NCBI GenBank assembly: GCA_918797485.1
Contig: CAKKNE010000001.1
Span: 2,170,001 to 2,234,000, forward strand
Direction: 5' to 3'
From: Pelagomonas calceolata
Taxonomy: Eukaryota > Sar > Pelagophyceae > Pelagomonadales > Pelagomonadaceae
Length of the DNA: 64,000 nt
A model generated the notes under the pieces. It was not told the origin of the DNA and did no database searches. It worked only from the letters and a program-made list of their open reading frames with translations. Each line of letters starts with the position of its first letter. Position 1 is the stretch's first letter. The position numbers were made by a program, and so were the translations under genes. Below, piece after piece: positions 1 through 64,000 of this stretch.

Positions 1-603
1 GGTCTAAATGCGGTAAAGAAGCTGGACCCCTTCGCGCGCGGGTGCCTGGACTGCTACTGTTTATTGTATTTCACGGTACTGAGTCCGCACGGCGTCACGG
101 TGGCCTGGTTACGAGGAGTGCGGCGCACGGACGCGGCCGTGATTGGCTTATTTCAGACGCTCGCCCAGGGCGCTGGTTTATTGGCGACGTTTTTCACACC
201 ATTCGTCGTGGAGCGGACGGGCGCGCGAAAAGCCGCGCGCGTCTCGAACGCGGCGCAAGTTTTGTGTGCGGCTTTATCTGTCTTCGCTCTGTACCATGGC
301 CACGAGAAGGTATTTTTAGCTGGTTTATGTGCGTCGCGGTTTGGCTTGTGGGCCTTCGATCTGCTGGAACGGGAGATTCTGCAGACGGCCGCGCGGAGCG
401 ACGACCAGTGCATGGCGCTCTTCGCGGAGCAGTCGCGGCGCACGTCGGCGGCGTCGTTACTTATATTCGGGGCGTCGGCCTACCTCTCGGACGCCGAAAA
501 ATTCCCCTACCTCCTCGGCGCGTCGCTCGCGACGCTCGTCGTGTCGATGCTCGTGCTCGACCGCGGCGCGCGGCGCGCGGACGCGCTCGCGAAGCGGGAC
601 TAA
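1..603 (+). CDS. Ferroportin-like (SLC40) metal exporter, C-terminal part
   Basis: The frame is open from the first base of the window, so the 5' end lies outside; 200 residues are visible. It is a hydrophobic membrane protein. The run SRFGLWAFDLLEREILQ resembles the conserved SRIGLWSFDL segment of ferroportin, and the preceding helix with a Gly-rich cytosolic loop and an RKAARV basic patch fits the same C-terminal half. Members of SLC40 export Fe2+ across the plasma or organelle membrane. About five or six membrane segments can be counted by eye. The stop lies 24 bases from the stop of the converging ankyrin gene. Family assignment is by remembered motifs; substrate is inferred. Confidence 0.72.
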   Translation, partial: GLNAVKKLDPFARGCLDCYCLLYFTVLSPHGVTVAWLRGVRRTDAAVIGLFQTLAQGAGLLATFFTPFVVERTGARKAARVSNAAQVLCAALSVFALYHGHEKVFLAGLCASRFGLWAFDLLEREILQTAARSDDQCMALFAEQSRRTSAASLLIFGASAYLSDAEKFPYLLGASLATLVVSMLVLDRGARRADALAKRD

Positions 604-627
604 GGTATTCGGTCGTAGTAACGGTAC

Positions 628-1329
628 TTAGTAGTCCCCCACGTGGAACGCGTACTCGACGACGCGGCGGACCATCTCCGGCGGGAGACGCGGGAACTTG
701 GGGACGAACGTAGCGGTGATGGCGTTGAGGTGGTTGCGCTCGTATCGCTTGAAGCCGCCGGCGGCCCGGATTTTCTGTACGTACGCAATGTCCGTCCCCG
801 TGGGGAGAGCTGCGCCGGCGCGGAAAAAAATCGGGTACAGTTTATGATACATACCCACATTTCTGGTAAAGATAGCAGCTTCAAGCGGCGTCCTACCATA
901 TTGATTAGTCAGGTTCACATCTCCGCCCGCTCTGATGAGCTCCTGGACCATGGCTTTTACTCTCAAATTATCATAATCTGACATAAATACATAATGTAAC
1001 GCTGATTGACGGCCATTGGTGGTGTAATTCGGGTCAGCGCCCGCGTCTAAGAGCAGTGGTACGAACTCTGGGTGGCTGAGGATTGCCCAGTGCAAAGGCG
1101 TCACATTGGCACTGTTTCCCACGTTTACATTGGCTCCGCTAGCTATGAGCAACTCGATGCAAGCGACTCGGTCTCCTCCTTCTACGCCTCCGCACAAATA
1201 GTGGAGAGGTGTGAAGCCGTACGGCGGATCCGCCGCGTTTGGCGAGACGCCATCCTCGAGCGCTCGTCGCAAAGCGTCGACGTCCCCGGAGGTTGCGGCC
1301 CTGTGTATCGGTAGTGATGGTACTTCCAT
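628..1329 (-). CDS. Ankyrin-repeat protein with F-box/SOCS-like tail
   Basis: This 233-residue protein has four to five ankyrin repeats, seen as GFTPLHYLC, NVTPLHWAI, SALHYVF and GRTPLEAAIF cores with GANVN, GADPN and GGDVN turns. The C-terminus LPPEMVRRVVEYA looks like the short helix that ends many ankyrin proteins of pelagophytes and resembles an F-box or SOCS-type adaptor helix. Ankyrin repeats bind protein partners; no catalytic domain is visible. The ATG at 1329 is the first in frame. It converges on the ferroportin-like gene, 24 bases apart. The partner is unknown. Confidence 0.75.
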   Translation of the reverse strand: MEVPSLPIHRAATSGDVDALRRALEDGVSPNAADPPYGFTPLHYLCGGVEGGDRVACIELLIASGANVNVGNSANVTPLHWAILSHPEFVPLLLDAGADPNYTTNGRQSALHYVFMSDYDNLRVKAMVQELIRAGGDVNLTNQYGRTPLEAAIFTRNVGMYHKLYPIFFRAGAALPTGTDIAYVQKIRAAGGFKRYERNHLNAITATFVPKFPRLPPEMVRRVVEYAFHVGDY

Positions 1330-1761
1330 CTATTTGTCGACGGCTAAGCAAAGGTGCCCGCTCAGTTGCTTTTTTAATTGCTTAAATTGCCACTCAGTGG
1401 CACTTACTCGCCTGGGCACGTGACAAGGCTCTATCTGATGAACCGTTGGTGGCGCCGGGCGGTCCTTTTGCGCCGCGCGCGCGTCGCGCCTGCAAACCCG
1501 TTTTGATACATGAGGACATACCAGGTAAGGTACATGGGATATATATATGGGCCCATATATATATTCTATGTGCTTTCTATAAATATATCGCGGAGCAAGG
1601 GGAACGAAAGCCGCCCGGAGGCTGCTATATATAATAATATATAAATATATACACTCCCCATGGCGGTCCATTCCGCGCCCGTGCCACTGACGGTCCCCCC
1701 GTATTCGAGCGTAATTAGCCTGGAGGACCCGTTGGCCCTGAGGTCATACACAACACAGAAC
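1330..1761. other. Intergenic region, AT-rich core
   Basis: No credible gene. The stretch from about 1535 to 1650 is strikingly AT-rich for this window and holds the palindrome at 1539-1564 followed by several TATAAATATA-like runs. It is the 5' region of the ankyrin gene and the 3' region of the next minus-strand gene. Confidence 0.6.
1539..1564. repeat. Perfect 26-bp palindrome, (AT)5-GGG-CCC-(AT)5
   Basis: Ten alternating AT bases, GGGCCC, and ten more alternating AT bases form a perfect palindrome centred between 1551 and 1552. It could extrude as a cruciform or fold in RNA. It sits about 210 bases upstream of the ankyrin start codon in an otherwise TATA-rich patch. Confidence 0.9.
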
Positions 1762-4700
1762 TTAAAAGTACCCCCCACCCGCCGCCCGCCGTCGAATCGA
1801 ACCCTTCCGCCTCCGCGCCTCGACGGCCGCCCGGAAGCCGTCCATGCTCATGGCCCCCGCCGCGTCGTCGATCAAGTCCCGGCCCATCCGGCGACCGGCC
1901 GTCGACACGCGAGCCCCTACGCGTACGCGGCAGCGCGACCGCAGGTGCCTTAATTCCAACTCGTTCAACGCTCCCAAGTTCTCGTTCGCCCGCCTCAGCT
2001 TATTGGCGAAATGGTCTTGGGGCACGCGCGCCTCCAGTTTCAGCGCAGGGAGCTCCGACGACGCGTTGTCTACTATATGCTTCGCCGCGGCCCGCGACCG
2101 CTCGTCTCTCTCCATGGTAAGCTTCTGGCGCTCGCGCCTTCGAGCCGCCGCGACCCGCGCATGATTCGGTAAAGGGACGTTCACCTGGACCTTTTTAGGT
2201 GCTCGGCGCGGCAACGGGTGGAGCCGTCGCGACATTGAGGATTTTGGCGGCGGTGGGAGCTCAATCTTCGGAGCGTGCGCCATGAGTAACCGAATCCCAT
2301 CGGCCGTCGACCCGCGGCTCATCAGCGACGACCGCCCGCTGGCCCCTGTCCCTGGTCGAGACCGCGCGCTGCCTCCCGTCCCTGGTCGAAAGAAGGAGTC
2401 CTCTCCACGAAAATCCGAGGGCGGCGGCGGCTTCTGGAACGGCAGCCAGGCCCGGTCGTCCGACAATACGGGACTGAACTTCTCCGCTTTGACAGGAGCG
2501 GGCGCATTCAGAGCCTTCCGCGCCGCCGCGAGTAAAGCTTGCTGCCGTTCCATCGCACCCAACTCTTTTTTTCCGGTCGTCCAGCTGAACCCTTCCAGGG
2601 CTTCCGCGTGCTGGCCCTTATCCGCTTCCTTGCCATACAGCGTTTCCAAGGCAGGTGCTGCCCTTTCCAAGCCCTCGCGACCGGACGCCGCAACCCTGAT
2701 GAAGACCTCGAGGCACCCTTGCGGGAGGATATGCCTAGTATCCCAGCAGCACGCCACGGTCTGGATCAGACAGTCCTCTCCAAGAGAACCGCGCTTCGAC
2801 GCGAGCCAGGCGCCCACTTCGACGCCCCGGAAGATTTCGCCTTTCCAAACATCTCTTGGATGACATCTTTTGAAGGCCTCCAGCGCCGCGTCCGTCGCTT
2901 CTGCAGATTGATTGAAGTTGAGCTGGGCCCGTTCCAAAAAGTCACCTATTGTACCAGCAGCGCCCCGGAGGTCCTTCGCGAGTAATCGTCGAGCGGCAGA
3001 ATGACAAGCTCGCCGCGCCCGGTACCTCCTCAAGGCATTCCTATTTTCAGTATCCGGCGGCCCCCGGTCCGCGAACATGTTCCTTCTATCCCGTGTCGCT
3101 AACAATGCGTTCAGGCACCTCAACCCAGAAGCTTGGGCCTCATCCCCAATAGCTTTCGTATCTGACACGCCACCTGAGAAATGCAGCGCGTTCTGCCGGG
3201 CCTTCGCCGCGTAATTCACGACGAAGCGCGCGCACCGGCCCGCACTCACGACGACGGCCGTCTCCCTCACACGAAGTCGCGTCTCCGGATCGCCATCTTC
3301 GTCCACGTCGTCCGCCGTGTCCAGCGCCTCGCCGTCGATGGCACCATCAGAAAATAATGACGTGAGACCGTCTATCACAGCTTTGGCGACGCCGGGCACG
3401 TTCTCGTACTTCGACGCGATGCGGACGGCGTCCACTGAACCATTAGCGGCTATAAGGATGCGGCATGCGTACGAAGCGCTAGCTACGGCGCCGACGGCCT
3501 CGAGAGCTTTGATGGCCGTCGTCGCCTTCTTCGCGGCGCCATCGTCGTCGCGGAGGACGTCCAGCAATAAACTTGAGACGCCGGCCTCGGCGAGGCTCGG
3601 TCCCGCTTCTGGGGCCGCGTCCCTTAGCAAGACGAGAGCTTCTGCGAGCTTTTTGTCGTCGTCCGCGATTCTTAACAAACCGCAGGCCTTGTAATAAGGC
3701 TCCTCCGCGTCCGCATCTAAAGCATCTGCTCGTCTTTCGAGGAGGTCGCGCGTCTGCCCGGAAACCCTCTGCGCCGCAACCAGTAACACCCGAATGGCCA
3801 ACCCAACAAGTTCACTTTGAGACTGGGCCACGGCCTCGCACGCGATCGCTATCCTTAGAGCCGTCGGGGGCTTCAGTTGGTCGGCGCCGGGCGGCACAAG
3901 CGCCGCGACGACCCTTAATGAAGACCGCGCCTCATCATGTAGAGCTAAATCCCGCGGGCCGCCGTCGCCGACCAACGACGCGGCCGCCAGGTCGGCGACC
4001 GCCGAGGACCGCCCCCTTAATGCATCTATGATTCTAAGGCGCGGTTCCGACGCCACGTCGCCACTCAGCAGCGCCTCGAGCGCGAACCAGACGCGGGCCA
4101 CGCCCTGGATTCTGATCCTACGAGATAACGATCTGGAAGCGCCGTCCTCGAGCATGGTCAGCAGTAAGGGCCCGGCCTGCGCCGCGTCCTCGCCGTCGCC
4201 GAAGTCGCCCAAGGTTTGCAGAACGGCATAGACCTCGCAGGCGGCCTCGCGCACGTCGCGTCGCGCCTCGTCCAACGCGCCGTGGGCCATCTTACCCTTG
4301 TTTAGTTGCGAGAACCTTCGTAAAGCAGCCGTCGCGGCCGCGGCGCCGCCATGAAACGCGGCGGCCCGCGCGCGCGCCGCCCGCCGCATCGAGCGTTCTC
4401 GTTCGACGTCGAAGGCCGCCCCCCGCTTGCCCGCGGACCGCAGCTCGGACGCCTTCGCCTTTTGGTCAGCGTCTGATGCTATCTCTTCTTTAGTATCCTC
4501 GCAGACCTCCTTCACCAGGTCTCGGAGCGCTTTGGACGCTTCGGCTGCCGCCTTTTCGGCGCCGAGCTCCACCCGGCCCTTCGTCGTCGCGAAGGCGTGC
4601 AGTTTCGAGCGCGCCTCAACAGCTAACGCGAGGAACGGGCGCTTCATTGCTTGTCGCGCATATTGATCTGTCACAACATTCGCATCTCGTCGACAGACGT

Positions 4701-5373
4701 GGTAGCACTGTTCTACTTCGTCGCAGCCGCTCAGTAATGATGATTTCCAGTCCCGCGGCAGGGTCCCGTCGCAAGCTTGCGTCCTCACCGCAACCAGAAA
4801 AGGTTCGACGTCGTACGCCGCGACGGCGTCCCGCGCGTCCTGGGCGCCGTTGCCCCGTCGACTCAGATGCGCCAATAGATGCAGCGCTTCTACGGTGATT
4901 GATTCTCGCGATCGGATCTTCGCCGTTCTCCCACAGGCGAGCTCGTCGAGCGAGGCCACGACACAACGTCTCACGACATGATGTTGCGCGCAGGCGGAGC
5001 GCGCTTCTGACGCGTATCCTAGTAACGCGGCGTGCTGCCTTTCGCTCAACCGCTGCGCGGCGCCCGGTTCCGGCGGCGAACACAGGGTGGAAAGGAAGAA
5101 TAACGCCGCGCGGGCGCGTTCCCGGGCGTCGTCTCCTAATAACGTGCCGCACTGTCCTAATAACGCGGACGCCGTCGCGACGCCGTCGATCGCTCGTCCC
5201 CGGCCCACGGGGTCCTCTCTCGCAAGTTCTGCTAGGGAAAGAAAGGAGTCGGGCCGGCCTTCGTGCAGGCGCTGCAGCTTCGATGCGAGGCCGTCGCCGG
5301 CGCCCGCGAAGCAGGAGGTGGCCCGGGCGTTGCTGGCGCCGCCTCGGTTGACGGCCCGCGGGAGGTTGAGCAT
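1762..5373 (-). CDS. Large helical-repeat (ARM/HEAT-like) protein, unknown function
   Basis: A single open frame of 1203 residues from the first ATG (5373); a frame extension begins at a GTG nine codons earlier and is probably not used. The sequence is dominated by Ala/Leu-rich amphipathic helices, for example around the runs ALEALLSGDV and ASLVGDGGP, that resemble ARM or HEAT repeats, so a scaffold role is inferred. The last 200 residues change to Pro, Arg and Lys-rich low complexity with a probable coiled coil near RRRERQKLTMERDERSR. I do not recognise the family. No signal peptide or membrane segment is evident. Its 5' end faces the DUF501 gene across a shared 318-base interval. Confidence 0.7.
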   Translation of the reverse strand: MLNLPRAVNRGGASNARATSCFAGAGDGLASKLQRLHEGRPDSFLSLAELAREDPVGRGRAIDGVATASALLGQCGTLLGDDARERARAALFFLSTLCSPPEPGAAQRLSERQHAALLGYASEARSACAQHHVVRRCVVASLDELACGRTAKIRSRESITVEALHLLAHLSRRGNGAQDARDAVAAYDVEPFLVAVRTQACDGTLPRDWKSSLLSGCDEVEQCYHVCRRDANVVTDQYARQAMKRPFLALAVEARSKLHAFATTKGRVELGAEKAAAEASKALRDLVKEVCEDTKEEIASDADQKAKASELRSAGKRGAAFDVERERSMRRAARARAAAFHGGAAAATAALRRFSQLNKGKMAHGALDEARRDVREAACEVYAVLQTLGDFGDGEDAAQAGPLLLTMLEDGASRSLSRRIRIQGVARVWFALEALLSGDVASEPRLRIIDALRGRSSAVADLAAASLVGDGGPRDLALHDEARSSLRVVAALVPPGADQLKPPTALRIAIACEAVAQSQSELVGLAIRVLLVAAQRVSGQTRDLLERRADALDADAEEPYYKACGLLRIADDDKKLAEALVLLRDAAPEAGPSLAEAGVSSLLLDVLRDDDGAAKKATTAIKALEAVGAVASASYACRILIAANGSVDAVRIASKYENVPGVAKAVIDGLTSLFSDGAIDGEALDTADDVDEDGDPETRLRVRETAVVVSAGRCARFVVNYAAKARQNALHFSGGVSDTKAIGDEAQASGLRCLNALLATRDRRNMFADRGPPDTENRNALRRYRARRACHSAARRLLAKDLRGAAGTIGDFLERAQLNFNQSAEATDAALEAFKRCHPRDVWKGEIFRGVEVGAWLASKRGSLGEDCLIQTVACCWDTRHILPQGCLEVFIRVAASGREGLERAAPALETLYGKEADKGQHAEALEGFSWTTGKKELGAMERQQALLAAARKALNAPAPVKAEKFSPVLSDDRAWLPFQKPPPPSDFRGEDSFFRPGTGGSARSRPGTGASGRSSLMSRGSTADGIRLLMAHAPKIELPPPPKSSMSRRLHPLPRRAPKKVQVNVPLPNHARVAAARRRERQKLTMERDERSRAAAKHIVDNASSELPALKLEARVPQDHFANKLRRANENLGALNELELRHLRSRCRVRVGARVSTAGRRMGRDLIDDAAGAMSMDGFRAAVEARRRKGSIRRRAAGGGYF

Positions 5374-5691
5374 CGTATGCGTGCGTCGATGCGGTCTCAC
5401 GTTCGGAAGCGATGCGTTGCTATCGTCATCATGGCGTCGTCGTCGAATGGGGCAGCCATCCGCAACAACGACGGCTCGGCTGTATCCTAGTGTGTCTCTT
5501 CACGCTTCGCCCGCGGCCACGATACCCTTAAAGCTGCACTCTGTTCGCAACGCACAAGAGCTGTCGCGACGCACGCGGCCAGCCCACGCCGCCGCTGCAT
5601 TCATTTGCTGAGTTGCTCTCCAGTGCTCTCCCCACGGCAAACGCATCGCCCGTCCCGCATTCGTCGCATAGCGGCACCGCAACACCCTGCA
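5374..5691. other. Divergent promoter interval
   Basis: Shared upstream region of the helical-repeat gene and the DUF501 gene. A degenerate copy of the recurrent promoter motif is seen on the minus strand at about 5482-5498 (GAGACACACTAGGATAC). No gene is supported here. Confidence 0.5.
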
Positions 5692-6495
5692 ATGGCCGAG
5701 TTCGGCGTCCAGAAGCCCTGGGAGCAACCCCCAAAGACGAACGCCTCCAAGAGCCGCAGCCGCACAAAGCGCCAACGGAAGCAAAAAGCCCTCAGGATCG
5801 AGGCCGGCACGAACCTGCCGCTGGTCTGGGCCCTGCCGGACGGCGTCGCGCCGCCGGAACTCTCAGAGGACGTCGCGGCTGTAATTAGAGCGCGCCTCGG
5901 CTTCGTGCCGACGAATCTGCTGCGAGTGCACACGATAGAACAAAGGCCGGCCGTGCTGGAGTTGTATCCGTTGAAGCGGCAGCCCGTCGAGGAGCGGGCG
6001 CCGCGCCGGCGAGGTGCCAGTGGCCCGGTGCAGCCCTGGCCGACGACGTACTGGTTCGTCGACGAATTGCTGTCGGCGCGCATCGCGGCGCTCGAGGCGC
6101 GGGGCTGGGTCGGGCGGCTGGAGCGACGGTTGAATGGAGATGAAAACGCGTTGCGAGCGGCGGAGGCGGCTCATATCAATGCGGGTCTGGAGCGGTGGGC
6201 GGCCCTCACGGAGACTGATAGGCAATTAGCCGAAGAAAGAGGATGGCAGAAGGCTTTGCGCGACGTGGGCATCGCAGGAATTAAATCGGCGCGGAAGGTG
6301 AAGTGTTTACATGCGCAATATGCGCATTTCATCGGCGCGGCCGTCGTCTCGCCCGTCGGCCGGTGGATCGCCGAGCTGCTTGATGACGGCATGGATTCGA
6401 AAGAGGCGCTGGTTGAAGAGTGCGTCGTTGCGGTCATCGATGACGCGCCGAAGCTGGGCGGGCGCGACCGCGCGCACAAGCGTGGAACCGGATAA
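5692..6495 (+). CDS. DUF501-family protein
   Basis: The ATG at 5692 (MAEFGVQKPW) gives 267 residues; an upstream frame extension lacks a better start. The core carries the DUF501 pattern I remember from actinobacterial proteins: a P-T-x-Y-W-F/L segment (WPTTYWFVDELLSARI), then a helix LEARGWVGRLE, and near the C-terminus the conserved KCLHAQYAHFIGAAVVSPVG run. The molecular function of the family is not established. The N-terminal 25 residues are Lys/Arg-rich. The stop lies 12 bases from the stop of the converging oxygenase gene, so the 3' untranslated regions must overlap. Confidence 0.8.
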   Translation: MAEFGVQKPWEQPPKTNASKSRSRTKRQRKQKALRIEAGTNLPLVWALPDGVAPPELSEDVAAVIRARLGFVPTNLLRVHTIEQRPAVLELYPLKRQPVEERAPRRRGASGPVQPWPTTYWFVDELLSARIAALEARGWVGRLERRLNGDENALRAAEAAHINAGLERWAALTETDRQLAEERGWQKALRDVGIAGIKSARKVKCLHAQYAHFIGAAVVSPVGRWIAELLDDGMDSKEALVEECVVAVIDDAPKLGGRDRAHKRGTG

Positions 6496-6507
6496 GATTG
6501 TGTGAAT

Positions 6508-7719
6508 TTACCGGCTCCTCCGCTTCTTCTTCGCCGGCGCCGGCGCAGAAACAAGGCTCGCGAGGTCGACGAACTCGACGGCCGCCGGTGGCTTCGGCGC
6601 GGCTTCCATAACACTCGCGTCGATCTCGGAGGGAGCGTCGCGGAGGAAGAAGCGGCCCGCGTGGAGGACGTCCGGCGACGCGAGGTCGCCGAAGGTCGCT
6701 TCACGACCCTTGACGCGGCGCCACGCGCGCGCGACGGCGTGGGGCGCGGTCGCCTCGGGCGTAGTAGAGGCCTCCTCAAAAGAAACAGAAGGCAGCCAGG
6801 CCGGCGCCCCCAAAGGCCGGTTCGGCGACGGGCGCGCGGGGTCGCCGACGGTCACGTCTGGCCCCCACCAGCCGACCATGACCGTGATGCGCCTTCTAGA
6901 GGCGTCCGCGGGCGCGGGAAGCGGCGGCACCACACAGTGCAACAAACTCCCATCGAACGTCAGGAGCCGGTTCGGTCGCGGCGCGACGAGCCAGCCTGCC
7001 GCGTTCTCTTCATGATCGCCGAGGCGCCGCGCCATTATCATTGTAGGCGCGCCCTCGTTGTCGACGGTCTCAAGATAAAAAACCGACGATTTTATGGGTG
7101 AACGCGTCTCGCCTGAAGAACGTAGTGCGGCCTCGTCGAGGTCGTAGTGCAGCTGGTGCGCGCCGTCGGCCTCGCGCGCGTGCGCCCAGATCTCGCCCGA
7201 CGTCGCGCCCGCGACATTAGCGGCCGGCCGCAGCGCCCTTAGAAACCCGCCGAGGGGACCCTCATCATCAAGCGGCACGTTGTAGCTGTAGAAGCCGTCC
7301 GAGCCTTCATGGGTCGGCCAATACGGTGCGTCGCGGCCGAAGATCGCCGCGAGGCTCCTCAAATTCGCCTCACTGAGCGCTTGGTCGACGACGCGGGGCG
7401 CGTTCGGGGCGCGCCGCGGCGGCCGACTTAATGTAACGTCGTAGCGCAGGGCCTCGTCGGCGAGGCGCAGCCGGAAGCCGAGGCGCCATACTAATTCGTC
7501 GCCCTCCTTGGCCGTCGTCGCGTCCTGGAGCAGCAGCGTCGCGAGCTGGTACGCGGCCACGGCGCGCACGGCGCGCGTGCGCTCCGTCGGCTTGCGTTCG
7601 AGGTCCGCCGTCGCGCCGTCGACCGCGGCCCGCAGGAGTGCCGTCGCCTTTGTGCGGTCGCCGGCGCGCGTCTGCTCCTCGGCGCGCTCGAGGAGGTCTT
7701 CCAGCATCGTGCTCGACAT
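6508..7719 (-). CDS. 2-oxoglutarate/Fe(II)-type oxygenase-like protein
   Basis: 403 residues. The C-terminal half shows the facial triad expected of a double-stranded beta-helix 2OG oxygenase: HYD at about 191-193, the distal His at about 261 in LTFDGSLLHCV, and an Arg cluster at about 275-277 (RRRITVMVGWW) that could hold 2-oxoglutarate. Residues 1-100 are helical and TPR-like (AYQLATLLLQ). The C-terminus is Lys/Arg-rich (KKKRRSR), possibly nuclear. Substrate is unknown; a hydroxylase acting on protein is only a guess. It is divergent from MED31 and converges on the DUF501 gene. Confidence 0.62.
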   Translation of the reverse strand: MSSTMLEDLLERAEEQTRAGDRTKATALLRAAVDGATADLERKPTERTRAVRAVAAYQLATLLLQDATTAKEGDELVWRLGFRLRLADEALRYDVTLSRPPRRAPNAPRVVDQALSEANLRSLAAIFGRDAPYWPTHEGSDGFYSYNVPLDDEGPLGGFLRALRPAANVAGATSGEIWAHAREADGAHQLHYDLDEAALRSSGETRSPIKSSVFYLETVDNEGAPTMIMARRLGDHEENAAGWLVAPRPNRLLTFDGSLLHCVVPPLPAPADASRRRITVMVGWWGPDVTVGDPARPSPNRPLGAPAWLPSVSFEEASTTPEATAPHAVARAWRRVKGREATFGDLASPDVLHAGRFFLRDAPSEIDASVMEAAPKPPAAVEFVDLASLVSAPAPAKKKRRSR

Positions 7720-8080
7720 GACCGATGCAAAACCGAGGCCGGCTGCAGCTGTCAGTCGACCGTTGCAAGTGATATGATAGATAACTACTGTGCCTTAATT
7801 ATCAGGTCGCTTTGGTGGCGAGAACGCAGCGCTTGAAGCGCGTCTCGTTTTGCCGGGCTAGCGGATGTAAAGACACTAGCAAGCAAGCCAGGCTGCGGCG
7901 TAGGCCTGTAGCTCTGTCGCTGAGGCGTTTGAGTGACTGTTTTGCAGCTCTGCTGCAAGCACGCTATAGCCTGAACGGCTGCCGCGCGCCGCGCCGCCTG
8001 GTGGACCACCCCCTGAGATCCCTGCTGGGGGCTGCACGCCGCCGCGTTGTTACGCCGCCGCGAGGACGCGATAAAACAAG
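7720..8080. other. Divergent promoter interval with strong motif copy
   Basis: Shared upstream region of the oxygenase and MED31. It contains the recurrent promoter motif at 7857-7882. Otherwise no gene is supported. Confidence 0.55.
7857..7882 (+). promoter_or_regulatory. Recurrent divergent-promoter motif, copy 1
   Basis: GCTAGCG, two bases, then TGTAAAGACACTAGC (one extra A against the consensus). It lies about 138 bases from the oxygenase start and about 200 bases from the MED31 start. Confidence 0.6.
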
Positions 8081-8719
8081 ATGAAGGCCTTCGCCGGCCT
8101 CTCTTCTGATGACGATGATTCGGATGAGGACATGGCGCCCGCGTTGCCGATCCCGGGCCGCGCCTCGCCTTTGGTGGATGAAGACGTAGACGACGACGAA
8201 GCGCGAGCCGAGTTGCGATTCCGGGCCGAGCTCGAGTTCCTGCAGTGCTTAGCAAGTCCGTTATACTGCCAATTCTTAGCCCAGCACGACTATCTTGAAG
8301 ACCCGAAATTCTTGAAATTCCTCGACTACCTCCAGTACTTCCGCAGACCGGAGTACGTCGGGTTTGTGGAGTACCCCCACTGCTTCGCGTTTCTGGATTT
8401 GTTACGGGAGTCGGAGAAGTTCCGGACCGACATAAGACGGGACGAGTGCCGCGACTGGTGCCACCAGCAGCAGTTCCAGTCCTGGCAGTTCCACCACCGG
8501 CAGGAGCACGTCACGCCGAACTTGGAGCCCCCAGTCTTGGGCGAGGGCGACTGGCGCGCGACGCCCCTCCAATTAACCGGAGACGACTTTGTGAAGTACG
8601 AGGCGTACCTCGAGAAGACGTTGGGGAAGCAGTCCGAGGCGTGGTTCTTCTCGGCCGAGACGCTCGGGGACGAGAAGGTGCGCGCGGCGCTGGAGGCGTC
8701 GCCCCTGGCGGGGTCTTAA
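8081..8719 (+). CDS. MED31: Mediator complex subunit 31 (SOH1)
   Basis: 212 residues from an ATG at 8081. Residues about 45-150 match the MED31 fold I know from yeast SOH1 and human MED31: RFRAELEFLQCLASPLY, then HDYLEDPKFLKFLDYLQYF, then RPEYVGFVEYPHCFAFLDLL. MED31 is part of the middle module of Mediator, linking transcription factors to RNA polymerase II in the nucleus. The acidic N-terminal 40 residues and a C-terminal 60-residue extension (ending in EASPLAGS) go beyond the usual short subunit. It ends 26 bases from the stop of the converging ankyrin-SUMO gene. Confidence 0.93.
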   Translation: MKAFAGLSSDDDDSDEDMAPALPIPGRASPLVDEDVDDDEARAELRFRAELEFLQCLASPLYCQFLAQHDYLEDPKFLKFLDYLQYFRRPEYVGFVEYPHCFAFLDLLRESEKFRTDIRRDECRDWCHQQQFQSWQFHHRQEHVTPNLEPPVLGEGDWRATPLQLTGDDFVKYEAYLEKTLGKQSEAWFFSAETLGDEKVRAALEASPLAGS

Positions 8720-8745
8720 GGTTGTTGTTCACATACTTACATAGC

Positions 8746-9744
8746 TCATTCCCTCGTGGCGACGCGACGCGCTGCCTCCGCGGCGGCCGCGCGCGCGACG
8801 GCTTCCTCCGCGTTCTCGGCACTGAGGTACCGCTGGTCGGCCTCCACGAGCGCGATTTTCTGCTTCACCACGACAATTTGATCTCGGATGCATACAAGAG
8901 ACCCCGCATAGGGCTCGCACATGATCGTATCTCCGTCTTCGAGACCAAGGTCGTCGCCCGTCTGCCAGCCCTCCTCGATCCGTTCCTCAGAGCCGGGCAG
9001 GTAAAACACCAATTGGGTGACATGGACTTCTTCCTCCAGATATCCTGAGGCCTTCGGCGCGTAGGCCCTAAACATCCTCATGAGTGGTGTTGTGGACCTA
9101 ATAAGCTTGAAGAAGGTTTCTTCACCATTTTCCTTCCACATCACGCGAAGATTGAGATATGTTGTGGGCTGCGGCGGCGGCGGCGGCGATAGGTACGACA
9201 GCACCCGTCGGAACAGGCCCCGTTCGCCCGTGCGGGCGAGGAATTTTAAGGCGCCGTCGTGCGTCGTCGCACGATCACGCAGCGCGAGGTGGCGGACCAA
9301 CGCGCACGTTCGTCGTTGTTCGATCACAAAGCTACGATGACCGCCCGCCGTGCGCACGGAAAGCAGAAACGCCTTGAACGCGAGGTAGTGCGCGTTGTTT
9401 ACCAGCGAAGGATCCCGTCGTTCTTTCTCGCCCAGGACCCATTCGATCGACTCAGATCGGCTCGCGCCTTGGTTCCATTGCGCGTCATAGACCGAAATTG
9501 TGGCCACAGCGTCCAGACTCGCCCCAGCGCGCAACAGCGCGATGGCGACCGCCCGATGTTGTCGTCTTCTGAACCTGGTCGCGTAGAGAATAGCATAAGC
9601 TAGAGGAGAGTACCGGTAAACTTCCTTCCCGCCGTCCTCTAGCATTTTGGTTATTTTAGATGCTCTGTGGTCGATCCCGGCGCCCCATCTTATCAGCAGG
9701 GCGATCAGGCGCGAGGAGGACCAGCCGGGTCCCTGATGTAACAT
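8746..9744 (-). CDS. Ankyrin repeats fused to a SUMO-like domain
   Basis: I place the start at the ATG at 9744 (MLHQGPGWSS), giving 332 residues; a non-ATG frame extension reaches 9819. The N-terminal half has degenerate ankyrin units (SPLAYAILYA, AIALLRAGASL). Residues about 197-275 resemble SUMO: YLNLRVMWKENGEETFFKL, then STTPLMRMFRAYA, then LEDGDTIMCEPY, which parallels the kv..dg.ev.fki and LgMEDgD.I patterns of SUMO. No C-terminal di-Gly is present, so it is a built-in SUMO-like (Rad60-SLD type) module rather than a conjugable modifier. The tail is an Ala/Glu/Arg coiled coil. Function is inferred to be protein binding. Confidence 0.7.
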   Translation of the reverse strand: MLHQGPGWSSSRLIALLIRWGAGIDHRASKITKMLEDGGKEVYRYSPLAYAILYATRFRRRQHRAVAIALLRAGASLDAVATISVYDAQWNQGASRSESIEWVLGEKERRDPSLVNNAHYLAFKAFLLSVRTAGGHRSFVIEQRRTCALVRHLALRDRATTHDGALKFLARTGERGLFRRVLSYLSPPPPPQPTTYLNLRVMWKENGEETFFKLIRSTTPLMRMFRAYAPKASGYLEEEVHVTQLVFYLPGSEERIEEGWQTGDDLGLEDGDTIMCEPYAGSLVCIRDQIVVVKQKIALVEADQRYLSAENAEEAVARAAAAEAARRVATRE

Positions 9745-9751
9745 ACTAGCC
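9737..9751 (+). promoter_or_regulatory. Half copy of recurrent motif
   Basis: TGTAACATACTAGCC resembles the right half of the recurrent motif. It overlaps the proposed ankyrin-SUMO start codon and precedes the plus-strand gene at 9909 by about 160 bases. The left GCTAGCG half is absent, so this is weak. Confidence 0.3.
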
Positions 9752-9908
9752 CTGGAGGGGGCATTCCGTTGGCCCCGAGACTGGTGCGTGAGGCGCACCA
9801 GGCTAAAAAGGGCCGCCAAAATCGGCCTTAACGCTGCCGTTGGCCGGTGCCGCTGCGCGTATTAACCGCCCGCACCGTCCCGCGGGGCTCCATAACGAAA
9901 TCCCGGCA

Positions 9909-10655
9909 ATGGATGAGGCTGCGCGCATCGCGGCAGCCCCTGCTGAGGAGGAGGCTGATGCGGCCTGCGACGCCGCCGTCGAGGCCGCTATCGACGAAGA
10001 GCAGGCCGCCGACGACGCCGCCGACGCGGGGCAGCCTCGGGAGGCCCGTGCCACTGTCCTCGATCGCGAAGAAGCCATCCCGCTGTCGCGCGTCCAGTGC
10101 AACAACCTGGGTATACGCTTCCAGCAGCACCACGACGCCACCAAAGCGCTTCGCGACGGCGGCATTCGCGAGTCGTCCGGAGTCAGGTTGCAAGATGGGC
10201 AGTACGGCACCGTCCTTGAAATTGACGGTGCTGCTGCCGTCGTCGAGATACGGAAGCAAGGGAATAAGAGGCGTCGCTTCACGCTGCCCGTGGCCGAACT
10301 TACCCTTCGCGTCCCGAGACTGTCGCAAGCGATGGCTAAGCAGTGGAGTATCGACGAATACGTTATGGAGGGCCCCAAACGTGTCCGACGCGAGTACGAC
10401 GACTGGCGCCGGCGGCACAAATACGCCGGCTTCGTCTCGCACTACAGACGACGGGTTCTGGGTGCGTTGCCGCGGCACCCGACGACGTTCTCTGAGGCGG
10501 ACTTCATCGAAGCTGCTGCGCGCGTGGGCCTCCAACATAGGACCGGGGCGCGGTGGCTTCTCCGCGACTTTGTCAAGGTCACGAAGACGGTCGCACGCCT
10601 CCCGAAGAATAGGGGTCCGCCCGACGCGCCGCGAAAGTACCGCCTTCGCGAGTAG
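9909..10655 (+). CDS. Unrecognised protein, 248 residues
   Basis: The ATG at 9909 (MDEAARIAAA) begins a frame with an acidic Ala/Asp/Glu-rich N-terminus of about 65 residues, a small beta-rich module around VRLQDGQYGTVLEIDG followed by KRRRFTLPVAELTL, which looks like an SH3- or KOW-type barrel, and a basic C-terminal half rich in Arg and Trp. I do not recognise a family. A long antisense frame covers the same bases but has a less protein-like composition, so the plus strand is preferred. It converges on the 1330-residue gene with an 89-base gap. Confidence 0.5.
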   Translation: MDEAARIAAAPAEEEADAACDAAVEAAIDEEQAADDAADAGQPREARATVLDREEAIPLSRVQCNNLGIRFQQHHDATKALRDGGIRESSGVRLQDGQYGTVLEIDGAAAVVEIRKQGNKRRRFTLPVAELTLRVPRLSQAMAKQWSIDEYVMEGPKRVRREYDDWRRRHKYAGFVSHYRRRVLGALPRHPTTFSEADFIEAAARVGLQHRTGARWLLRDFVKVTKTVARLPKNRGPPDAPRKYRLRE

Positions 10656-10744
10656 TAAGAAATTGTAGGAGTGCTCCCCTAGTTATGTGGTACAAACTTT
10701 ACTCAAAAACAACAACGAAAGTCTAGGACCCTCGAGCAGCGAGC

Positions 10745-13700
10745 TCATCCCGCAACAGCTGCTTCCGCCTCGCCAGGCTTCGGTCGGATGCAGGTTTCGT
10801 GGACTTCGCCACTCCAGAGAGTGTATCGATCGGACGTGGACAGGTAGACGTATCTCTTGCAGCAGTCGCAGACGCGCTTGAGCGGTCGGCCCTCCGTGCC
10901 GGACGAATAAACGAAGTCGCGGTGGTCGCGATACGTCGCGACGAGCGCATCGACTTCGCCGCGGAGCCTATCCCACTGCGCAGAATCTGCGAGCGGGATG
11001 TCCTTGGCGAGCTCGGACATCAACTCGGCGCGATGCGACGCGTCCCAGCCCTCTGCATCCGAAGGAATCGACTTGTCGCGGCGCCCTTGCAGGAACGTGG
11101 AGCAGAGCACTATCCCTTCCTCGAAGGCCTTGCGGAGCTTGTCGGGCGGGCCGCGAGACGCCTGCAGGACAAGGAACGGCGAGACAAAGTTCGCGAGAGG
11201 CCCCTGGTCCTGCTCGCCTGCGTCGGTGTGCGCGAGTCGAACGCCGCCAGCGCCGCCGCGGCCACAACCAGCGTAGAAGGCGCCGAACCGCGGCTTCTCG
11301 ACGAGGTAAAGCGTGAGCTCGGTCGTGCGCGCGCCCGACTTCCAGGACCACGCGTAGATGGAGCCTGGTCTCACGTCGATGAAGGTCCGCGCGCCCGGCT
11401 CCGTCTTCTCCGTGTCCTCTTTATCAAAAAAGACGCGGATCCTGTCCTTCTGGACCTCGAGGCGCGCCGCGTAGCCCGCATCTTCAAGCAAAAACGGCCT
11501 CGCGCGCACCCTTCTGTCGCCGCGGCGATAGTCCGCGGCCAAGAGCGCGACCTCAACTTTCTTGAAAGTCCGGCGAAACTTCTCCGTCGCATCGTCCTCG
11601 GCGTCCTCCTCTGCGCCGACGTCGTCCTCACTGGCCGCCGCGTCCTCGTCCTGCTCCGCTGGCGCGTCGTCGTCCGCGTCGTCCTGCGCAGGCGCCGGCG
11701 CTGGCGCTGGCGCTGGGACGGGGCGCGCCCGCGACGTCCTCGCCCAGTGGTTCCCGAGCTGTGGACAAGTGATGAAGGGCCCCTCGCGTCGGGCGCGCAG
11801 CCGCGCGAGGTCCGCGTCCTCGCGGTCGCGTCTCTTCTTCTCGTGGGCCAGGAGCGCAAGCGGCGCGGTCCGGCGCGACTCGTCGGTATATAAGTGCCAG
11901 GACGCGTCGATCTCTCGGAGCAGGTACTCTATTTTGGCGACTTCGCGGTCCAGGAAGTGCTTGTCGACGCTCCCGCCGCGGCATCCATGGTTATAGAATT
12001 TCGTCACGTGCCGGTGGAAATCTTCGACCGGCAGGTCCGACAGGTCGCACGGCGTGATCTCGACGCGCAGGAGCTGCGACAGTCTCTGGCAAGTGCCATG
12101 CAGCGCGCCCGCGTTGTTGGCCGCGACGCGCGCCGTGACGCGGCACTCCTTTTTACCGAAGCAGACCGCAAGCAACGACGCAGCGAACCAGTAGTTGAGC
12201 TGCATCTCGCGCTTGAACGCCCGGTAGCCCTCCCTCGTCGTGCGCGCCATCGTCGCGCGCTGCCACGACAAGACCAGCAGGTCGATGACCCTCGTCACAA
12301 AACCACCAGACTGGACGCCCGGCGGCTTGAAGCCGATTAACGCGTGCGCCTCGAGCGACCCGAGCCGCGCGAAGTCGCCCGTCTTCGTGACGGGGTGCGT
12401 GGTCTTGGTCTCGTGCACGTTCTGCTCGAAGCGCCGGCCGAGGCGCGACGCGACGTGATTTACGAAGGCCGCGTGGACTGGCGCGCCGAGCTTGATGCAG
12501 AGGTGGCCGATGGCCTTCACAACGCCCGCCGTGCCCGTGCCGCCCACGTGGAGAGGTCCGTGCGTGACGCGCGTCGGGTCCGAGCGAACCAGAGGTAGAC
12601 CTCGCTTTTGAAAACGCAGCAAGACCGCCGCGGCGCCGCCCTCCTCGTGTTCCTTCTTGATCTCCTCGTACGAAAAGTCGACGGGCGTGTAGCGGACGAG
12701 CCCGCGCCCGCGATCGAGCCGCAGAGCGACGTCGCGCTTCGTCGCCGTATACGGGTTATCGGCGGGGCTCGCGAAGCCCATCCCGTTAAAACCCTCGCAC
12801 ACGGCCCGCAAATCGAGGGCCAAGGCGTAGATCGCCGCGCGGGCCTCAGGCGCGTAGACGCCGTCGGCGCGCTTGAGCTTGACGGAGATGCCGCCGCCGC
12901 CGCCGTGCTCCCTCGCAGTCAAGTCGTGCACCGTGTCCCAGATCGACGCGAGCGCCCGGCTCGACGCCTCGCCGTGCGCTTTCAGAGCGTCGCGCCCGTC
13001 GTCGTCGAGCGCTAAACCCAGCAGAAGGCAGTGACGCGTGCGGTCCTACGTGAATGAAACGTCATCGAAAACTGCGGTGGTCGACACTGGATGCGACAGC
13101 GAGTGCACCCTTGAGCAAGCACTGCAGGAGCCAGGCCGTGGACTTGTGTTCGCGCGCCCGCCGCCAGTCGCGAAGTAGCTGCGCTGCATCCCACGACAAG
13201 CACAGCGGAAGAACCACCTCGTCGGGACCGCGACCCGCCGGGTACATACCACGCAAAAGCTGATCGTACAACGGCGCCCGCGCTGCACCATTCACCTCTT
13301 TTTCGAGCAGCACGCGCACGTCGCGGCGCGCCGAGCACGCGTGGCGCCGCGCATCAACAAAAACCTCGTAGGCGCCCTCCGTCTGCATCTCAGTCGCAAA
13401 GCGCAGAGGTTCGACGGTCGCCGCAGCACGAGTCTCGGCGCGCCGCGGGACGACGCGCGTGTCCTCGGACGCCCCGGCAATATCAGCCAGCGCGCGGTCG
13501 GTGCGCGCGGCCAGATCGTCGTAGGCCCTTTGGCTAAGGCCTCCGACGCGCCGCCACAGGTCAAAGGCCTCGCACAGACCTTGTTTCCTCGTAGAGAGCC
13601 GCCGCAGAGCGAGGTGGGCCACGAATTGTCGCCCAGCATGCGTCTGCTCGCAGATGACGGCCAGCGTCGGCCACAAACAGTTCTCCGTGAGGAAGTCCTT

Positions 13701-14798
13701 GAGGGCGTCGACCGCTCGCTCCTCGTCGTGGCGGCGAAAGGCGGGCTGCGCGTCGCCGCGAAGGTCGGGAAGCTCGCCGCGCTCTCCAATCGGTTTCAAA
13801 CCCTGAAGCGCCAACCACACAGCGCCCGCATCAAGCGCAGTCTCGCGTCTGGCACACACATGTCGCCGACGAGTCCACCGAGAGAGATCCGCCGTCGGTC
13901 GCGCGAGCTTTTGGGGCGGCTCAAAGCGTCCGAAGGGCTTCACGACCCGCCGAAGCAGCACCGGCAGCTCAGGGCGTCGTGCAGCTTGTGCGACCATTGA
14001 GACAAGCCCTCGACCCAATTCTGGCTCATCTACAAGTGCACGAGACGCCGCATGGCGAGCAACTTTGGTCGACGACGCGACCCGCTTCGCGACGTCGACG
14101 ACGTCGTCGTCCAGATAGACAGGCCTCCGTGCAGCACTTGAGGACTCTTCCAAAGTCTTGCCGGCATCCGTCAGCAGCCGTAGACCCGCGTCCTTCGCCA
14201 CCGTCACGACTGGAGCGGCGGTCACGTTCCTACCTTTAATAGGTGAGCGTCGATGCAGCCGTTTAGCATCGGGAGACTTCAGCATCAACGGCGAAGAGAT
14301 GGGCGTGGCCGGCTTCGGCCTTTTTTGCCGGCGAGTTATTGTTTTAATATGATAAAGCGGCTTGCCCATAACCTCGTCCGCGGCAGGCCCATCATCAACG
14401 TCCATGGCGTGATCCGTCGCGCAGTGTGAGATGAAGGGCTGCCACACAGCATCAGGGACGCCCCACCCTCGAAATAGCTTGATCGCTAAGGCACGAGAAA
14501 CTAGCTGTAGTCCGCCCTTGCCGGTCGACGACGTCTGGTGCGACGCCACGTCCGGCATGCGCACAACAGCCTCAATCGCGTTGCGAAGCCGATCCTTATG
14601 CTGCTTCGCCGTCACTGACAGCTCGCCGTCGCCAAAGAACTTGATGAAGTCACCGACAGAGGGCCAATCAAGCCAGTAGTCATTATCGCCTCGTGCGGCG
14701 CCGCGCGCACATATCTTGACCTCGTCTTCGCCGCCGAGTGGGGCCACGTATGGAGGAAGTCGGTACACGTGAATACGCGCAGCGATAACCGCTGGCAT
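10745..14798 (-). CDS. Unrecognised 1330-residue protein, probably two exons
   Basis: Two long same-strand frames, 14798-13065 and 13038-10745, lie in different phases. The second has no ATG at its front and is preceded by an acceptor-like CTGCTGGGTTTAG ending at 13012. Joining exon 14798..13073 to exon 13011..10745 removes 61 bases with GT and AG ends and keeps one frame of 1330 residues; another GT 18 bases upstream would also fit. The N-terminal exon starts MPAVIAARIHVYRL. The C-terminal exon has a Pro-Ala-Asp-Glu-rich linker and ends with a possible zinc knuckle (CDCCKRY ... HETC). I do not recognise the family. Nothing marks it as a transposase. Confidence 0.5.
13012..13072 (-). other. 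Putative 61-base intron
   Basis: On the minus strand the segment begins GTTTTCGATGACG and ends GGGTTTAG. Splicing joins the two frames in phase (A|CG, Thr). The donor is not close to consensus, so the exact donor is uncertain. Confidence 0.4.
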
Positions 14799-14852
14799 TT
14801 TGATTTAGAGGCTGCCGACTGCAGTCGCTCCGCTCGGGTGCACCTAGTATGT

Positions 14853-15176
14853 TTAATGAGCGTTAGCAGGGAGTTCTGAGATCGTGCATACCATATTGAT
14901 TTCATGAGTTTGACCCGCAGTTTGTAGATTACTGATTGTGAACATACGATTCGGGTCCGCGCCGCGAGTGAGCGCCAGCTCGACGAAGCGGAGTTTTGCC
15001 TCGGCGACGCGTCGGTCACAATGGACCGTGTGGACCGCCGCATCCCACAACACAGATGACAAGTCGTTCGTCCCACGATCCTTTGACACGAGCCACTGGC
15101 GGGCGGCATCGATGTCCTCGACCTTCCCTGATTCTAAGGCCTTGACTATAGACGTAGGGATAGCTGGCCCGGCCAT
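14853..15176 (-). CDS. Short ankyrin-type protein
   Basis: 107 residues from the ATG at 15176 (MAGPAIPTSIVKAL). The middle reads like one and a half ankyrin units: DIDAARQWLVSKD, then LRFVELALTRGADPNRMF. It ends soon after the GADPN turn, so it is either a small protein or the surviving front of a longer ankyrin gene. Its stop is 55 bases before the start of the next minus-strand gene. A minus-strand copy of the recurrent promoter motif lies 161 bases upstream. Confidence 0.45.
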   Translation of the reverse strand: MAGPAIPTSIVKALESGKVEDIDAARQWLVSKDRGTNDLSSVLWDAAVHTVHCDRRVAEAKLRFVELALTRGADPNRMFTISNLQTAGQTHEINMVCTISELPANAH

Positions 15177-15480
15177 TGTCCGTGATTCGAGCAGCAATGC
15201 ACACGTGAGAGCAGACTGCTTGCAGCAAGCGTATCGTAGCTATGAAATGTGCTGCCGCGATCGCAGCGATGGCGCAAATCTCCCAGACGCTACGCTTACG
15301 CCAGGCGCCGCACAATGGCAACTCGGGCTGCCTGGGTTGCTAGTGTCTTACCTGTAAGTCAGGACGCTAGCCGGATTTCCAAACGCGAGTGGGCAGCGGC
15401 CTGTAGACACTAGCAAAGCACCGTAACAGACGACTACGAACGCGAGAGAACTATGTATAAGAAGCTATACCTCAACAACA
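15177..15480. other. Interval with two motif copies
   Basis: Between the short ankyrin gene and the 3' end of the remodeller gene. It holds a full minus-strand motif copy (15337-15372) and a plus-strand right half (15400-15416, CTGTAGACACTAGCAAAGC region). No gene supported. Confidence 0.5.
15337..15372 (-). promoter_or_regulatory. Recurrent promoter motif, copy 2 (long spacer)
   Basis: On the minus strand: GCTAGCG, then TCCTGACTTACAGG, then TAAGACACTAGCAA. The spacer is about 11 bases longer than in other copies. It points toward the short ankyrin gene, 161 bases downstream. Confidence 0.5.
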
Positions 15481-18400
15481 CTAGCCCGGAGCCGGCGCCT
15501 CTTGTTGGCCCGTCAGCAGAGGAGCGAACCGCCTAACATGATCGGTCTTCATGAGCTCCTTGATCTTGCGCAGGCGCTGCTCGGCCTTGGCGTCGTCGCG
15601 GCGCCACTCCTGGGACTGCCACTTTTCCCTCATTTGTAGGGCGTCGGGGTCCGGTTCTGCATCGGCCAGCGCGACTTCCCTCCTCGTCGCGTCCAAGGCA
15701 GCCTCAGCCGCGAGCACCGCGTCCAGCCGATCGTCAGCTCGCTCCAGACACCGTCGAGCCGCGGCGTGGTTCGCCCGGAAACTTTGTAGATCATCAGCAG
15801 AGGTAGGTGCCGCTTCCTTAACTTTCCCGGCATAAGCAGAACCGAAATGCTGCGTCGCGGACTGCATGTTCTCGTCGTAGGCCTTCCTAGCTTTCAACGT
15901 ACACGCTACCACATTCCTGATCGTCTCCCAGCGCTTCCTGACCGATTCGTCGACGGCGCTGTCTTCCTCGACATGTGTAGGTTCAGATAAAGAGGGACAC
16001 GGCACCGAAGTTAACGATTCAATAAATTTGCCCACAACCGGCGTCGCCTTCGTCGGCGTCATCTGCGATGCGGAAGGCTTCTCGCCGGAAGCTTCTGCCG
16101 CTAGAGCGCGTTCCAAGCGATCCACCCTTGATCTATAAAAGACCGAGGCATCTTTCACCGTATACTCCTCCCGCAGATCCTCCTCGGAGTCCGAACCGTA
16201 TGCCCTGTTCTGTAGGGTCGGCGGCGGCACGAGATCGAAAGCTTCGTCGAGGGCGACGTCCGCGAAGTGCCCGTACCCGTGGCAACACACCGCCGCCAAC
16301 AATCTAGCATCATGTGCGGGAGTCCAGGCGACGTGCGTATCGTTTAAATATCGTTCCGTGATGTCCCTGCTGAACTCGACACCGCTGTGCGGGATCTCCG
16401 AGGCTCTTCGTCTCAACTTCCGTTCCACAAGTGCGAAGAACCCGACGCGTCGCAGTACTCTATCGCCGTCGAAGGGATCTCGGGACGCATCATACCCTTC
16501 GGCCTTCTGTCGTAGACACTCATCTAAGGCCTCCCTACATAGTTTCATTGTAGCCGCAGGAGAATCAGCAAGCGAGCCCATCTCGAGCCGCTCGTGCGCC
16601 AACACACCGCCATCGGACAACCCACCGGGCAGGCCAAACCGCTCCAGCTTCGCGGCGACCTTGGCGATCGACGACGCCACGGGTCTAGTTACATCTATCT
16701 CGACCGAATCATCTGAATCCGACTCGACCTGTGTGGAAATCAAATTTACGGCGCGTTCGTCCTGAATCGTCGCGTCGACCTCCACGCCATCGACGCGACG
16801 CCTGCTCGATGGCGTGGCGATGCCGGTTCCTCACCGCTCGACCGAGCCAGCACGGCATCGCCGCGAAGTGCACCCGACACACTGGTTGATTTCCACACAG
16901 GACTCTACGTGATGAAAATCGCCATCGTCCAGATCATCATCTTCCTCATCTAACACCAGCACGGGACCCTGCTTGATCTGCTTCCGTTCTCGTTTGCCCT
17001 TCCCCAAACTTTCCTGCGTTTTTTGTTGCGTCGCGTCGTAACCAGTTTTTAACAGCTTATCCCATCCTTCAAACTCAGGTGAAGGCTCTTCTTCCTCTTC
17101 CGGTACTTCGTCGGTCTCCTCGAAGCTTATTTCGGCGACTTTGAAGGAGTCCATCAGTTTTGATAGGTTGTTTTTCTCGGCGACCGGTGTCTCCTCGTTC
17201 TCTACTTCTGGCTCCCTATGTAATAAAGCAGAGATGGCGTCGTCGTCCCACTTGATCTCCGGTTTGTTCGTATTCCCATCACCGTATCTCTCGGCTCGCG
17301 ACGCGTCGACGTCGGCCGCGGCGCCACCGGAGAACAACTCAGACGCGCCGTACTTGAGCACGTCATCCAACTCGGCCCTCGACAGGTTTTTGGAACCGGC
17401 ACCCGACACGACGACGTGCTCCAGGCACAGCTTTCGTTTCGCGACCGCCACAATGCGCTCCTCGACTGTTGCCCTCGATACGAATCTGTAGACCCGAACC
17501 GCGTCCCGTTGGCCGAGTCGATGCGCCCTCGCTAAAGCTTGTAGATCATTATGAGGGTTCCAGTCCGCGTCATAAATAACGACAGTGTTCGCTGTTGCTA
17601 GGTTGACCCCGAGCCCGCCCGCCCTCGTACTAAGTAAGAACAGAAATAGCTTGGAGTCCGGAGCGTTGAAGGCGTCGATGCGTTTTTGCCTTATATCTGA
17701 AGCGGTCGACCCGTCTAAGCGCGTCGTGCCGTACCGTTTTAGCGCTGCAAATTCCTCCAGCACATCTAACGTTCTTGTCATCTGCGAAAATAACAGAACT
17801 CGAGCCTTGGCCTCTTTTAGTTTGAGGAGCATCCTATCTAGTAAAGCGAGCTTGCCCGAGCCCTGCAATAACGCTTCGACGCGGTCGCCTTGGATCATAT
17901 CTTCCGGGAACTTGTCCCGCATGAGCTCGACGTGGTTGCACACTTTTCGTAATTGCATCACTATATTTTGTAAAGCAGGAGCTCGAGCCTTCGACTTGGA
18001 CCCTTCGGCGCCACTCAAGGCCGGGAAGTTCGCCGTCAAAACCGCCCTATATAACTTCTTCTGCGTCGGCGTGAGCTCGACGCGCACCACGAGCTCCTTC
18101 TTCGCCTTGATCACTCCCTTGAGGACGTCGTCCTTGAGGCGCCGCAGCATGCGACCCTGCAACAACTCCCGCAAATTCGCGAGGCGCTTCTGGGTCGCCT
18201 CGTCCTCTTCGTTGGAGGAAAACACCTGATCTAGCGCCGCGATGGCTGTTGTACCTTCGACAGAGCATTCTTTTTTCACGCGCTCCGGGTCTAGGAAGAG
18301 TAGTAGGTGGTAGAGCTCATCTAATGAATTCTGCAAGGGAGTACCAGTAAGTAACACGCGAAAGGCGCTATCTAAGTCATGTAGCTCCCGAAATAATCGG

Positions 18401-20240
18401 CCGGCACTGCCCGACTTGAGGCGATGGCCCTCATCAACAATCAGGCAGGACCACGCCCCTATACTTTTTAAGGCTGATTTCTCAGAAGAAGCCGTCTCGT
18501 ACGACGTGATGCACACGTGGAAGCGTCGCGTCTTGTCGAATTCCGCATCTTTACAGACGTCTCGCGCCGACGCGGATCCTGTTAAAACGACGCAGTGCAA
18601 ATCGGAACACCACTTCTCGAGCTCGCGCTCCCAGTTCTGTAACGTCGACAGAGGCGCTACTACGAGTGCCGGGCGCCAGTCCTTCTCCGAACGCTCGTAA
18701 ATTAACGACGCTAGCAATCCGGCGGACTGGATCGTCTTGCCGAGGCCCATCTCGTCGGCCAAGATACAACTGGTCTTGGATTGCGCTTTCGCGCGGAGCC
18801 AGTCGAGGCCCTGCAATTGATAATCTCTTAGTGTTCCACCGTCGAACCACGCCGGTTGTGTACTTTTGAGGGCCTTATTGCGAGTAGTAGTGCCGAGTTG
18901 TCTCTTAGCCTTAATAGCAGGCGTATCTACACTTCTTTCTCTCTCATCAAAAGCTTCCCGGAACGACGTGCCGCACCGATCCAGATCGCACTCGCGCTCC
19001 CAGGACGACTCGTCGTAGGGCCTACCTCTCCACTTCACGAGTAAATCTCGGGTCTTCGTCGCTCGTCCGTCAATGCTAAAAGGCCGCTCGGCTAGAACGC
19101 GCTGCGGCACGACGCTAAACCCGCTGCCCGAGTTCCTAGTAGCCGCCGCGAGCCTTCTTAGTTTGATGGCGTCGCCGCGCTTCCAACTAGGGTCCTCGTC
19201 CTCGTCGTTGTCCGAGTCGCCGTCGGCTAATTCCAGACCGACGCCGTAGTCGCGGACGCGCTTCTCGTAGTTGCGCAGTTTGCCCTTCGATAGACCTTCT
19301 ACTCTTTTCCGCTGGACCCATGACCTGTGTGATAGTCAACCAGTGAGTCGCGTGCACGCGGCCGTGCTGGCTCCATCGAGCGGTGAGGAATCGACACACC
19401 GTCACGCCGTCGAGCAGGCGTCGCGTCGATGGCGTGGAGGTCAGAATTGGGCCGTGGGAGATGCGCCGCGACATTTGATTTCCACACGGGTCGGGACGCG
19501 TGCCAATCGGCAGAAGCCTTCCACGTGCATAGGTACCAGTCCCCGTCGTGGCACTCGATGGCCTCCAAACCGTACGACGCTTCGCACCGGAAGCACCGCC
19601 ACAGATCGCCCTGCGGGGCCCGTTGGCCGTTCTCCCGTAAGGCTTGTTCACAATATCTCCGACCGCAATGCCCACATCTATAGTCGGCTTGCTTGTTCCC
19701 ACTCTTCCCACCACCGCACGTCTCGTGGCACAAATTCTTCGCTTCACAACTATCGCACTCGAACACGCCTGCATCCGGCACCCGCTCCCGACCGGCGCAC
19801 TTCATGCTAAAACGTTTGCTACAAATAGCACATTTTTCGGTAGGCACCTGCTTCTTGCACACACTACAGACCGGTGTGCTTTTCGGTTTCTTCGCTACAG
19901 GCTCTTCCTCTTCACTACTATCTTCGAGCGCGACAAAATTGTCGTCTTTTTTTGCGGTTCTAGCTCTAGGTGAACCCTTCCGCGGCGACGGTTTGCTCAT
20001 GGGCCTCGACATCCACTGGGTTAATGCTACTTCTAGCTCTCCCGCCGTCCGGCCCCGGCGCGGCCCGTCGAAGGCTGGATCGTTCGCCACAGCTTCGAAG
20101 TCCTCGCCGCCGTGCTTATGCAAGGCGGGCAAGAGCCAGGCGTCGCCCTCGACGTAGGCCTCTTCTGTGTCTTGAGCTTTCGCGCGCGGCTTCTTGGCGC
20201 TCGGCGCGGTCGTGGGGGAGCTGCGCCGCTTCGGCGGCAT
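15481..20240 (-). CDS. CHD/Mi-2-type chromatin remodeller (PHD, two chromodomains, SNF2 ATPase)
   Basis: Exons 20240..19498, 19324..16909 and 16728..15481 give 1468 residues in one frame; both introns are introners. Order: Lys/Ser-rich N-terminus; Cys-rich zinc fingers (CSVCKKQVPTEKC, CHETCGG, YRCGHCGRRYC); chromodomain 1 (WYLCTWKASADWHASWVQ, the WHASW restored exactly by splicing at codon 248); chromodomain 2 (LLVKWRGRPYDESSWE); SNF2 core with DEMGLGKT, DEGHRLKS and the HELICc run ADWNPHNDLQALARAHRLG; an acidic stretch; then a SANT-like segment (HVAWTPAHDARLLAAVCCHG). The start MPPKRRSS has a good context (AACCATGCC). CHD proteins slide or evict nucleosomes with ATP. Retention of either intron would truncate the protein. 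Divergent from DNA polymerase lambda. Confidence 0.9.
16729..16900 (-). mobile_element. Introner A (TIR element forming an intron)
   Basis: 172-base element bounded by perfect 15-base inverted repeats CTGTGTGGAAATCAA / TTGATTTCCACACAG, flanked by 8-base duplications GTAGAGTC (intron side, 16901-16908) and GTCGAGTC (exon side, 16721-16728), 7 of 8 identical. The intron is 16729..16908: its GT comes from the upstream target copy and its AG from the end of the repeat, so splicing restores the uninterrupted codon sequence. A hairpin stem (CCACGCCATCGA and its complement) with a 12-base loop lies near the 3' end. No coding capacity. Confidence 0.9.
19325..19489 (+). mobile_element. Introner C, inserted antisense to its host gene
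   Basis: 165 bases, ends CTGTGTGATAGTCAA and TTGATTTCCACACGG (diverged TIRs), internal hairpin shared with introners A and B. It lies plus-oriented in the minus-strand remodeller gene. Intron 19325..19497: the donor GT is from GTCCCGAC, the acceptor CACACAG from the TIR, and the exon-side copy is GTCATGGG; only about half of the 8 bases still match. Splicing rebuilds the WHASW core of chromodomain 1, which strongly supports the model. Confidence 0.85.
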
Positions 20241-20726
20241 GGTTGCGCTGTCGTTTGCGCCGTTCGCGATTCCCGCTGCAGTGCTCTCCTTGGGGCCTTT
20301 GGCGCGCGGCTGGAGTCTAGCCAATGTTGCGATCTCGGATCAGCGCTGTCGAGGGGGCGCTTGCCTACCGCGCGACGCAGCCAGCGTCGTCGTCGTGCAA
20401 AGCTGCGGTTCACCTTAGACTTCAAGCAAAACGAGGTCTAGAGCCTCTATAATGCGCTAGCAGATTACTGCCGAACCGCATCAGGAACGGTGCGAGGTGC
20501 GCCCACAGGCCACTGGCTGGTCTGATAATACGCTTATCGCAGTACCGCAGCCGCGCGTCGCACTGCTGCGTGCCTTGATTTCAGCGGCGGGCAGCTACGC
20601 ACGCAACAGCCGACACAGGCCAGCAAAGGCCTCACGCGAGCGCGCCGTCGCCGCGGCGCCAGAGACACAAGGCCCCGCCGCCACAGAAAGACAAGGCGCG
20701 GCGCAGCGCACCACCAGTTCACCACA
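20241..20726. other. Divergent promoter interval
   Basis: Shared by the remodeller and DNA polymerase lambda genes. Only a vague GCGCTAGCAG near 20455 recalls the recurrent motif. The rest is GC-rich with no gene that I can support. Confidence 0.4.
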
Positions 20727-23494
20727 ATGGACACAAGCATGACCTTCGACAACGCCGCGCCCTGCGCGACGCGCTGCAATTTCTGCAGCGCGTGCGTCCA
20801 CTACCGGACGAACGTCCGCATCCAACAAAGACGGGAAAAACAAGAACGGGACCGCCGGCGCGGCATCGCGCCTCCGCCTCCACCCGAACCCGCGCCGTCG
20901 CCGGCCAAGAGGGCGAGGACGATCTCGCAGGAGCCCTTCGTTGATGTTTTATTAGCCGCGGCGCGCGACCCGCTCGCCGTGCCGCCGCGGTCGGCGCCGG
21001 CGCGGACGCAGACGGCGCCCTTCTTCAGTGACGCGGCCATGGCGCCGCCGCCGCCGCGCGCCTCCAAGCGCAAGGCCGAGGAGACGCCGCCCGTCGACAA
21101 GGCGCCGCCCGCGCTGTCGCCGACGCCGCCCGAGCGGCGCCCCGAGCTGGCGCGCGAGGCGCCCGCGCGGGCCCCGTCGCCGGCCCAGCCCTTTGAAATC
21201 GTCGCCGTCGACGACACGCCTCCCGAGGAGACGGCGCCGCCGCCGGTCCCTCCATTGTCGACGCAAGTGACGCCCCTCGACGAGGAGGCCGACGTTATAC
21301 AGCAGAACTCTCGGTCGCTACCCATCCTGCTCGAGGAGACGCCTCCATTAGTACCGCAGCGGTCGCACTCCGCTCCAGTGAGTGACACGACGAGACACTA
21401 CGTCGATTCGCAGTCGCCGCGAAGAGGTTTGTTGGCGGGCCACGCGCTGGCCTTCGCCATCGGCAGCGGCCTGAACAAGCCGCAGGCCGAAACGCTCGCC
21501 CTCAAAGTGAAAGTCCACGCGGGCCGGCTCGTCAAGGGCGCCGGCAAGAAGGCCATCGACGGGATTGTGAAAGAACGCGCTTCAATAGAAGATCGAAGAA
21601 AGGCCTTCGGTGCCGCTACCGTGGTCATTTGCGGGCCGCGAGCTCGCGTCGACGCGCCCGAATTGGAGGGGGCGCGGAAATGCGCCTCTGTAGCGTGGCT
21701 CACGGACGCCTTCGGTTCTAAGAGACTAGGCCACGTCGACGACTACGCTCCATTACCTGCTGTAGTTGTGGAAGCGCCACCGCCGCCTGAACCAAAGAAG
21801 CCGCGGACGTCGTGGCCTGTGTGGAAATCAACCAGTGCGTCGGGTGCTCGTCACGCCATCGAGCAGGCGTCGCGTCGATGGCGTGGAGGACGACGCGATG
21901 ATTCAGCACGAGCGCGCCGTAAAATTTTGATTTCCACACAGGTCGTGGCCCGAGCGCATGAAGCAAGGGTTGGCCTGCCAAAGGGCGCCCAAACCAGAAG
22001 GCGAGCTGCCGCCGAACGACCGAATCGTCAAAAAATTAGAGGAGCTCTGCGGGTTCTACGAGTCTTCGGACGACGGCACGAGCCAGTTCCGGCTGCGCAT
22101 CACGCGGCGGGCCGTGAACAAGCTCAAGTTACTAGGACGGGATTTGACCGACGACGACGTCGAGGAACATAATCTGAGAAAGATCCTGGGCTCGAAGTTC
22201 GCGAAGAAAGACAGCAACAAGGGTCTGGTGCAGAAGATCACGGAAATTCATGAAAGTGGTGACCTCGACCGGCTCAGGGAGTGGCGCGCGGACCCGCGGA
22301 GGTGCGCGATCATGGAGCTGTCCAAGGTCTGGGGCATTGGCTACCGGAAGGCGCAGACGCTGATCGACAAGAATAATATCTGGTCCGTCAAGGAGCTCAA
22401 GGAAGAAGCGGAGAAGAATCCCAAGATCGTCGAGGCGCGCGTGCACCGAACCTTGCGGTGCCACGACGATCTGCAGCTAAGGATGTCGCGCGAGGAAGCT
22501 TTAGAGATCGGCGACCGCGTGCGCAGTTGCGCGAAGGCGGTCTTCGCGGAATTGCTACCTTTACATGACGTGGCGAAGCTGAAAGTCGAGGGTGCGCCGG
22601 CGGCGTCCCGCTTTGGTCGCTCGCGCGTCGATCTCGCGTCGATGGCGTCGCCGCGACGCCGCGACGCCGTCGCCGCGCGCAGGTCCCATGGGGTCGTTTA
22701 GGAGGGGCCAGCCCGACTGCGGCGATGTTGATGTGTTGGTGACGCACGAGGACTGGTTGGATGATCCGGAACGAACCGTATCACTGGACAAGCAGTCGCA
22801 GGAGTCGTCGCTGTCTCGGTCTTCCTACGCTAGAACGAGGAATTTGGGCGACGAAGAGGCCACTGAAGGTGAAGACCCCGACTACGGCGCGCAGCGGTCG
22901 CGGGCGTCGCGGGACAAGTTCCTTGCTACGTTGCGAGATAGGTTGCATGCCCAAGGCTTCCTCACGGACCATCTCGGTGGCGACGGCTTCCAGAAGAAGA
23001 CGACGACGGTCCAGGGCGAGGTGCCCGGCGCCGGGTGTAGCTCGTACATGGGCATCTGCAAGCCGAGAGACACGCATCGGCGGCTAGATATCAAGGTCTA
23101 CGCGCCGCAGCACTACGCGTACGCGATGATTTACTTCACGGGCAACGACTACTTCAATAGAAGTATGAGATGCTACGCGAAGGCGTGCGGCTACTCGTTA
23201 TGTGATAAAGGGTTACGAAAAGCCGCGCGGTCGGGCGTCTCGCACAAGGACGGCAAGTATATTGATAATAAAGTCGCTGTCGGAAGGTTGGTGGTCTGTG
23301 AAGAAGAAAGAGACGTCTTCGAGGTGCTCGGCTTAGATTACAAGGAGCCGCACGAGCGCAACGTGTCCGACAACGCGACCGAAGTCGCGGAGAAGGCGCG
23401 GCGGTTGTTCGAGGAGCAGCGGCGCGGCGGCGTTGTCGTTGATTCCGATAGCGATGACGAAGATGCTAGGCCGGCGGGGCGGTTCCGGTTGTAA
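20727..23494 (+). CDS. POLL: DNA polymerase lambda-like (family X), BRCT plus polymerase core
   Basis: Exons 20727..21808, 21942..22591 and 22683..23494 give 847 residues. Residues about 40-230 are Pro-rich and disordered; about 235-330 look like a BRCT domain (GAATVVICGPR ... CASVAWLTDAFGSKRL). Exon 2 has the 8-kDa lyase and fingers regions (FRLRITRRAVNKLKLL is odd, then KVWGIGYRKAQTLID). Exon 3 opens with the palm motif GSFRRGQPDCGDVDVLVTH, with catalytic Asp at about 592 and 594, the third in RRLDIKVY (about 713), and the nucleotide-binding YFTGNDYFNRSMR. Pol lambda fills short gaps in base excision repair and end joining. The first intron is introner B; the second is not. Confidence 0.93.
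21817..21941 (+). mobile_element. Introner B, perfect target duplication
   Basis: 125-base element, ends CTGTGTGGAAATCAA and TTGATTTCCACACAG, flanked by identical GTCGTGGC at 21809-21816 and 21942-21949. Intron 21809..21941 (133 bases). The hairpin arms CACGCCATCGA (21852-21862) and TCGATGGCGTG (21875-21885) enclose a 12-base loop. Compared with introners A and C it lacks an internal block of roughly 40 bases. The intact 8-base duplication suggests it is the most recent of the three. Confidence 0.93.
22592..22682 (+). other. 91-base intron of the polymerase gene, introner-related word inside
   Basis: GT at 22592, CGCGCGCAG at the 3' end; splicing makes a Gly codon G|GT and joins the lyase region to GSFRRG. 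There are no CTGTGTGG-type ends, but GCGTCGATGGCG (22636-22647), the word from the introner hairpin, lies inside. Confidence 0.8.
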
Positions 23495-23522
23495 GACTAC
23501 TTGTGTTGAAAAACTCTAAGGC

Positions 23523-24320
23523 CTAGGATCCGTCCTCCGAGGAGGTCGTCGACGACGGCGAGAATGTGTAGCCGGGCGGCGGCGACGTAACTGTCCACTG
23601 CCGGCGCGTCTGCGGCAACTGCAGTGACGAGTAGCTCCGGGGCGTCTGCGGCGGCGTCACTGTAGTTGCGTCACTGTCCACTGCCGGCGGCGGCGCCAAG
23701 TGGAGGAAGCCCGACGCGCACGTCTCCGAGTGTGGTCGTGAGCGCGCGGTGCCGCCGACCCAGTCCAGGGCCTGGCAGCCCTCGCCGCAGTAACAGCGTT
23801 CGCCGCACGCGCAGACCGGAAACGGCGGATCGCTATATTTGGCGTCGCGACCGCAGACGACGCACTTTCGCCGTCTCATCTTCGTATAATATACGCAATC
23901 GTCTTTGTGGTCTTCCCAGTGCGCCCGCTGGCAAGCTACACTACAGTATCGTGTCTCACCGCATCGGCATCGGCCGCAAACCTTAAGGCTACGCGTGTCG
24001 AGAGCAAACTGTCGACCGCATCCGTCGCACGCCCGGCGGGCCACCTTGTCCCAGATCCGCGACTCGCCATCAAAGCGAGGCACGTCTTCGGCCCCAATTA
24101 CCGTCAGGCGGTCCATCGTGTCGATTTCTGCAGGGAGCACGATGAGGCTCGCGCAGCCGGAAAAATTGATCCTTCGGAGCCGCGTCATTTCCTCGATATC
24201 AACATCAAAAGCTATCAGACCAGAATTACTCAAGTCAAGTTCTGTCAACGCTTCAAGACTATAAAAAGAACTGGGTAGTCTGGTGAGGCTGGAGCACCCG
24301 GACAAGTCGAGCTTCGACAA
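23523..24320 (-). CDS. LRR plus MYND zinc-finger protein, 5' end unresolved
   Basis: 265 codons are open. The front has leucine-rich repeats of the plant-like type (LDLSGCSSLTRLP, LTELDLSNSGLI, INFSGCASLIVLP). Then comes a MYND finger (CDGCGRQF ... CRCGETRYCSVACQRAHWEDH ... C) and a second, partial Cys cluster (CVVCGRDAKY ... CACGERCYCGEGC). The tail is Pro/Ser/Thr-rich. MYND fingers bind proline-rich peptides. The frame opens in mid-repeat with a TTG and an in-frame stop lies just upstream, so the true start is missing: an upstream exon joined at an acceptor near ACACAG (about 24330) or loss of the 5' part are both possible. Confidence 0.6.
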   Translation of the reverse strand: MSKLDLSGCSSLTRLPSSFYSLEALTELDLSNSGLIAFDVDIEEMTRLRRINFSGCASLIVLPAEIDTMDRLTVIGAEDVPRFDGESRIWDKVARRACDGCGRQFALDTRSLKVCGRCRCGETRYCSVACQRAHWEDHKDDCVYYTKMRRRKCVVCGRDAKYSDPPFPVCACGERCYCGEGCQALDWVGGTARSRPHSETCASGFLHLAPPPAVDSDATTVTPPQTPRSYSSLQLPQTRRQWTVTSPPPGYTFSPSSTTSSEDGS

Positions 24321-24553
24321 CCCATAGCCTGTGTTTTGTCTCTACTCTTGAAAGCAGTGCTCGCGAGTCAGTTCTTGATAGTGTTGATGCAACCCAATTG
24401 GAAAGCTATATTTGCGCCCCTCGTCTCGTGCCGCGTCGTGCCGAGCGCGGTAAATTTGCCCGCGCTATTTTGGGAGAAAAACCCGTTCGTTCCCTCACGC
24501 GAGGCCGCGAGGCTACGGCTCTCGCGGAAAAAAAGGACACGAGACGAACAAAC

Positions 24554-25636
24554 TTACTGCTTAGCGTTCGGCGGCAGCCTTCTGAGCATCTTGTCGATCG
24601 TCGCGTCGACGTCGTCCAAGAAGACCGCCGACGCGTCCGGCTCGACGAGCAACCGTCGCAATCCATCATCCAACGAGTCGATGCGCGCGAAGGTCAGAAA
24701 ACGTCGGACAGAAACAGGAAACAGGTTCGCGACCAGTCCAACTAATAACTGGATGGCCTTCGGCAAGTTTGCTATCACCGTAGGTCCAGCTAGCGTCGGA
24801 AACAACCGGTCGCCCCGCCGCGCCGCGCCACCGAGCGCCGCGCGGAACTGCCCGGCCAGCTTCGTCGATCTCAACGAAACGTCCTTCAAATCGTTGACTG
24901 TGACGACCGTGACCAAAACGCCCGTCTTCAGCGACAGCAAGGCGCAGACTCTCGCGTTGACCGCTTTCGAATACAGGAAGGAATGTTGTAAACGCCGCAT
25001 CGCGAGCGTGTCCACCGCCTCTTCGACGTCCACACAGCTCATGGCATGGTCGTCGGGCGAACTTTGGGCTTCTAGAGCCTGCATCAACCCGTCCTCGTCG
25101 ATTCTCCTACCTTGAATGCAGCAGACGAGTCGAGCGCGCTGCCCGTCCAACACATAAGTTAATTGTTCATCGGTCAGGAATTCGCCCACGGCGAACTTGT
25201 GCGGCAGGTTGCGCTGCACGGGCGCGTTCTTCCAGCGGCCCTTCTGCCTCGCTGTCGTACTTGCGGACGCATCACTGGTGACGTTGCTCGCTTCGTCGAC
25301 GGCCTCCTGGGCCTTCTCTAATACAATCCGCCCGACGCCGCGCCGCCACGCGAGGCTGTCGCGGAGTGTGCTTTCGGCGTCCGCGAGGTCGATGCCGTCT
25401 CTAACTCCATCCACGAAACGTAGTAAAAAGTGGTCCAGGGCCGCGTCTCGATCCAAGGCGGGGTAGTAGCCGTCCAGCAGTAAAGCTGCCTCGTCCTCGC
25501 TCGGCAAGACGTCCTCGCACCGTTTCTTGAGCTCCCGTATTCGCGTTTCTTGCGCCTCGAGGCGCGCTTTCAGGACGGGCGGTGCTAACGCTTGTGTCAA
25601 GAGTGGCAGGGCGGCGAGGAGCCACCAGCGGTGCAT
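24554..25636 (-). CDS. Secreted or plastid-targeted CRAL-TRIO-like protein
   Basis: The ATG at 25636 begins MHRWWLLAALPLLTQALAPP, a clear signal peptide of about 18 residues; 360 residues in all. An Arg/Glu-rich helix follows. The C-terminal third (LLSLKTGVLVTVVTVNDLKDV, then LFPTLAGPTVIANLP, then FPVSVRRFLTF) follows the order of a Sec14/CRAL-TRIO lipid-binding domain. The QALAPP junction is only weakly like a heterokont plastid transit site. A lipid-transfer role is inferred. Alternative: an unrelated luminal protein. Confidence 0.5.
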   Translation of the reverse strand: MHRWWLLAALPLLTQALAPPVLKARLEAQETRIRELKKRCEDVLPSEDEAALLLDGYYPALDRDAALDHFLLRFVDGVRDGIDLADAESTLRDSLAWRRGVGRIVLEKAQEAVDEASNVTSDASASTTARQKGRWKNAPVQRNLPHKFAVGEFLTDEQLTYVLDGQRARLVCCIQGRRIDEDGLMQALEAQSSPDDHAMSCVDVEEAVDTLAMRRLQHSFLYSKAVNARVCALLSLKTGVLVTVVTVNDLKDVSLRSTKLAGQFRAALGGAARRGDRLFPTLAGPTVIANLPKAIQLLVGLVANLFPVSVRRFLTFARIDSLDDGLRRLLVEPDASAVFLDDVDATIDKMLRRLPPNAKQ

Positions 25637-26269
25637 CTTTGTTTCTTGCAGACCCAGTCGAGGGCGCCGAGCAATCGCGTGCAATCACTGCCAGCACTAA
25701 ATGCGAGAGAAATGGATGCAATCGCGTGCGATCGCTGTCAGCACTCAATGAGAGAGAAATGGGATGCGTTGCCGGTTGCCACGCGCCGCCAGCGCTGGAT
25801 GCTGCACCAGGATGCTGACTCTGTATTGTGAGTTTGCGTGCTTATCGATGCCGTAGCGATGCTCGATGCTGAAGAACCAAGTAGTCGAGATGCGAAACAG
25901 CTCGAAACGCTGCAAATGCCAGCTGTTACGCGCGGAGGAGCTCGGCTGCGTATCGAGCTGGCTGAGCCTCTCGTCTGCGAGTTTTGCCTCTGAACCACAA
26001 CGAGCCGTCGCTGTAGGCCTCCCTAAGGGTCGTGCGGACGGCTAGCTCCTGCGCCGTCATTTTACATACAGCTCGAGGCAGGCCCTGGTCCTCATCGCCG
26101 CGACGAAGTCTAGCGCTTACGCAGCGCAAAAGCACACTATCAGCTCGCGCAGCGCTGCTTTACAGTCCAGACCCCGCCGCGCAACCGCTCAAGAGGCGTG
26201 CGCCGCCGCGCGCGCCGCTGAGAATAAAGTGCAGGACCAGCTGCCGCTAACCAACCCTCCGGGAGCGGC
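25637..26269. other. Divergent promoter interval with tandem duplication
   Basis: 633 bases between the CRAL-TRIO-like gene and the gene at 26270. It contains the direct duplication at 25671-25765. No gene and no strong copy of the recurrent motif were found. Confidence 0.5.
25671..25765. repeat. Tandem duplication of about 47 bases
   Basis: Copy 1 (25671-25717) and copy 2 (25718-25765) both start GCAATCGCGTGC and run through GAGAGAAATGG; they differ at a handful of positions. Located just upstream of the CRAL-TRIO-like start codon. Confidence 0.85.
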
Positions 26270-27160
26270 ATGCCGCGCCTCAAGGCCGCCGTCCAGGCGC
26301 GCAAGGAGACGGCCCTCGAGTCCTTACGAGACGCTTTGCGGACGACGGGCCGCCTCATCCGGCCGCGGCTCGGCTGCCCCGGCTATGGCGCGGTCCGAGT
26401 AGCTCTGGCCCACTGGCGGCCGGATTTCGAGGATGTGCCCGAGAAGGAGCGACTCGCTCTTTTGCGAGCGGCGACGCAGTGGGACACGGAGCGCAATTCC
26501 AAGGCCGGCCCGCACGCCCGCATCGACGTGGAAAAACACGCGTCGCTCACGAAGGAGCTCATCGAGTGGCTCGAGGCGCCGGAAGCCGCCGCGAAGGCCG
26601 CCGCGTCGGCGCGAGCTGTTTCCCGACGAACCGCGAGAGGCGGCGGCGGCCAGCGGAAGACGGCTCAGCACGCCGTCGTCCACCGCCCTTCGACGCACGC
26701 GGCGCCCTGCAAGAAGCGGCGCGTGGCCTCGAAGAAGAAGGCCCACGCCTTGGTGCCTCCGTCGTCCACTCCGAAGGCGAAGATGCTCCACCCGGGCTGC
26801 CACGGGCACCTGCCTCCGGGGTCTACTCCTGCTTCTCACTTGAGACCGGGCGACACGAAGCCGCACATCGACTTCATGCTGCCGGACGGGACGCTCGACT
26901 GTCGCTTCGACAGCTACTGCGACCAATTGATGGACGAGCCCGCCGGGTCGTGCCTGCACCACACTCTCTCATTGTTTGATGCCAATGAACCGGGTAGCTT
27001 CGCGGACGCGGCGCGCGCGCGGCCCATTAGACATGGTGACCACGTGCACCGCTTGGCGGGCCAGCCCGTGGGCGACTGCGGCGCGCTCTGGCCGGCTCAT
27101 ATATCTGAAGCTGATTTAGATTTCGCGACGGCGCTCTTCGACGTCAAGGACTCGAAGTGA
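26270..27160 (+). CDS. Unrecognised protein, 296 residues
   Basis: Starts at an ATG (MPRLKAAVQARKETALESL). The N-terminal 110 residues are helical and basic, including WRPDFEDVPEKERLALLRA. A Lys/Arg/His-rich linker (about 120-165) could be a nuclear signal. The C-terminal part has scattered Cys/His (HPGCHGH, CRFDSYCDQL, SCLHHTL) that might bind a metal, and ends DLDFATALFDVKDSK. No family recognised. The 17-mer introner word lies about 95 bases after the stop. Confidence 0.55.
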   Translation: MPRLKAAVQARKETALESLRDALRTTGRLIRPRLGCPGYGAVRVALAHWRPDFEDVPEKERLALLRAATQWDTERNSKAGPHARIDVEKHASLTKELIEWLEAPEAAAKAAASARAVSRRTARGGGGQRKTAQHAVVHRPSTHAAPCKKRRVASKKKAHALVPPSSTPKAKMLHPGCHGHLPPGSTPASHLRPGDTKPHIDFMLPDGTLDCRFDSYCDQLMDEPAGSCLHHTLSLFDANEPGSFADAARARPIRHGDHVHRLAGQPVGDCGALWPAHISEADLDFATALFDVKDSK

Positions 27161-27255
27161 GCTTCTTTGCTTGGCGTGTCCCGTCTGCTGCGGGACATGC
27201 GCATCTCTCTCTCTCCCTCCCCATAATAGTATGTAAGACATAGAAGAATTACCTA

Positions 27256-27272
27256 CGTCGCGTCGATGGCGT
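27256..27272 (+). repeat. Introner-hairpin 17-mer, intergenic copy 1
   Basis: CGTCGCGTCGATGGCGT, identical to the word in the loop and stem of the three introners and to 31705-31721. It is 95 bases downstream of the stop at 27160. No TIR or hairpin partner is nearby. Confidence 0.75.
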
Positions 27273-27305
27273 CGGATGAGGGCCCAGCCTGGATCAACAA
27301 AAAGT

Positions 27306-27324
27306 CTTAGGCACTAGTCCTAAG
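27306..27324. repeat. Short hairpin after the AP2 tail
   Basis: CTTAGG, CACTAGT, CCTAAG: six-base arms around a seven-base loop, ending just beyond the minus-strand AP2 stop at 27326. Confidence 0.4.
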
Positions 27325-27325
27325 T

Positions 27326-27480
27326 CTAGTCCTGGTCCTTCGGGATGGGCCGGCCGGTGGGGTCGACGCGATTCATCACGCGAACATCAGCGAGGTCCGC
27401 GGCGATCACCGCTTCGTTGTAGGCGAGCGCGGCGACCTCCTCGTCGACGAAGTAGCCGACGTGGCACTTTCTCCGGGGTT
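27326..27480 (-). pseudogene. AP2/ERF-domain C-terminal fragment
   Basis: The minus strand ends with CHVGYFVDEEVAALAYNEA and then NRVDPTGRPIPKDQD. This is the last strand and helix of an AP2 DNA-binding domain (pattern GYFdtEeEAArAYd.A) and its usual short tail. The N-terminal half of the domain is absent; the sequence upstream on this strand is instead the reverse complement of a TPR module. It is therefore a truncated host gene, or the last exon of an unusual gene. Confidence 0.45.
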
Positions 27481-27484
27481 CCGA

Positions 27485-27844
27485 ATCATCAAAGTATTCA
27501 ACAACTACGCGTCGTCCCTTATCGATGAAGAGCACTTTGAAGAAGCCAAGGCACTGTTGCGCAAGACGGTACCCGTGACACAACGCGTTCTCGGAGAGAG
27601 TGATGACACCACGCTCAGGATGAAGTGGTGCTACGCGTGGGCGCTCTACGGTGACGACGACGCCACGCTCGACGATCTCTTCGAGGCCGTGGAGACGCTC
27701 GAGGATACGGAACGGATCGCGCGGCGCGTGCTCGGCGATGCGCACCCGACCACAACGGGGATTAAGTCCCACCTGCGAGACGCGCAAGCCACCCTCGACA
27801 CTTTCCTCGACGCCCGCGACATGGAATCGTCGGAGGACGAGTAA
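27485..27844 (+). pseudogene. TPR (kinesin-light-chain type) C-terminal module, copy 1
   Basis: The frame reads FNNYASSLIDEEHFEEAKAL, then LLRKTVPVTQRVLGES, then GDDDATLDDLFEAVETLED and RRVLGDAHPTT, and stops after an acidic tail. It is the terminal module of a TPR family that is abundant in pelagophytes; upstream repeats and a sensible ATG are missing (first possible start is a GTG at 27461). It is joined head-to-head with the AP2 fragment near 27480. A second copy lies at 45675-45998. Likely a gene fragment; expression is unknown. Confidence 0.55.
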
Positions 27845-27883
27845 AAGATAGTAAATGACACATGGTAAACCACAAGAAAACAA

Positions 27884-28873
27884 TTAAACACCAGCCTGGG
27901 CAGCCCGGTGCTGGAAGTACGCGATCGCCACGGCGCCGGCGAGCGCTCCGAGCGTCGAGAGCCGGCGGAGGCGCTCGAGGCGCGCCGGCTCCGCGCCCTT
28001 GCGCGCCTGGTCGGCCTCGCAGTCCGCGGACGGCGCCACCTTGCACGCGAAGGCGCTCTGTAGGTCCGCGCACTCGTCCGGTGAGGCCTTGGCGGCGCGG
28101 CACGCGCGCGCGACCGCGGCCTCGGCGCTCTCGCCGAGGTACCGCTCGACGACAACCTCGCCGTCGCGGCCGCGGAAGGATACGCGCAACGAGGGCGGCA
28201 CGCGCACGGAGTAGTCGACCGAGGTCGCCTCCGCCACATCGTGTTTGACGGGAGGCGGCGCCTCGTCCGAAACAGCGCCGGAGAAGAGGTGGTCGCCCCA
28301 GCCCTCCTCGTCATGATCCAGCCTTTGTCGCGCGAGGTCCGCAGCTTTATCGTCCGAGCTGCGCCGCCCGGCTCGCGCCTCGGTTTGCTTCTCTGCAAGG
28401 GCCAGACTGATGACGTTGCAGTCGCGGGGCGTGACGTTCCGTTCCCTACAAAAACGTGCCGCCGCGGCGGCGGGCGCCTCGTCGATGCCCGCCTCTATTT
28501 GATATCCTCGGCCGTCGACGACGAGCGACACGCTCACCGTCGCGCTCGTCTCCATGGCGTCGGGCTCCTTGCGCGGCGGTGCTTGCCGCCGCGGGAGCCG
28601 TTTCGGTGGCTCTTCCGGTGCTACTTGGTTGGTCCGGACGCGGACGGCGTTCTGCTCCGCGCGCAGCGCCTGACTGACTCGTTCCTCGCACTCGACGGCG
28701 ACGGCCGCCGCCGCGCAGAACGCCCGCGCCGCGGTCTCCGGGTCCTCGTCGAGGCGCGCGCGCAGCGTCTTCGGCTCGTCGTCCATCAGGACTTCCAGCG
28801 AGATGTCGGTTTCTAGGCGCAGCTCGGCGGCGGCGCACAGTGTCAGGGCTGCCCAGGCATGGCGCCGTCGCAT
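27884..28873 (-). CDS. Signal-peptide protein with three internal repeats and C-terminal membrane segment
   Basis: 329 residues. MRRRHAWAALTLCAAAEL is a signal peptide. Three related modules of about 50 residues follow: around 22-75 (SLEVLMDDEPKTL ... AARAFC), 113-165 (VSLVVDGRGYQIEAG ... AAARFCRERNVTP) and 222-275 (RVSFRGRDGEVVVERY ... AVARACRAAKASP). Each pairs a beta-hairpin with a helix carrying a Cys. A hydrophobic stretch near the end (LGALAGAVAIAYF) may anchor it. I do not recognise the module. It converges on the TPR fragment and is divergent from the secreted Cys-rich gene. Confidence 0.6.
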   Translation of the reverse strand: MRRRHAWAALTLCAAAELRLETDISLEVLMDDEPKTLRARLDEDPETAARAFCAAAAVAVECEERVSQALRAEQNAVRVRTNQVAPEEPPKRLPRRQAPPRKEPDAMETSATVSVSLVVDGRGYQIEAGIDEAPAAAAARFCRERNVTPRDCNVISLALAEKQTEARAGRRSSDDKAADLARQRLDHDEEGWGDHLFSGAVSDEAPPPVKHDVAEATSVDYSVRVPPSLRVSFRGRDGEVVVERYLGESAEAAVARACRAAKASPDECADLQSAFACKVAPSADCEADQARKGAEPARLERLRRLSTLGALAGAVAIAYFQHRAAQAGV

Positions 28874-29487
28874 CGTGAAGGCGGGCAGCCTCAGAGAGAG
28901 AGTACGTAAGCGGTCACGAACGCTAGACTAACCCTTGCAGCCTCACCGGCGACGATTGCTCGGAGGTGCCATCGTCTGTTTTCTTGCGTTTGCGGGCAGG
29001 CCTACGTGCACTGTGCGATGCAAATCGTCTCCAGTGTCTCGAGCTCTCCACAAAACGTGCGGGTCTTGCTCGTTGCTTCAGGCTGGTGTGGCGCATCTTT
29101 CGAGCGTTCCATTGACGCCTCTCGAGCAATGTCGCGCCTACGCATGCCGCTGTTTCGTGCGAATTTGGCATTGCCTGGAGCTCTCCAGACTTTGTAATCG
29201 CTTCCTGCTCGCTCCTCGCGCGACGCGGCGCCTAAAATAACGTGCCTGATACTCACGGATGGCAAATCGTTACGCTTCGACCGCGCGCGCCGTCTCAAAG
29301 TCACAGCTGTCAGACATCTGTGCTTGCTAGCCGCGGCGGTCCGGAACGGCGCGCGAGCTACGGAGTCGCGCGGAAGGCCGCGCTGACGCTAAAGTCGACC
29401 GCTGACGCGCCGCGTAATCCGACTCGTTTCGCGCGCGCGTCGCGGAGTCGACGCGAACTCACCGCCCAATCCCGCAGGTCAATCACG
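28874..29487. other. Divergent promoter interval
   Basis: 614 bases upstream of both the three-repeat gene and the secreted Cys-rich gene. GCTAGACTAACC near 28922 recalls the recurrent motif only slightly. A plus-strand frame runs through the second half but its only good start is the ATG at 29488. Confidence 0.4.
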
Positions 29488-30144
29488 ATGAACAAGCTCA
29501 TTCTCGCGCTCTGCCTCACCCGCAAGGTCGCCGGCTTCGCCTCATACAGCGGCAAGGACTGCATCCTCGAAGACAGCTGCCCGCCCGCCGGAAATGTGAA
29601 TGGCTTCGCGTGTTCCACGTTCCCAAACTGCCAGGACCCGAACGTTTGCCCGACCAGCCAGGTTCCCAACTTTGCTGGTCCGTTCGCCCGGTTTGAGGAC
29701 AATGGCGGAAGCCCCTGGATTTATAGCTGCTCCGACAACACTTGTGGCTCGTGCTACCCGTACGCTTCGGCGGCAGACTTCGCGGCGGCCCTCAGCATAG
29801 AAAATCCGTTCGCCTCGTGCGCGGCCGACCCGGTCGGGATCACGAAAAGGGATCCTCTCAATTATTGCACGGCGACGGAAGAGCTCTGGTGCGACTGGTG
29901 GACGATAGAAAAGGGCCTCGACGACGAGTACAAATCGTCGCTCTACTGGGAGCCCTACTGCTCGGAGAGCTCGCAGATCAATCTGTGCAAGCCGGGGAGC
30001 ACGTGCGACTCCAAGGAGGAGAGCGACACGCCGGCCGAGAACTGCCTCTTCAACCCGACGTGCTTCTGTCTCATGGACTCACTCGCGGGACTTCCGTCGG
30101 GCGGCGGCGGCGGCTCGGGCCCGACGTGCACGCCCCAGTACTAG
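29488..30144 (+). CDS. Secreted cysteine-rich protein
   Basis: The ATG at 29488 gives MNKLILALCLTRKVAGFASY, a signal peptide cut near AGFA; 218 residues in all. The mature part has about 17 cysteines in a scattered pattern (DCILEDSCPP, CSTFPNCQDPNVC, CGSCYPY, LWCDWW, LCKPGSTCD, CLFNPTCFC) with aromatic residues, typical of an extracellular disulfide-bonded fold, and a Gly-rich tail. I do not recognise the family. It lies in tandem with the EF-hand gene, which starts 166 bases later. Confidence 0.65.
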   Translation: MNKLILALCLTRKVAGFASYSGKDCILEDSCPPAGNVNGFACSTFPNCQDPNVCPTSQVPNFAGPFARFEDNGGSPWIYSCSDNTCGSCYPYASAADFAAALSIENPFASCAADPVGITKRDPLNYCTATEELWCDWWTIEKGLDDEYKSSLYWEPYCSESSQINLCKPGSTCDSKEESDTPAENCLFNPTCFCLMDSLAGLPSGGGGGSGPTCTPQY

Positions 30145-30157
30145 ATCCACAGCGTCC

Positions 30158-30187
<30 letters not shown>
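30158..30187 (+). repeat. (ACG)10 microsatellite
   Basis: Ten uninterrupted ACG units between the secreted Cys-rich gene and the EF-hand gene. Confidence 0.95.
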
Positions 30188-30190
<3 letters not shown>

Positions 30191-30309
30191 CATCCTCCTT
30201 GTACATAAGAAGCGTTGGTATTATGCTTGTATCTCTCCTCGCGGCGGTCGGAGGCCCCACGCCGCGCGTTGGACGCTTGGAGGCTTCGCTCAAAACCCGC
30301 ACGATAATC

Positions 30310-31653
30310 ATGAAATTGCGAGAGGCGCTGCACGCCCAGGCAGCCAGGCTGCCCGCCCAGGCTGCAGAACTAGTGGTGCGCTGCCCCGACACCAAGATGC
30401 CCCGCGACGACGACGACGACGCCGTCGCGGAGCCGAAGGACGACTCCCTCACCTATCTGGTGAGGAAGCTGCGCGCTCTACTGCGCAGCGAGGCCAAGGA
30501 CCAGAGTTTGAGGGATTTGTTCGAGAAGCTCGACAAGAACGGCGACAAGAAGGTGACAGCTGTGGAGTTAAGGAAGGGTCTGAAAGATTTAGGCTTCCGC
30601 TTGGACGACGACGAGGTGCGAGACATTATTAAATACTGCGATGTGGACGGGGATGGGGAGATCTCGTACCTGGAATTTGAAAGTTTCGTCGAATCGCCGG
30701 AATGCAAGGACGCCGACGTCCAAGATGTCTTGGATCGACTGCGGGAAATCGCGGAGGGCCAGGGCGGTTCGATAGCGAAGAGAATAGAAGAGATGTTCGA
30801 GGAGCTCGATGAAGACTTATCGGGCGATGTTGATGCCGACGAGTTCCACGACGGGCTCCGAGGTCTTGGACTCACACTAACAGTGAAAGAAGCCGAAGAT
30901 ATAACCAAACGGTTCCCGTCGACGGGTAAAAATGCTGTGGGTCCGAAAGGCCCGCGTATACGGTACCGAGACTTCGTTGCCGCTGTCCGAGGAAAGGCAC
31001 CGGCATCGCACGAGGCTAAAGATTCCCAAGGCGATCGCGTCGCGACCTATGCTGTCCGAAAGTTAGCGGAGGAAGTAGAACGTTGTTCTCGCACGAAGCA
31101 GGGCGACCTTGATTTAGCGGGCTGCTTCCGTGACCTCGACGCTGATGGGAGTGGTACGCTCGACCGAACGGAAATACGAGATGCTCTAGACAGGGTAGGC
31201 GTCCAACTCTCGAGGAAGGAGCTCGTCGAGGTCATGGAGTTCTTCGGGGCCGGACCGGACGGCGAGGTCCCGTACGAAGACTTCGTCGCGTTCGCTTTGA
31301 AGCAGGACCCGGCGACGGCGCGCATCGCGACGAAAGTCAGGAACGAGATCGAGCGGCTGGCGGAGCGAGATGGTCGCGCACCGGACTATCGAGGCGCGTT
31401 CCGCGAACTCGATGACGACGACAGCGGCGAGCTGGACCAGGACGAGTTCCGGTCCGCGATGCGCAATCTTGGCCTAAGGCTGTCGTCGGCGGAATTGCGG
31501 CAGCTCGTCAACCTCTTCGACGCCGACGGCGACGGCGTTGTCTCCTATCGGGAGTTCATCGACTTCGTGGAGAAGATCCCGGTGGACGAGTCGGGCGAGG
31601 CGGGCGAGAGCAAAGACGACGGCGGCGAGGCCAAGGCGGAGGCCAAGTGGTAG
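30310..31653 (+). CDS. Multi-EF-hand calcium-binding protein
   Basis: From the ATG at 30310 (MKLREALHAQ) 447 residues; ATGs at 30223 and 30394 are alternatives. At least four strong loops are visible: DKNGDKKVTAVE, DVDGDGEISYLE, DADGSGTLDRTE and DADGDGVVSYRE, with further looser ones (DEDLSGDVDADE, DDDDSGELDQDE, and a GPDGEVPYED variant). They alternate in EF pairs, each pair preceded by a helical leader (YLVRKLRALL, YAVRKLAEEV, ATKVRNEIERL), so the protein is three or four repeats of one paired unit. It should be a cytosolic Ca2+ sensor or buffer; partner unknown. The acidic Lys/Glu tail ends in EAKAEAKW. Confidence 0.85.
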   Translation: MKLREALHAQAARLPAQAAELVVRCPDTKMPRDDDDDAVAEPKDDSLTYLVRKLRALLRSEAKDQSLRDLFEKLDKNGDKKVTAVELRKGLKDLGFRLDDDEVRDIIKYCDVDGDGEISYLEFESFVESPECKDADVQDVLDRLREIAEGQGGSIAKRIEEMFEELDEDLSGDVDADEFHDGLRGLGLTLTVKEAEDITKRFPSTGKNAVGPKGPRIRYRDFVAAVRGKAPASHEAKDSQGDRVATYAVRKLAEEVERCSRTKQGDLDLAGCFRDLDADGSGTLDRTEIRDALDRVGVQLSRKELVEVMEFFGAGPDGEVPYEDFVAFALKQDPATARIATKVRNEIERLAERDGRAPDYRGAFRELDDDDSGELDQDEFRSAMRNLGLRLSSAELRQLVNLFDADGDGVVSYREFIDFVEKIPVDESGEAGESKDDGGEAKAEAKW

Positions 31654-31704
31654 ACGTTCCGTCGTCGACTGCTAAGTACATGATCAAAACTTCTTAACAA
31701 CAAA

Positions 31705-31721
31705 CGTCGCGTCGATGGCGT
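31705..31721 (+). repeat. Introner-hairpin 17-mer, intergenic copy 2
   Basis: CGTCGCGTCGATGGCGT again (with a preceding A shared with the 27256 copy), 51 bases after the EF-hand stop and just before the patatin stop. Confidence 0.75.
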
Positions 31722-31729
31722 ATGGGGGA

Positions 31730-32968
31730 CTAGCCCTCCCGCGTCCTCCTCCAATTCTCGAGCGACCGGCGCTTCCGACTCCCGAAGTCGTCGGTGCTCT
31801 TGTTCTCCTGCTGCCACTTCGCCGCGGCGTCGGCCCAGGCCCGGTCGACCAGCTTCAGGCGGTCGACTTCCTTGAGGTCGTGCACGCTGTCGCCGAGCGG
31901 CTCGTCCGGCAATTCGAGTATGGATGAAGGCTCAGCTACAATACGTTGAGCAAATTCAACCGCTTTATCTATGTCCGTGTTGCGCGCATACTCGAGCTGC
32001 CTCTGTAGCGTTGAGGGGTCGTCGAGGGCCAACGAAACGCCTTGCGGTATCAAGGGCGAGAGGCGCGTGTAGTTCTCCCGTAGTAAGAACGAGGCCTCCA
32101 TGTCCGTGGTCATCCCAGACGCGTCGATGACCATCTCCAGCAGATGCGGCGCCCAGTCCGCCAGGCCCAGATCCAGGTCCTTCTCCTTTGCCGTCGGCTC
32201 CACGACGCGCCGCGCCCAGGAGCCCGCGCCGACGCTCAGTACCCTCACGTCGCTCGGATCGAGGCCTAAATGTAGCTTAGCCTTCGCGACGGCGAGCATC
32301 GTCGGGTTGTTCGCCCAGATGCCGCCGTCGCCGTAGTTTTGATATAAGGGTAAGATCGTCGGTGCTGCTGATGAACGCAAGAGCGCGTCAGAGATCTTCA
32401 GTTCCACGTCCGGTCTCGCACCCCTGACGGCGGGCAGGTTCGAAAAGACGGCCGGCCGCCAGCCGCCCTCCCTAGATTGCGAGAGGCGCCAGACCTCGGC
32501 CGACGTTGTACTTGAAGCCTCGCCGTCCACCCTCAACGCGGGTGCCAGAAAATGCTTGGGAAGCTGCGCTACCGTCGCGTCGCCGAAGTACGTACGCAGG
32601 GCGTCCTTCAGCGGTTTATTGGAGAACTTGGCGTCCCAGGCCCTTCGTACAAGATTGCGGGGCCGCCCGAAGATCGCCGGGACGTATTGCTCATAATATG
32701 AAGCTGCTTCTGCTGGTGACGCGCCGCCCGCGAGAAAGGCCGCTAGTATACTACCGGTAGACGTCCCCGCGAAGAGGTCCACTCTATCTAAGAAGCCCGG
32801 TGCTTCATTGGATACTCTTTCTAGTAACCGGATGCTCATGTAGCCGCGGCAGCCGCCTCCATCTAAGCTTAGGATGACGAAGGGCTTCTTGGGCTGGCGC
32901 TGCTGGGAGGAGTGGCGTATTGCATTGACGGCGTGCCGGAGTCGCCGCGCGTGACGCAGCGCTTGCAT
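31730..32968 (-). CDS. Patatin-like phospholipase
   Basis: 412 residues. The oxyanion loop DGGGCRGYMS is at 36-45, the nucleophile elbow GTSTG at 68-72 (Ser70) and the catalytic Asp in YGDGGIW at about 214, completing the Ser-Asp dyad of patatins. The family hydrolyses acyl chains from phospholipids or galactolipids. The first 28 residues are Arg/His/Gln-rich with no acids (MQALRHARRLRHAVNAI), which could be a mitochondrial presequence. The C-terminus is basic and helical. It converges on the EF-hand gene, 77 bases apart. Confidence 0.9.
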   Translation of the reverse strand: MQALRHARRLRHAVNAIRHSSQQRQPKKPFVILSLDGGGCRGYMSIRLLERVSNEAPGFLDRVDLFAGTSTGSILAAFLAGGASPAEAASYYEQYVPAIFGRPRNLVRRAWDAKFSNKPLKDALRTYFGDATVAQLPKHFLAPALRVDGEASSTTSAEVWRLSQSREGGWRPAVFSNLPAVRGARPDVELKISDALLRSSAAPTILPLYQNYGDGGIWANNPTMLAVAKAKLHLGLDPSDVRVLSVGAGSWARRVVEPTAKEKDLDLGLADWAPHLLEMVIDASGMTTDMEASFLLRENYTRLSPLIPQGVSLALDDPSTLQRQLEYARNTDIDKAVEFAQRIVAEPSSILELPDEPLGDSVHDLKEVDRLKLVDRAWADAAAKWQQENKSTDDFGSRKRRSLENWRRTREG

Positions 32969-33602
32969 TTTTAAGCACTGCTCTCTCTGAGGGTGCTCTC
33001 AGGGCTTTAACTGCGGTTACGCGTTGACGCACTGAACTTCGATCGTGCGACGCGTGCAATGGGTGTATTAAGCGTTGCGAGGCGGACTGAGAGTCACTGC
33101 GACGGTCAGTGTGGCACGCCGCAGAGTGTGCTTGTGAGCTGTGACTGTGAGGCTGGTGGCCCGAGCTCCGTGAAACGTCGTCCCCGGCCGCAAGCTCTCT
33201 CGAGCATCGTCGGCAGCCGTGTTTCTCTTGATTCGTGCAACCCGGGGCTAAATCATAGTCATACTAGCCCAAAAAAATTGGCTGCAGGCATCGTCACCCT
33301 TTGGCAGCTCAACCAGTGGATTCGGGTGGCAAACACGGACCACGCTGCATCGGAAATTGATACGACACCGTCGTAGCCAAACGTAGACGCCCGACGAGCC
33401 GACACGCCTGCAAATCGGCGGTCAGCAATAAATTTGACAAGTGCCGACCGGCGGTTACGGCACGCCATCGCCGTGACGCACGACGAGCAGTAGCCCGCCG
33501 GTGGTCACGAACGGGACGCCGCGCGTCGTCGGGCTCAAACGCAGCCAATAAAACCAGCCGTACTAGCTACACTCGGCACGCGTTGCTGCAGCATAGGAAA
33601 AA
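32969..33602. other. Divergent promoter interval
   Basis: Shared by the patatin and SLC17-like genes. A degenerate motif copy is at about 33244-33272 (GGGCTAAATCATAG then TCATACTAGCCC). No gene supported. Confidence 0.45.
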
Positions 33603-35006
33603 ATGAAGCTCCTCGACGTCAAGGAGCGCTGGCTCATGTGCTGGCTCATGTTCATGGGTAGAGGGGTTACCCAGGCCGTGCGCGTTGTACTAGGTGCATT
33701 GATGCCCTTCATCGCCGCGGACCTAGAATTAGACCATCAGGAGAAGGGGACCGTATTAGCCGCCTTCGCGGCGGGCTACATGTGCACGCAGGTGCTGGGC
33801 GGCTGGGCCGCCGACAGGTACGGGGGGCGGGGCCCTATTTTGCTCGCCCTCGGGTCGCTGGGTCTGGGGGCTTATTGCATCCCGTGGTCTGCCGATTTAT
33901 TTGGCGCCAATGGCTTATCCGCTTGTCTATTTGTGATGGGGCTTTGTGAGGGTCCTTCGTATCCGTCGATGGGCACATTGCTGGGACGATGGATCCCGGC
34001 GCACGAACGAAGCAAGGCGGTCTCGATCTCCGATACGGGATCTTCATTAGGTTCTATGTTGACCTTCGCCGTAGCACCTCCATTAGCAACTCTCTACGGC
34101 TGGCGCACGACAATGAGACTCTGGGCCTACGCTTGCTTATTGAGTACGGCCGTATGGTACGTGTACGCCACAAATGGCCCCGACGAGTGCATTCGTATAA
34201 GTGTCAGGGAGCTCGAGTACCTGAGGCAACATGGCATCGGCAAGGCACCCCATCACGACAAAAAAGGCAGGCACGCGCCCTTCCCCTACGCGCTGTTCAG
34301 GTTCTCGCAGGCCTGGGCCGTGATCATCGCCCATGCCGCGTTCAACTTTGGGCGGTATTTCGTGTACAACTCTTTGCTACAGTTCTACGTGGAAGAACTG
34401 GGCACGAGCGCGGTGGCCGCGGGCCAGCACATCTTGGTCGGGCAAATATTTGATTGCATCGGGAAGTTCGGCTTTGCGCCCTTTGCCGATAGAGCGATCC
34501 GAAATAATCCTGCTTCGCGTACAAAAGTGCGGAAAGTTATTTCTGGTGTGGCGTTCGTGGCCTTTGCCGCTTCGATGGCCGGGTTAGCTGTTTCCTACTC
34601 CGTAGCTGCAGCTACGTGTTGGTTGATCGTGGCCAAAATAGCCTCATCAGCACATGTCTGCGGCTTCAAGTCGAACTATTTAGATCTGACGCAGACGCAC
34701 AACGGCGTGCTGACCGGCGTGGGCAACATGATCGCTACATTCGCGTCGACGGTATCACCATTACTTGGTGGTAGTCTGTTAGATGGCAGTCGAAGAGGCT
34801 GGGAGTCCATGTTCCTCACGATCGGGCTGTTGGACCTCGGCGCGGCGGCCTTCTGGTGCGTCTTCGCGTCGGGCGATGGGATCGACGACAAGGTCCTGGC
34901 GGCGAAGGAGTGCGACTCGCCGCGCACCGTGACGGAGGACCCCGAATCAACCACCGTGGTGTCGCCGGCGGTCGGCAAGGCCAGGAAAAGTGCTGCGGTC
35001 GTATAA
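33603..35006 (+). CDS. Major facilitator transporter, SLC17/PHT4-like
   Basis: 467 residues with about twelve hydrophobic segments. The MFS signature between TM2 and TM3 is GGWAADRYGGRGPILL. The C-terminal run NYLDLTQTHNGVLTGVGN is close to the NYLDIAP.yaG.lmGisN pattern of SLC17 anion/phosphate transporters (NPT, VGLUT, plant PHT4). It is expected to move an organic or inorganic anion, often phosphate, with Na+ or H+; the substrate is not readable. Termini are cytosolic, the C-terminal 40 residues are hydrophilic. It converges on the EGF protein gene 97 bases away. Confidence 0.85.
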   Translation: MKLLDVKERWLMCWLMFMGRGVTQAVRVVLGALMPFIAADLELDHQEKGTVLAAFAAGYMCTQVLGGWAADRYGGRGPILLALGSLGLGAYCIPWSADLFGANGLSACLFVMGLCEGPSYPSMGTLLGRWIPAHERSKAVSISDTGSSLGSMLTFAVAPPLATLYGWRTTMRLWAYACLLSTAVWYVYATNGPDECIRISVRELEYLRQHGIGKAPHHDKKGRHAPFPYALFRFSQAWAVIIAHAAFNFGRYFVYNSLLQFYVEELGTSAVAAGQHILVGQIFDCIGKFGFAPFADRAIRNNPASRTKVRKVISGVAFVAFAASMAGLAVSYSVAAATCWLIVAKIASSAHVCGFKSNYLDLTQTHNGVLTGVGNMIATFASTVSPLLGGSLLDGSRRGWESMFLTIGLLDLGAAAFWCVFASGDGIDDKVLAAKECDSPRTVTEDPESTTVVSPAVGKARKSAAVV

Positions 35007-35102
35007 TAATAGATGTGTTAAAGCTGGTCCCTTCGCGGCGGCGGCGTGCGCCTCGAGGCGTGCTCAGATACGCAGCGAAGGCGTCTGGCGAGAGCTTCAG
35101 CC

Positions 35103-35849
35103 TCAGATCGTCGGCGAATCGAACGGCGACTGGTACGGCTCCTTCGCCGAGTCGTCCGGCGCGAGGAACTGGTAGGAGACGACCTTGGGCGCCGGGCGCG
35201 GCGGCGTCAGGCTTGCGCGCGCCGTGGCGGCGCTCGCGGTTTGCGCGTTCGACGCCACGATAACCGTGATGATGCAGAGGGCGACGGCGACGGCGGCGAC
35301 GAGTCCATAGGTTGTGGCCCGCTCCCGCAACCTTTCAATCTCTGATGCCTCGCAGCGAAACGCGGCGAGGCACGCCGCCTCGTCCTCGGCCGCGTCGCAG
35401 CACTGCGTCGTCGAGGCGAAGCCGCCGCATCCAAATAAAGCCCCTTCCGCGGCGAAGTAGTCCGGGGAACACTCGCACGCGTAGGAGCCGACGAGGTTCT
35501 TGCACGTCGCGGAGGCGTCGCACTTGTGGGCCCATGCGCCGGTCGCGGTGCACTCATCCGTATCTTTTACCACAATAATGGTCTCGAAGCACGCGCCGTC
35601 GGAGTTTTCGGCCGTTATCTTGTGCGTGCCCACGCGGTGCAGGCCGAGCTCGCCGTCCCAGCGGATCTTGATGTCGCCGACCTCGGCGGCCTTCTCGCTC
35701 ACGAGGCTCACGACGGGGCCGAGGAGCTCGCTGACGCCCTTGGGCGCCGTGTGCTGTTGAAATTCCAACGAGCGGAGGACCTCGCACTTCGCGGCGGCCG
35801 CGGCGGCCGCGGCGGCCAGGGCGAGTAGGTTTGCGACACGGCGCGCCAT
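35103..35849 (-). CDS. Single-pass membrane protein with one EGF-like domain
   Basis: 248 residues: an Ala-rich signal peptide (ANLLALAAAAAAAAAKC), an ectodomain of about 80 residues without clear family, one calcium-binding EGF module (DTDECTATGAWAHKC, CKNLVGSYACECSPDY), a further Cys cluster (CGGFASTTQCCDAAEDEAAC), a membrane segment at about 183-203 (GLVAAVAVALCIITVIVAS) and a cytosolic tail ending SPFDSPTI. EGF modules mediate extracellular contacts; the ligand is unknown. Divergent from the lipase gene. Confidence 0.75.
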   Translation of the reverse strand: MARRVANLLALAAAAAAAAAKCEVLRSLEFQQHTAPKGVSELLGPVVSLVSEKAAEVGDIKIRWDGELGLHRVGTHKITAENSDGACFETIIVVKDTDECTATGAWAHKCDASATCKNLVGSYACECSPDYFAAEGALFGCGGFASTTQCCDAAEDEAACLAAFRCEASEIERLRERATTYGLVAAVAVALCIITVIVASNAQTASAATARASLTPPRPAPKVVSYQFLAPDDSAKEPYQSPFDSPTI

Positions 35850-36280
35850 GCTTCCTTTCTCCCCTCTTCCTACGCACCCAGTTAAGCTGGGGCCGGCTGA
35901 TTAGCGAGTAAGACAAAAATTGCCTTTGGCCAAGTTTGATCAAAACCGCTGTGGAGCGATCTCGCGGCGGATCACAAGTATCTGGCCGACTCGCAGGCGA
36001 GCTCTACGCGGCCGAGACGATGCCAGGTCGCCGACGCCGCGCGTAGGGCTTTGGAAACTTGGCTGTGCAAAGCGGTGAAAACCTGTTTTGTTGCCTCGGA
36101 CCCGTCTTTACGTATCCTTCTACCACGTGCGTACGCCCACACGAGACCCCTCGCGCAAGCGCAAACGAACCCGCACGTTTCTGAATGGCTTAATTCGATG
36201 AGGAGCTTCAGGGGCTGCCCAATGCCATTAGTGCTCATCCGCCGCCGCTAAAACTCAGAGACGGAGACAGGCTGCCCAAG
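35850..36280. other. Divergent promoter interval
   Basis: 431 bases between the EGF protein and lipase starts. TTAGCGAGTAAGACAAAAA at about 35901 is a degenerate match to the recurrent motif (GCG, spacer, GTAAGACA). No gene supported. Confidence 0.45.
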
Positions 36281-38461
36281 ATGCCCGCACTAGTCCTCTT
36301 CAAGCGGCGCTACCGCATCGCCTCCGACGACCTCCACCTGCCCGCACTGTGGCTCGCGGGGCTGCGGCTGTTCGGGGCCGTGGTGGTGCTGGTGTACCTC
36401 ATACAAGTGGAAGCGAGGTCCCACCCCGAGTGTAAAGTGAGGCACGGCTTCGCTGCGTTGTTGGGGTGTGTCGCGTTCGTCGGCGCGATCGGTGCGGTTG
36501 GCGCCTTTATCATCGCCGTCGATTCTACGCGAGGCTTGGTGCTTCAGAGGGATGCTAGAAGAACAGCCCGGAAGCTGCTGGAAATAGGACTGGCCTGCTT
36601 TCCCGTGGAGCTGCTGCTCGGCGGGTTATGTGTGTGGGCGGCCTGGTGGGGCGGGTCCGAAACTTGTAGAAGAGAAGGCGGCGATCTCGTACTGCTAAGG
36701 GTCGCGGCTACGTTAACCGCGGTCGCCTACGGGGCTACGGGCATATTTGCAATCATGATATTGGACGCGCACGGCGGCAAAGCTAAGTTGCGAGAGCCCC
36801 TGCGACGCGGCGAAACGCTAGAGGTGCCGCTCCGCGACGTGTCCCTGGAGGACCGGGCACGACTGGCGAGCCTTTGCCACTGCGCGTGTCGGGTCATAGC
36901 GGGGTGCGCCTGCGGGCTGCTGGGCAAGGCGCCCGCCGACGACCACGCGACGCATACGGACCGCACGCCTCGGGGAAAGCGCCTCAAGGCGTCCGCCGCG
37001 TTGTGGGAGGTCGCGGAGCTGTGGAGCGACTGGTGCGGCGCGCTGGACGCCGTGCCTTCCGATCTTGTCGCTGGTATGGCGCTGGTGCGGGCGCGCCAGA
37101 AGCAGGGGGCCCAGAAGTGGCCCTACCGGTCGCAAGTCCACGCGAAAGCCGTCAAGCTCGATCCTAGCGATGAACGACTGGAGACGCTCCAATATTTCGC
37201 GACGTACGCCTTCGCGGTCTACGGCATCGAAATGTCGTGCGCGCGCAATCCCTGTAGAGGTCTCGTGGCCTGCGGCCGGGGTTTGAATCCCTGCTCCAAG
37301 GGCAATCTGGATGATGCTGCCCTCGACTACGATTCTAGAGATGCCAAAGTACTGTTCTTCGACAACGAGGCGGCGCCGAATTCCAGGGTGCCGGTCGCCG
37401 TCATGCACGACGCAGCGAGGGGCGTGATTATCATAACGTGCCGGGGCACCATGTCCCTCGAGGATTGCTTGAGCGACGTGACGTGCGCCGACATCGCCCT
37501 ATCGAGCTTCCAGGAGCCCCGCTTCGAAGAATGCCCTTTCGAGCGTGAGCCCCGATTGGAAGGCCGGGCCCACGCCGGCATGGCCTCGATCGCGTTCAAT
37601 ACGTTGCCATTGGTCCTGCCTCATTTAGATAAGACGTCGGAACCGATTGTGTGCGTCGGCCACTCGTTGGGCGGCGGGGTGGCCCAACTATTGGCCTTCT
37701 TCCTCACGAAGGCGCGGCCCCAACGAGATGTATCTTGTGTTGCCTACGAGTCGCCTGGTACGCTCGTGGACCCGGCCACGGCTCGGGCCATGGACGCGTT
37801 TTGTCTATCGTCGGTCTTGGCCGATGATTTGGTACCGCGGATTGGTGTCCCGCAGCTTTTTGGGCTCAGAGACGCGTGCGTTGATGGTTTGTGCAAGTGC
37901 AAAGTGCCGAAGTGGCGCGCTTTGGCTTCGTTAGCGGCGCGGTACCCCGTGTGTGATAAGCTGTTGGACGAGAATAATGAGGAAGCTTCAGCATTATCGG
38001 AGGCCTGCTGTCAACTGCTAAAAGATGAAGCGCGGGAGGACCTGCGGACGCCGCAGATACTGTGCGTTCCCGGTCGTATTGTGCATTTCGTAAGAGAACA
38101 AAAGGAGCGCCACAACGTGAGCGCGTTCCTTACGGAACGGGACCACTTCGACTCGCTCGTCGTAAGTGCGACGCTCATGACGGACCACTTCCCCTGGAAG
38201 GTGGAAAGAGCGATCGCGGACGCGCGCGCGCCGCCGGCCTCGCGTCGGCTGCGGACCGCCGCAACCGCCGTCGTGGCGGCGCAGCGCCTATCGCCACGTG
38301 ACGACGCGACGGCCGCAAAGCCGACGACCGAGCCTGAGGCCGAGGCCGAGGCGGCTGTCGAGCGCCCGGGCTTCACGCGAAAGCTCTCCTCGTTCCTGTT
38401 CGGGGAGCAGGAGCCGGTCGCCGACTCCGAGATTGCCGTTCGGGCTAGCGACAACATCTAA
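36281..38461 (+). CDS. Class-3 lipase with N-terminal membrane segments (DAG lipase-like)
   Basis: 726 residues. Four hydrophobic segments in the first 165 residues, then a cytosolic alpha/beta-hydrolase domain. The lipase_3 landmarks are GVIIITCRGTMSLEDCLSD (oxyanion region), CVGHSLGGGVAQ with the nucleophile Ser at about 462, DDLVPR as a likely acid, and later His residues. Four N-terminal helices plus this catalytic domain is the layout of sn-1-specific diacylglycerol lipases, which release 2-monoacylglycerol from DAG at membranes. The C-terminal 80 residues are Ala/Glu/Pro-rich. Its stop is 15 bases from that of the converging SDR gene. Confidence 0.83.
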   Translation: MPALVLFKRRYRIASDDLHLPALWLAGLRLFGAVVVLVYLIQVEARSHPECKVRHGFAALLGCVAFVGAIGAVGAFIIAVDSTRGLVLQRDARRTARKLLEIGLACFPVELLLGGLCVWAAWWGGSETCRREGGDLVLLRVAATLTAVAYGATGIFAIMILDAHGGKAKLREPLRRGETLEVPLRDVSLEDRARLASLCHCACRVIAGCACGLLGKAPADDHATHTDRTPRGKRLKASAALWEVAELWSDWCGALDAVPSDLVAGMALVRARQKQGAQKWPYRSQVHAKAVKLDPSDERLETLQYFATYAFAVYGIEMSCARNPCRGLVACGRGLNPCSKGNLDDAALDYDSRDAKVLFFDNEAAPNSRVPVAVMHDAARGVIIITCRGTMSLEDCLSDVTCADIALSSFQEPRFEECPFEREPRLEGRAHAGMASIAFNTLPLVLPHLDKTSEPIVCVGHSLGGGVAQLLAFFLTKARPQRDVSCVAYESPGTLVDPATARAMDAFCLSSVLADDLVPRIGVPQLFGLRDACVDGLCKCKVPKWRALASLAARYPVCDKLLDENNEEASALSEACCQLLKDEAREDLRTPQILCVPGRIVHFVREQKERHNVSAFLTERDHFDSLVVSATLMTDHFPWKVERAIADARAPPASRRLRTAATAVVAAQRLSPRDDATAAKPTTEPEAEAEAAVERPGFTRKLSSFLFGEQEPVADSEIAVRASDNI

Positions 38462-38476
38462 TCTTAGTACACCTGG

Positions 38477-39331
38477 CTAGTACTCCACATCAACACCCGC
38501 CCAGTCGATGAATCGCCCCGAGTCGTCCTCTTCTAGGCCATCCACAATGTCGAGGAGCTGCGACGCCGTGAACTCGACGGGAAACAATTTTTCGGGAGCG
38601 ACGCGCGCCTGGAAGGGTCTGGACAGCCCCGTGTCCGTCGTCCCCGGGTGCAGCGCGACGCAGATTGTGCGCTGCCTTCGCAACTCGCGCGCGCAGGTCA
38701 CGGTCGCTTGGTTTAGGGCGGCCTTCGAGAGGCGGTACGAGTACCAGCCGCCCAAACCATTATCCGAGATCGAACCTACTCTCGCGGAAAGGTTCGCGAC
38801 GACGGAGGCCGGCCGCGCGTTCGCACCACCGCGGCGGCCCGCGTGCAATGCTTTCCGTAGGGCCTTCGTGACAAGGATCGGGCCCGCGCAATTCACGTCG
38901 ACGCTTTTGAGCAACCACTCGCGGTCGACCGCGTCGAGCGACCGCTCCGGGCCCCGTTCGCCCTCGTGCAGCACACCTCCCACGTTCCAGAGCGCGTCTA
39001 CGCGGTCGCCGACGGCCGCAGGCAGCGCCTCGATGCTGGCATCGTCGCGAACGTCCAATTTTATGGGCCGCACGCGGTCCAGCGCCGGCGCCCGGCTCGG
39101 GTCGCGGCAGCACGCGTAGACCGTCCCCGCCGTGCGCTCGTGGAGCTGCTCGACGATCGTCGAGCCGATGCCGCCGCTCGCGCCGGTCACGACGAAGACG
39201 GCGTCCGCGTCCGCGTTGCGGGCCGTCGCGTCCGCGGTCGCCGGGAAGAGCTCGCGGACGCGGTGCGGCGGCGGCTTCCAGGAGAGGGCCGAGGCGAGCC
39301 TTACCACGGTGTAGGCCGCAAGCTTGCGCAT
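38477..39331 (-). CDS. Short-chain dehydrogenase/reductase
   Basis: 284 residues. Classical SDR residues are present: TGASGGIG at 49-56 for NAD(P), NVGG at 116-119 (variant of NAG), Ser in ANLSARVG near 182, and the YRLSK catalytic pair at Tyr199/Lys203. The family oxidises or reduces alcohols and ketones; substrate is not readable, and the layout with GTTDTGLSRPF resembles the CsgA/carbonyl-reductase branch. The first 20 residues are basic and hydrophobic and may target an organelle. It is divergent from a second, different SDR. Confidence 0.85.
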   Translation of the reverse strand: MRKLAAYTVVRLASALSWKPPPHRVRELFPATADATARNADADAVFVVTGASGGIGSTIVEQLHERTAGTVYACCRDPSRAPALDRVRPIKLDVRDDASIEALPAAVGDRVDALWNVGGVLHEGERGPERSLDAVDREWLLKSVDVNCAGPILVTKALRKALHAGRRGGANARPASVVANLSARVGSISDNGLGGWYSYRLSKAALNQATVTCARELRRQRTICVALHPGTTDTGLSRPFQARVAPEKLFPVEFTASQLLDIVDGLEEDDSGRFIDWAGVDVEY

Positions 39332-39566
39332 GGCTGAAGGCTCTTAGGTGTGGTGCACAGCGCCGGGCTCGCGCGGTTTGCCAGTGCAGCGTGTCGAGTG
39401 GTGCTATTGGGCACGAGAAACGACGCCTACGGCAACCACCCCGTCGTAGAGCTGCGCACGGGGCTCGGTCAGCCTGAGAGCGTTTGTGCAGCCTGCCAGC
39501 TAATTTTGCAACTTGCGTGCTCATAGCAGCGCATCGATCCCTATTAATCGAAACAGCTAGAGCAAA

Positions 39567-40298
39567 ATGGCGGCGGCAACCCACGCCATCGTGGGAGCCA
39601 CCGGTGCGGTCGGACGGGCCCTCGCGCAACGCGTTGTGAAGCGTGGTGGCGTGCCACTCCTCGTTGGGCGCTCGGCCGACAAGCTGGACGCGCTCGCCAA
39701 GGAGCACGGCAACGCGCCGATTCTCGTCGCCGACTGTTCCGAGCCAGAGTCGATTGCTGCGGCGTTCAAGGGTGCGGACGCGGACATGTCGAGCCTCGCG
39801 GCGTACGCGTACTGCGCCGGAAGCATCACGCTGAAGCCGGTGCGGCGCGCGTCGTTGGCCGACTTTCGCGAGGCCTTCGACTTGAACACGTTGAGCGCCG
39901 TCGAAGTCTTGAAAGCCATCGAGAAGCCTCTGAAAAAGAACAAGGGCGCGTGCGTCCTCTTCTCGACGATCGCCGTTCAGCAGGGCCTCCCGAACCACGC
40001 CGTCGTGAGCGCCGCGAAGGGCGCCGTCGAGGGCCTGACGCGCGCGCTCGCCGCCGAGTACGCCGCGAGCGGCGTGCGCTTCAACGCCGTCGCGCCGTCG
40101 CTGTCGCGGTCGGCCATGGCCGCGCCGATGATGGAGAAGGAGGCGATCGCGGCGGCGCTCGCGAAGGCGCACCCGCTCGGGCGGCTCGGCGAGCCCGACG
40201 ACCTCGCGGCGCTCGCGGACTTCCTCCTGTCCGGGGACGCGTCCTGGATCACGGGGCAGGTCGTCGGCGTCGACGGCGGACGGTTCGCCGTGGCGTAG
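39567..40298 (+). CDS. SDR-fold protein lacking the catalytic tyrosine
   Basis: 243 residues. GATGAVGRA near the N-terminus is the dinucleotide loop, YCAGS replaces NAGS, and the C-terminus WITGQVVGVDGG is typical of SDRs. The active-site Ser is in VLFSTIAV. Where YxxxK is expected the sequence is NHAVVSAAKGAVEGL: Lys and the following helix are there but the Tyr position is Val. Proteobacterial relatives with an NHxxxxAAK site come to mind, so this may be a natural subfamily rather than damage. Activity is uncertain. The recurrent promoter motif follows about 73 bases after the stop. Confidence 0.82.
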   Translation: MAAATHAIVGATGAVGRALAQRVVKRGGVPLLVGRSADKLDALAKEHGNAPILVADCSEPESIAAAFKGADADMSSLAAYAYCAGSITLKPVRRASLADFREAFDLNTLSAVEVLKAIEKPLKKNKGACVLFSTIAVQQGLPNHAVVSAAKGAVEGLTRALAAEYAASGVRFNAVAPSLSRSAMAAPMMEKEAIAAALAKAHPLGRLGEPDDLAALADFLLSGDASWITGQVVGVDGGRFAVA

Positions 40299-40370
40299 TT
40301 TGTGTGTGTAAGGACTTGGTGGAGTATTCTTACGGTGCTAGGACTAGTGGGCGACTTTGTGGCCGATTTT

Positions 40371-40396
40371 GCTAGCGCCTGTAAGACACTAGCAAA
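40371..40396 (+). promoter_or_regulatory. Recurrent promoter motif, copy 3
   Basis: GCTAGCG, CC, TGTAAGACACTAGC, then AAAA. This is the closest copy to the consensus. It is 75 bases upstream of the start at 40471, in a tandem rather than a divergent setting. Confidence 0.6.
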
Positions 40397-40470
40397 AGTT
40401 GCATGCGGCGGCCAGCGGCGTATAGCTGCCCGCATCGCTGCCCGCGCAGCGCTGCCCATACCGCGTAGGA

Positions 40471-41316
40471 ATGGCCCGCCGCCGCGGCCGCCGGCGAGGC
40501 GGTGGTGGCACTGCTGCGCCAGCGCGGCACCCGGTGGGGCTGCCCCGGCTGGATGCCAACTCCCTGTCGTGCGTCGCCGACTTTTGCAGCCTCCAGGACT
40601 GCTGCGCGCTGCGACATCGCATCTCGAAGCGCACGTCTCAACAGCTCGCCCCGGCCGACGCCAGTGAGGCGTTCGCGCGCGCCCGCGTATTACGCCTGGT
40701 CAAGCGCTGGTGGGAGGCTACGCTCCTGCTTAACGAGCACTGCGAAGACACCGTCCTGAGTTGGGTAACGCGCTACGGAAAGAAAAATCATATCGCGCAC
40801 CAGCTGCGCGTCCTCCTCCGGGCTCGGCACGTGCGCACGCTGAGACTCGGAGGGCTGGCTGCTTTCTACGAATACTCTCTTTCCGCAGCAGAGCGTGGTG
40901 TACAACTAAGATGGAATGGCCCGAGGATGGACTTGGTGCCGCGGCCCAGCTGCCTCAGAGGCCTAAACGCCCTCGAGGCCCTGCGCAAAATGGGGTTGCG
41001 GAAATCCCGTAATGTCATGGATCTATACCATCCATCGACATTCATAGGGGGTTGTGCTGAGAGCTTTTATCATTGCTTTCGCCACCAACGGTTCTCCGAG
41101 TTCCTCGCCCTGGATAAAGCCCTGCGCCGCGGCACGCAGCGCCCCCGCGATTGTTTGGTTGGGCCGTGGCGGTTCCTAGAGCAGTCTCTTTGCCGGCATC
41201 ACTGCTTCCGGTGCAATCGCTTCCTCGACCAGCGCCGGCCGGAGTTCCACTTTCGAACGACGCGGCGCGGCGTGACGTGCGGTGTCATCAGAGACGGCGT
41301 CAGTAATAGTTATTGA
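40471..41316 (+). CDS. F-box-like protein of unknown function
   Basis: 281 residues from an ATG at 40471 (MARRRGRRRGGGG). LPRLDANSLSCVADFCSLQDCCALRHRIS, written here in two halves as LPRLDANSLSCVADF and CSLQDCCALRHRIS, looks like an F-box helix pair. The rest is basic and aromatic, and the C-terminus has a Cys/His patch (CRHHCFRCN). No family recognised. The next gene starts 40 bases after the stop; a 33-base GT-AG segment (41295-41327 region, GTCAGTAATAG to CGCACAG) could instead fuse both genes in frame, which I consider possible but unproven. Confidence 0.5.
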   Translation: MARRRGRRRGGGGTAAPARHPVGLPRLDANSLSCVADFCSLQDCCALRHRISKRTSQQLAPADASEAFARARVLRLVKRWWEATLLLNEHCEDTVLSWVTRYGKKNHIAHQLRVLLRARHVRTLRLGGLAAFYEYSLSAAERGVQLRWNGPRMDLVPRPSCLRGLNALEALRKMGLRKSRNVMDLYHPSTFIGGCAESFYHCFRHQRFSEFLALDKALRRGTQRPRDCLVGPWRFLEQSLCRHHCFRCNRFLDQRRPEFHFRTTRRGVTCGVIRDGVSNSY

Positions 41317-41355
41317 CATTCATTCGCACAGGCGGACCCGTGCTCGGCGTGCGCG

Positions 41356-42219
41356 ATGATTCCGTGGTACAAAGCACTTAAGCGGTACCGCCTCACACCG
41401 GCGCAGCTCCCCGGCGTGGATTCGTGGTGTCGGCGGCGAATTATGTGGTGTCGGCGGCAAAATGGTCGTTGGTATTGCGTTCCCATGGTCCGGCAAGCCG
41501 ACGCTGAGGCTGCGCACCGGCGCGCCTGGACACGCGGCGACGCGGAACGAGCGAAGACGCGAGCCAAGAAGAAGAAGCGGAGACGGCAACGCGACGCGGC
41601 GGCGCGGCGGAAGGCATACAATCAGGTGCGTGGATTCGCGGCGTTCGCGTCCTGCCTCCGGGCAGGAGTCGCGATGATCGCGTCTTATGTGACTTCGGGT
41701 TTTATCCCCTGAATGGCGAGTCTTGAGAGTGAGTTAGGGACAATGGTACTTTGTGCCATTCGACTGAGTCCTCTATCGCATTGTAACCACGGCCACGCAC
41801 GAGTATACGAGTGAGTCGACCACTTTCGGGGTTGGCTCACTCGCACAAACACACAGGCGAAGCAGGAGGCGCTCCACGCGGACGGTGCCGCCGCCGCGCT
41901 CGCCGCGTATAACGCGGCTGTGCAGCTGCGCCCCCTGGCGGCGCGAACTCGGGCTAGTCGGAGGGAACTCGCGAACGAGGCTGGGCGCGCGATGATACAT
42001 GACGCCATAGCCCCGCAGCTGCGACGCCTCGGAGTGAGCGAGGCCTTCTTGGCCAACTGGCGGCCCGGAGAACCCCGAACTGAGGACCCGTTCGACGACA
42101 GTTCAAGTTCAATGCTCACCCAGCCCCCCGACGACGAGCCATTCGTACGCCTCCGCTCGTGGTACCCTGCCAGTGACTCGGGCTCAGAAACGGCCAGTGA
42201 CCTTGGGGGGCTTGACTAA
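41356..42219 (+). CDS. Unrecognised two-exon protein, 210 residues
   Basis: Exon 1 41356..41625 and exon 2 41857..42219 join in phase. Exon 1 is basic with a Lys/Arg run (RAKKKKRRRQRDAAARRKAY), possibly a nuclear signal; exon 2 continues a charged Ala-rich helix (KQEALHADGAAAALAAYNAA) and ends acidic and Ser-rich (SDSGSETASDLGGLD). The donor CAG|GTGCGT is good and the acceptor is AAACACACAG. Intron retention would end the protein at a stop after SGFIP. No family recognised. Confidence 0.5.
41626..41856 (+). other. 231-base intron
   Basis: Begins GTGCGTGG, ends CAAACACACAG. Phase 0 on both sides. It lacks the CTGTGTGG ends and the GCGTCGATGGCG word, so it is not an introner of the family seen elsewhere here. 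Confidence 0.6.
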
Positions 42220-42241
42220 CTACAGTATGTTGTTAACAGTC

Positions 42242-43447
42242 CTAACCGAGCAGTTTCTCGAAGTCGATGTGCGGCTCGTAGTGGTCGATGGCAGCTTGTA
42301 TCCTAGATCTATCGCCGACGTGCATCTTGGCCGTGAAGTTGGCCATCACATTTGTGGCTTCTACCGTACCCAACTTCGTGAGCATGACCGGCGCGTCGTA
42401 GGCCCGCGCGATGTCGACCAGATAAGGTAGGTGCGTGTTGTCCTCGACTGATTGTTTCGGATCCATGTCGCACTCTCCTTTACATAAAACCATGGCGCCG
42501 AGCCACCCATCCCTATCCATGACGCCGTCCGGTAATGGTACTGTTGACCTTTTGTAGTAGGCTAAGAATGCTAACAGAACATCATCTCGGGTACAATGTG
42601 TCACAAACAACGGTCGCGTTTCATTCTTTTCCGCTTGCCGGAAGTGCGTTTTCCGCAAGAATCGTCGCACCGCAGTAGTAACACAAGCTAAGTCCTGGGT
42701 CCCAAAATGCAAATCGCGGTACCGTCGTCCGCTGATGAGTTCACCGTCGAGCAACCTTTCTAAATCGCCGAGGGTCGCCTTGCCCAGGAAGGGTAAGTCA
42801 GGCACCACACCTAATAAAGGCACGCCCCACCGCTCTTGTATCGCTCTTCCGACATAATCTCGGACCTGCTCGACCTTGTCCGGTACGACCTTGTTCAGAA
42901 CCACGCCTCGCAACCTAACACCCTTATCCTTCAAAACGGCCCGGTTCATCTCCAATTCGTCGAAGGCGCTCCCGATGCCGCCGTTCGCCACCAATACCAC
43001 ATCCGCGTCTAATCTACGAGCCACGTCGGCATTGGACGCATCAATAATAGCGCCGACGCCGACGTGGCCCGTGCCTTCGTAAATCAAAACGTCCGACGTC
43101 TCTTGCACGCGTTTTACCGCATCTTGAATTTTCGAGGTTTGGTCGTCGGACGACACCTCCCCGTCAATGAAACGCTTCGTATAATCTCGAGGTACGAGTA
43201 CCGGAGACATGTCCTCGTATCTCAGGTGGTTCAGCCCAAAGTACTCCTTCATCAATTGGACATCTTTGTCGACCCTGATACCCTTGGCGCCGACGGGCAC
43301 GTGTTGCTGGCCTACGGGCTTCACGAAGCCAACTCTATCCCCGAACCGCTTCCGGAGGCCGCTCAGTACAGCCAGTGAGACGGTGGTCTTGCCGACGTGC
43401 TGGCGCGTCGCGGCGATGAAGAGCGGCCGCGGCGCGGCGGCGCTCAT
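42242..43447 (-). CDS. BioD/Pta-N-like P-loop protein with DRTGG domain
   Basis: 401 residues. The N-terminus has the dethiobiotin-synthetase-like P-loop TRQHVGKTTVSLAV and YEGTGHVGVG, the same arrangement as in the N-terminal domain of long bacterial phosphotransacetylases. The C-terminal part (LFVTHCTRDDVLLAFLAYY, then LCKGECDMDP) fits a DRTGG-type domain. The PTA catalytic domain itself is absent, so this is the stand-alone regulatory module (COG0857 type). It would bind nucleotide; the role in a eukaryote is unclear. No organelle presequence is obvious. Divergent from the PPP phosphatase gene. Confidence 0.8.
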   Translation of the reverse strand: MSAAAPRPLFIAATRQHVGKTTVSLAVLSGLRKRFGDRVGFVKPVGQQHVPVGAKGIRVDKDVQLMKEYFGLNHLRYEDMSPVLVPRDYTKRFIDGEVSSDDQTSKIQDAVKRVQETSDVLIYEGTGHVGVGAIIDASNADVARRLDADVVLVANGGIGSAFDELEMNRAVLKDKGVRLRGVVLNKVVPDKVEQVRDYVGRAIQERWGVPLLGVVPDLPFLGKATLGDLERLLDGELISGRRYRDLHFGTQDLACVTTAVRRFLRKTHFRQAEKNETRPLFVTHCTRDDVLLAFLAYYKRSTVPLPDGVMDRDGWLGAMVLCKGECDMDPKQSVEDNTHLPYLVDIARAYDAPVMLTKLGTVEATNVMANFTAKMHVGDRSRIQAAIDHYEPHIDFEKLLG

Positions 43448-44003
43448 CTTTTGTTTTGCGGGTGTCGCGGCGACGGCGTGCCGTGGCGCGGGTCGCGGCG
43501 ACGGCTAGTGGCGTGGCGTCGGGGTGGTGAGCAGTGCAGCCCTGCAGCAGTAGTGCTACAGATCTGTGCTGCGGGTTTCGCGAGGCGGAAGTGCTGCAGC
43601 TCGCAGCAGTCGTCGGAATGGCAATAAATTGAGAGCCCTTGGCTGTGCTCCTTTCGCGCAGCGAGTGCTTTGGCCTGTGTTTTGTACTCTTGGCATGCAG
43701 GAGACTGCAGCCCCTCCGCTGCGCAAAGCCTTGCGGGGCGTGAAATACGCATGCGAACGACGCCCCGGGGTGCACTGGTCCCTCTCAAGAGAAATCTTGC
43801 TGATTGCTAGTGGCTTACAGCACGCTAGCTCGAACTACTGGTTTTGTAATTCAGCACGAGCTAGGGGGTTTGCGCACGCCTGCGCAGCGGCTGGAACACT
43901 CCGACGGCCTCCAGCAGCAGCGCTCCTCGCGCGCCGCATCAGCCGGCGGCCAAATTCGATAGTTGGCAGTTTGGCACACGCCAGCCGCCGCGACCCAAAA
44001 ACG
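43448..44003. other. Divergent promoter interval with motif copy
   Basis: 556 bases. It contains the minus-strand motif at 43804-43829. The plus-strand frame of the phosphatase extends upstream to 43566 without a convincing start, and I treat it as noncoding. Confidence 0.5.
43804..43829 (-). promoter_or_regulatory. Recurrent promoter motif, copy 4
   Basis: Minus strand: GCTAGCG, TGC, TGTAAGCCACTAGC (one change from the consensus). It is 175 bases from the phosphatase ATG and about 357 bases from the BioD-like start. Confidence 0.58.
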
Positions 44004-45632
44004 ATGAGCACCTTCTTCCGCTCGCCGGCCGCGAGCCCGGCCCAGACGAGACCCGACGCGGCCAACCCGGAGGAGAGCCCGCAGATCACAACAAGAAGTG
44101 CGAGACGAGCGCGCCACGCGGGTCAAGATCGAGTACAAGAATTAGAACAGGAGAACTCGCAGCTACGAGCGGAATTAGATCGGTTACGCAGCCAGAAGCG
44201 ACCCATCCGCCGGAGCAATTCACTGGGCTCGGGCCGACCTAAAAGAACCGCGGAGAAGCGGCGGAGGCATTTACTCAGAGATAGCATCATGCATACCGTA
44301 GAGGAGGACGAGGGCGGCGACGGGTCGGCGAACGTGCGGATCACGCGGAACAAGATCTCGAGACAGGCTTCCATCGGCACGGCTACGGTTCTCAAGCAAA
44401 TGCCGTCGACCCCTCGACCCGCCGGGTTCTCCCTCGAATTGCCTACTCGCGTCGTCGCCGTATTTCGGGAGCCGTTGCGGAGCGAACACACGGAGTATCT
44501 TGGGAGTAGCCAATTTGCTGATGACATCTTGAACCTCGCGAGACAAGCCGGGAGACGCTTTGAACGGGAACCTAGAGTTCTGAGATTAGAAAGTCCAGCC
44601 TACGTCTTCGGCGACACGCACGGCAACCTGGAGGACCTCCACTTCTTCTCGGACCACATCTGGAAGCTCGGAGTTTCTCTGACGGCAGGCCAATTGTTAT
44701 TTCTAGGAGACTACGTAGATAGAGGATTGTCGTCATTGGAAGTGGTAGCTTATCTATTAGCGTTGAAATGTCTCGAACCGCAGAAGGTCTGGTTATTGAG
44801 AGGCAACCATGAAACTAGAGATGTAAATGGCTGGGAGGAGCACTACGGCGACAGAAGTTTTCTGTGGCAGTGCAAGCATCGCTTCGGGGATGAGTTGGGT
44901 CCGGTCGTCTGGGAGGGCGTGAATGCGTGTTTTGACCGGTTGCCGTTGTGTGCGGTGATTGACGACGAGATCTGTTGTGTCCACGGCGGGATGCCGCGGC
45001 GGCCGCCGCCGGGGCCGAGACCGTTCTGCGCGGACGCCGACCAGAAAACGAGACTAGAGTTGCTAGACATGGTACCTCATGTCATAACGATCAACCCGCC
45101 CGACAATTCGATCGACGCCGATTTACAACAGATGGCCTCGGAGTGTCTGTGGAGCGATCCGGCCGTCGAAGAGCAGGAACCAGATCTCAACGAGACGGGT
45201 TTCGGCGAAAGTCTTAGAGGTGGAGGCACGGTCTGCTTCGGCCACGCGGCGATCAAGGCGTTTCTGGAGGAGACGGGCTGTGCCTTTATTGTGCGAGCTC
45301 ACGAGGCGCACGCGCACGGCGTGTCGCTCTCAAAAGGCGCCAAGGTCTTCACGGTCTTCTCCACCTCGAAAGATCATCATCAAGGTAGAGCGGCGTCCTG
45401 CGGCTGCATTCTCATCGACGTCGAGAAGATCCAAGTGATCACTCGAAGCCCACACTACCGGAACCACTACGTCCACAAGCGCAACTCCATGTCGTTGATC
45501 GGCATCCCGCAGGACGAAATAAATAGGAGGAAGCAGATCGGATTGGTCGTGGACGACTTCGACGACGACGATGACGACGGCGTCGAGTATCTCGATGATT
45601 CGGAGGACGAGGAGGACGTCTTCGGGGCATAG
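44004..45632 (+). CDS. PPP-family serine/threonine phosphatase
   Basis: The ATG at 44004 ([10 protein letters not shown]) gives 542 residues. A coiled coil lies near residues 45-70 ([19 protein letters not shown]). The catalytic domain has every metal motif: [25 protein letters not shown], the HGG site, and the late His in RAHEAHAHG. It should remove phosphate from Ser/Thr with two metal ions. The closest subclass is unclear; the insert with [12 protein letters not shown] and the coiled coil are unusual for PP1 or PP2A. The C-terminus is very acidic ([21 protein letters not shown]). Confidence 0.9.
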
Positions 45633-45674
45633 GCCTTTCGCTCGTCTCGTATAACTTATGACATATACCTCTTC

Positions 45675-45998
45675 TTACGCGGCGGCCGGCGCTTCGCGGG
45701 CGCGGAGCGCGGCCCGCGCTTCACTCAGGAATAGCCCAATTCCCGCTGCGAGCGGGTGTTCGCCGCCAAACACGCGCCGCGCGGTCCGTTCCGAGTCCTC
45801 GAGCGTCGTTACGGCCTCGCGGAGATCGTCGAGCGTGGCGTCGTCGTCCTTGTAGAGCGCCTCCGCGTAAACCCACCTTAACCTGAGCGTGGTGATATGA
45901 CCCTCGCCGAGACTACGGCGCGCCACGGGCATTGTTTTGCGCAACAGTGCCTTGGCTTCTTTGAAGCGCCGAAGACCCTTAAGGGATACCGCGTAGTG
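45675..45998 (-). pseudogene. TPR C-terminal module, copy 2
   Basis: The minus-strand frame reads HYAVSLKGLRRFKEAKAL, LLRKTMPVARRSLGEGH, KDDDATLDDLREAVTTLED and RRVFGGEHPLA, then stops after an Ala-rich tail. It matches copy 1 at 27485-27844 residue by residue, with runs of 23 and more identical bases. Again only the last module is present and the sequence upstream changes abruptly to an unrelated plus-strand frame, so it is probably a gene fragment. Confidence 0.55.
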
Positions 45999-46039
45999 GA
46001 CGGCCGGCCGCCACGAAACCCAAGGAGTCGGGCCCGCCG

Positions 46040-46288
46040 ATGTCTCCGCCGGGACCGCGGCGGCGCGACGCCTCCCCCGCGAGCCCGGCGTCGCTCGGCG
46101 GCGCCGACCGCTGGGAGCGCAAAAGTCCGGCGCCGACGCCGGCCGCTACAGTTCTGCGCGGGTGGAACCGGACGCCCGAGCAGCCCATGCCTGGCGCCCA
46201 GCCGCTCCCGGGCCTCATCGAAACGACTGCCCGGAAGAGCGCGCCGACCGACGACGACTCGGAGGATGAGGGCTGGGGGCGAGGGTAA
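46040..46288 (+). CDS. Possible protein tail, 82 residues
   Basis: An ATG frame rich in Pro, Arg and Ala that ends in an acidic tail (TDDDSEDEGWGRG) typical of a real C-terminus. It lies head-to-head with TPR copy 2, much as the AP2 tail does with TPR copy 1. It may be the last part of a truncated gene. No family is recognised, and antisense frames exist, so this is weak. Confidence 0.25.
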   Translation: MSPPGPRRRDASPASPASLGGADRWERKSPAPTPAATVLRGWNRTPEQPMPGAQPLPGLIETTARKSAPTDDDSEDEGWGRG

Positions 46289-46313
46289 TCCCGTCCGAGT
46301 CCTACTTGATATG

Positions 46314-48422
46314 TTACCCATCTTGTGCCGAAAGCACCGCTTCGATTGCGCCCGACACGCGGTCCATCGACGCGTAGTCCACGCCGACCAAACCACAGAA
46401 CGCCCGCACATCTAGCTGCAATTGCGCCGCGATCTTCCGCGAGTCCTCGGCCAGCGACGCCGTGTTGCCGCGCTTGGCCATGACGGTCTCGAATTGGGCC
46501 GCGTGGTCCAAGACGGCCAAAGCGCGCGTCTCCAGATGAACGGCGCACCGTTCCGACACCTCTGCTCGATCCGGCTGCGCGTCGCCCAGCAGCGCGCTCC
46601 ACGTCTCGTAGAATTGCGCGAGGGGCTCCGCGGCGTGCGCGACGTAGGAGGACGGCTCCGACGGCGGCTTCTGGCCCGTCAGGTGGTAGCGCGCGGCGAC
46701 GCCCTTGCAGGCCGCCAGTCGGCCATCAATCACATTCACGAGACCGTCCGCAGAATCCCGGCGGCACTCCTCGACCGTCCGGTCGCAGGCCCCCAACGCC
46801 TCGTCGCAGCCCGCAGCGAGTAACGCCGCGTCCTCGAGGCTCAGGTCCAGCAGGGCCTCGAAGCCGCTCGCGAGCGTCGCGCGGATGCGCGCCGAGAACG
46901 TCCCGCAGTCCACAGAACAGCGCGCGTGCGCGTCGTGGCCCTCCGCTCGCGCGGCGCGCGCCGCCAGGCCCGTCGCGCCGCGCTGGGCGAGCTCGAGCGC
47001 GAGCGCGCCGAAGGCGTCGCCGACCGCCGGCAGGAAGCGGTCTCCGGCCCAGCAGCGCTCGACGGCGCCGATTAACGCGGGCGCGGCGTCCTCCTCACTA
47101 GCCAACGCGCCGTCGACTGCCTGGATCAAATCGGCCCGGACGAGCTCGACGTAGACCGGCAGGTTCCACCTTTGTTCTAGCTCGGCCGTCTTCGCGTGGC
47201 CCCTCAGGCGCCGCCTCGCATGCCTCTCGGCGTCCCGATCCCCGCGACCGGCGATCGCCGCGAGGCCCTCGCGAAACGAATCCGTGGCCGCCACGGCCCG
47301 GTGCGCCGCGTCGGCGTCGCCGAGGTCAAACAACCCGGACAGCTCCGGCGTCTCTAATAAAGCCGCGCAGACGCGGCGCCAGACGCCCTCGCACAATAAA
47401 TCGACGCCTAATAACGACCCGGGCGGCGGCGGCTTCCTCTTATGTTTCCGCGCCTCGCGCTCGACGGCGCCGGGGACACCCCTTAACCCCAGGACGTCGT
47501 CGTCGACGCCGCGCGCGGCGACCTCGCACGCTCGGAGCGCGGCGCCGCAGCGCTCCTCGACGAACTCCAGCGTCGCGCGGTACATGGTGGGCAGGCCCGA
47601 CCGACTCCCCCGTTCCACGCCGTCCAGGCGGCCGCGCGTGTACGTCGCGCGCACGAACGCGTCCAGGACGCGCTCGCCGAAGAACGCCTCCAGCTGCGGG
47701 CCGCGGCCGAGCGCCGCCGCGGCGCGCAGCACGCGCCGGAGGCGCTCGTCGCTCTGAGCTTTGCCGAGGCGGCAGCACGTCGCGGCGAACTCGTCGTCGA
47801 TTTTCTGGGCGACATTCAAAGCGCACGCGTCTACGCGGTCCCGGCAGCCCTGGACGAAGCTCACGCGGTCGCCGTCGCGCAGTCCGTCGACGGCGCCGTC
47901 CAGCGCGGCCCGGAGATGTAGCGCGTCATGTGTGGCGCGCTCGACGTCGACGTTCGTATCCGCCAATCTCTTCTCGAGGTCGCTCAAAGTACTCGCGAAG
48001 CGTTTCACTTTATCCTTTTCCCGGTCCTCGCGGCGCTTCTCGCGTCTTTTCGCGAGCTCCTCCTCGAGCTTGGCCTGCTCGACGCCCGCCGTGGCCGCGG
48101 CCTTGGAGGCCTCGCCCTCCAGCGCTAGCAACGCGGCCTGCGTCGCCGCGGCGTCCTCGGCCGAGCCTTCCACGGACGTCGCGATGCGGAAGAAGTCGCG
48201 GTAGTTCTCGGCGACGAGGTCGAAGAGCTTCGCGTCCTCCTTCGCTTTATAATCTTCCAGCAACGAATGCATCGCAGCCATTTCCAGATGCGGCGCCGCG
48301 GCGTGGAGGGCGCTCAATAACTCCGGACCCGTCTTGCCGGCGTCGAGGGCGCGGCCGAGGGCCTCCTCGACGAGCTGTTGGCCGTCGTCGGGCGGCGGCG
48401 GCGGTGCTGCGAGCGCTGCCAT
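46314..48422 (-). CDS. COG2: Conserved oligomeric Golgi complex subunit 2
   Basis: 702 residues, mostly helical. The N-terminal ENYRDFFRIATSVEG follows the inrDYadFv.LstnLvG pattern of COG2, and the middle has RWNLPVYVELV and AVERCWAGDRFLPAVGDAF, close to the RWNLPVYFQ and RCWs.dvFLP.l signatures of COG2. An acidic/basic coiled coil lies at about 120-150 (KLEEELAKRREKRRED). COG is an octameric tether for retrograde vesicles at the Golgi; COG2 sits in lobe A. Length matches the family. Divergent from the gene at 48784; it faces TPR copy 2 downstream. Confidence 0.87.
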   Translation of the reverse strand: MAALAAPPPPPDDGQQLVEEALGRALDAGKTGPELLSALHAAAPHLEMAAMHSLLEDYKAKEDAKLFDLVAENYRDFFRIATSVEGSAEDAAATQAALLALEGEASKAAATAGVEQAKLEEELAKRREKRREDREKDKVKRFASTLSDLEKRLADTNVDVERATHDALHLRAALDGAVDGLRDGDRVSFVQGCRDRVDACALNVAQKIDDEFAATCCRLGKAQSDERLRRVLRAAAALGRGPQLEAFFGERVLDAFVRATYTRGRLDGVERGSRSGLPTMYRATLEFVEERCGAALRACEVAARGVDDDVLGLRGVPGAVEREARKHKRKPPPPGSLLGVDLLCEGVWRRVCAALLETPELSGLFDLGDADAAHRAVAATDSFREGLAAIAGRGDRDAERHARRRLRGHAKTAELEQRWNLPVYVELVRADLIQAVDGALASEEDAAPALIGAVERCWAGDRFLPAVGDAFGALALELAQRGATGLAARAARAEGHDAHARCSVDCGTFSARIRATLASGFEALLDLSLEDAALLAAGCDEALGACDRTVEECRRDSADGLVNVIDGRLAACKGVAARYHLTGQKPPSEPSSYVAHAAEPLAQFYETWSALLGDAQPDRAEVSERCAVHLETRALAVLDHAAQFETVMAKRGNTASLAEDSRKIAAQLQLDVRAFCGLVGVDYASMDRVSGAIEAVLSAQDG

Positions 48423-48783
48423 GTTTTGGGGCTTTTTGTATTTGGGGCCTTTGCTGTGCCTACGCGTGAGGCCGGCGAGCGCAGTCCTCGAGCTAAGTGA
48501 GAAACGCAGCGTCCAGGTGTTCTACCGACGCCAGGGCCTGGCTAGGAGGTCCAAGCCCGCGCCGCGGAGAGGCTAGCGGCAGTAAGACACTAGCTAAAAC
48601 GAGACGGCGTCGCTCTGCATCGTCTATCGCCTGCTACATGCACGCTGGCCCGCTTAACATGCGTTCATAAACACCAGACCCATGCGTGCCAGCTTTCACC
48701 CGCGAGAGTGCTCCTGAGATTGGCCCTGAGCCTCTCCATTGAGCCTGCGCACACTGCACCGCTGCGGGCAAGCCACCAGTCTC
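48423..48783. other. Divergent promoter interval with motif copy
   Basis: Shared by COG2 and the next plus-strand gene. Contains the motif at 48572-48600. No gene supported. Confidence 0.5.
48572..48600 (+). promoter_or_regulatory. Recurrent promoter motif, copy 5
   Basis: GCTAGCG, GC, AGTAAGACACTAGC, then TAAAAC. About 150 bases from the COG2 start and about 185-230 from the starts on the other side. Confidence 0.58.
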
Positions 48784-49563
48784 ATGCGGCACGCCCACAG
48801 CTTGCTCGCGCTGCAGGCCGCCGCAGCGATGGCCCCGCTGCCCTGGGGCAAACGGCCGTGCCAGGACTACCTCAAAGCGCTCCGAGAGCAAACGCCGGCG
48901 CGCCTCGACGACGGTCTAGTCGAGTGCCATCCGCTGCGCCACCTGCGCTGGACGGCCGGCGTCGCCGAGGATGATGAGGACAGTAGCCCGCTGCCGCCCC
49001 AGCTCGCCTTCGACGCGCGGAACAGCGCCTGCCACGCGGCGGGCGCGGCCGGCGTGGACTGGACCGCGGTCCTCCGCCACGCGAGGGCCTACCGCGGCGG
49101 CGCCCCAGTGCCGGTCGTCGACGTTTTGGACAATTGGCGCGTCGCCGCGGAGTCGCTCGAGGTCGTTATCGCGTGCGCGTGCGTCGATCGACGCGTGGTC
49201 GCGCGCCGCGGCGGCGGAGCCGGCGTCGCGCTCGATCTTGAGAGGGCGGCGCCGCTCCTCTCACGCGCCGGCGTGAGTGCGCCCGAGGTCGCCGCCGACC
49301 CGTTCCTCGACGGGGCGCGGACCTTGGTGCGGCCCGAGCGCCTCGCGAGCACGCGGGACCTCGAAGCGCCCGTCTGGCCCAAGGTCCTGCACTTCGCCGA
49401 GGTCATGGCGGGCCTGGACGCCGCCGCGCGGCGCGAGCGCTTCGGCGACGTGCCCGTCCGGCGCCTCGCGAACGGCGCCTGGGCCGCCGGGAGCCGGCAC
49501 CGCGTCGCGGCGGCCCGGCTGTGCGGTCTGGCGCTGGCGTGCCGTGTTGTGAAGAAATCTTAA
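48784..49563 (+). CDS. Unrecognised protein with weak ParB-like end
   Basis: ATG at 48784 gives 259 residues; the ATG at 48829 (MAPLPWGKRP) has a better context and may be the real start. A compact alpha/beta protein with PVPVVDVLDNWRV and, near the C-terminus, VRRLANGAWAAGSRHRVAAARLCGL, split here as VRRLANGAWAAG and SRHRVAAARLCGL, which recalls the GNHRvaAa.lG helix of ParB-like domains. That resemblance is weak. No membrane segment. It converges on the PH protein gene, 21 bases apart. Confidence 0.5.
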   Translation: MRHAHSLLALQAAAAMAPLPWGKRPCQDYLKALREQTPARLDDGLVECHPLRHLRWTAGVAEDDEDSSPLPPQLAFDARNSACHAAGAAGVDWTAVLRHARAYRGGAPVPVVDVLDNWRVAAESLEVVIACACVDRRVVARRGGGAGVALDLERAAPLLSRAGVSAPEVAADPFLDGARTLVRPERLASTRDLEAPVWPKVLHFAEVMAGLDAAARRERFGDVPVRRLANGAWAAGSRHRVAAARLCGLALACRVVKKS

Positions 49564-49584
49564 ATTGTGTAGTTAGTGATAGCG

Positions 49585-51861
49585 CTACCCCTCCTCCCGC
49601 GAGAGCGCGTCGCACTTCGCGTCGCGGACGGCGTCGTGCCAGGGCCGGATCTCGCCGGCGTCCGGTTTATAAGGAGGCGCCGGCGCGAGGCCCCGCAGGC
49701 CGCTCTGAGTATAGGGCACGGCGAAGTCGAAGGCGATGCCGCGGGGCCGCCCCGCGCCGCCCTTCTTCACGGTCAACCTCAAAATGCCCTTCTGCGCGAA
49801 GTACTTCGCCGACACGCAGTGCAACGGTAGCCGTTTGGTGGTCCCGACGTCGCAGCCCGCGCACCGCGGCGCGTAGTAGAGGACGTCGTCCCTTATGGCC
49901 GCGTGGACGAGGCGCCACCGCGATTCCCGGCAGCAGCAGCACTTCGTCGCGCGCCTCTTCAACAGTAACCCTTCGACCCGCAGCGTCCCTTCGGACAAAC
50001 AACCAACATCTCGCTGACTGACGTATTTCGACTTCTTGTAGCACTTCCAGAAGAACAGGCAGTCGTACCGACATCTTCGCCACTTGTATGCGCACCTACG
50101 TCTTCTTGCTCTTTCTTTCGCACAAAAGTCCGAGCAGCAGTCCCGCGCGACCTTCCGCTTGTAGTACCGCGTCGCACCGGTAAGCACGCCCCCCCTAAAT
50201 CCCCAATCTCTCGTCAACTGATCAATTGCATCATTCTCGACGTCCGTGACAAAGTCCCAGGCCGTCTTGCCCTGGATCCGGCCCTCTGTGTCTCTGCAAC
50301 CGGCGTCCAACGTTAACGAATCCTTGACGAACTCGCTGTCCTCCAACTCCTTCTGGGCCGCTATTCTAGCGTCCGTCTCCATTTCTAGTTCGAGTAGTTT
50401 CTCCTTGGCGGCCGTTTTATGCACATTGGACTCTTCGATGTGCTCGTCAACATGCTCAAAGAACGCGTCCAACTGAATCCTTAACTCCTCAATCCGAAAC
50501 CCCGCACACGCGACCTTCATGGGGTCGTGGTAGGGGTCCGCATTTGTTTGTGCCCGGTACATGACGGCCTTTTCGTGCGAGTAGGTCAGGTACTGATCTA
50601 GCGCGCCTCGTTGGAACACTGCTAACTCTTGAAGAGCGTCGGGCGCTCTTGCTTCATAGGACCACGTCAAATCAAACCGCACCAAGCCCTGGACCACTTC
50701 CGGGTCCTTCGCCGAGCGCAGTTCGCACCTGCCTCGTAATCGCACGTAATCAGCACCCCACGCAATCTGAGCCTTCCTCAACCCATAGAAGCGGCAGAGC
50801 TTCTCCGGTAATTTTGCGAACTTACCAGTACCCTTTTCTACAACTGAAGCCATCCTTCTTAAGTGCTGGAGCTTGACGCCCCAGTCGCCAAAATGATAAT
50901 TCTTGCCTTGATTCGGCGTCGCCGCGATTTCCAGGACCGCGGCGCAGTCCGGCGCGGGCGCCTCAAACACAGCAGCCCAGGCCGAGGCCTCGCCGGGCCC
51001 CTGTTTCGTGCCTCGCGTCGTCTCGAACCGTCTTTCCCGCAATACACATTCGATGGTCGGCCGCACCCTTTGCGTGGACAGGTGCTCGTAGGCTATTATG
51101 GAACATTTCAAGTAATTCGGTACGCGCTCAAAATGCTGCCTTACCTCATCTTCGGCCACGCGTCGCTTGAATAACCTATAATTAAGTTCGCCCCTTACGA
51201 GTTCCATGACGCCCGTCGCCTTCTGCACGCGGATCTCGTCGATCCTCAATATAACATCGCGCATCGGTTGCTTTGCACGATACCGTCGTATCTGATCACA
51301 AACCATCGCATAGACAGCAGTGACGTCACTCCAGTCCAGGGACATGCGAATATGTACAGCATCAGCCCAGCCCACGAAGCCGTAACTGCTTTCTTTCTCG
51401 ATCTCTACGTCCGTCATCGCGCATCCGAGCAACGTGAACACGATATGGAGTCGCGGAGACCCGCCGACCGCGTCTCTACCAATCCAGGGCGATATTAAGA
51501 CAGCGCCTATTTTAGCTCCTTCGCTGGGGTCCACGATCTGCCCGATCTTCGTAAAGGCCCATCCTAGTAAACAAGGACCCTCCAATACGAGCAAAATATA
51601 CGCAATCCAGACACATAAGGCAGCAACAAATCGCAAATACCACGAATCGCGGTCGTGGTAGCCCCAGAGACACAGCAAGCTCATCACTCCAAAGGCGTAC
51701 ATGCTTTGTCTGAGGGACTGCCGCCAGTCGTGCCGAAACGCAAAGGCGCTCCGCTTCGCGGCCTTCCGCGCGGCCTCCCGCTTCCGCGCGGCGGCCTCCT
51801 TGGCCCGTTCCTCGCGCGACTGCGCCTTCTTTTCTGTGTTGTCGGGGCAGCAGCAGCCCAT
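49585..51861 (-). CDS. Acylated membrane protein with C-terminal PH-like domain
   Basis: I start at the ATG at 51861 because it gives MGCCCPDN, an N-myristoylation Gly followed by three Cys for palmitoylation; a frame extension of 19 residues would destroy this. 758 residues. Next come a basic amphipathic helix, two hydrophobic segments (about 57-110, QSMYAFGVMSLLCLWGY, FVAALCVWIAYILLVL), a long beta-rich region of unknown family, a charged coiled coil, a Cys/Lys/Arg-rich stretch and a PH-like domain (TLRVEGLLLKRRATKC ... SRWRLVHAAIRDDVLYYAP). It probably works at a membrane contact or in signalling. Confidence 0.6.
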   Translation of the reverse strand: MGCCCPDNTEKKAQSREERAKEAAARKREAARKAAKRSAFAFRHDWRQSLRQSMYAFGVMSLLCLWGYHDRDSWYLRFVAALCVWIAYILLVLEGPCLLGWAFTKIGQIVDPSEGAKIGAVLISPWIGRDAVGGSPRLHIVFTLLGCAMTDVEIEKESSYGFVGWADAVHIRMSLDWSDVTAVYAMVCDQIRRYRAKQPMRDVILRIDEIRVQKATGVMELVRGELNYRLFKRRVAEDEVRQHFERVPNYLKCSIIAYEHLSTQRVRPTIECVLRERRFETTRGTKQGPGEASAWAAVFEAPAPDCAAVLEIAATPNQGKNYHFGDWGVKLQHLRRMASVVEKGTGKFAKLPEKLCRFYGLRKAQIAWGADYVRLRGRCELRSAKDPEVVQGLVRFDLTWSYEARAPDALQELAVFQRGALDQYLTYSHEKAVMYRAQTNADPYHDPMKVACAGFRIEELRIQLDAFFEHVDEHIEESNVHKTAAKEKLLELEMETDARIAAQKELEDSEFVKDSLTLDAGCRDTEGRIQGKTAWDFVTDVENDAIDQLTRDWGFRGGVLTGATRYYKRKVARDCCSDFCAKERARRRRCAYKWRRCRYDCLFFWKCYKKSKYVSQRDVGCLSEGTLRVEGLLLKRRATKCCCCRESRWRLVHAAIRDDVLYYAPRCAGCDVGTTKRLPLHCVSAKYFAQKGILRLTVKKGGAGRPRGIAFDFAVPYTQSGLRGLAPAPPYKPDAGEIRPWHDAVRDAKCDALSREEG

Positions 51862-52335
51862 CGTTCTGATCACGGGGCAGCCCTTCCTACGGTTAGGCGG
51901 TGTTGTGCGCGGTCGCACGCTGCGACGCCGGGCGCGGGCAGCTTTTGATGGATTTAGTAGGTACTACACGTGTCGCACGTGCAGCCGCGCGCCGGCGCGA
52001 GGCGGATTCGTGTCCGTTCCGCCCGTGCGCTTCACAACAACTTAATCGAACCCGCACGACACGATAAATCTGCTGCACGTAGCGAGCCTTCGCGAATCCT
52101 CTTGCGGGCGACCAATAGCGCGGTATTGATCCAGGATGATCACGCTAGCGTCTTGTAACACACTAGCCCTGCCAGCATCCAAGCTTTGAGGCGTTTTTGC
52201 GAAGCGCTGAGGCAGTCATTCCTCACGCAGTTCAAACCGTGCAACCATCTCGACGAGTTGCGCCGACTGCGCAAAAATCGAGCTTGCTCTTGCCGCGGAA
52301 CCGGCGAATCCAAGTCAGGCAGGCCAAGCACGCAG
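51862..52335. other. Divergent promoter interval with motif copy
   Basis: Shared by the acylated PH protein and the small plastid-targeted protein; holds the motif at 52144-52167. No gene supported. Confidence 0.5.
52144..52167 (+). promoter_or_regulatory. Recurrent promoter motif, copy 6
   Basis: GCTAGCG, TCT, TGTAACACACTAGC. 168 bases upstream of the ATG at 52336 and about 283 from the PH protein start. Confidence 0.58.
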
Positions 52336-52671
52336 ATGGTGCGCGCCGTATTAGCCGTCTTAGCCGTGTGCAGCACCACCGCCGCGTTCGCGCCGCCGCC
52401 GACCGCCCGCGCCGCCGCCGCGACGCGCCCGCGCGCGCAGAAGGAGCCCATGAGCGCCGACGGCACGAAAAAGCGCTCGGAGATGACGGACTGGGAGATC
52501 TACACGGACGGGGAATACGGCCGAGCCTTCAAGTTCCCCTGGGAGGTCGAAGCGACGGAGCTCACGACAATCGGCCACGCGATCCCGGCCGCGATCATAC
52601 TTTCGTTCTATCTCGTGCCGCTCGCGTACGGCGTTGCCACGGGGCGGATCGACCTCTCGTCTTTAAGTTGA
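52336..52671 (+). CDS. Small plastid-targeted single-span membrane protein
   Basis: 111 residues. MVRAVLAVLAVCSTTAAFAPPP is a signal peptide followed by the AF-P junction used for import into secondary plastids (written in two parts: MVRAVLAVLAVCS and TTAAFAPPP). A basic transit-like stretch follows, then a mature part starting about MSADGTKKRSEMTDWEIY, an aromatic segment GRAFKFPWEVE, and one membrane helix (GHAIPAAIILSFYLVPLAYG). It would sit in the thylakoid or inner envelope. I do not recognise the subunit; a small photosystem or complex accessory is possible. Confidence 0.65.
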   Translation: MVRAVLAVLAVCSTTAAFAPPPTARAAAATRPRAQKEPMSADGTKKRSEMTDWEIYTDGEYGRAFKFPWEVEATELTTIGHAIPAAIILSFYLVPLAYGVATGRIDLSSLS

Positions 52672-52706
52672 CATCATTCATATTTACACAAAAAGCTGGT
52701 GGCTCA

Positions 52707-53543
52707 CTACCACTTGTCCCCCCGGAAAGGCTTCGGGTCGCGGCCACAGCCGGGCGGCTCGCAGGCCATGAAGGAGAGGAGATAGAAGACGACCGCTATG
52801 GACAGGACCATGAGGACCCCGTCGAACACCGTCGGGCCCCGGCGCCGCGCCGCGTCCACGACGTCCGAGGGCGCCGGCGTCGGGCAGCGCCCGAGCGCCG
52901 CGACGGCGTCTTCCGAAGGGCCGTCGCATGCGGTGCAAAAGTCCGCGTGCGTGGCGCGCGCCGCCGTCGCATTATTTAAGGTCAGGTGGAGCTCCGTCAT
53001 GTAGGAGAGGGCCCCACAGTTCGCGGGCCACAGCTCCAGGGCCTTGTCGTAGTACGTTTTTGCGTGGTCGTAGTCGGGCGTGGCCTTCTTGCGGTTCACG
53101 AAGCCCAGATAGTTCCAGACCGCGCTCTCGCACTTGGAGGTGGTCTCGAGGCTCAGGTACGCCGTCGGGCACATCCCATTGACGTCGCAGCCGGCGCAGT
53201 GGTCTAGGACGCACCACAGGTAGGGCTCGGCCTTGTCGTACTGCTGCAGCTCCTCTATTAAAATTTCTGCGCACTCGTAGGTGGCGTGGCCGTGCTGCAC
53301 GTTGTCGTAGGCGTCCTCCATCGACGAGTAGTTCGCTACCAACAGAGACGGCGTCGGCGCGGTGGCGATGGTGCTCCGACAAGTCGAGGCGGCGACGGTC
53401 GTCGGCGCGAGCGTAGTTGGCTGCGGCATCGTGGGCTTCGGCGTCGGCGACGGGCGTGGGCGCGGGCGCGGGCTTGGCCGGCCACTGCCCGCGGCATCAA
53501 TCACGGCCGCCAGTTGTAAGAGACACCACGTTCGCGCATGCAT
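52707..53543 (-). CDS. TPR-like secretory-pathway membrane protein
   Basis: The ATG at 53543 gives MHARTWCLLQLAAVIDAAGS, a signal peptide; 278 residues. A Pro/Thr/Arg-rich mucin-like stretch (about 20-60) follows, then helical pairs with TPR spacing (AEILIEELQQYDKAEPYLWC, split as AEILIEELQQ and YDKAEPYLWC; then AKTYYDKALELWPANCGAL) with several Cys (CAGCDVNGMC, CTACDG), and a C-terminal membrane segment (GVLMVLSIAVVFYLLSFMAC). The topology suggests a luminal or extracellular TPR domain. Function unknown. Confidence 0.65.
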   Translation of the reverse strand: MHARTWCLLQLAAVIDAAGSGRPSPRPRPRPSPTPKPTMPQPTTLAPTTVAASTCRSTIATAPTPSLLVANYSSMEDAYDNVQHGHATYECAEILIEELQQYDKAEPYLWCVLDHCAGCDVNGMCPTAYLSLETTSKCESAVWNYLGFVNRKKATPDYDHAKTYYDKALELWPANCGALSYMTELHLTLNNATAARATHADFCTACDGPSEDAVAALGRCPTPAPSDVVDAARRRGPTVFDGVLMVLSIAVVFYLLSFMACEPPGCGRDPKPFRGDKW

Positions 53544-53805
53544 GATGACGAGTTGCTGTGCTGACTGATTGTGCTGACTGATTGTGCTCTGCGTGCGCAC
53601 GCTCAGAGAGCTGATTTTTGCACAGCGCGACGGCAACAACGCAGCGACCGTGTAGCGAAGATGAGCTGGCCGCAATTATGCGTCTGCGGCGAGCTTACGC
53701 GTGTGCAAACACCGCAGAGCCTCTCAAACTGGCTGAGCTCAGCATCCGCTCAGCGGCCCGGGGTCAACGCGACGAGACCGAGGATTGTTATACAGAGCCA
53801 TACCA

Positions 53806-54411
53806 TCATTCCCAGAAGCTTAGCCCCCCGGCCCGCTCGCCGCGGCAGTTGTGCGCGACCAACTTCCCCGGCGGCGGCCCGCTAAAAACAAAATGGCCCG
53901 AGAAGAAGTAGGGCCCTTCTTCAAGGACGTGGGGCAGCCAGACCCGGTCGTCGGCCCACATCCGATCGTAGGGTATTTCTTCCGGCGCGTGGAAGAGGCC
54001 CACCGCCTGGCCGCCGTCCACCGAAGCTTCATATACGAAAACGCGCATCGGTTCCTCGGAGCAGTCCCGGAACGTAAACAACATAACTCCTGTGCGCACG
54101 CACGACTCGACCTTGACGCCCGACGCCGCCACCGCCTCGGCCACCCGCGCATCGACGTCCTCGTTTTTCGAAAGCGCCAGGCCGAAGTGGAGCTTCCACC
54201 CCACAGCATTCGGCACCTCCAGCAATATGCACCTCGTCCGTCGATTGATGAAGAGCACCATCGCGTGCTCGCGGCAGTCGATCGACGCGTCGTCGACAAG
54301 AGTTATCTGTTGGAAGGGGTCCTTGGCACAATAGACCTCCTCGCCGTGGATGGGCTCGAACATGAGCGGTGCCGTCTGACTGTTCGTGAGCGGTGTCAGG
54401 TAGCTGGACAT
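53806..54411 (-). CDS. MTH1-like protein with a degenerate Nudix box
   Basis: 201 residues from the ATG at 54411 (MSSYLTPLTN). The C-terminal half is very close in pattern to human MTH1: APEEIPYDRMWADDRVWLP against LDQIPFKDMWPDDSYWFP, followed by FFSGHFVFSG against FHGYFKFQG. The part that should be the Nudix box (G x5 E x7 REUxEE xGU) reads NEDVDARVAEAVAASGV, so the Arg and the two metal-binding Glu are Ala. The fold and the nucleotide pocket may persist but hydrolysis of oxidised dNTPs is not expected. A non-ATG extension to 54573 is ignored. Confidence 0.72.
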   Translation of the reverse strand: MSSYLTPLTNSQTAPLMFEPIHGEEVYCAKDPFQQITLVDDASIDCREHAMVLFINRRTRCILLEVPNAVGWKLHFGLALSKNEDVDARVAEAVAASGVKVESCVRTGVMLFTFRDCSEEPMRVFVYEASVDGGQAVGLFHAPEEIPYDRMWADDRVWLPHVLEEGPYFFSGHFVFSGPPPGKLVAHNCRGERAGGLSFWE

Positions 54412-54741
54412 GGTGAGTGCTTGGGTGCGCAGCAGTGTGCAGAGCAGGCAGTGCCTTATTCGCATGCGGGACGGTCGTGCGGTGCGAAGGCGTACTGGAA
54501 TATGATCTATTCGCAGCCTGGTGCCCGTAAGCACGCCAGGCTCGAAAAGGGCAGCTAGCGTACTGTAAGACACTAGGAAGCGGCGCGACGACGACGGCGG
54601 CTAACGCAGCCTACGCGCGTAGCTCTGGCGTCGCTGTGATCGCAGCGCTGCAAACGTCTCGAAAAACCCAGCTCTTCGGCCAGAGCAGAGCAAAACCACC
54701 ACTGCCTCTCTCAGCCACTTTACGGGAGCAGCGCAGCAATC
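54412..54741. other. Divergent promoter interval with motif copy
   Basis: Shared by the MTH1-like and sulfotransferase genes; holds the motif at 54554-54580. No gene supported. Confidence 0.5.
54554..54580 (+). promoter_or_regulatory. Recurrent promoter motif, copy 7
   Basis: GCTAGCG, TAC, TGTAAGACACTAGG, then AAGC. About 143 bases from the MTH1-like start and 162 from the sulfotransferase start. Confidence 0.6.
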
Positions 54742-56043
54742 ATGTGGTGGCCCTACGCCGTCGCCGCGGCCGCCGCGGCGGCGTACGCGATGAGACCTCG
54801 CCACAAATACAAGGTACCGGTGCGCCAGTCCTGGACGCTCCGAGCATTAAACGCGCTGCTCTGGCCGAGCTGCTTACTGCAGGACTGCTGCGGCATAAGC
54901 GTCCCGCGCGTGGGCAAGATGCTGCGCTGGCCGCTGTCTCTACCACGACTGATGGCCGAGGCCGAACGACGCACGAAACTCTCAGATTGGGCGCGGGACG
55001 AGTCCTTCCCGGGCCTGTACGAAGTAGCGGTAGCTAGGCTGAACGAAACACAACCGACGCCCGTCGGGCGATTAATTGCCTTTGACTATCTGATGCGTAG
55101 ACTCATGACGAGGCTGCAAGTCATTGACAGGGCCAAGTCAAAGCCGGACCCGCGATTCGTGCCGCGAGCACCTATCGTCGTAATGGGCCTGCCGCGCACG
55201 GGCACGACGTTCCTGCACCGCTTATTGGCGTTGGATCCTGCCAATAGGTGCCCGGAGACGCACGAGCTGCTGGATCCGCTGTCCCAGAGACCTCTGCACA
55301 AGCGCGTCAAGTACTGGGATTCGAAATTGAATCTGATGAAGCGCCTCGTGCCCCATTTGGAACAGATCCACGATTTAGGTGCCCGAGAAGCCGAGGAGTG
55401 TCTGTTGGCGTTGTCCGTCGACGTGCCTTTACTCCCGCCGACGTTCCGCCATTTGGTAAGGCACTGCGTTGCCAATGGCACCTTCCCCTCGCTCCAAAGA
55501 GCCTACGCCCTTTACAAACGCCAGCTCGAGTTCCTCGCCGCCGAGAAAGGAGAAAACAAGCGCTGGGCGCTCAAGTGCCCCGCTCATTTACCTTACGTCT
55601 CCGACCTCCTGAAGGAGTTCCCCGACGCTAGGATAGTGTGGACGCACCGCGACCCGCGCGAATCGATCCCGTCGCTCTGCTCCATGTTTCGCACGTTCGC
55701 GGACATGGGGGAGACCGGTCCAATAGATTTGGAGGCGATCGGGCGGGAGCAGGTTAGTTTTTGGGGCGCGGCCTGCGACCGGGCGCTGGATGTTGCGTGT
55801 TGCGACGTGGCCTACGCGGACCTGGTCAGGGACCCGGTCGCTGCTGTCAAACGCGTCTACGCGGCGTGCGACCTGACGGTCTCTCCCCAATTTGAAAGAG
55901 CGCTGGAATCGCATCTGGCGACGCGGTCGCGGTCGTCGTCCCACGTATACTCGCTCGGCGAGTACGGGTTGGATGGAGACGCCGTGCGGGCGCGGTTTTT
56001 GGGGTACTCGGAGGCGATGCGCAGTAGGGGTGTGGTTGTGTAA
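54742..56043 (+). CDS. Sulfotransferase family protein
   Basis: 433 residues. A hydrophobic N-terminal helix (WWPYAVAAAAAAAYAM) probably anchors it in the Golgi as a type II protein. The PAPS-binding 5'-phosphosulfate loop is LPRTGTTFLHRLL at about 150-162, and the 3'-phosphate motif is IVWTHRDPRESIPS at about 297-310. This is the Sulfotransfer_3 branch, with the ETHELLDPL region after the loop. It would move sulfate from PAPS to a lipid, glycan or small molecule; acceptor unknown. Its stop is 17 bases from that of the converging CIR_N gene. Confidence 0.88.
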   Translation: MWWPYAVAAAAAAAYAMRPRHKYKVPVRQSWTLRALNALLWPSCLLQDCCGISVPRVGKMLRWPLSLPRLMAEAERRTKLSDWARDESFPGLYEVAVARLNETQPTPVGRLIAFDYLMRRLMTRLQVIDRAKSKPDPRFVPRAPIVVMGLPRTGTTFLHRLLALDPANRCPETHELLDPLSQRPLHKRVKYWDSKLNLMKRLVPHLEQIHDLGAREAEECLLALSVDVPLLPPTFRHLVRHCVANGTFPSLQRAYALYKRQLEFLAAEKGENKRWALKCPAHLPYVSDLLKEFPDARIVWTHRDPRESIPSLCSMFRTFADMGETGPIDLEAIGREQVSFWGAACDRALDVACCDVAYADLVRDPVAAVKRVYAACDLTVSPQFERALESHLATRSRSSSHVYSLGEYGLDGDAVRARFLGYSEAMRSRGVVV

Positions 56044-56060
56044 GATGTACAACAGACATG

Positions 56061-56861
56061 TTAGCTACTCGACGACGACGACGACGACGAGCGTTTGCGT
56101 TTCTTCTTCTTCTTGGACTTCTTCTTGTGCTTCTTCTTGCGTTTCTTCGCAGGCCGCGCATCATCGTCGCCCGCGAGGCGCTTCAGCAGCGCCCGCTTCT
56201 CGCGAGATGATAAAGACGCCAGCAGCGCTGCGTCCGCGTCCTCCTCCTCCTCGTCATCATCCAGCAGGGCGTAGCCCTCGTTCGCCGAGCCGTGGGCCCG
56301 CACGACGCCGTCGGACGCGACGGCGGCCGTCGCCGCGGCCTTGAGCACGAGGCGGTTCCGCGCGTCGAGGGCCGTCTGCGCGATCGCCGCCGACGTCAAA
56401 TTCCTTTGTCTTTCCGCAGGATCGACGCGTCGCGCTTCCGCGTGCGCATCGAAGGTCTCCGACGGTCTTTCCGGCTCCGGCTCCGGTGGCTCCGGCTCCG
56501 GCGCCTTTTCGACAAGCGGCTCGGGCTCGCCTCTTTTCCGCCGCGCCGCCGCGAGCCGCCGCGCTTCAAACGCTAAAGCGGCCTCGTCGGCGGCACCCGC
56601 GCGCGGCGCCGCGCCACTCGTATTTGTGCCGGTCGGAGCCTTGTACATAAAATCGATGCCCGCCGGCTTCGCGCCGCCGCGGTTCGGCAGTAAGGCATCC
56701 AACTCCTCCCGCGCGCGCTCCTGCTTGAGCTCCTCCTGGCGCTCCTCCAAACGCTGCTGCTCCTCGCGCTGCCGCTCCTCGGCCTCGAAGAGCAGCGTCT
56801 GGTTCTGTCTTGAGGAAGGATGCCAGGGCTTGTTGTTGAGGAACTCGCCGATCTTGCCCAT
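56061..56861 (-). CDS. CIR_N-domain protein, splicing/corepressor type
   Basis: 266 residues. The start GEFLNNKPWHPSSRQNQ is the CIR_N signature (FLNKKsWHP..r.N...vw.aE) found in CIR1, CWC25 and LENG1. A long Glu/Gln/Arg coiled coil follows (EAEERQREEQQRLEERQEEL), then disordered Pro/Glu repeats, a helical segment, and a Lys-rich tail ending in about nine Ser, encoded by a TCG repeat. CIR_N proteins work in the nucleus with the spliceosome or repressor complexes. Which paralogue this is cannot be decided; LENG1-like is a fair guess. Confidence 0.8.
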   Translation of the reverse strand: MGKIGEFLNNKPWHPSSRQNQTLLFEAEERQREEQQRLEERQEELKQERAREELDALLPNRGGAKPAGIDFMYKAPTGTNTSGAAPRAGAADEAALAFEARRLAAARRKRGEPEPLVEKAPEPEPPEPEPERPSETFDAHAEARRVDPAERQRNLTSAAIAQTALDARNRLVLKAAATAAVASDGVVRAHGSANEGYALLDDDEEEEDADAALLASLSSREKRALLKRLAGDDDARPAKKRKKKHKKKSKKKKKRKRSSSSSSSSS

Positions 56862-57091
56862 GGTTGCGTGTTTCGCTCGTCGTGTTTTTCACCCGTCGCG
56901 TCGGCCGCGTGTGTGCTGCGCACAGCTGCACCACCTGATGGGCTTTGCACAAGCCGCTGCCGCCTAGATCGCTGGCGGCCAGCGAGACAGCGAGGCGCGC
57001 AATTACGACAGCACTTGTGCACCGCTATCTGTCACACAATATGCTGCTGTGCCTTTGCTGTAGAGCCGCTGCGAGCTGGCCAAAATAATTA

Positions 57092-57114
57092 GCTAGCGTT
57101 TTAAGACACACTTA
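57092..57114 (+). promoter_or_regulatory. Recurrent promoter motif, copy 8 (degenerate right half)
   Basis: GCTAGCG, TT, TTAAGACACACTTA. Equidistant, about 230-240 bases, from the two flanking start codons. Confidence 0.5.
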
Positions 57115-57305
57115 TTTTCCTAAAATCTGCGGCCTGGGTCTCTGCTTGTTCGCCTGCATAGACGGCCAAGAGAGATCTGTATTCTCTCAGGGAATCTACC
57201 GAGCTGTGACCAGTGCGTGGGCACGCTCGCGCGAGCAACGCAGCAGGCCACGGCTCCCTCCCCCCGAGAGCGTGGCACGACGCCGTCGCGCAAGCCGCGG
57301 AAACG

Positions 57306-57335
57306 ACAACAGACGCGACAACAGACGCGACAACA
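57306..57335 (+). repeat. 12-base tandem repeat, 2.5 copies
   Basis: ACAACAGACGCG twice, then ACAACA, just before the PH-C2 ATG, in the likely 5' leader. Confidence 0.85.
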
Positions 57336-57350
57336 CGCCAGAAAGGCACC

Positions 57351-60300
57351 ATGCCCCCCGCGATGGACGGCTTCCTCCAGCGACGAACGAGGTACGGCGC
57401 GTGGAAGGAAAGGTATTTCAGGATCGAGGGCTACCAGCTCAAGTATTATAGTGATCATTTGACGGCCATCAAAGCGACGCGGAACGACGAGGGCCCCTAT
57501 CAATACGATGCTGTTGGTTCCGCCGCGGAAGCTATTGATTTACGAGGCGAGACGTCCCTCGAAAATACGGAAGACACTCAATTCTTGCTCAAGCACGGCT
57601 CTCGCCGATTAGAAGTTCGGTTAGATTCCAAACAACAAAGAGATGAGTGGGTGAAGACTTTAAGAACCATAGTGGAAGAACACGGGAAAAGACAAACACG
57701 CGTCGGCACGCTGTCGATCGAGTGCGACGGCGCCTACGTCATGAGCCAGCCCGAGGCTTGTAGTTTACAGTTCCAGTTCCGGGACCACGTCTTCTCGTCG
57801 CCGCCCCAAGAGATCGAAAAGCGGCCCGAGTTGATCTACGAGAACCTCGATGGCGTTTTTAACGACGTCGGCTTCTGTCCCTTGAAGCTGCGGGCGTCCC
57901 TGCCGGTCTACCAGACGTCGAACCAGTTCGAGTTACGAGTGGTACCCTCGACCATAGCGGCTGCCGATGCCGCGCGAGCGGCCAAAGAGTCCAAACCCAA
58001 GCGCTGGTTCGGCGGCGAAGATGACACTACCCTAGAAAGAGCCTCGGAAACCTTGCGGGCGAAGCACTCGGAAAAGGTGAAGAAGGCGAATTCTAAATTG
58101 TACGACGCGCTGGTTGGCGAGGACCATCACAAGGAGCCCTTTGCTGTCCGACATTCTACGTTGTTCGAGTTGCGAGCCGAATCCGCAGCCTCGGACGTCG
58201 GGTGTGTCCTAAGGCCGGCCCAAGCGTTGAGGAGGGCGACGCATGCTATACGGGCGCATCGGCGCGACGCGGCCGCCGCGTCGGCCCTAGAAGGTGACGT
58301 CGCGTTCGACCCGTGGTGGCCGGCGCGCGCGCCGGACGGCACGGCGCCGCGGTCGGGCTGGCGCTGGTACGCGCTGTTTGACCGCGTCGCCGAGCCGGAC
58401 CACGAGGCGGAAAAGGAGGACGTCGGTCCCTTGAAGGTGAGAGCTCTATTGCATTGTAAATTGCGGTACGACGAAGGGTTGCTAGCCGTGGCGCACGCCC
58501 TACCGAGGTACGAAGCGCGGGACGAGCACGACGAATTTCGCACGGACTTACTGACGGGAGGTATGACTCGTTTAGCGGCCGCCAGTGATCAACTAAAAGA
58601 CTACCAGAAGGGCTTTTTTGAATTGGTCGCTTGTAGACACCTCGGGAAATCATTAGTAGCGTACGTGTTCCTCATGGCCGGGTTGTTGCTACCGCCGGAG
58701 CACGCCGCTTTGAGCATTGCTCCCTTCGCTCTGTTGGCGTTGATGCTCGCAGGCTTACCGAAAGCGCGCCACGTGGGCACGGAGGACTACTTCCAGCGAG
58801 ATAAGGTCTCGGCGATCAAGCGGCCGGTCGCCGAGGTTTCTGTCGCGGTTCTACAGGGTCGCAATCTCGTGGCCGGCGACGCGGCCTTTTCGGAGAACCC
58901 CTCGTCGGATCCGTACGTTGTTGTGGTACATAAACCACCTCAGAATAAGCATCGCCTGGCCGACGTCATTGTTGGGATTTCAGCGGCCAAGCTCAAAACG
59001 CTCAATCCCGAGTGGCTCGGCCGAGGTGTCGACCGACTGCAGAAGATGGAAGAGGAGGACGAACTAGAAAGGCCCAAAGTCGGGCGAGCTTTATCGGCCG
59101 ACTCGCACTTGGATCAGATCTTCTCGCTCATTGCGCCTGGTCTACACAGTGAAGGCACGCTCATAGCCGATGTGAGTGAAGCAAACAAGTCGCGAGACGC
59201 TTCGAAGTTATCAGGTGCCGCATTAGCTGTTTATGGACATGTGAAAGCACCAGCAATAGATTTTCGCGCGAAGTGGCGGCCCGGCCACGCCCCCAGCGAG
59301 GCGGCCTGGAACTATCCCCTGCTGCAGGAGGTCGACAGTGGCGGTGTCGTCGAGACGCTGGTGCCCTGGCGGCGCTGCAAGGGTTCTGTATTGGTGGACG
59401 TCTATGACAGAGACGTGGCGTCCTCAGATGATTTCTTAGGTAGGGTCAGTATACCTTTAAGGGATGTCGCTCGAGCGAAGAACAAGAGTGTGGAGGGCTG
59501 GTACGCCATCGAGCCGTCCGGCGATGAGGTCAAAGACAAAGCCTTACATGATCACCTGAAGAAGAAGGGGCTCACCAAAGCTCCTCGTAAGGGAGAAACT
59601 TTTGGCGCTTTAAGACTAAGACTCTCGCTGCGCGTCGAGACGACGCGGGCCCAGACCATCCGGCCCTGGGCCGACTGGCGCTCGGAGCAGGCTCTCTGTA
59701 GGACGCTACTCGAACCCGCGACGCAAGAGGGTGGTAGCAAGAAAGGGTACGTCGGGCAGTACAAGTCCGTGACGCGGACCATGAAGCGCACGCAAGATGA
59801 CATCCTGTGGATCGCCGGGTTGTTGGAAAGGTTCCTGGCGTTATGTACGTGGCAGCATCCCCGCAAAACGCTATTCTTTTGTTTTGGGTTACTTATGGCT
59901 TACGTCGTCTGTTGCTTGATCCCCAACCGGTTGTTAGTGGCAGCGGTCATCAGTAAGATGTTCCTGGGCGGCTTGATGAAGAGGTTGAGGTACGGCAACA
60001 AAGTGATCAGGAAGGGTCACAAAGCGCGGGACGCGACGCAAGTCATGGCCGAAAATTTCTTAAGTTCCTTGCCGACGGCGCCGCAACGAGAAGTTGCGGC
60101 TCGCCATAAACGTCTCGTAAGAGCCCAGCAGCACAAGCGGGAATTAGGTCGTGTTAGAGTGGCATTGAACTTTGCGTTCCGGGCGACGTGCATGGGCCGC
60201 TGTGCGTTTCCCGTGAGTCAATTGGGCAGGGCTCTGAGAGGAGTGGTCGATGTTGATGGCTTAGAAGATGAGACGCAAAAAAAGGAGTGGGCGTCCGGTT

Positions 60301-60557
60301 TTTGCGCGGTGGTCACCGGGTTGTTGATCGTGTGGCCGTCGCTGGATGACGCGGCGGCTAATAGGAAACCAGAGAGAGTTTTGGAATTAGCTGGTCCTTT
60401 GACGGAGGCGCCCGTCGATGCGCCTTCACCAGAAAGAGGCATGGCGGCGGTGGCCGTGTGCACGCGCGGCGCGCTGAACCCCGTCGTCTTCGCCGTCAAG
60501 GTCGAGATGGTCGACGCGTTCGCCGCCGCGATTCGGAGCGAGGCGGCGAAGCGCTGA
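57351..60557 (+). CDS. PH and C2 domain membrane protein (MCTP-like end)
   Basis: The ATG at 57351 (MPPAMDGFLQRRTRYG) gives 1068 residues. Residues 5-110 are a PH domain (GFLQRRTRYGAWKERYFRIE ... WVKTLRTIVE). A beta-rich region and a pair of membrane segments (VAYVFLMAGLLLP, IAPFALLALMLAGL) follow at about 440-490. Then C2-type sequence: VSVAVLQGRNLVAGD, then SSDPYVVV, and after an insert SVLVDVYDRDVASSDDFLGR. The C-terminus has further hydrophobic helices (TLFFCFGLLMAYVVCCLIP) and a basic segment, like the membrane domain of MCTP or extended-synaptotagmin relatives. Likely a lipid- and Ca2+-responsive membrane tether. Confidence 0.75.
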   Translation: MPPAMDGFLQRRTRYGAWKERYFRIEGYQLKYYSDHLTAIKATRNDEGPYQYDAVGSAAEAIDLRGETSLENTEDTQFLLKHGSRRLEVRLDSKQQRDEWVKTLRTIVEEHGKRQTRVGTLSIECDGAYVMSQPEACSLQFQFRDHVFSSPPQEIEKRPELIYENLDGVFNDVGFCPLKLRASLPVYQTSNQFELRVVPSTIAAADAARAAKESKPKRWFGGEDDTTLERASETLRAKHSEKVKKANSKLYDALVGEDHHKEPFAVRHSTLFELRAESAASDVGCVLRPAQALRRATHAIRAHRRDAAAASALEGDVAFDPWWPARAPDGTAPRSGWRWYALFDRVAEPDHEAEKEDVGPLKVRALLHCKLRYDEGLLAVAHALPRYEARDEHDEFRTDLLTGGMTRLAAASDQLKDYQKGFFELVACRHLGKSLVAYVFLMAGLLLPPEHAALSIAPFALLALMLAGLPKARHVGTEDYFQRDKVSAIKRPVAEVSVAVLQGRNLVAGDAAFSENPSSDPYVVVVHKPPQNKHRLADVIVGISAAKLKTLNPEWLGRGVDRLQKMEEEDELERPKVGRALSADSHLDQIFSLIAPGLHSEGTLIADVSEANKSRDASKLSGAALAVYGHVKAPAIDFRAKWRPGHAPSEAAWNYPLLQEVDSGGVVETLVPWRRCKGSVLVDVYDRDVASSDDFLGRVSIPLRDVARAKNKSVEGWYAIEPSGDEVKDKALHDHLKKKGLTKAPRKGETFGALRLRLSLRVETTRAQTIRPWADWRSEQALCRTLLEPATQEGGSKKGYVGQYKSVTRTMKRTQDDILWIAGLLERFLALCTWQHPRKTLFFCFGLLMAYVVCCLIPNRLLVAAVISKMFLGGLMKRLRYGNKVIRKGHKARDATQVMAENFLSSLPTAPQREVAARHKRLVRAQQHKRELGRVRVALNFAFRATCMGRCAFPVSQLGRALRGVVDVDGLEDETQKKEWASGFCAVVTGLLIVWPSLDDAAANRKPERVLELAGPLTEAPVDAPSPERGMAAVAVCTRGALNPVVFAVKVEMVDAFAAAIRSEAAKR

Positions 60558-60632
60558 TTTCCTCCCGTGTAATTTTGCCTTTTTGCTCGGTCACGAATGA
60601 ATCTATATACACAGAGGAGGAGTCGCGCGCGC

Positions 60633-61448
60633 CTACTTCCAGCACTGCTTGCAGGCGTTGTCGACGAGCTTGTTGTCCTTGACGACGAAGCGGGTAAACG
60701 GCAACGCATTGCCGCAGACGGCGCACGGGACCTCGGTGTCCTTGTACCGGATCGACTTGTAGAGCGGCTGGCCCGGGCACCCGGGGCATTGCGCGAACGC
60801 CTTCGTCACGCCGTCGCCTCGCGTCATCCCGCAGATCAACGACTTGGCCTGGGCCCCCGCGCCGTTGGCCTGGGCTCCCCCGGCGGTCCCTGGCCCCCCA
60901 CTAGAGTCCGTGTCCATGGCTATCCCAAAGACGAGCGCCGTCGCGGCGGCGCAAGCGTCGTTGTTCGCCGCCGCTTGGGCCAGCCTCGTGATGCAGACGG
61001 GGCATTGGTAGACCGGCGCCGACGGCGCAGGATAACCCGAGCTAGGTACGCCGCAGATAGGCATGAGCGTGTTCTGGATGTAAGCGATGTCTCCTTTTTT
61101 CGGCACGGCCTTGAGCTGGCCAATGATGGGCCCGCACGCGACCTTGGGCGTCTGAGGGGCCGCCGGTTGCCAGGGCGGCGTCGCGGGTCCTTGGCCAGGA
61201 CACGTGCAGCACGTGGCGCAGTTCGACCCCGGCCAGCACGACGGGCCCATGCACTGGGCCGCGCAGGTCCACGGCGAGAACCGCGCGCCCATGCATTGCG
61301 GAGACGTGTTCCCGCTCCACGTGCCGCCGCTGAGCGAGTTAGGGGTCGAACCGTAGAGGCTCGCGACGCCGCCCGCGGTCTTGGGGGCCAGGCTCAGGGC
61401 CGCGCCGACGAGACCTGCGCGGAGAATCGGTAAATCGGCGAGCGACAC
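60633..61448 (-). CDS. Cysteine-rich protein, start uncertain
   Basis: 271 codons are open from a GTG at 61448; there is no in-frame ATG before residue 53 (MGARFSPWTC). The front could be a signal peptide (ILRAGLVGAALSLA). About 25 Cys fall in CxxC pairs: CMGPSCWPGSNCATCCTC, CPVCITR, CPGCPG, CAVCGNALP, CKQCWK. The last 50 residues with three CxxC pairs look like a zinc ribbon. The middle is Gly/Ala-rich. No family is recognised. An in-frame stop sits just upstream, so a first exon may be missing. Confidence 0.5.
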   Translation of the reverse strand: MSLADLPILRAGLVGAALSLAPKTAGGVASLYGSTPNSLSGGTWSGNTSPQCMGARFSPWTCAAQCMGPSCWPGSNCATCCTCPGQGPATPPWQPAAPQTPKVACGPIIGQLKAVPKKGDIAYIQNTLMPICGVPSSGYPAPSAPVYQCPVCITRLAQAAANNDACAAATALVFGIAMDTDSSGGPGTAGGAQANGAGAQAKSLICGMTRGDGVTKAFAQCPGCPGQPLYKSIRYKDTEVPCAVCGNALPFTRFVVKDNKLVDNACKQCWK

Positions 61449-61474
61449 ACAGCATTTTGGGACGAGCGAGAATC

Positions 61475-61502
61475 TGACCCGTACCGTTATCGGTACGGGT
61501 CA
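61475..61502. repeat. Perfect 12-bp hairpin
   Basis: TGACCCGTACCG, a TTAT loop, and CGGTACGGGTCA. It lies 27 bases upstream of the Cys-rich frame on the minus strand. Confidence 0.9.
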
Positions 61503-61725
61503 CACAGGCCCTAGTGAGTTTTGCGCCACTAGCATTTAAGCTGTTTTACGCCGCTCGTCAGAACGCTGTTCTTCGCCGCTCGTCCTTTCCGTCCCCGTAA
61601 AAGCGTTTCTCTCGCTCCCCGCGTTCCGATGAGCACCTTTTCAAAACCATCCGAGCCCACCTTGCCGCGAAACTGCCGCCGACACTAGGACCGTTTCGGA
61701 CCCGCTCTAACCCGACTCTCGCCCA

Positions 61726-61790
61726 ACCCTAACCCTAACCCTAGTCTCATCCTAATCCTAACCCTTACTCGGGACCGAATCCTAACCTCA
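61726..61790. repeat. Interstitial telomere-like repeat
   Basis: Starts with three consecutive CCCTAA-type units (AACCCTAACCCTAACCCTAG) and continues as degenerate TCCTAA/CCCTTA units. TTAGGG is the telomere repeat of many stramenopiles, so this may mark an old fusion or a healed break. Confidence 0.7.
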
Positions 61791-61822
61791 ACCTCGCGAC
61801 AGACAAAAAAAAGTCGAGGCAG

Positions 61823-62050
61823 TCATTCCGATTCTGACTTTTTCCATCTCAACTTCCCCATAGTTACTTCATCACATTCGTCAATAATCGCTACAGTAAG
61901 CCGTTTGCGAAGAGCTCCCTCTCCTATAAATTTGTAAGCTTTCTCGTAGTCTATTGGAGTTGTAGTACTGAAAATAAATATTTCAGGACCAGGTGCATCA
62001 TGTTGGTCTTCAGGGGCGAAGAATGGATCTCTCCATCTTACGTGCGGGGG
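61823..62050 (-). mobile_element. Possible fossil of a CRESS-DNA virus-like Rep helicase
   Basis: An AT-richer patch whose minus strand reads PEIFIFSTTTPIDYEKAY and then GALRKRLTVAIIDE. The order resembles motif C and the following arginine region of the superfamily-3 helicase domain of small circular single-stranded DNA virus Rep proteins. Only the C-terminal fraction of such a protein is present, next to unrelated host genes, so it is a broken, non-functional remnant; the age cannot be judged without relatives. The resemblance is remembered, not computed, and it could be a chance frame. Confidence 0.25.
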
Positions 62051-62200
62051 AAGGGTCGACAAAGGGCATCCGGAACGAATCCGGTGGATATCCTCGGCCC
62101 GAAGACGTGCACCCGGTGCGCGTCGTCGAACGTCATAACGCCTCATATGTCGTCGAGGGTGGCGGCCGCGGGGGCAGGGGGGGCGCGGCCGGGAACGCCG

Positions 62201-64000
62201 TCACGCCCAGTGGCGGCGCGTCGACAGCGTGTACGAGTCGCCCTGCACCGCGAGCGGCTCCTTGCGGCCCGACGTCGGCACGCAGTCCTTGGCCGTCTCC
62301 ATCGACGAGCGGTTCGACACGAGCTTGTTCACGCGGCAGCACGCCGTCGCCGCGACCGCCAACGCGACGAGCGCCGCGATCAACCCGGCGATGGCCACGG
62401 CGCCGGCCTTCTCGACGTCGGACTTCTTCGCGCCCTTTTTGGAACCGCCCGAAAATCCCAAGTCGCGCATGGCCTGCTCGCAGCCAGCCTCGCACGTCGT
62501 GTCGACCGCATCCAAGGGCGACTCCGTCGCGTCCAGCTGCGTCTTGAGGGCGGCGTTCTCGGTCTCGAGGTCCTCGACGCGCTGCATGAGGGCGTCGAAG
62601 TCCTCCTTCTCCTGCGCGGGGCGGGGACGCGTCGACGGCGACTCTCTCCGACAGCGGTGCGCCATCGACGCGTCACCTCCGAAGGCAATCAATAAACGAC
62701 GCAACTCACCACGGAGCCCCAGCCGTGGTCGTGGTCGCCGCCCGGGCCGTCGTGGTCGCCGCCGTCCTCGGCCTCGTCGCCGTCGCCTTCGATCAAATCG
62801 GACTGCACGCCCAGCGCGTACTCGTAGTAGTGGCGGCGCTTCGCCGAGATGACGTAGTCGAGCTGGCCGCCGCCCTTGTCCGTGTCGTATTCCTGTGTGG
62901 TGTACCGTCGGGTGCGTTCGATACTTCATGGGCAAGTGACCGATACGCGATTCGAACGCGTAACCTTCGATTATGACGCGCTACTGTTGCGCCAATCGGT
63001 CGAAGGCGTCCGTAGAAGAATAGGACGCGGCCCGCGGTACGAAGGTCCACTCCGGCTCGTCGTCGGTCTTCATCATCCCGATGGCCTTCTGGGCCATCTC
63101 CAGGACGTCGGCGGGCACGGGCTGGAAGTTGTACAGCTTCACCATCTCCTGACCTCGCGGCGACAGCACGAACTCGACCCAGGCCTTCAGCAACGGTCCT
63201 TTTTTGTTGTTGCCCGTCTGGTCCTCGCGGATGTACATGTAGGAGATGGCCACGATGGGCCAGGTCGTCTCGCCCGGCATATTATGTAAAGAAACTTCGC
63301 TGAAGTCCGCAGCAGGATCGTCGGGCATGACGCCCGTCTTCAGCGCTTCTTCCGCGGCCATCTGCACGCCGCCCTGCGCGATGGAGGCCGACGTCGTCCA
63401 GTAGTTCCCGTCCTTGTTCTGGAGGGCGATCTCGTGCAACCCGTCCTCGATGCCATGACCCGAGTCGATGTAGCCGATACTCCACTCCGTGGCGGCGATC
63501 ATGGCGCTCATCTGGCCGCTGCCTTCGACGTTGAACGTCGACGCGGGCCAGTCGATCTTCGACCCGACCTTGTCGGCCGGCCACTTGTCGGGACACGCCG
63601 CGTGCAAATACTGCGTGATGCCCTTTGTGGTCGAGGAGCCGTAGGTCCGGTGGTAGACCACAATCTTCTCGCCGGACGGCGGATCGAAGTCGCCGTCCTG
63701 AATCTCAAGAATAGCTTCGTCGTCCCACGTCGTAATGACACCGTTGAAGATGTCCGCGAGCACGCAGGCCGTGAGCTTGAGGCCGTTGTCCGGCTGGTAG
63801 TCGGCAGGAACGTTGTCGAAGAAGGCCATGGCGCCCAATGCGAAGGGCACGTGGAGCACTTCGACGCCCGCACTTCTCATGGCGTCGTACTTGTCCTTCG
63901 GGAAGGGCATGTCGCCGCTGCCGAAGTCGTTGTAGGCGCCGCCCTCGTGGGCGTTGACGGCGAGCGGGTCGTCGTCGGTGTTGCCCATGAACTCGTACCT
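62201..64000 (-). CDS. PstS-like phosphate-binding protein with C-terminal coiled coil and membrane anchor (5' end outside window)
   Basis: Exons >64000..63041, 62892..62710 and 62611..62201 join in phase 0. The first is the back two-thirds of a PstS-type periplasmic-binding fold: FALGAMAFFDNVPADY, LKLTACVLADIFNGVITTWD, and VYHRTYGSSTTKGITQYL, the TTKG segment aligning with the SGTT phosphate-binding turn. The second exon is Asp/His/Gly-rich (GDHDGPGGDHDHGWG). The third has a coiled coil (EDFDALMQRVEDLETENAAL), a Cys pair, a membrane helix (AVAIAGLIAALVALAVAATA) and a short cytosolic tail ending TLSTRRHWA. It is probably a surface-anchored phosphate scavenger. Intron 2 has a consensus GTGAGT donor. 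Confidence 0.78.
62612..62709 (-). other. 98-base intron with the introner word
   Basis: Donor GTGAGTTGCG, acceptor CCCCGCGCAG, phase 0. It contains GCGTCGATGGCG (62660-62671 on the minus strand), the same word as in introner hairpins and the polymerase intron. Confidence 0.75.
62893..63040 (-). other. 148-base intron containing a tRNA-like sequence
   Basis: Donor TTC|GTACCGCGG, acceptor CACCACACAG. Splicing joins the PstS fold (ending DDEPEWTF) to EYDTDKGGGQ in phase. Without splicing the frame ends at a stop inside the tRNA-like sequence. Confidence 0.6.
62937..63001 (-). tRNA. tRNA-Met(CAU)-like relic inside an intron
   Basis: Minus strand: acceptor GACCGAT pairs with ATCGGTC plus a discriminator A; D-stem GCGC/GCGC; T-arm ACGCG, TTCGAAT, CGCGT is perfect. 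The anticodon arm is only about 10 bases (around CATAATC) rather than 17, and the D-loop lacks the GG pair. By similarity to tRNA-Met (GCGCGTC...CATAATC...GAAGG) about 7 bases are lost, so it is probably a non-functional tRNA copy or tRNA-derived element. Confidence 0.5.

Follow-up and report, generated by a model that had tools for sequence, protein, structure and literature searches.

Inverted-repeat introners in Pelagomonas calceolata: a predicted intron in a DNA polymerase lambda-like gene and the family to which it belongs

It has long been asked where new introns come from, and for their gain in large numbers introners are a proven source. Those of Aureococcus anophagefferens and Micromonas were reportedly described by Huff et al. 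in 2016 as DNA-transposon introners. Aureococcus sp. and Pelagomonas belong to the same class. In some introner families only one splice site belongs to the element, and the second is provided by the duplication made on insertion (Gozashti et al., PMC9860276, the main text of which does not mention Pelagomonas). In P. calceolata RCC100, intron lengths peak near 210 bp, and this peak has been called characteristic of Introner Elements (PMC9481584). Within the open-access passages and titles surveyed, this is the only source tying introners to Pelagomonas; the passages describe neither a terminal inverted repeat (TIR) nor a target-site duplication (TSD), and give no copy number, orientation or rule for the donor, for which its supplement may be the place. 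The introner mechanism is already published, then, and Pelagomonas introners are already mentioned in print (PMC9860276, PMC9481584). What we add here is the separation of target preference from splicing demands, the independence of orientation and the frequent GC donors, as well as relatives that likely differ in having or lacking the insertion at a single codon.

The element that we describe lies in the window, that is, the whole 64,000-nucleotide stretch of P. calceolata DNA that was analysed, inside a DNA polymerase lambda-like gene. The gene and the element are laid out as follows:

20727..21808, + strand: exon 1 of the DNA polymerase lambda-like gene, with a predicted start codon
21809..21941, + strand: predicted intron GT..AG, 133 nt; its removal together with 22592-22682 restores the frame and the relatives' junction
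21809..21816, + strand: upstream target-site copy GTCGTGGC; bases 1-2 are the predicted 5' splice site, from the sequence and coding-strand statistics
21817..21941, + strand: mobile element, 125 bp, non-autonomous, the 203-bp family consensus minus 78 bp internally, in + element orientation
21817..21831, + strand: 5' TIR CTGTGTGGAAATCAA, exact, 15 bp
21927..21941, - strand: 3' TIR, exact CTGTGTGGAAATCAA; the gene strand ends in CAG, the predicted 3' splice site
21942..21949, + strand: downstream target-site copy GTCGTGGC, identical to the upstream copy; stays in the exon
21942..22591, + strand: exon 2 of the polymerase gene, from the restored frame and Pfam and PDB matches
22592..22682, + strand: second intron, GT..AG, from frame restoration and relatives
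22683..23494, + strand: exon 3, palm and thumb regions, up to the stop codon, from the frame and Pfam

The sequence-only reading of this DNA had placed an element with 15-base inverted ends and an identical 8-base duplication in a DNA polymerase lambda gene, with coding sequence restored by splicing. Both TIRs are exact and GTCGTGGC is the same on both sides, just as it had claimed. The host gene is indeed lambda-like: in PDB its spliced product matches lambda and beta chains of DNA polymerase, and in Pfam the DNA polymerase beta palm and thumb are above cut-off, the lambda fingers being weak and below it. The element sits upstream of these Pfam-matched domains. The restoration was also borne out, since removing both 21809-21941 and 22592-22682 leaves one 913-codon open frame whose junction equals, at the protein level, that of uninterrupted relatives. 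The predicted intron, at 133 nt, is not divisible by three, and the unspliced frame that enters the element stops at 22169. From the reading frame, the strand statistics and the relatives, we infer that 21809-21941 is spliced. Across the window, CTGTGTGGAAATCAA with up to three mismatches has 7 matches against 0.67 expected, a count reached by 0/100 shuffles. Apart from its 78-bp internal deletion, the copy at 21817-21941 differs from the 203-bp consensus by 2 mismatches in 125 aligned bases. The second polymerase intron (22592-22682) carries no introner TIR at up to three mismatches and is possibly of another origin; it is translated wholly or partly in the relatives P0004-P0007, and absent in P0002 and P0003.

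Polymerase relatives were compared as proteins, by cluster representatives only. The spliced junction peptide of the polymerase is TSWPERMKQGLACQ. It stands uninterrupted in P0003 (75% identical), and P0002 (90% identical over the query) has an uninterrupted TSWPERMKRGLACQ at the same place; both are also unbroken across the position of the second intron, and their records do not state for either whether it is an unspliced frame or a spliced model. P0007 again has TSWPERMKQGLACQ, and P0004 has TSWPERMKQ before it diverges. Because these two translate the second intron, they look like unspliced reading frames, and the sequences suggest that they lack this element. P0008, P0009, P0010 and P0011 (1, 1, 5 and 24 member sequences, respectively) read TSWPVWKSTSASGARHAIEQ: they enter the element of the window, in its shortened form, at one and the same codon. 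Inside the element P0009 is shortened further, and past it P0010 no longer follows the window, so some of these contigs may be chimeric; the junction is out of reach of P0005, P0006 and P0012. The lineages with the shared insertion are about 8-10% different from the window in exon 1. Overall, several lineages carry the insertion and others seem to lack it; in the latter a putative empty site depends on the relatives being unspliced open reading frames. The element had been called young. Its closeness to the consensus agrees with this, yet the same insertion is read by four protein clusters from other records, and as it is common to several lineages, it is young only in a relative sense. P0004 and P0007 also have introner-like inserts elsewhere, a few codons downstream and within about 20 codons of the window's site (seen by eye in the translations), and the sequences suggest that introners may have landed in this part of the polymerase gene more than once, independently.

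Two further copies of the family lie in the window, both in a gene for a CHD-like protein with Pfam matches to SNF2-related, Chromo and DUF1087:

16729..16908, - strand: second family copy, predicted intron of the CHD-like remodeller gene; element at 16729-16900, donor GTAGAGTC at 16908-16901
19325..19497, - strand: third, decayed copy, predicted intron of the same CHD-like gene; element at 19325-19489, donor GTCCCGAC at 19497-19490

Only if 16729-16908 and 19325-19497 are both removed does the gene form a single 1,501-codon frame. The element at 19325-19489 has 3 and 1 mismatches in its TIRs and target copies that agree at 4/8; decayed as it is, it still restores the frame, and looks like an introner ageing into an ordinary intron. 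Two copies are also found in an XRN-like gene (locus L020; Pfam XRN_N above cut-off), the first of them with a GC donor, and removing both gives a 753-codon frame. Both XRN-like junctions are uninterrupted in P0099 (93% identical, on a 4.6-kb contig), with two residues changed just past the second, and P0101, P0103 and P0106 are uninterrupted at the second junction and do not cover the first. In the polymerase gene and at the two XRN-like junctions, removal therefore yields the uninterrupted sequence of the relatives, at the protein level.

The sequence-only reading had also proposed a genome-wide search for further copies of the TIR, and had assigned the element to the introner model. Across the genome (32,445,274 bases in 8 contigs), the TIR has 790 + 772 = 1,562 exact matches (control 0 and 0), and 1,261 + 1,255 = 2,516 at up to one mismatch, where the backwards control has 2 and 0. 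Of the 100 listed places with an exact TIR on the forward strand we sampled 90, all of them on contig 1: 88 were extracted and 2 lie in the window, the last 10 being excluded. Other copies in the stretches around them were included. Pairing ends with up to three mismatches that lie 45-320 bp apart gave 85 TIR pairs, with 12 unpaired ends (up to one mismatch). The paired elements measure 56 to 206 bp; 22 of them are 198-207 bp long and 14 are exactly 203. Twenty full-length copies are 2-8% off their consensus. The two target copies agree at 8/8 in 42 pairs, 7/8 in 22, 6/8 in 10 and fewer in 11, so that an 8-bp TSD matches at 7/8 or better in 64/85. The family thus has the TIRs and the fixed-length target duplication of a DNA-transposon (MITE) introner, and its copies, numerous and alike, sit as predicted introns at unrelated places in genes (53 strand-called copies from 47 stretches). 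With a donor from the target and an acceptor from the element (see below), every part of the proposed model that can be judged from DNA and protein sequence found support. L039, L063 and L065 form a subfamily with the same TIR and another inner start, AATTTCNGRCRCCCCA; hence several sequence types use these ends.

Each of the 64 copies with a TSD of at least 7/8 begins its TSD with GT or GC on one strand or both: 54 have GT on one or both, 10 have GC only, and in 20 both strands qualify. Copies in which neither strand qualifies number 0/64, where the marginal rates predict 7.5 (24/64 x 20/64 x 64; Fisher p ~1e-5). Pairs with a lower TSD agreement have GT or GC in 20/21, and the sole exception, at 1/8, is possibly a false pairing. 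The coding strand was called from codon usage on the restored site, blind to the donor. A first rule called 55/64 copies; adding a margin between the strands left 53/64 called and 11 uncalled. By the margin rule, the coding strand has GT or GC in 52/53 copies (40 GT, 12 GC) and the opposite strand in 17/53 (Fisher p ~7e-14), in line with the claim that the upstream target copy supplies the donor. The claim that the acceptor comes from the element's own end agrees with the CAG in which the element, read on the gene strand, ends in 53/53 strand-called copies. The background of GT/GC over all sites in the window and the 10-kb stretches is 17.5%, which the opposite strand exceeds (p = 0.0099). When GT is preferred over GC under the first rule, a single donor strand is found in 52/55 copies and agrees with the coding strand in 47/52. 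Among the five disagreeing copies, the coding strand carries GC in four. The fifth, L030, is also the single exception to the 52/53; its other strand has GT and, once restored, a frame with a ubiquitin-conjugating domain above the Pfam cut-off, so its strand was mis-called. Genome-wide, GT stands eight bases outward of the exact ends 645 times and GC 342 times, or 987/1,562 (63%), near the ~65% predicted by averaging the sample rates of 0.98 and 0.32.

At target positions 3-6 (+3 to +6) the coding and opposite strands do not differ in the strand-called sample (p 0.66-0.89); they do at positions 7-8, which mirror 1-2. Of the GT donors, 0/40 read GTRAG, and in this sample there is no sign of selection beyond the first two donor bases. 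Intergenic copies with intact ends are apparently rare: 0/64 copies are without a donor on both strands, though such copies would often be expected there.

Because the inside of the element is asymmetric, its orientation can be read; relative to the gene it is 26:26 among strand-called copies, with one unclear. Together with the symmetric ends, this means that the acceptor is supplied either way round. Crossing the donor side with element orientation gives 14, 14, 15 and 16 copies in the four classes (five unclassified); this independence argues against an asymmetric insertion complex behind the donor rule. A hairpin requirement for splicing found no support: the predicted RNA fold is strong (z of -5.05), yet TIR positions in the 85 pairs are changed one-sided 53 times and two-sided 0 times, and the copy at 19325 restores its frame in spite of 3 + 1 TIR mismatches. 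Nor did we find the 3' TIR better kept than the 5' TIR by selection (no difference, Mann-Whitney p 0.82).

Directly observed are the anatomy of the element, its family and target duplication, the strand rule, the independence of orientation, the frames restored by removal and the uninterrupted relatives. Taking these together, we consider it very probable that we are dealing with an introner, in which a miniature inverted-repeat DNA transposon turned into a spliceosomal intron on landing. As the TIRs and TSDs indicate, a transposase would insert the element and duplicate 8 bp of target. Both ends being the same 15 bp, which read outward end in CAG, an acceptor would be at hand in either orientation. 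The donor would be bases 1-2 of the target copy on the upstream side, and splicing of a copy would therefore require a target that begins with GT or GC on the transcribed strand. Removal from donor to acceptor would leave one target copy, and with it the original coding sequence. Insertion preference appears to be mild, and the near-universal donor on the coding strand would reflect a selective filter, the loss of unspliceable insertions.

By themselves, TIRs and a TSD indicate merely a transposon, and one may ask whether the element is an ordinary, unspliced MITE in a broken or mis-read gene. This is highly unlikely: removal restores frames for the three copies in the window and the two at L020, downstream exons match the relatives, the donor strand tracks the coding strand, and retention would stop the polymerase frame at 22169. 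The position of the strand-called copies as introns would also suit a spread via RNA, in which the intron, once excised, is reverse-spliced into new places. However, such a route predicts one orientation and no duplication, and what is seen is 26:26, a TSD of at least 7/8 in 64/85 and paired TIRs, which makes it extremely unlikely.

The remaining alternatives concern the donor. The GT/GC rule might be a target preference of the transposase alone, without selection for splicing, and it is true that the opposite strand is raised as well (17/53 vs 17.5%) and that TSD positions 3 and 6 look palindromic. A site-symmetric preference, however, cannot know the coding strand (52/53 vs 17/53), an asymmetric one would track element orientation, which is even relative to the gene, and the shortage of copies with GT or GC at neither end (0/64 vs 7.5) likewise speaks against preference, which we judge improbable as the only cause. 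Alternatively, the donor might lie inside the TIR, cutting between CTGT and GTGGAA.., so that splicing would add 12 nt (8 of TSD and 4 of element). The TIR does contain GTGTGG, 12 nt preserve the frame here while adding four residues, and a donor of this kind has been published for an Aureococcus sp. family (PMC9860276). Element-free relatives are compatible with it, and the opposition comes from the strand statistics: such a donor needs nothing of the target, yet GT/GC is found in 52/53 on the coding strand vs 17/53 on the opposite one, and copies with a single TSD mismatch have 0/22 of these mismatches at positions 1-2. We regard a donor inside the TIR as quite improbable.

If the element is an introner with a target-derived donor, the alga's spliceosome may accept almost any GY donor beside it, and the family would then be a natural saturation screen for the minimal 5' splice site. 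We offer this tentatively, as a possibility on the doubtful side. Were it true, the cause would be either generally lax donors or the constant adjoining element sequence helping to define the site, and about 1 in 3 genic landings (17/53, from the unselected strand) would make an instant intron.

We also looked for the enzyme that might move the family. No transposase with these TIRs was found in Pfam-family searches of the alga's own genome, which diverged or intron-split genes can escape. The families searched (Dimer_Tnp_hAT, KDZ, MULE, TNP-like_RNaseH_N of the P element, DDE_Tnp_IS1595, DDE_Tnp_4 and hAT-like_RNase-H) gave one match overall, a hAT; the misses for KDZ, TNP-like_RNaseH_N and hAT-like_RNase-H mean little because control genomes also gave nothing. 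The match belongs to a single hAT-like element (L052:2050-5700; C4, 3,651 bp) with perfect 16-base TIRs CAGGGCAGCAGAAGGG, a 721-aa open frame and a TSD, TTGCTCGC, that agrees at 8/8, and it looks recently inserted. It was rejected as the mobiliser of the introners, as its ends differ from theirs and its protein matches only itself at E <= 0.01. The TIRs of hAT elements start like CAGNG. The introner family has the 8-bp TSD of a hAT MITE and a TIR that starts with CTGTG, unlike CAGNG, and the family searches found no hAT transposase element bearing introner TIRs in the genome, CAGGGCAGCAGAAGGG being the ends of the sole hAT match. Viral spread was rejected too. A TIR-based pattern in viral contigs gave two stretches with the same local sequence, taken as chance because of their 36-37% GC and the absence of a nearby partner TIR.

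With its size, its recent age and its clean copies, the family allows transposase preference to be told from splicing demand, and it shows a symmetric element functioning in both orientations, with a landing site that needs little beyond GT or GC on the gene's strand. Relatives that differ at the same codon would make the gain, loss and cost of a single intron measurable in an ocean alga.

Among known systems, the type of DNA transposon with TIRs and TSD is common, by description, to the introners of Aureococcus anophagefferens and Micromonas and to the Pelagomonas family. The published Pelagomonas peak of ~210 bp fits the 203-bp element plus 8, or 211 nt, found here (PMC9481584). Family 1 of Symbiodinium microadriaticum is alike in having TIRs, a TSD, a 3' splice site from the element and a 5' splice site from the TSD, and unlike in its 4-bp TSD, against 8 bp in Pelagomonas, and its unrelated host (PMC9860276). 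The Pelagomonas family falls among introners with a TSD donor, since on the coding strand its TSD begins with GT or GC. In the same source, Aureococcus sp. family 4 shares the 8-bp TSD; unlike the Pelagomonas family, it has both splice sites inside the element, with 12 nt added (PMC9860276). The strong target requirement in Pelagomonas sets its family apart from that type, and its statistics favour a donor from the target and exact restoration of the coding sequence.
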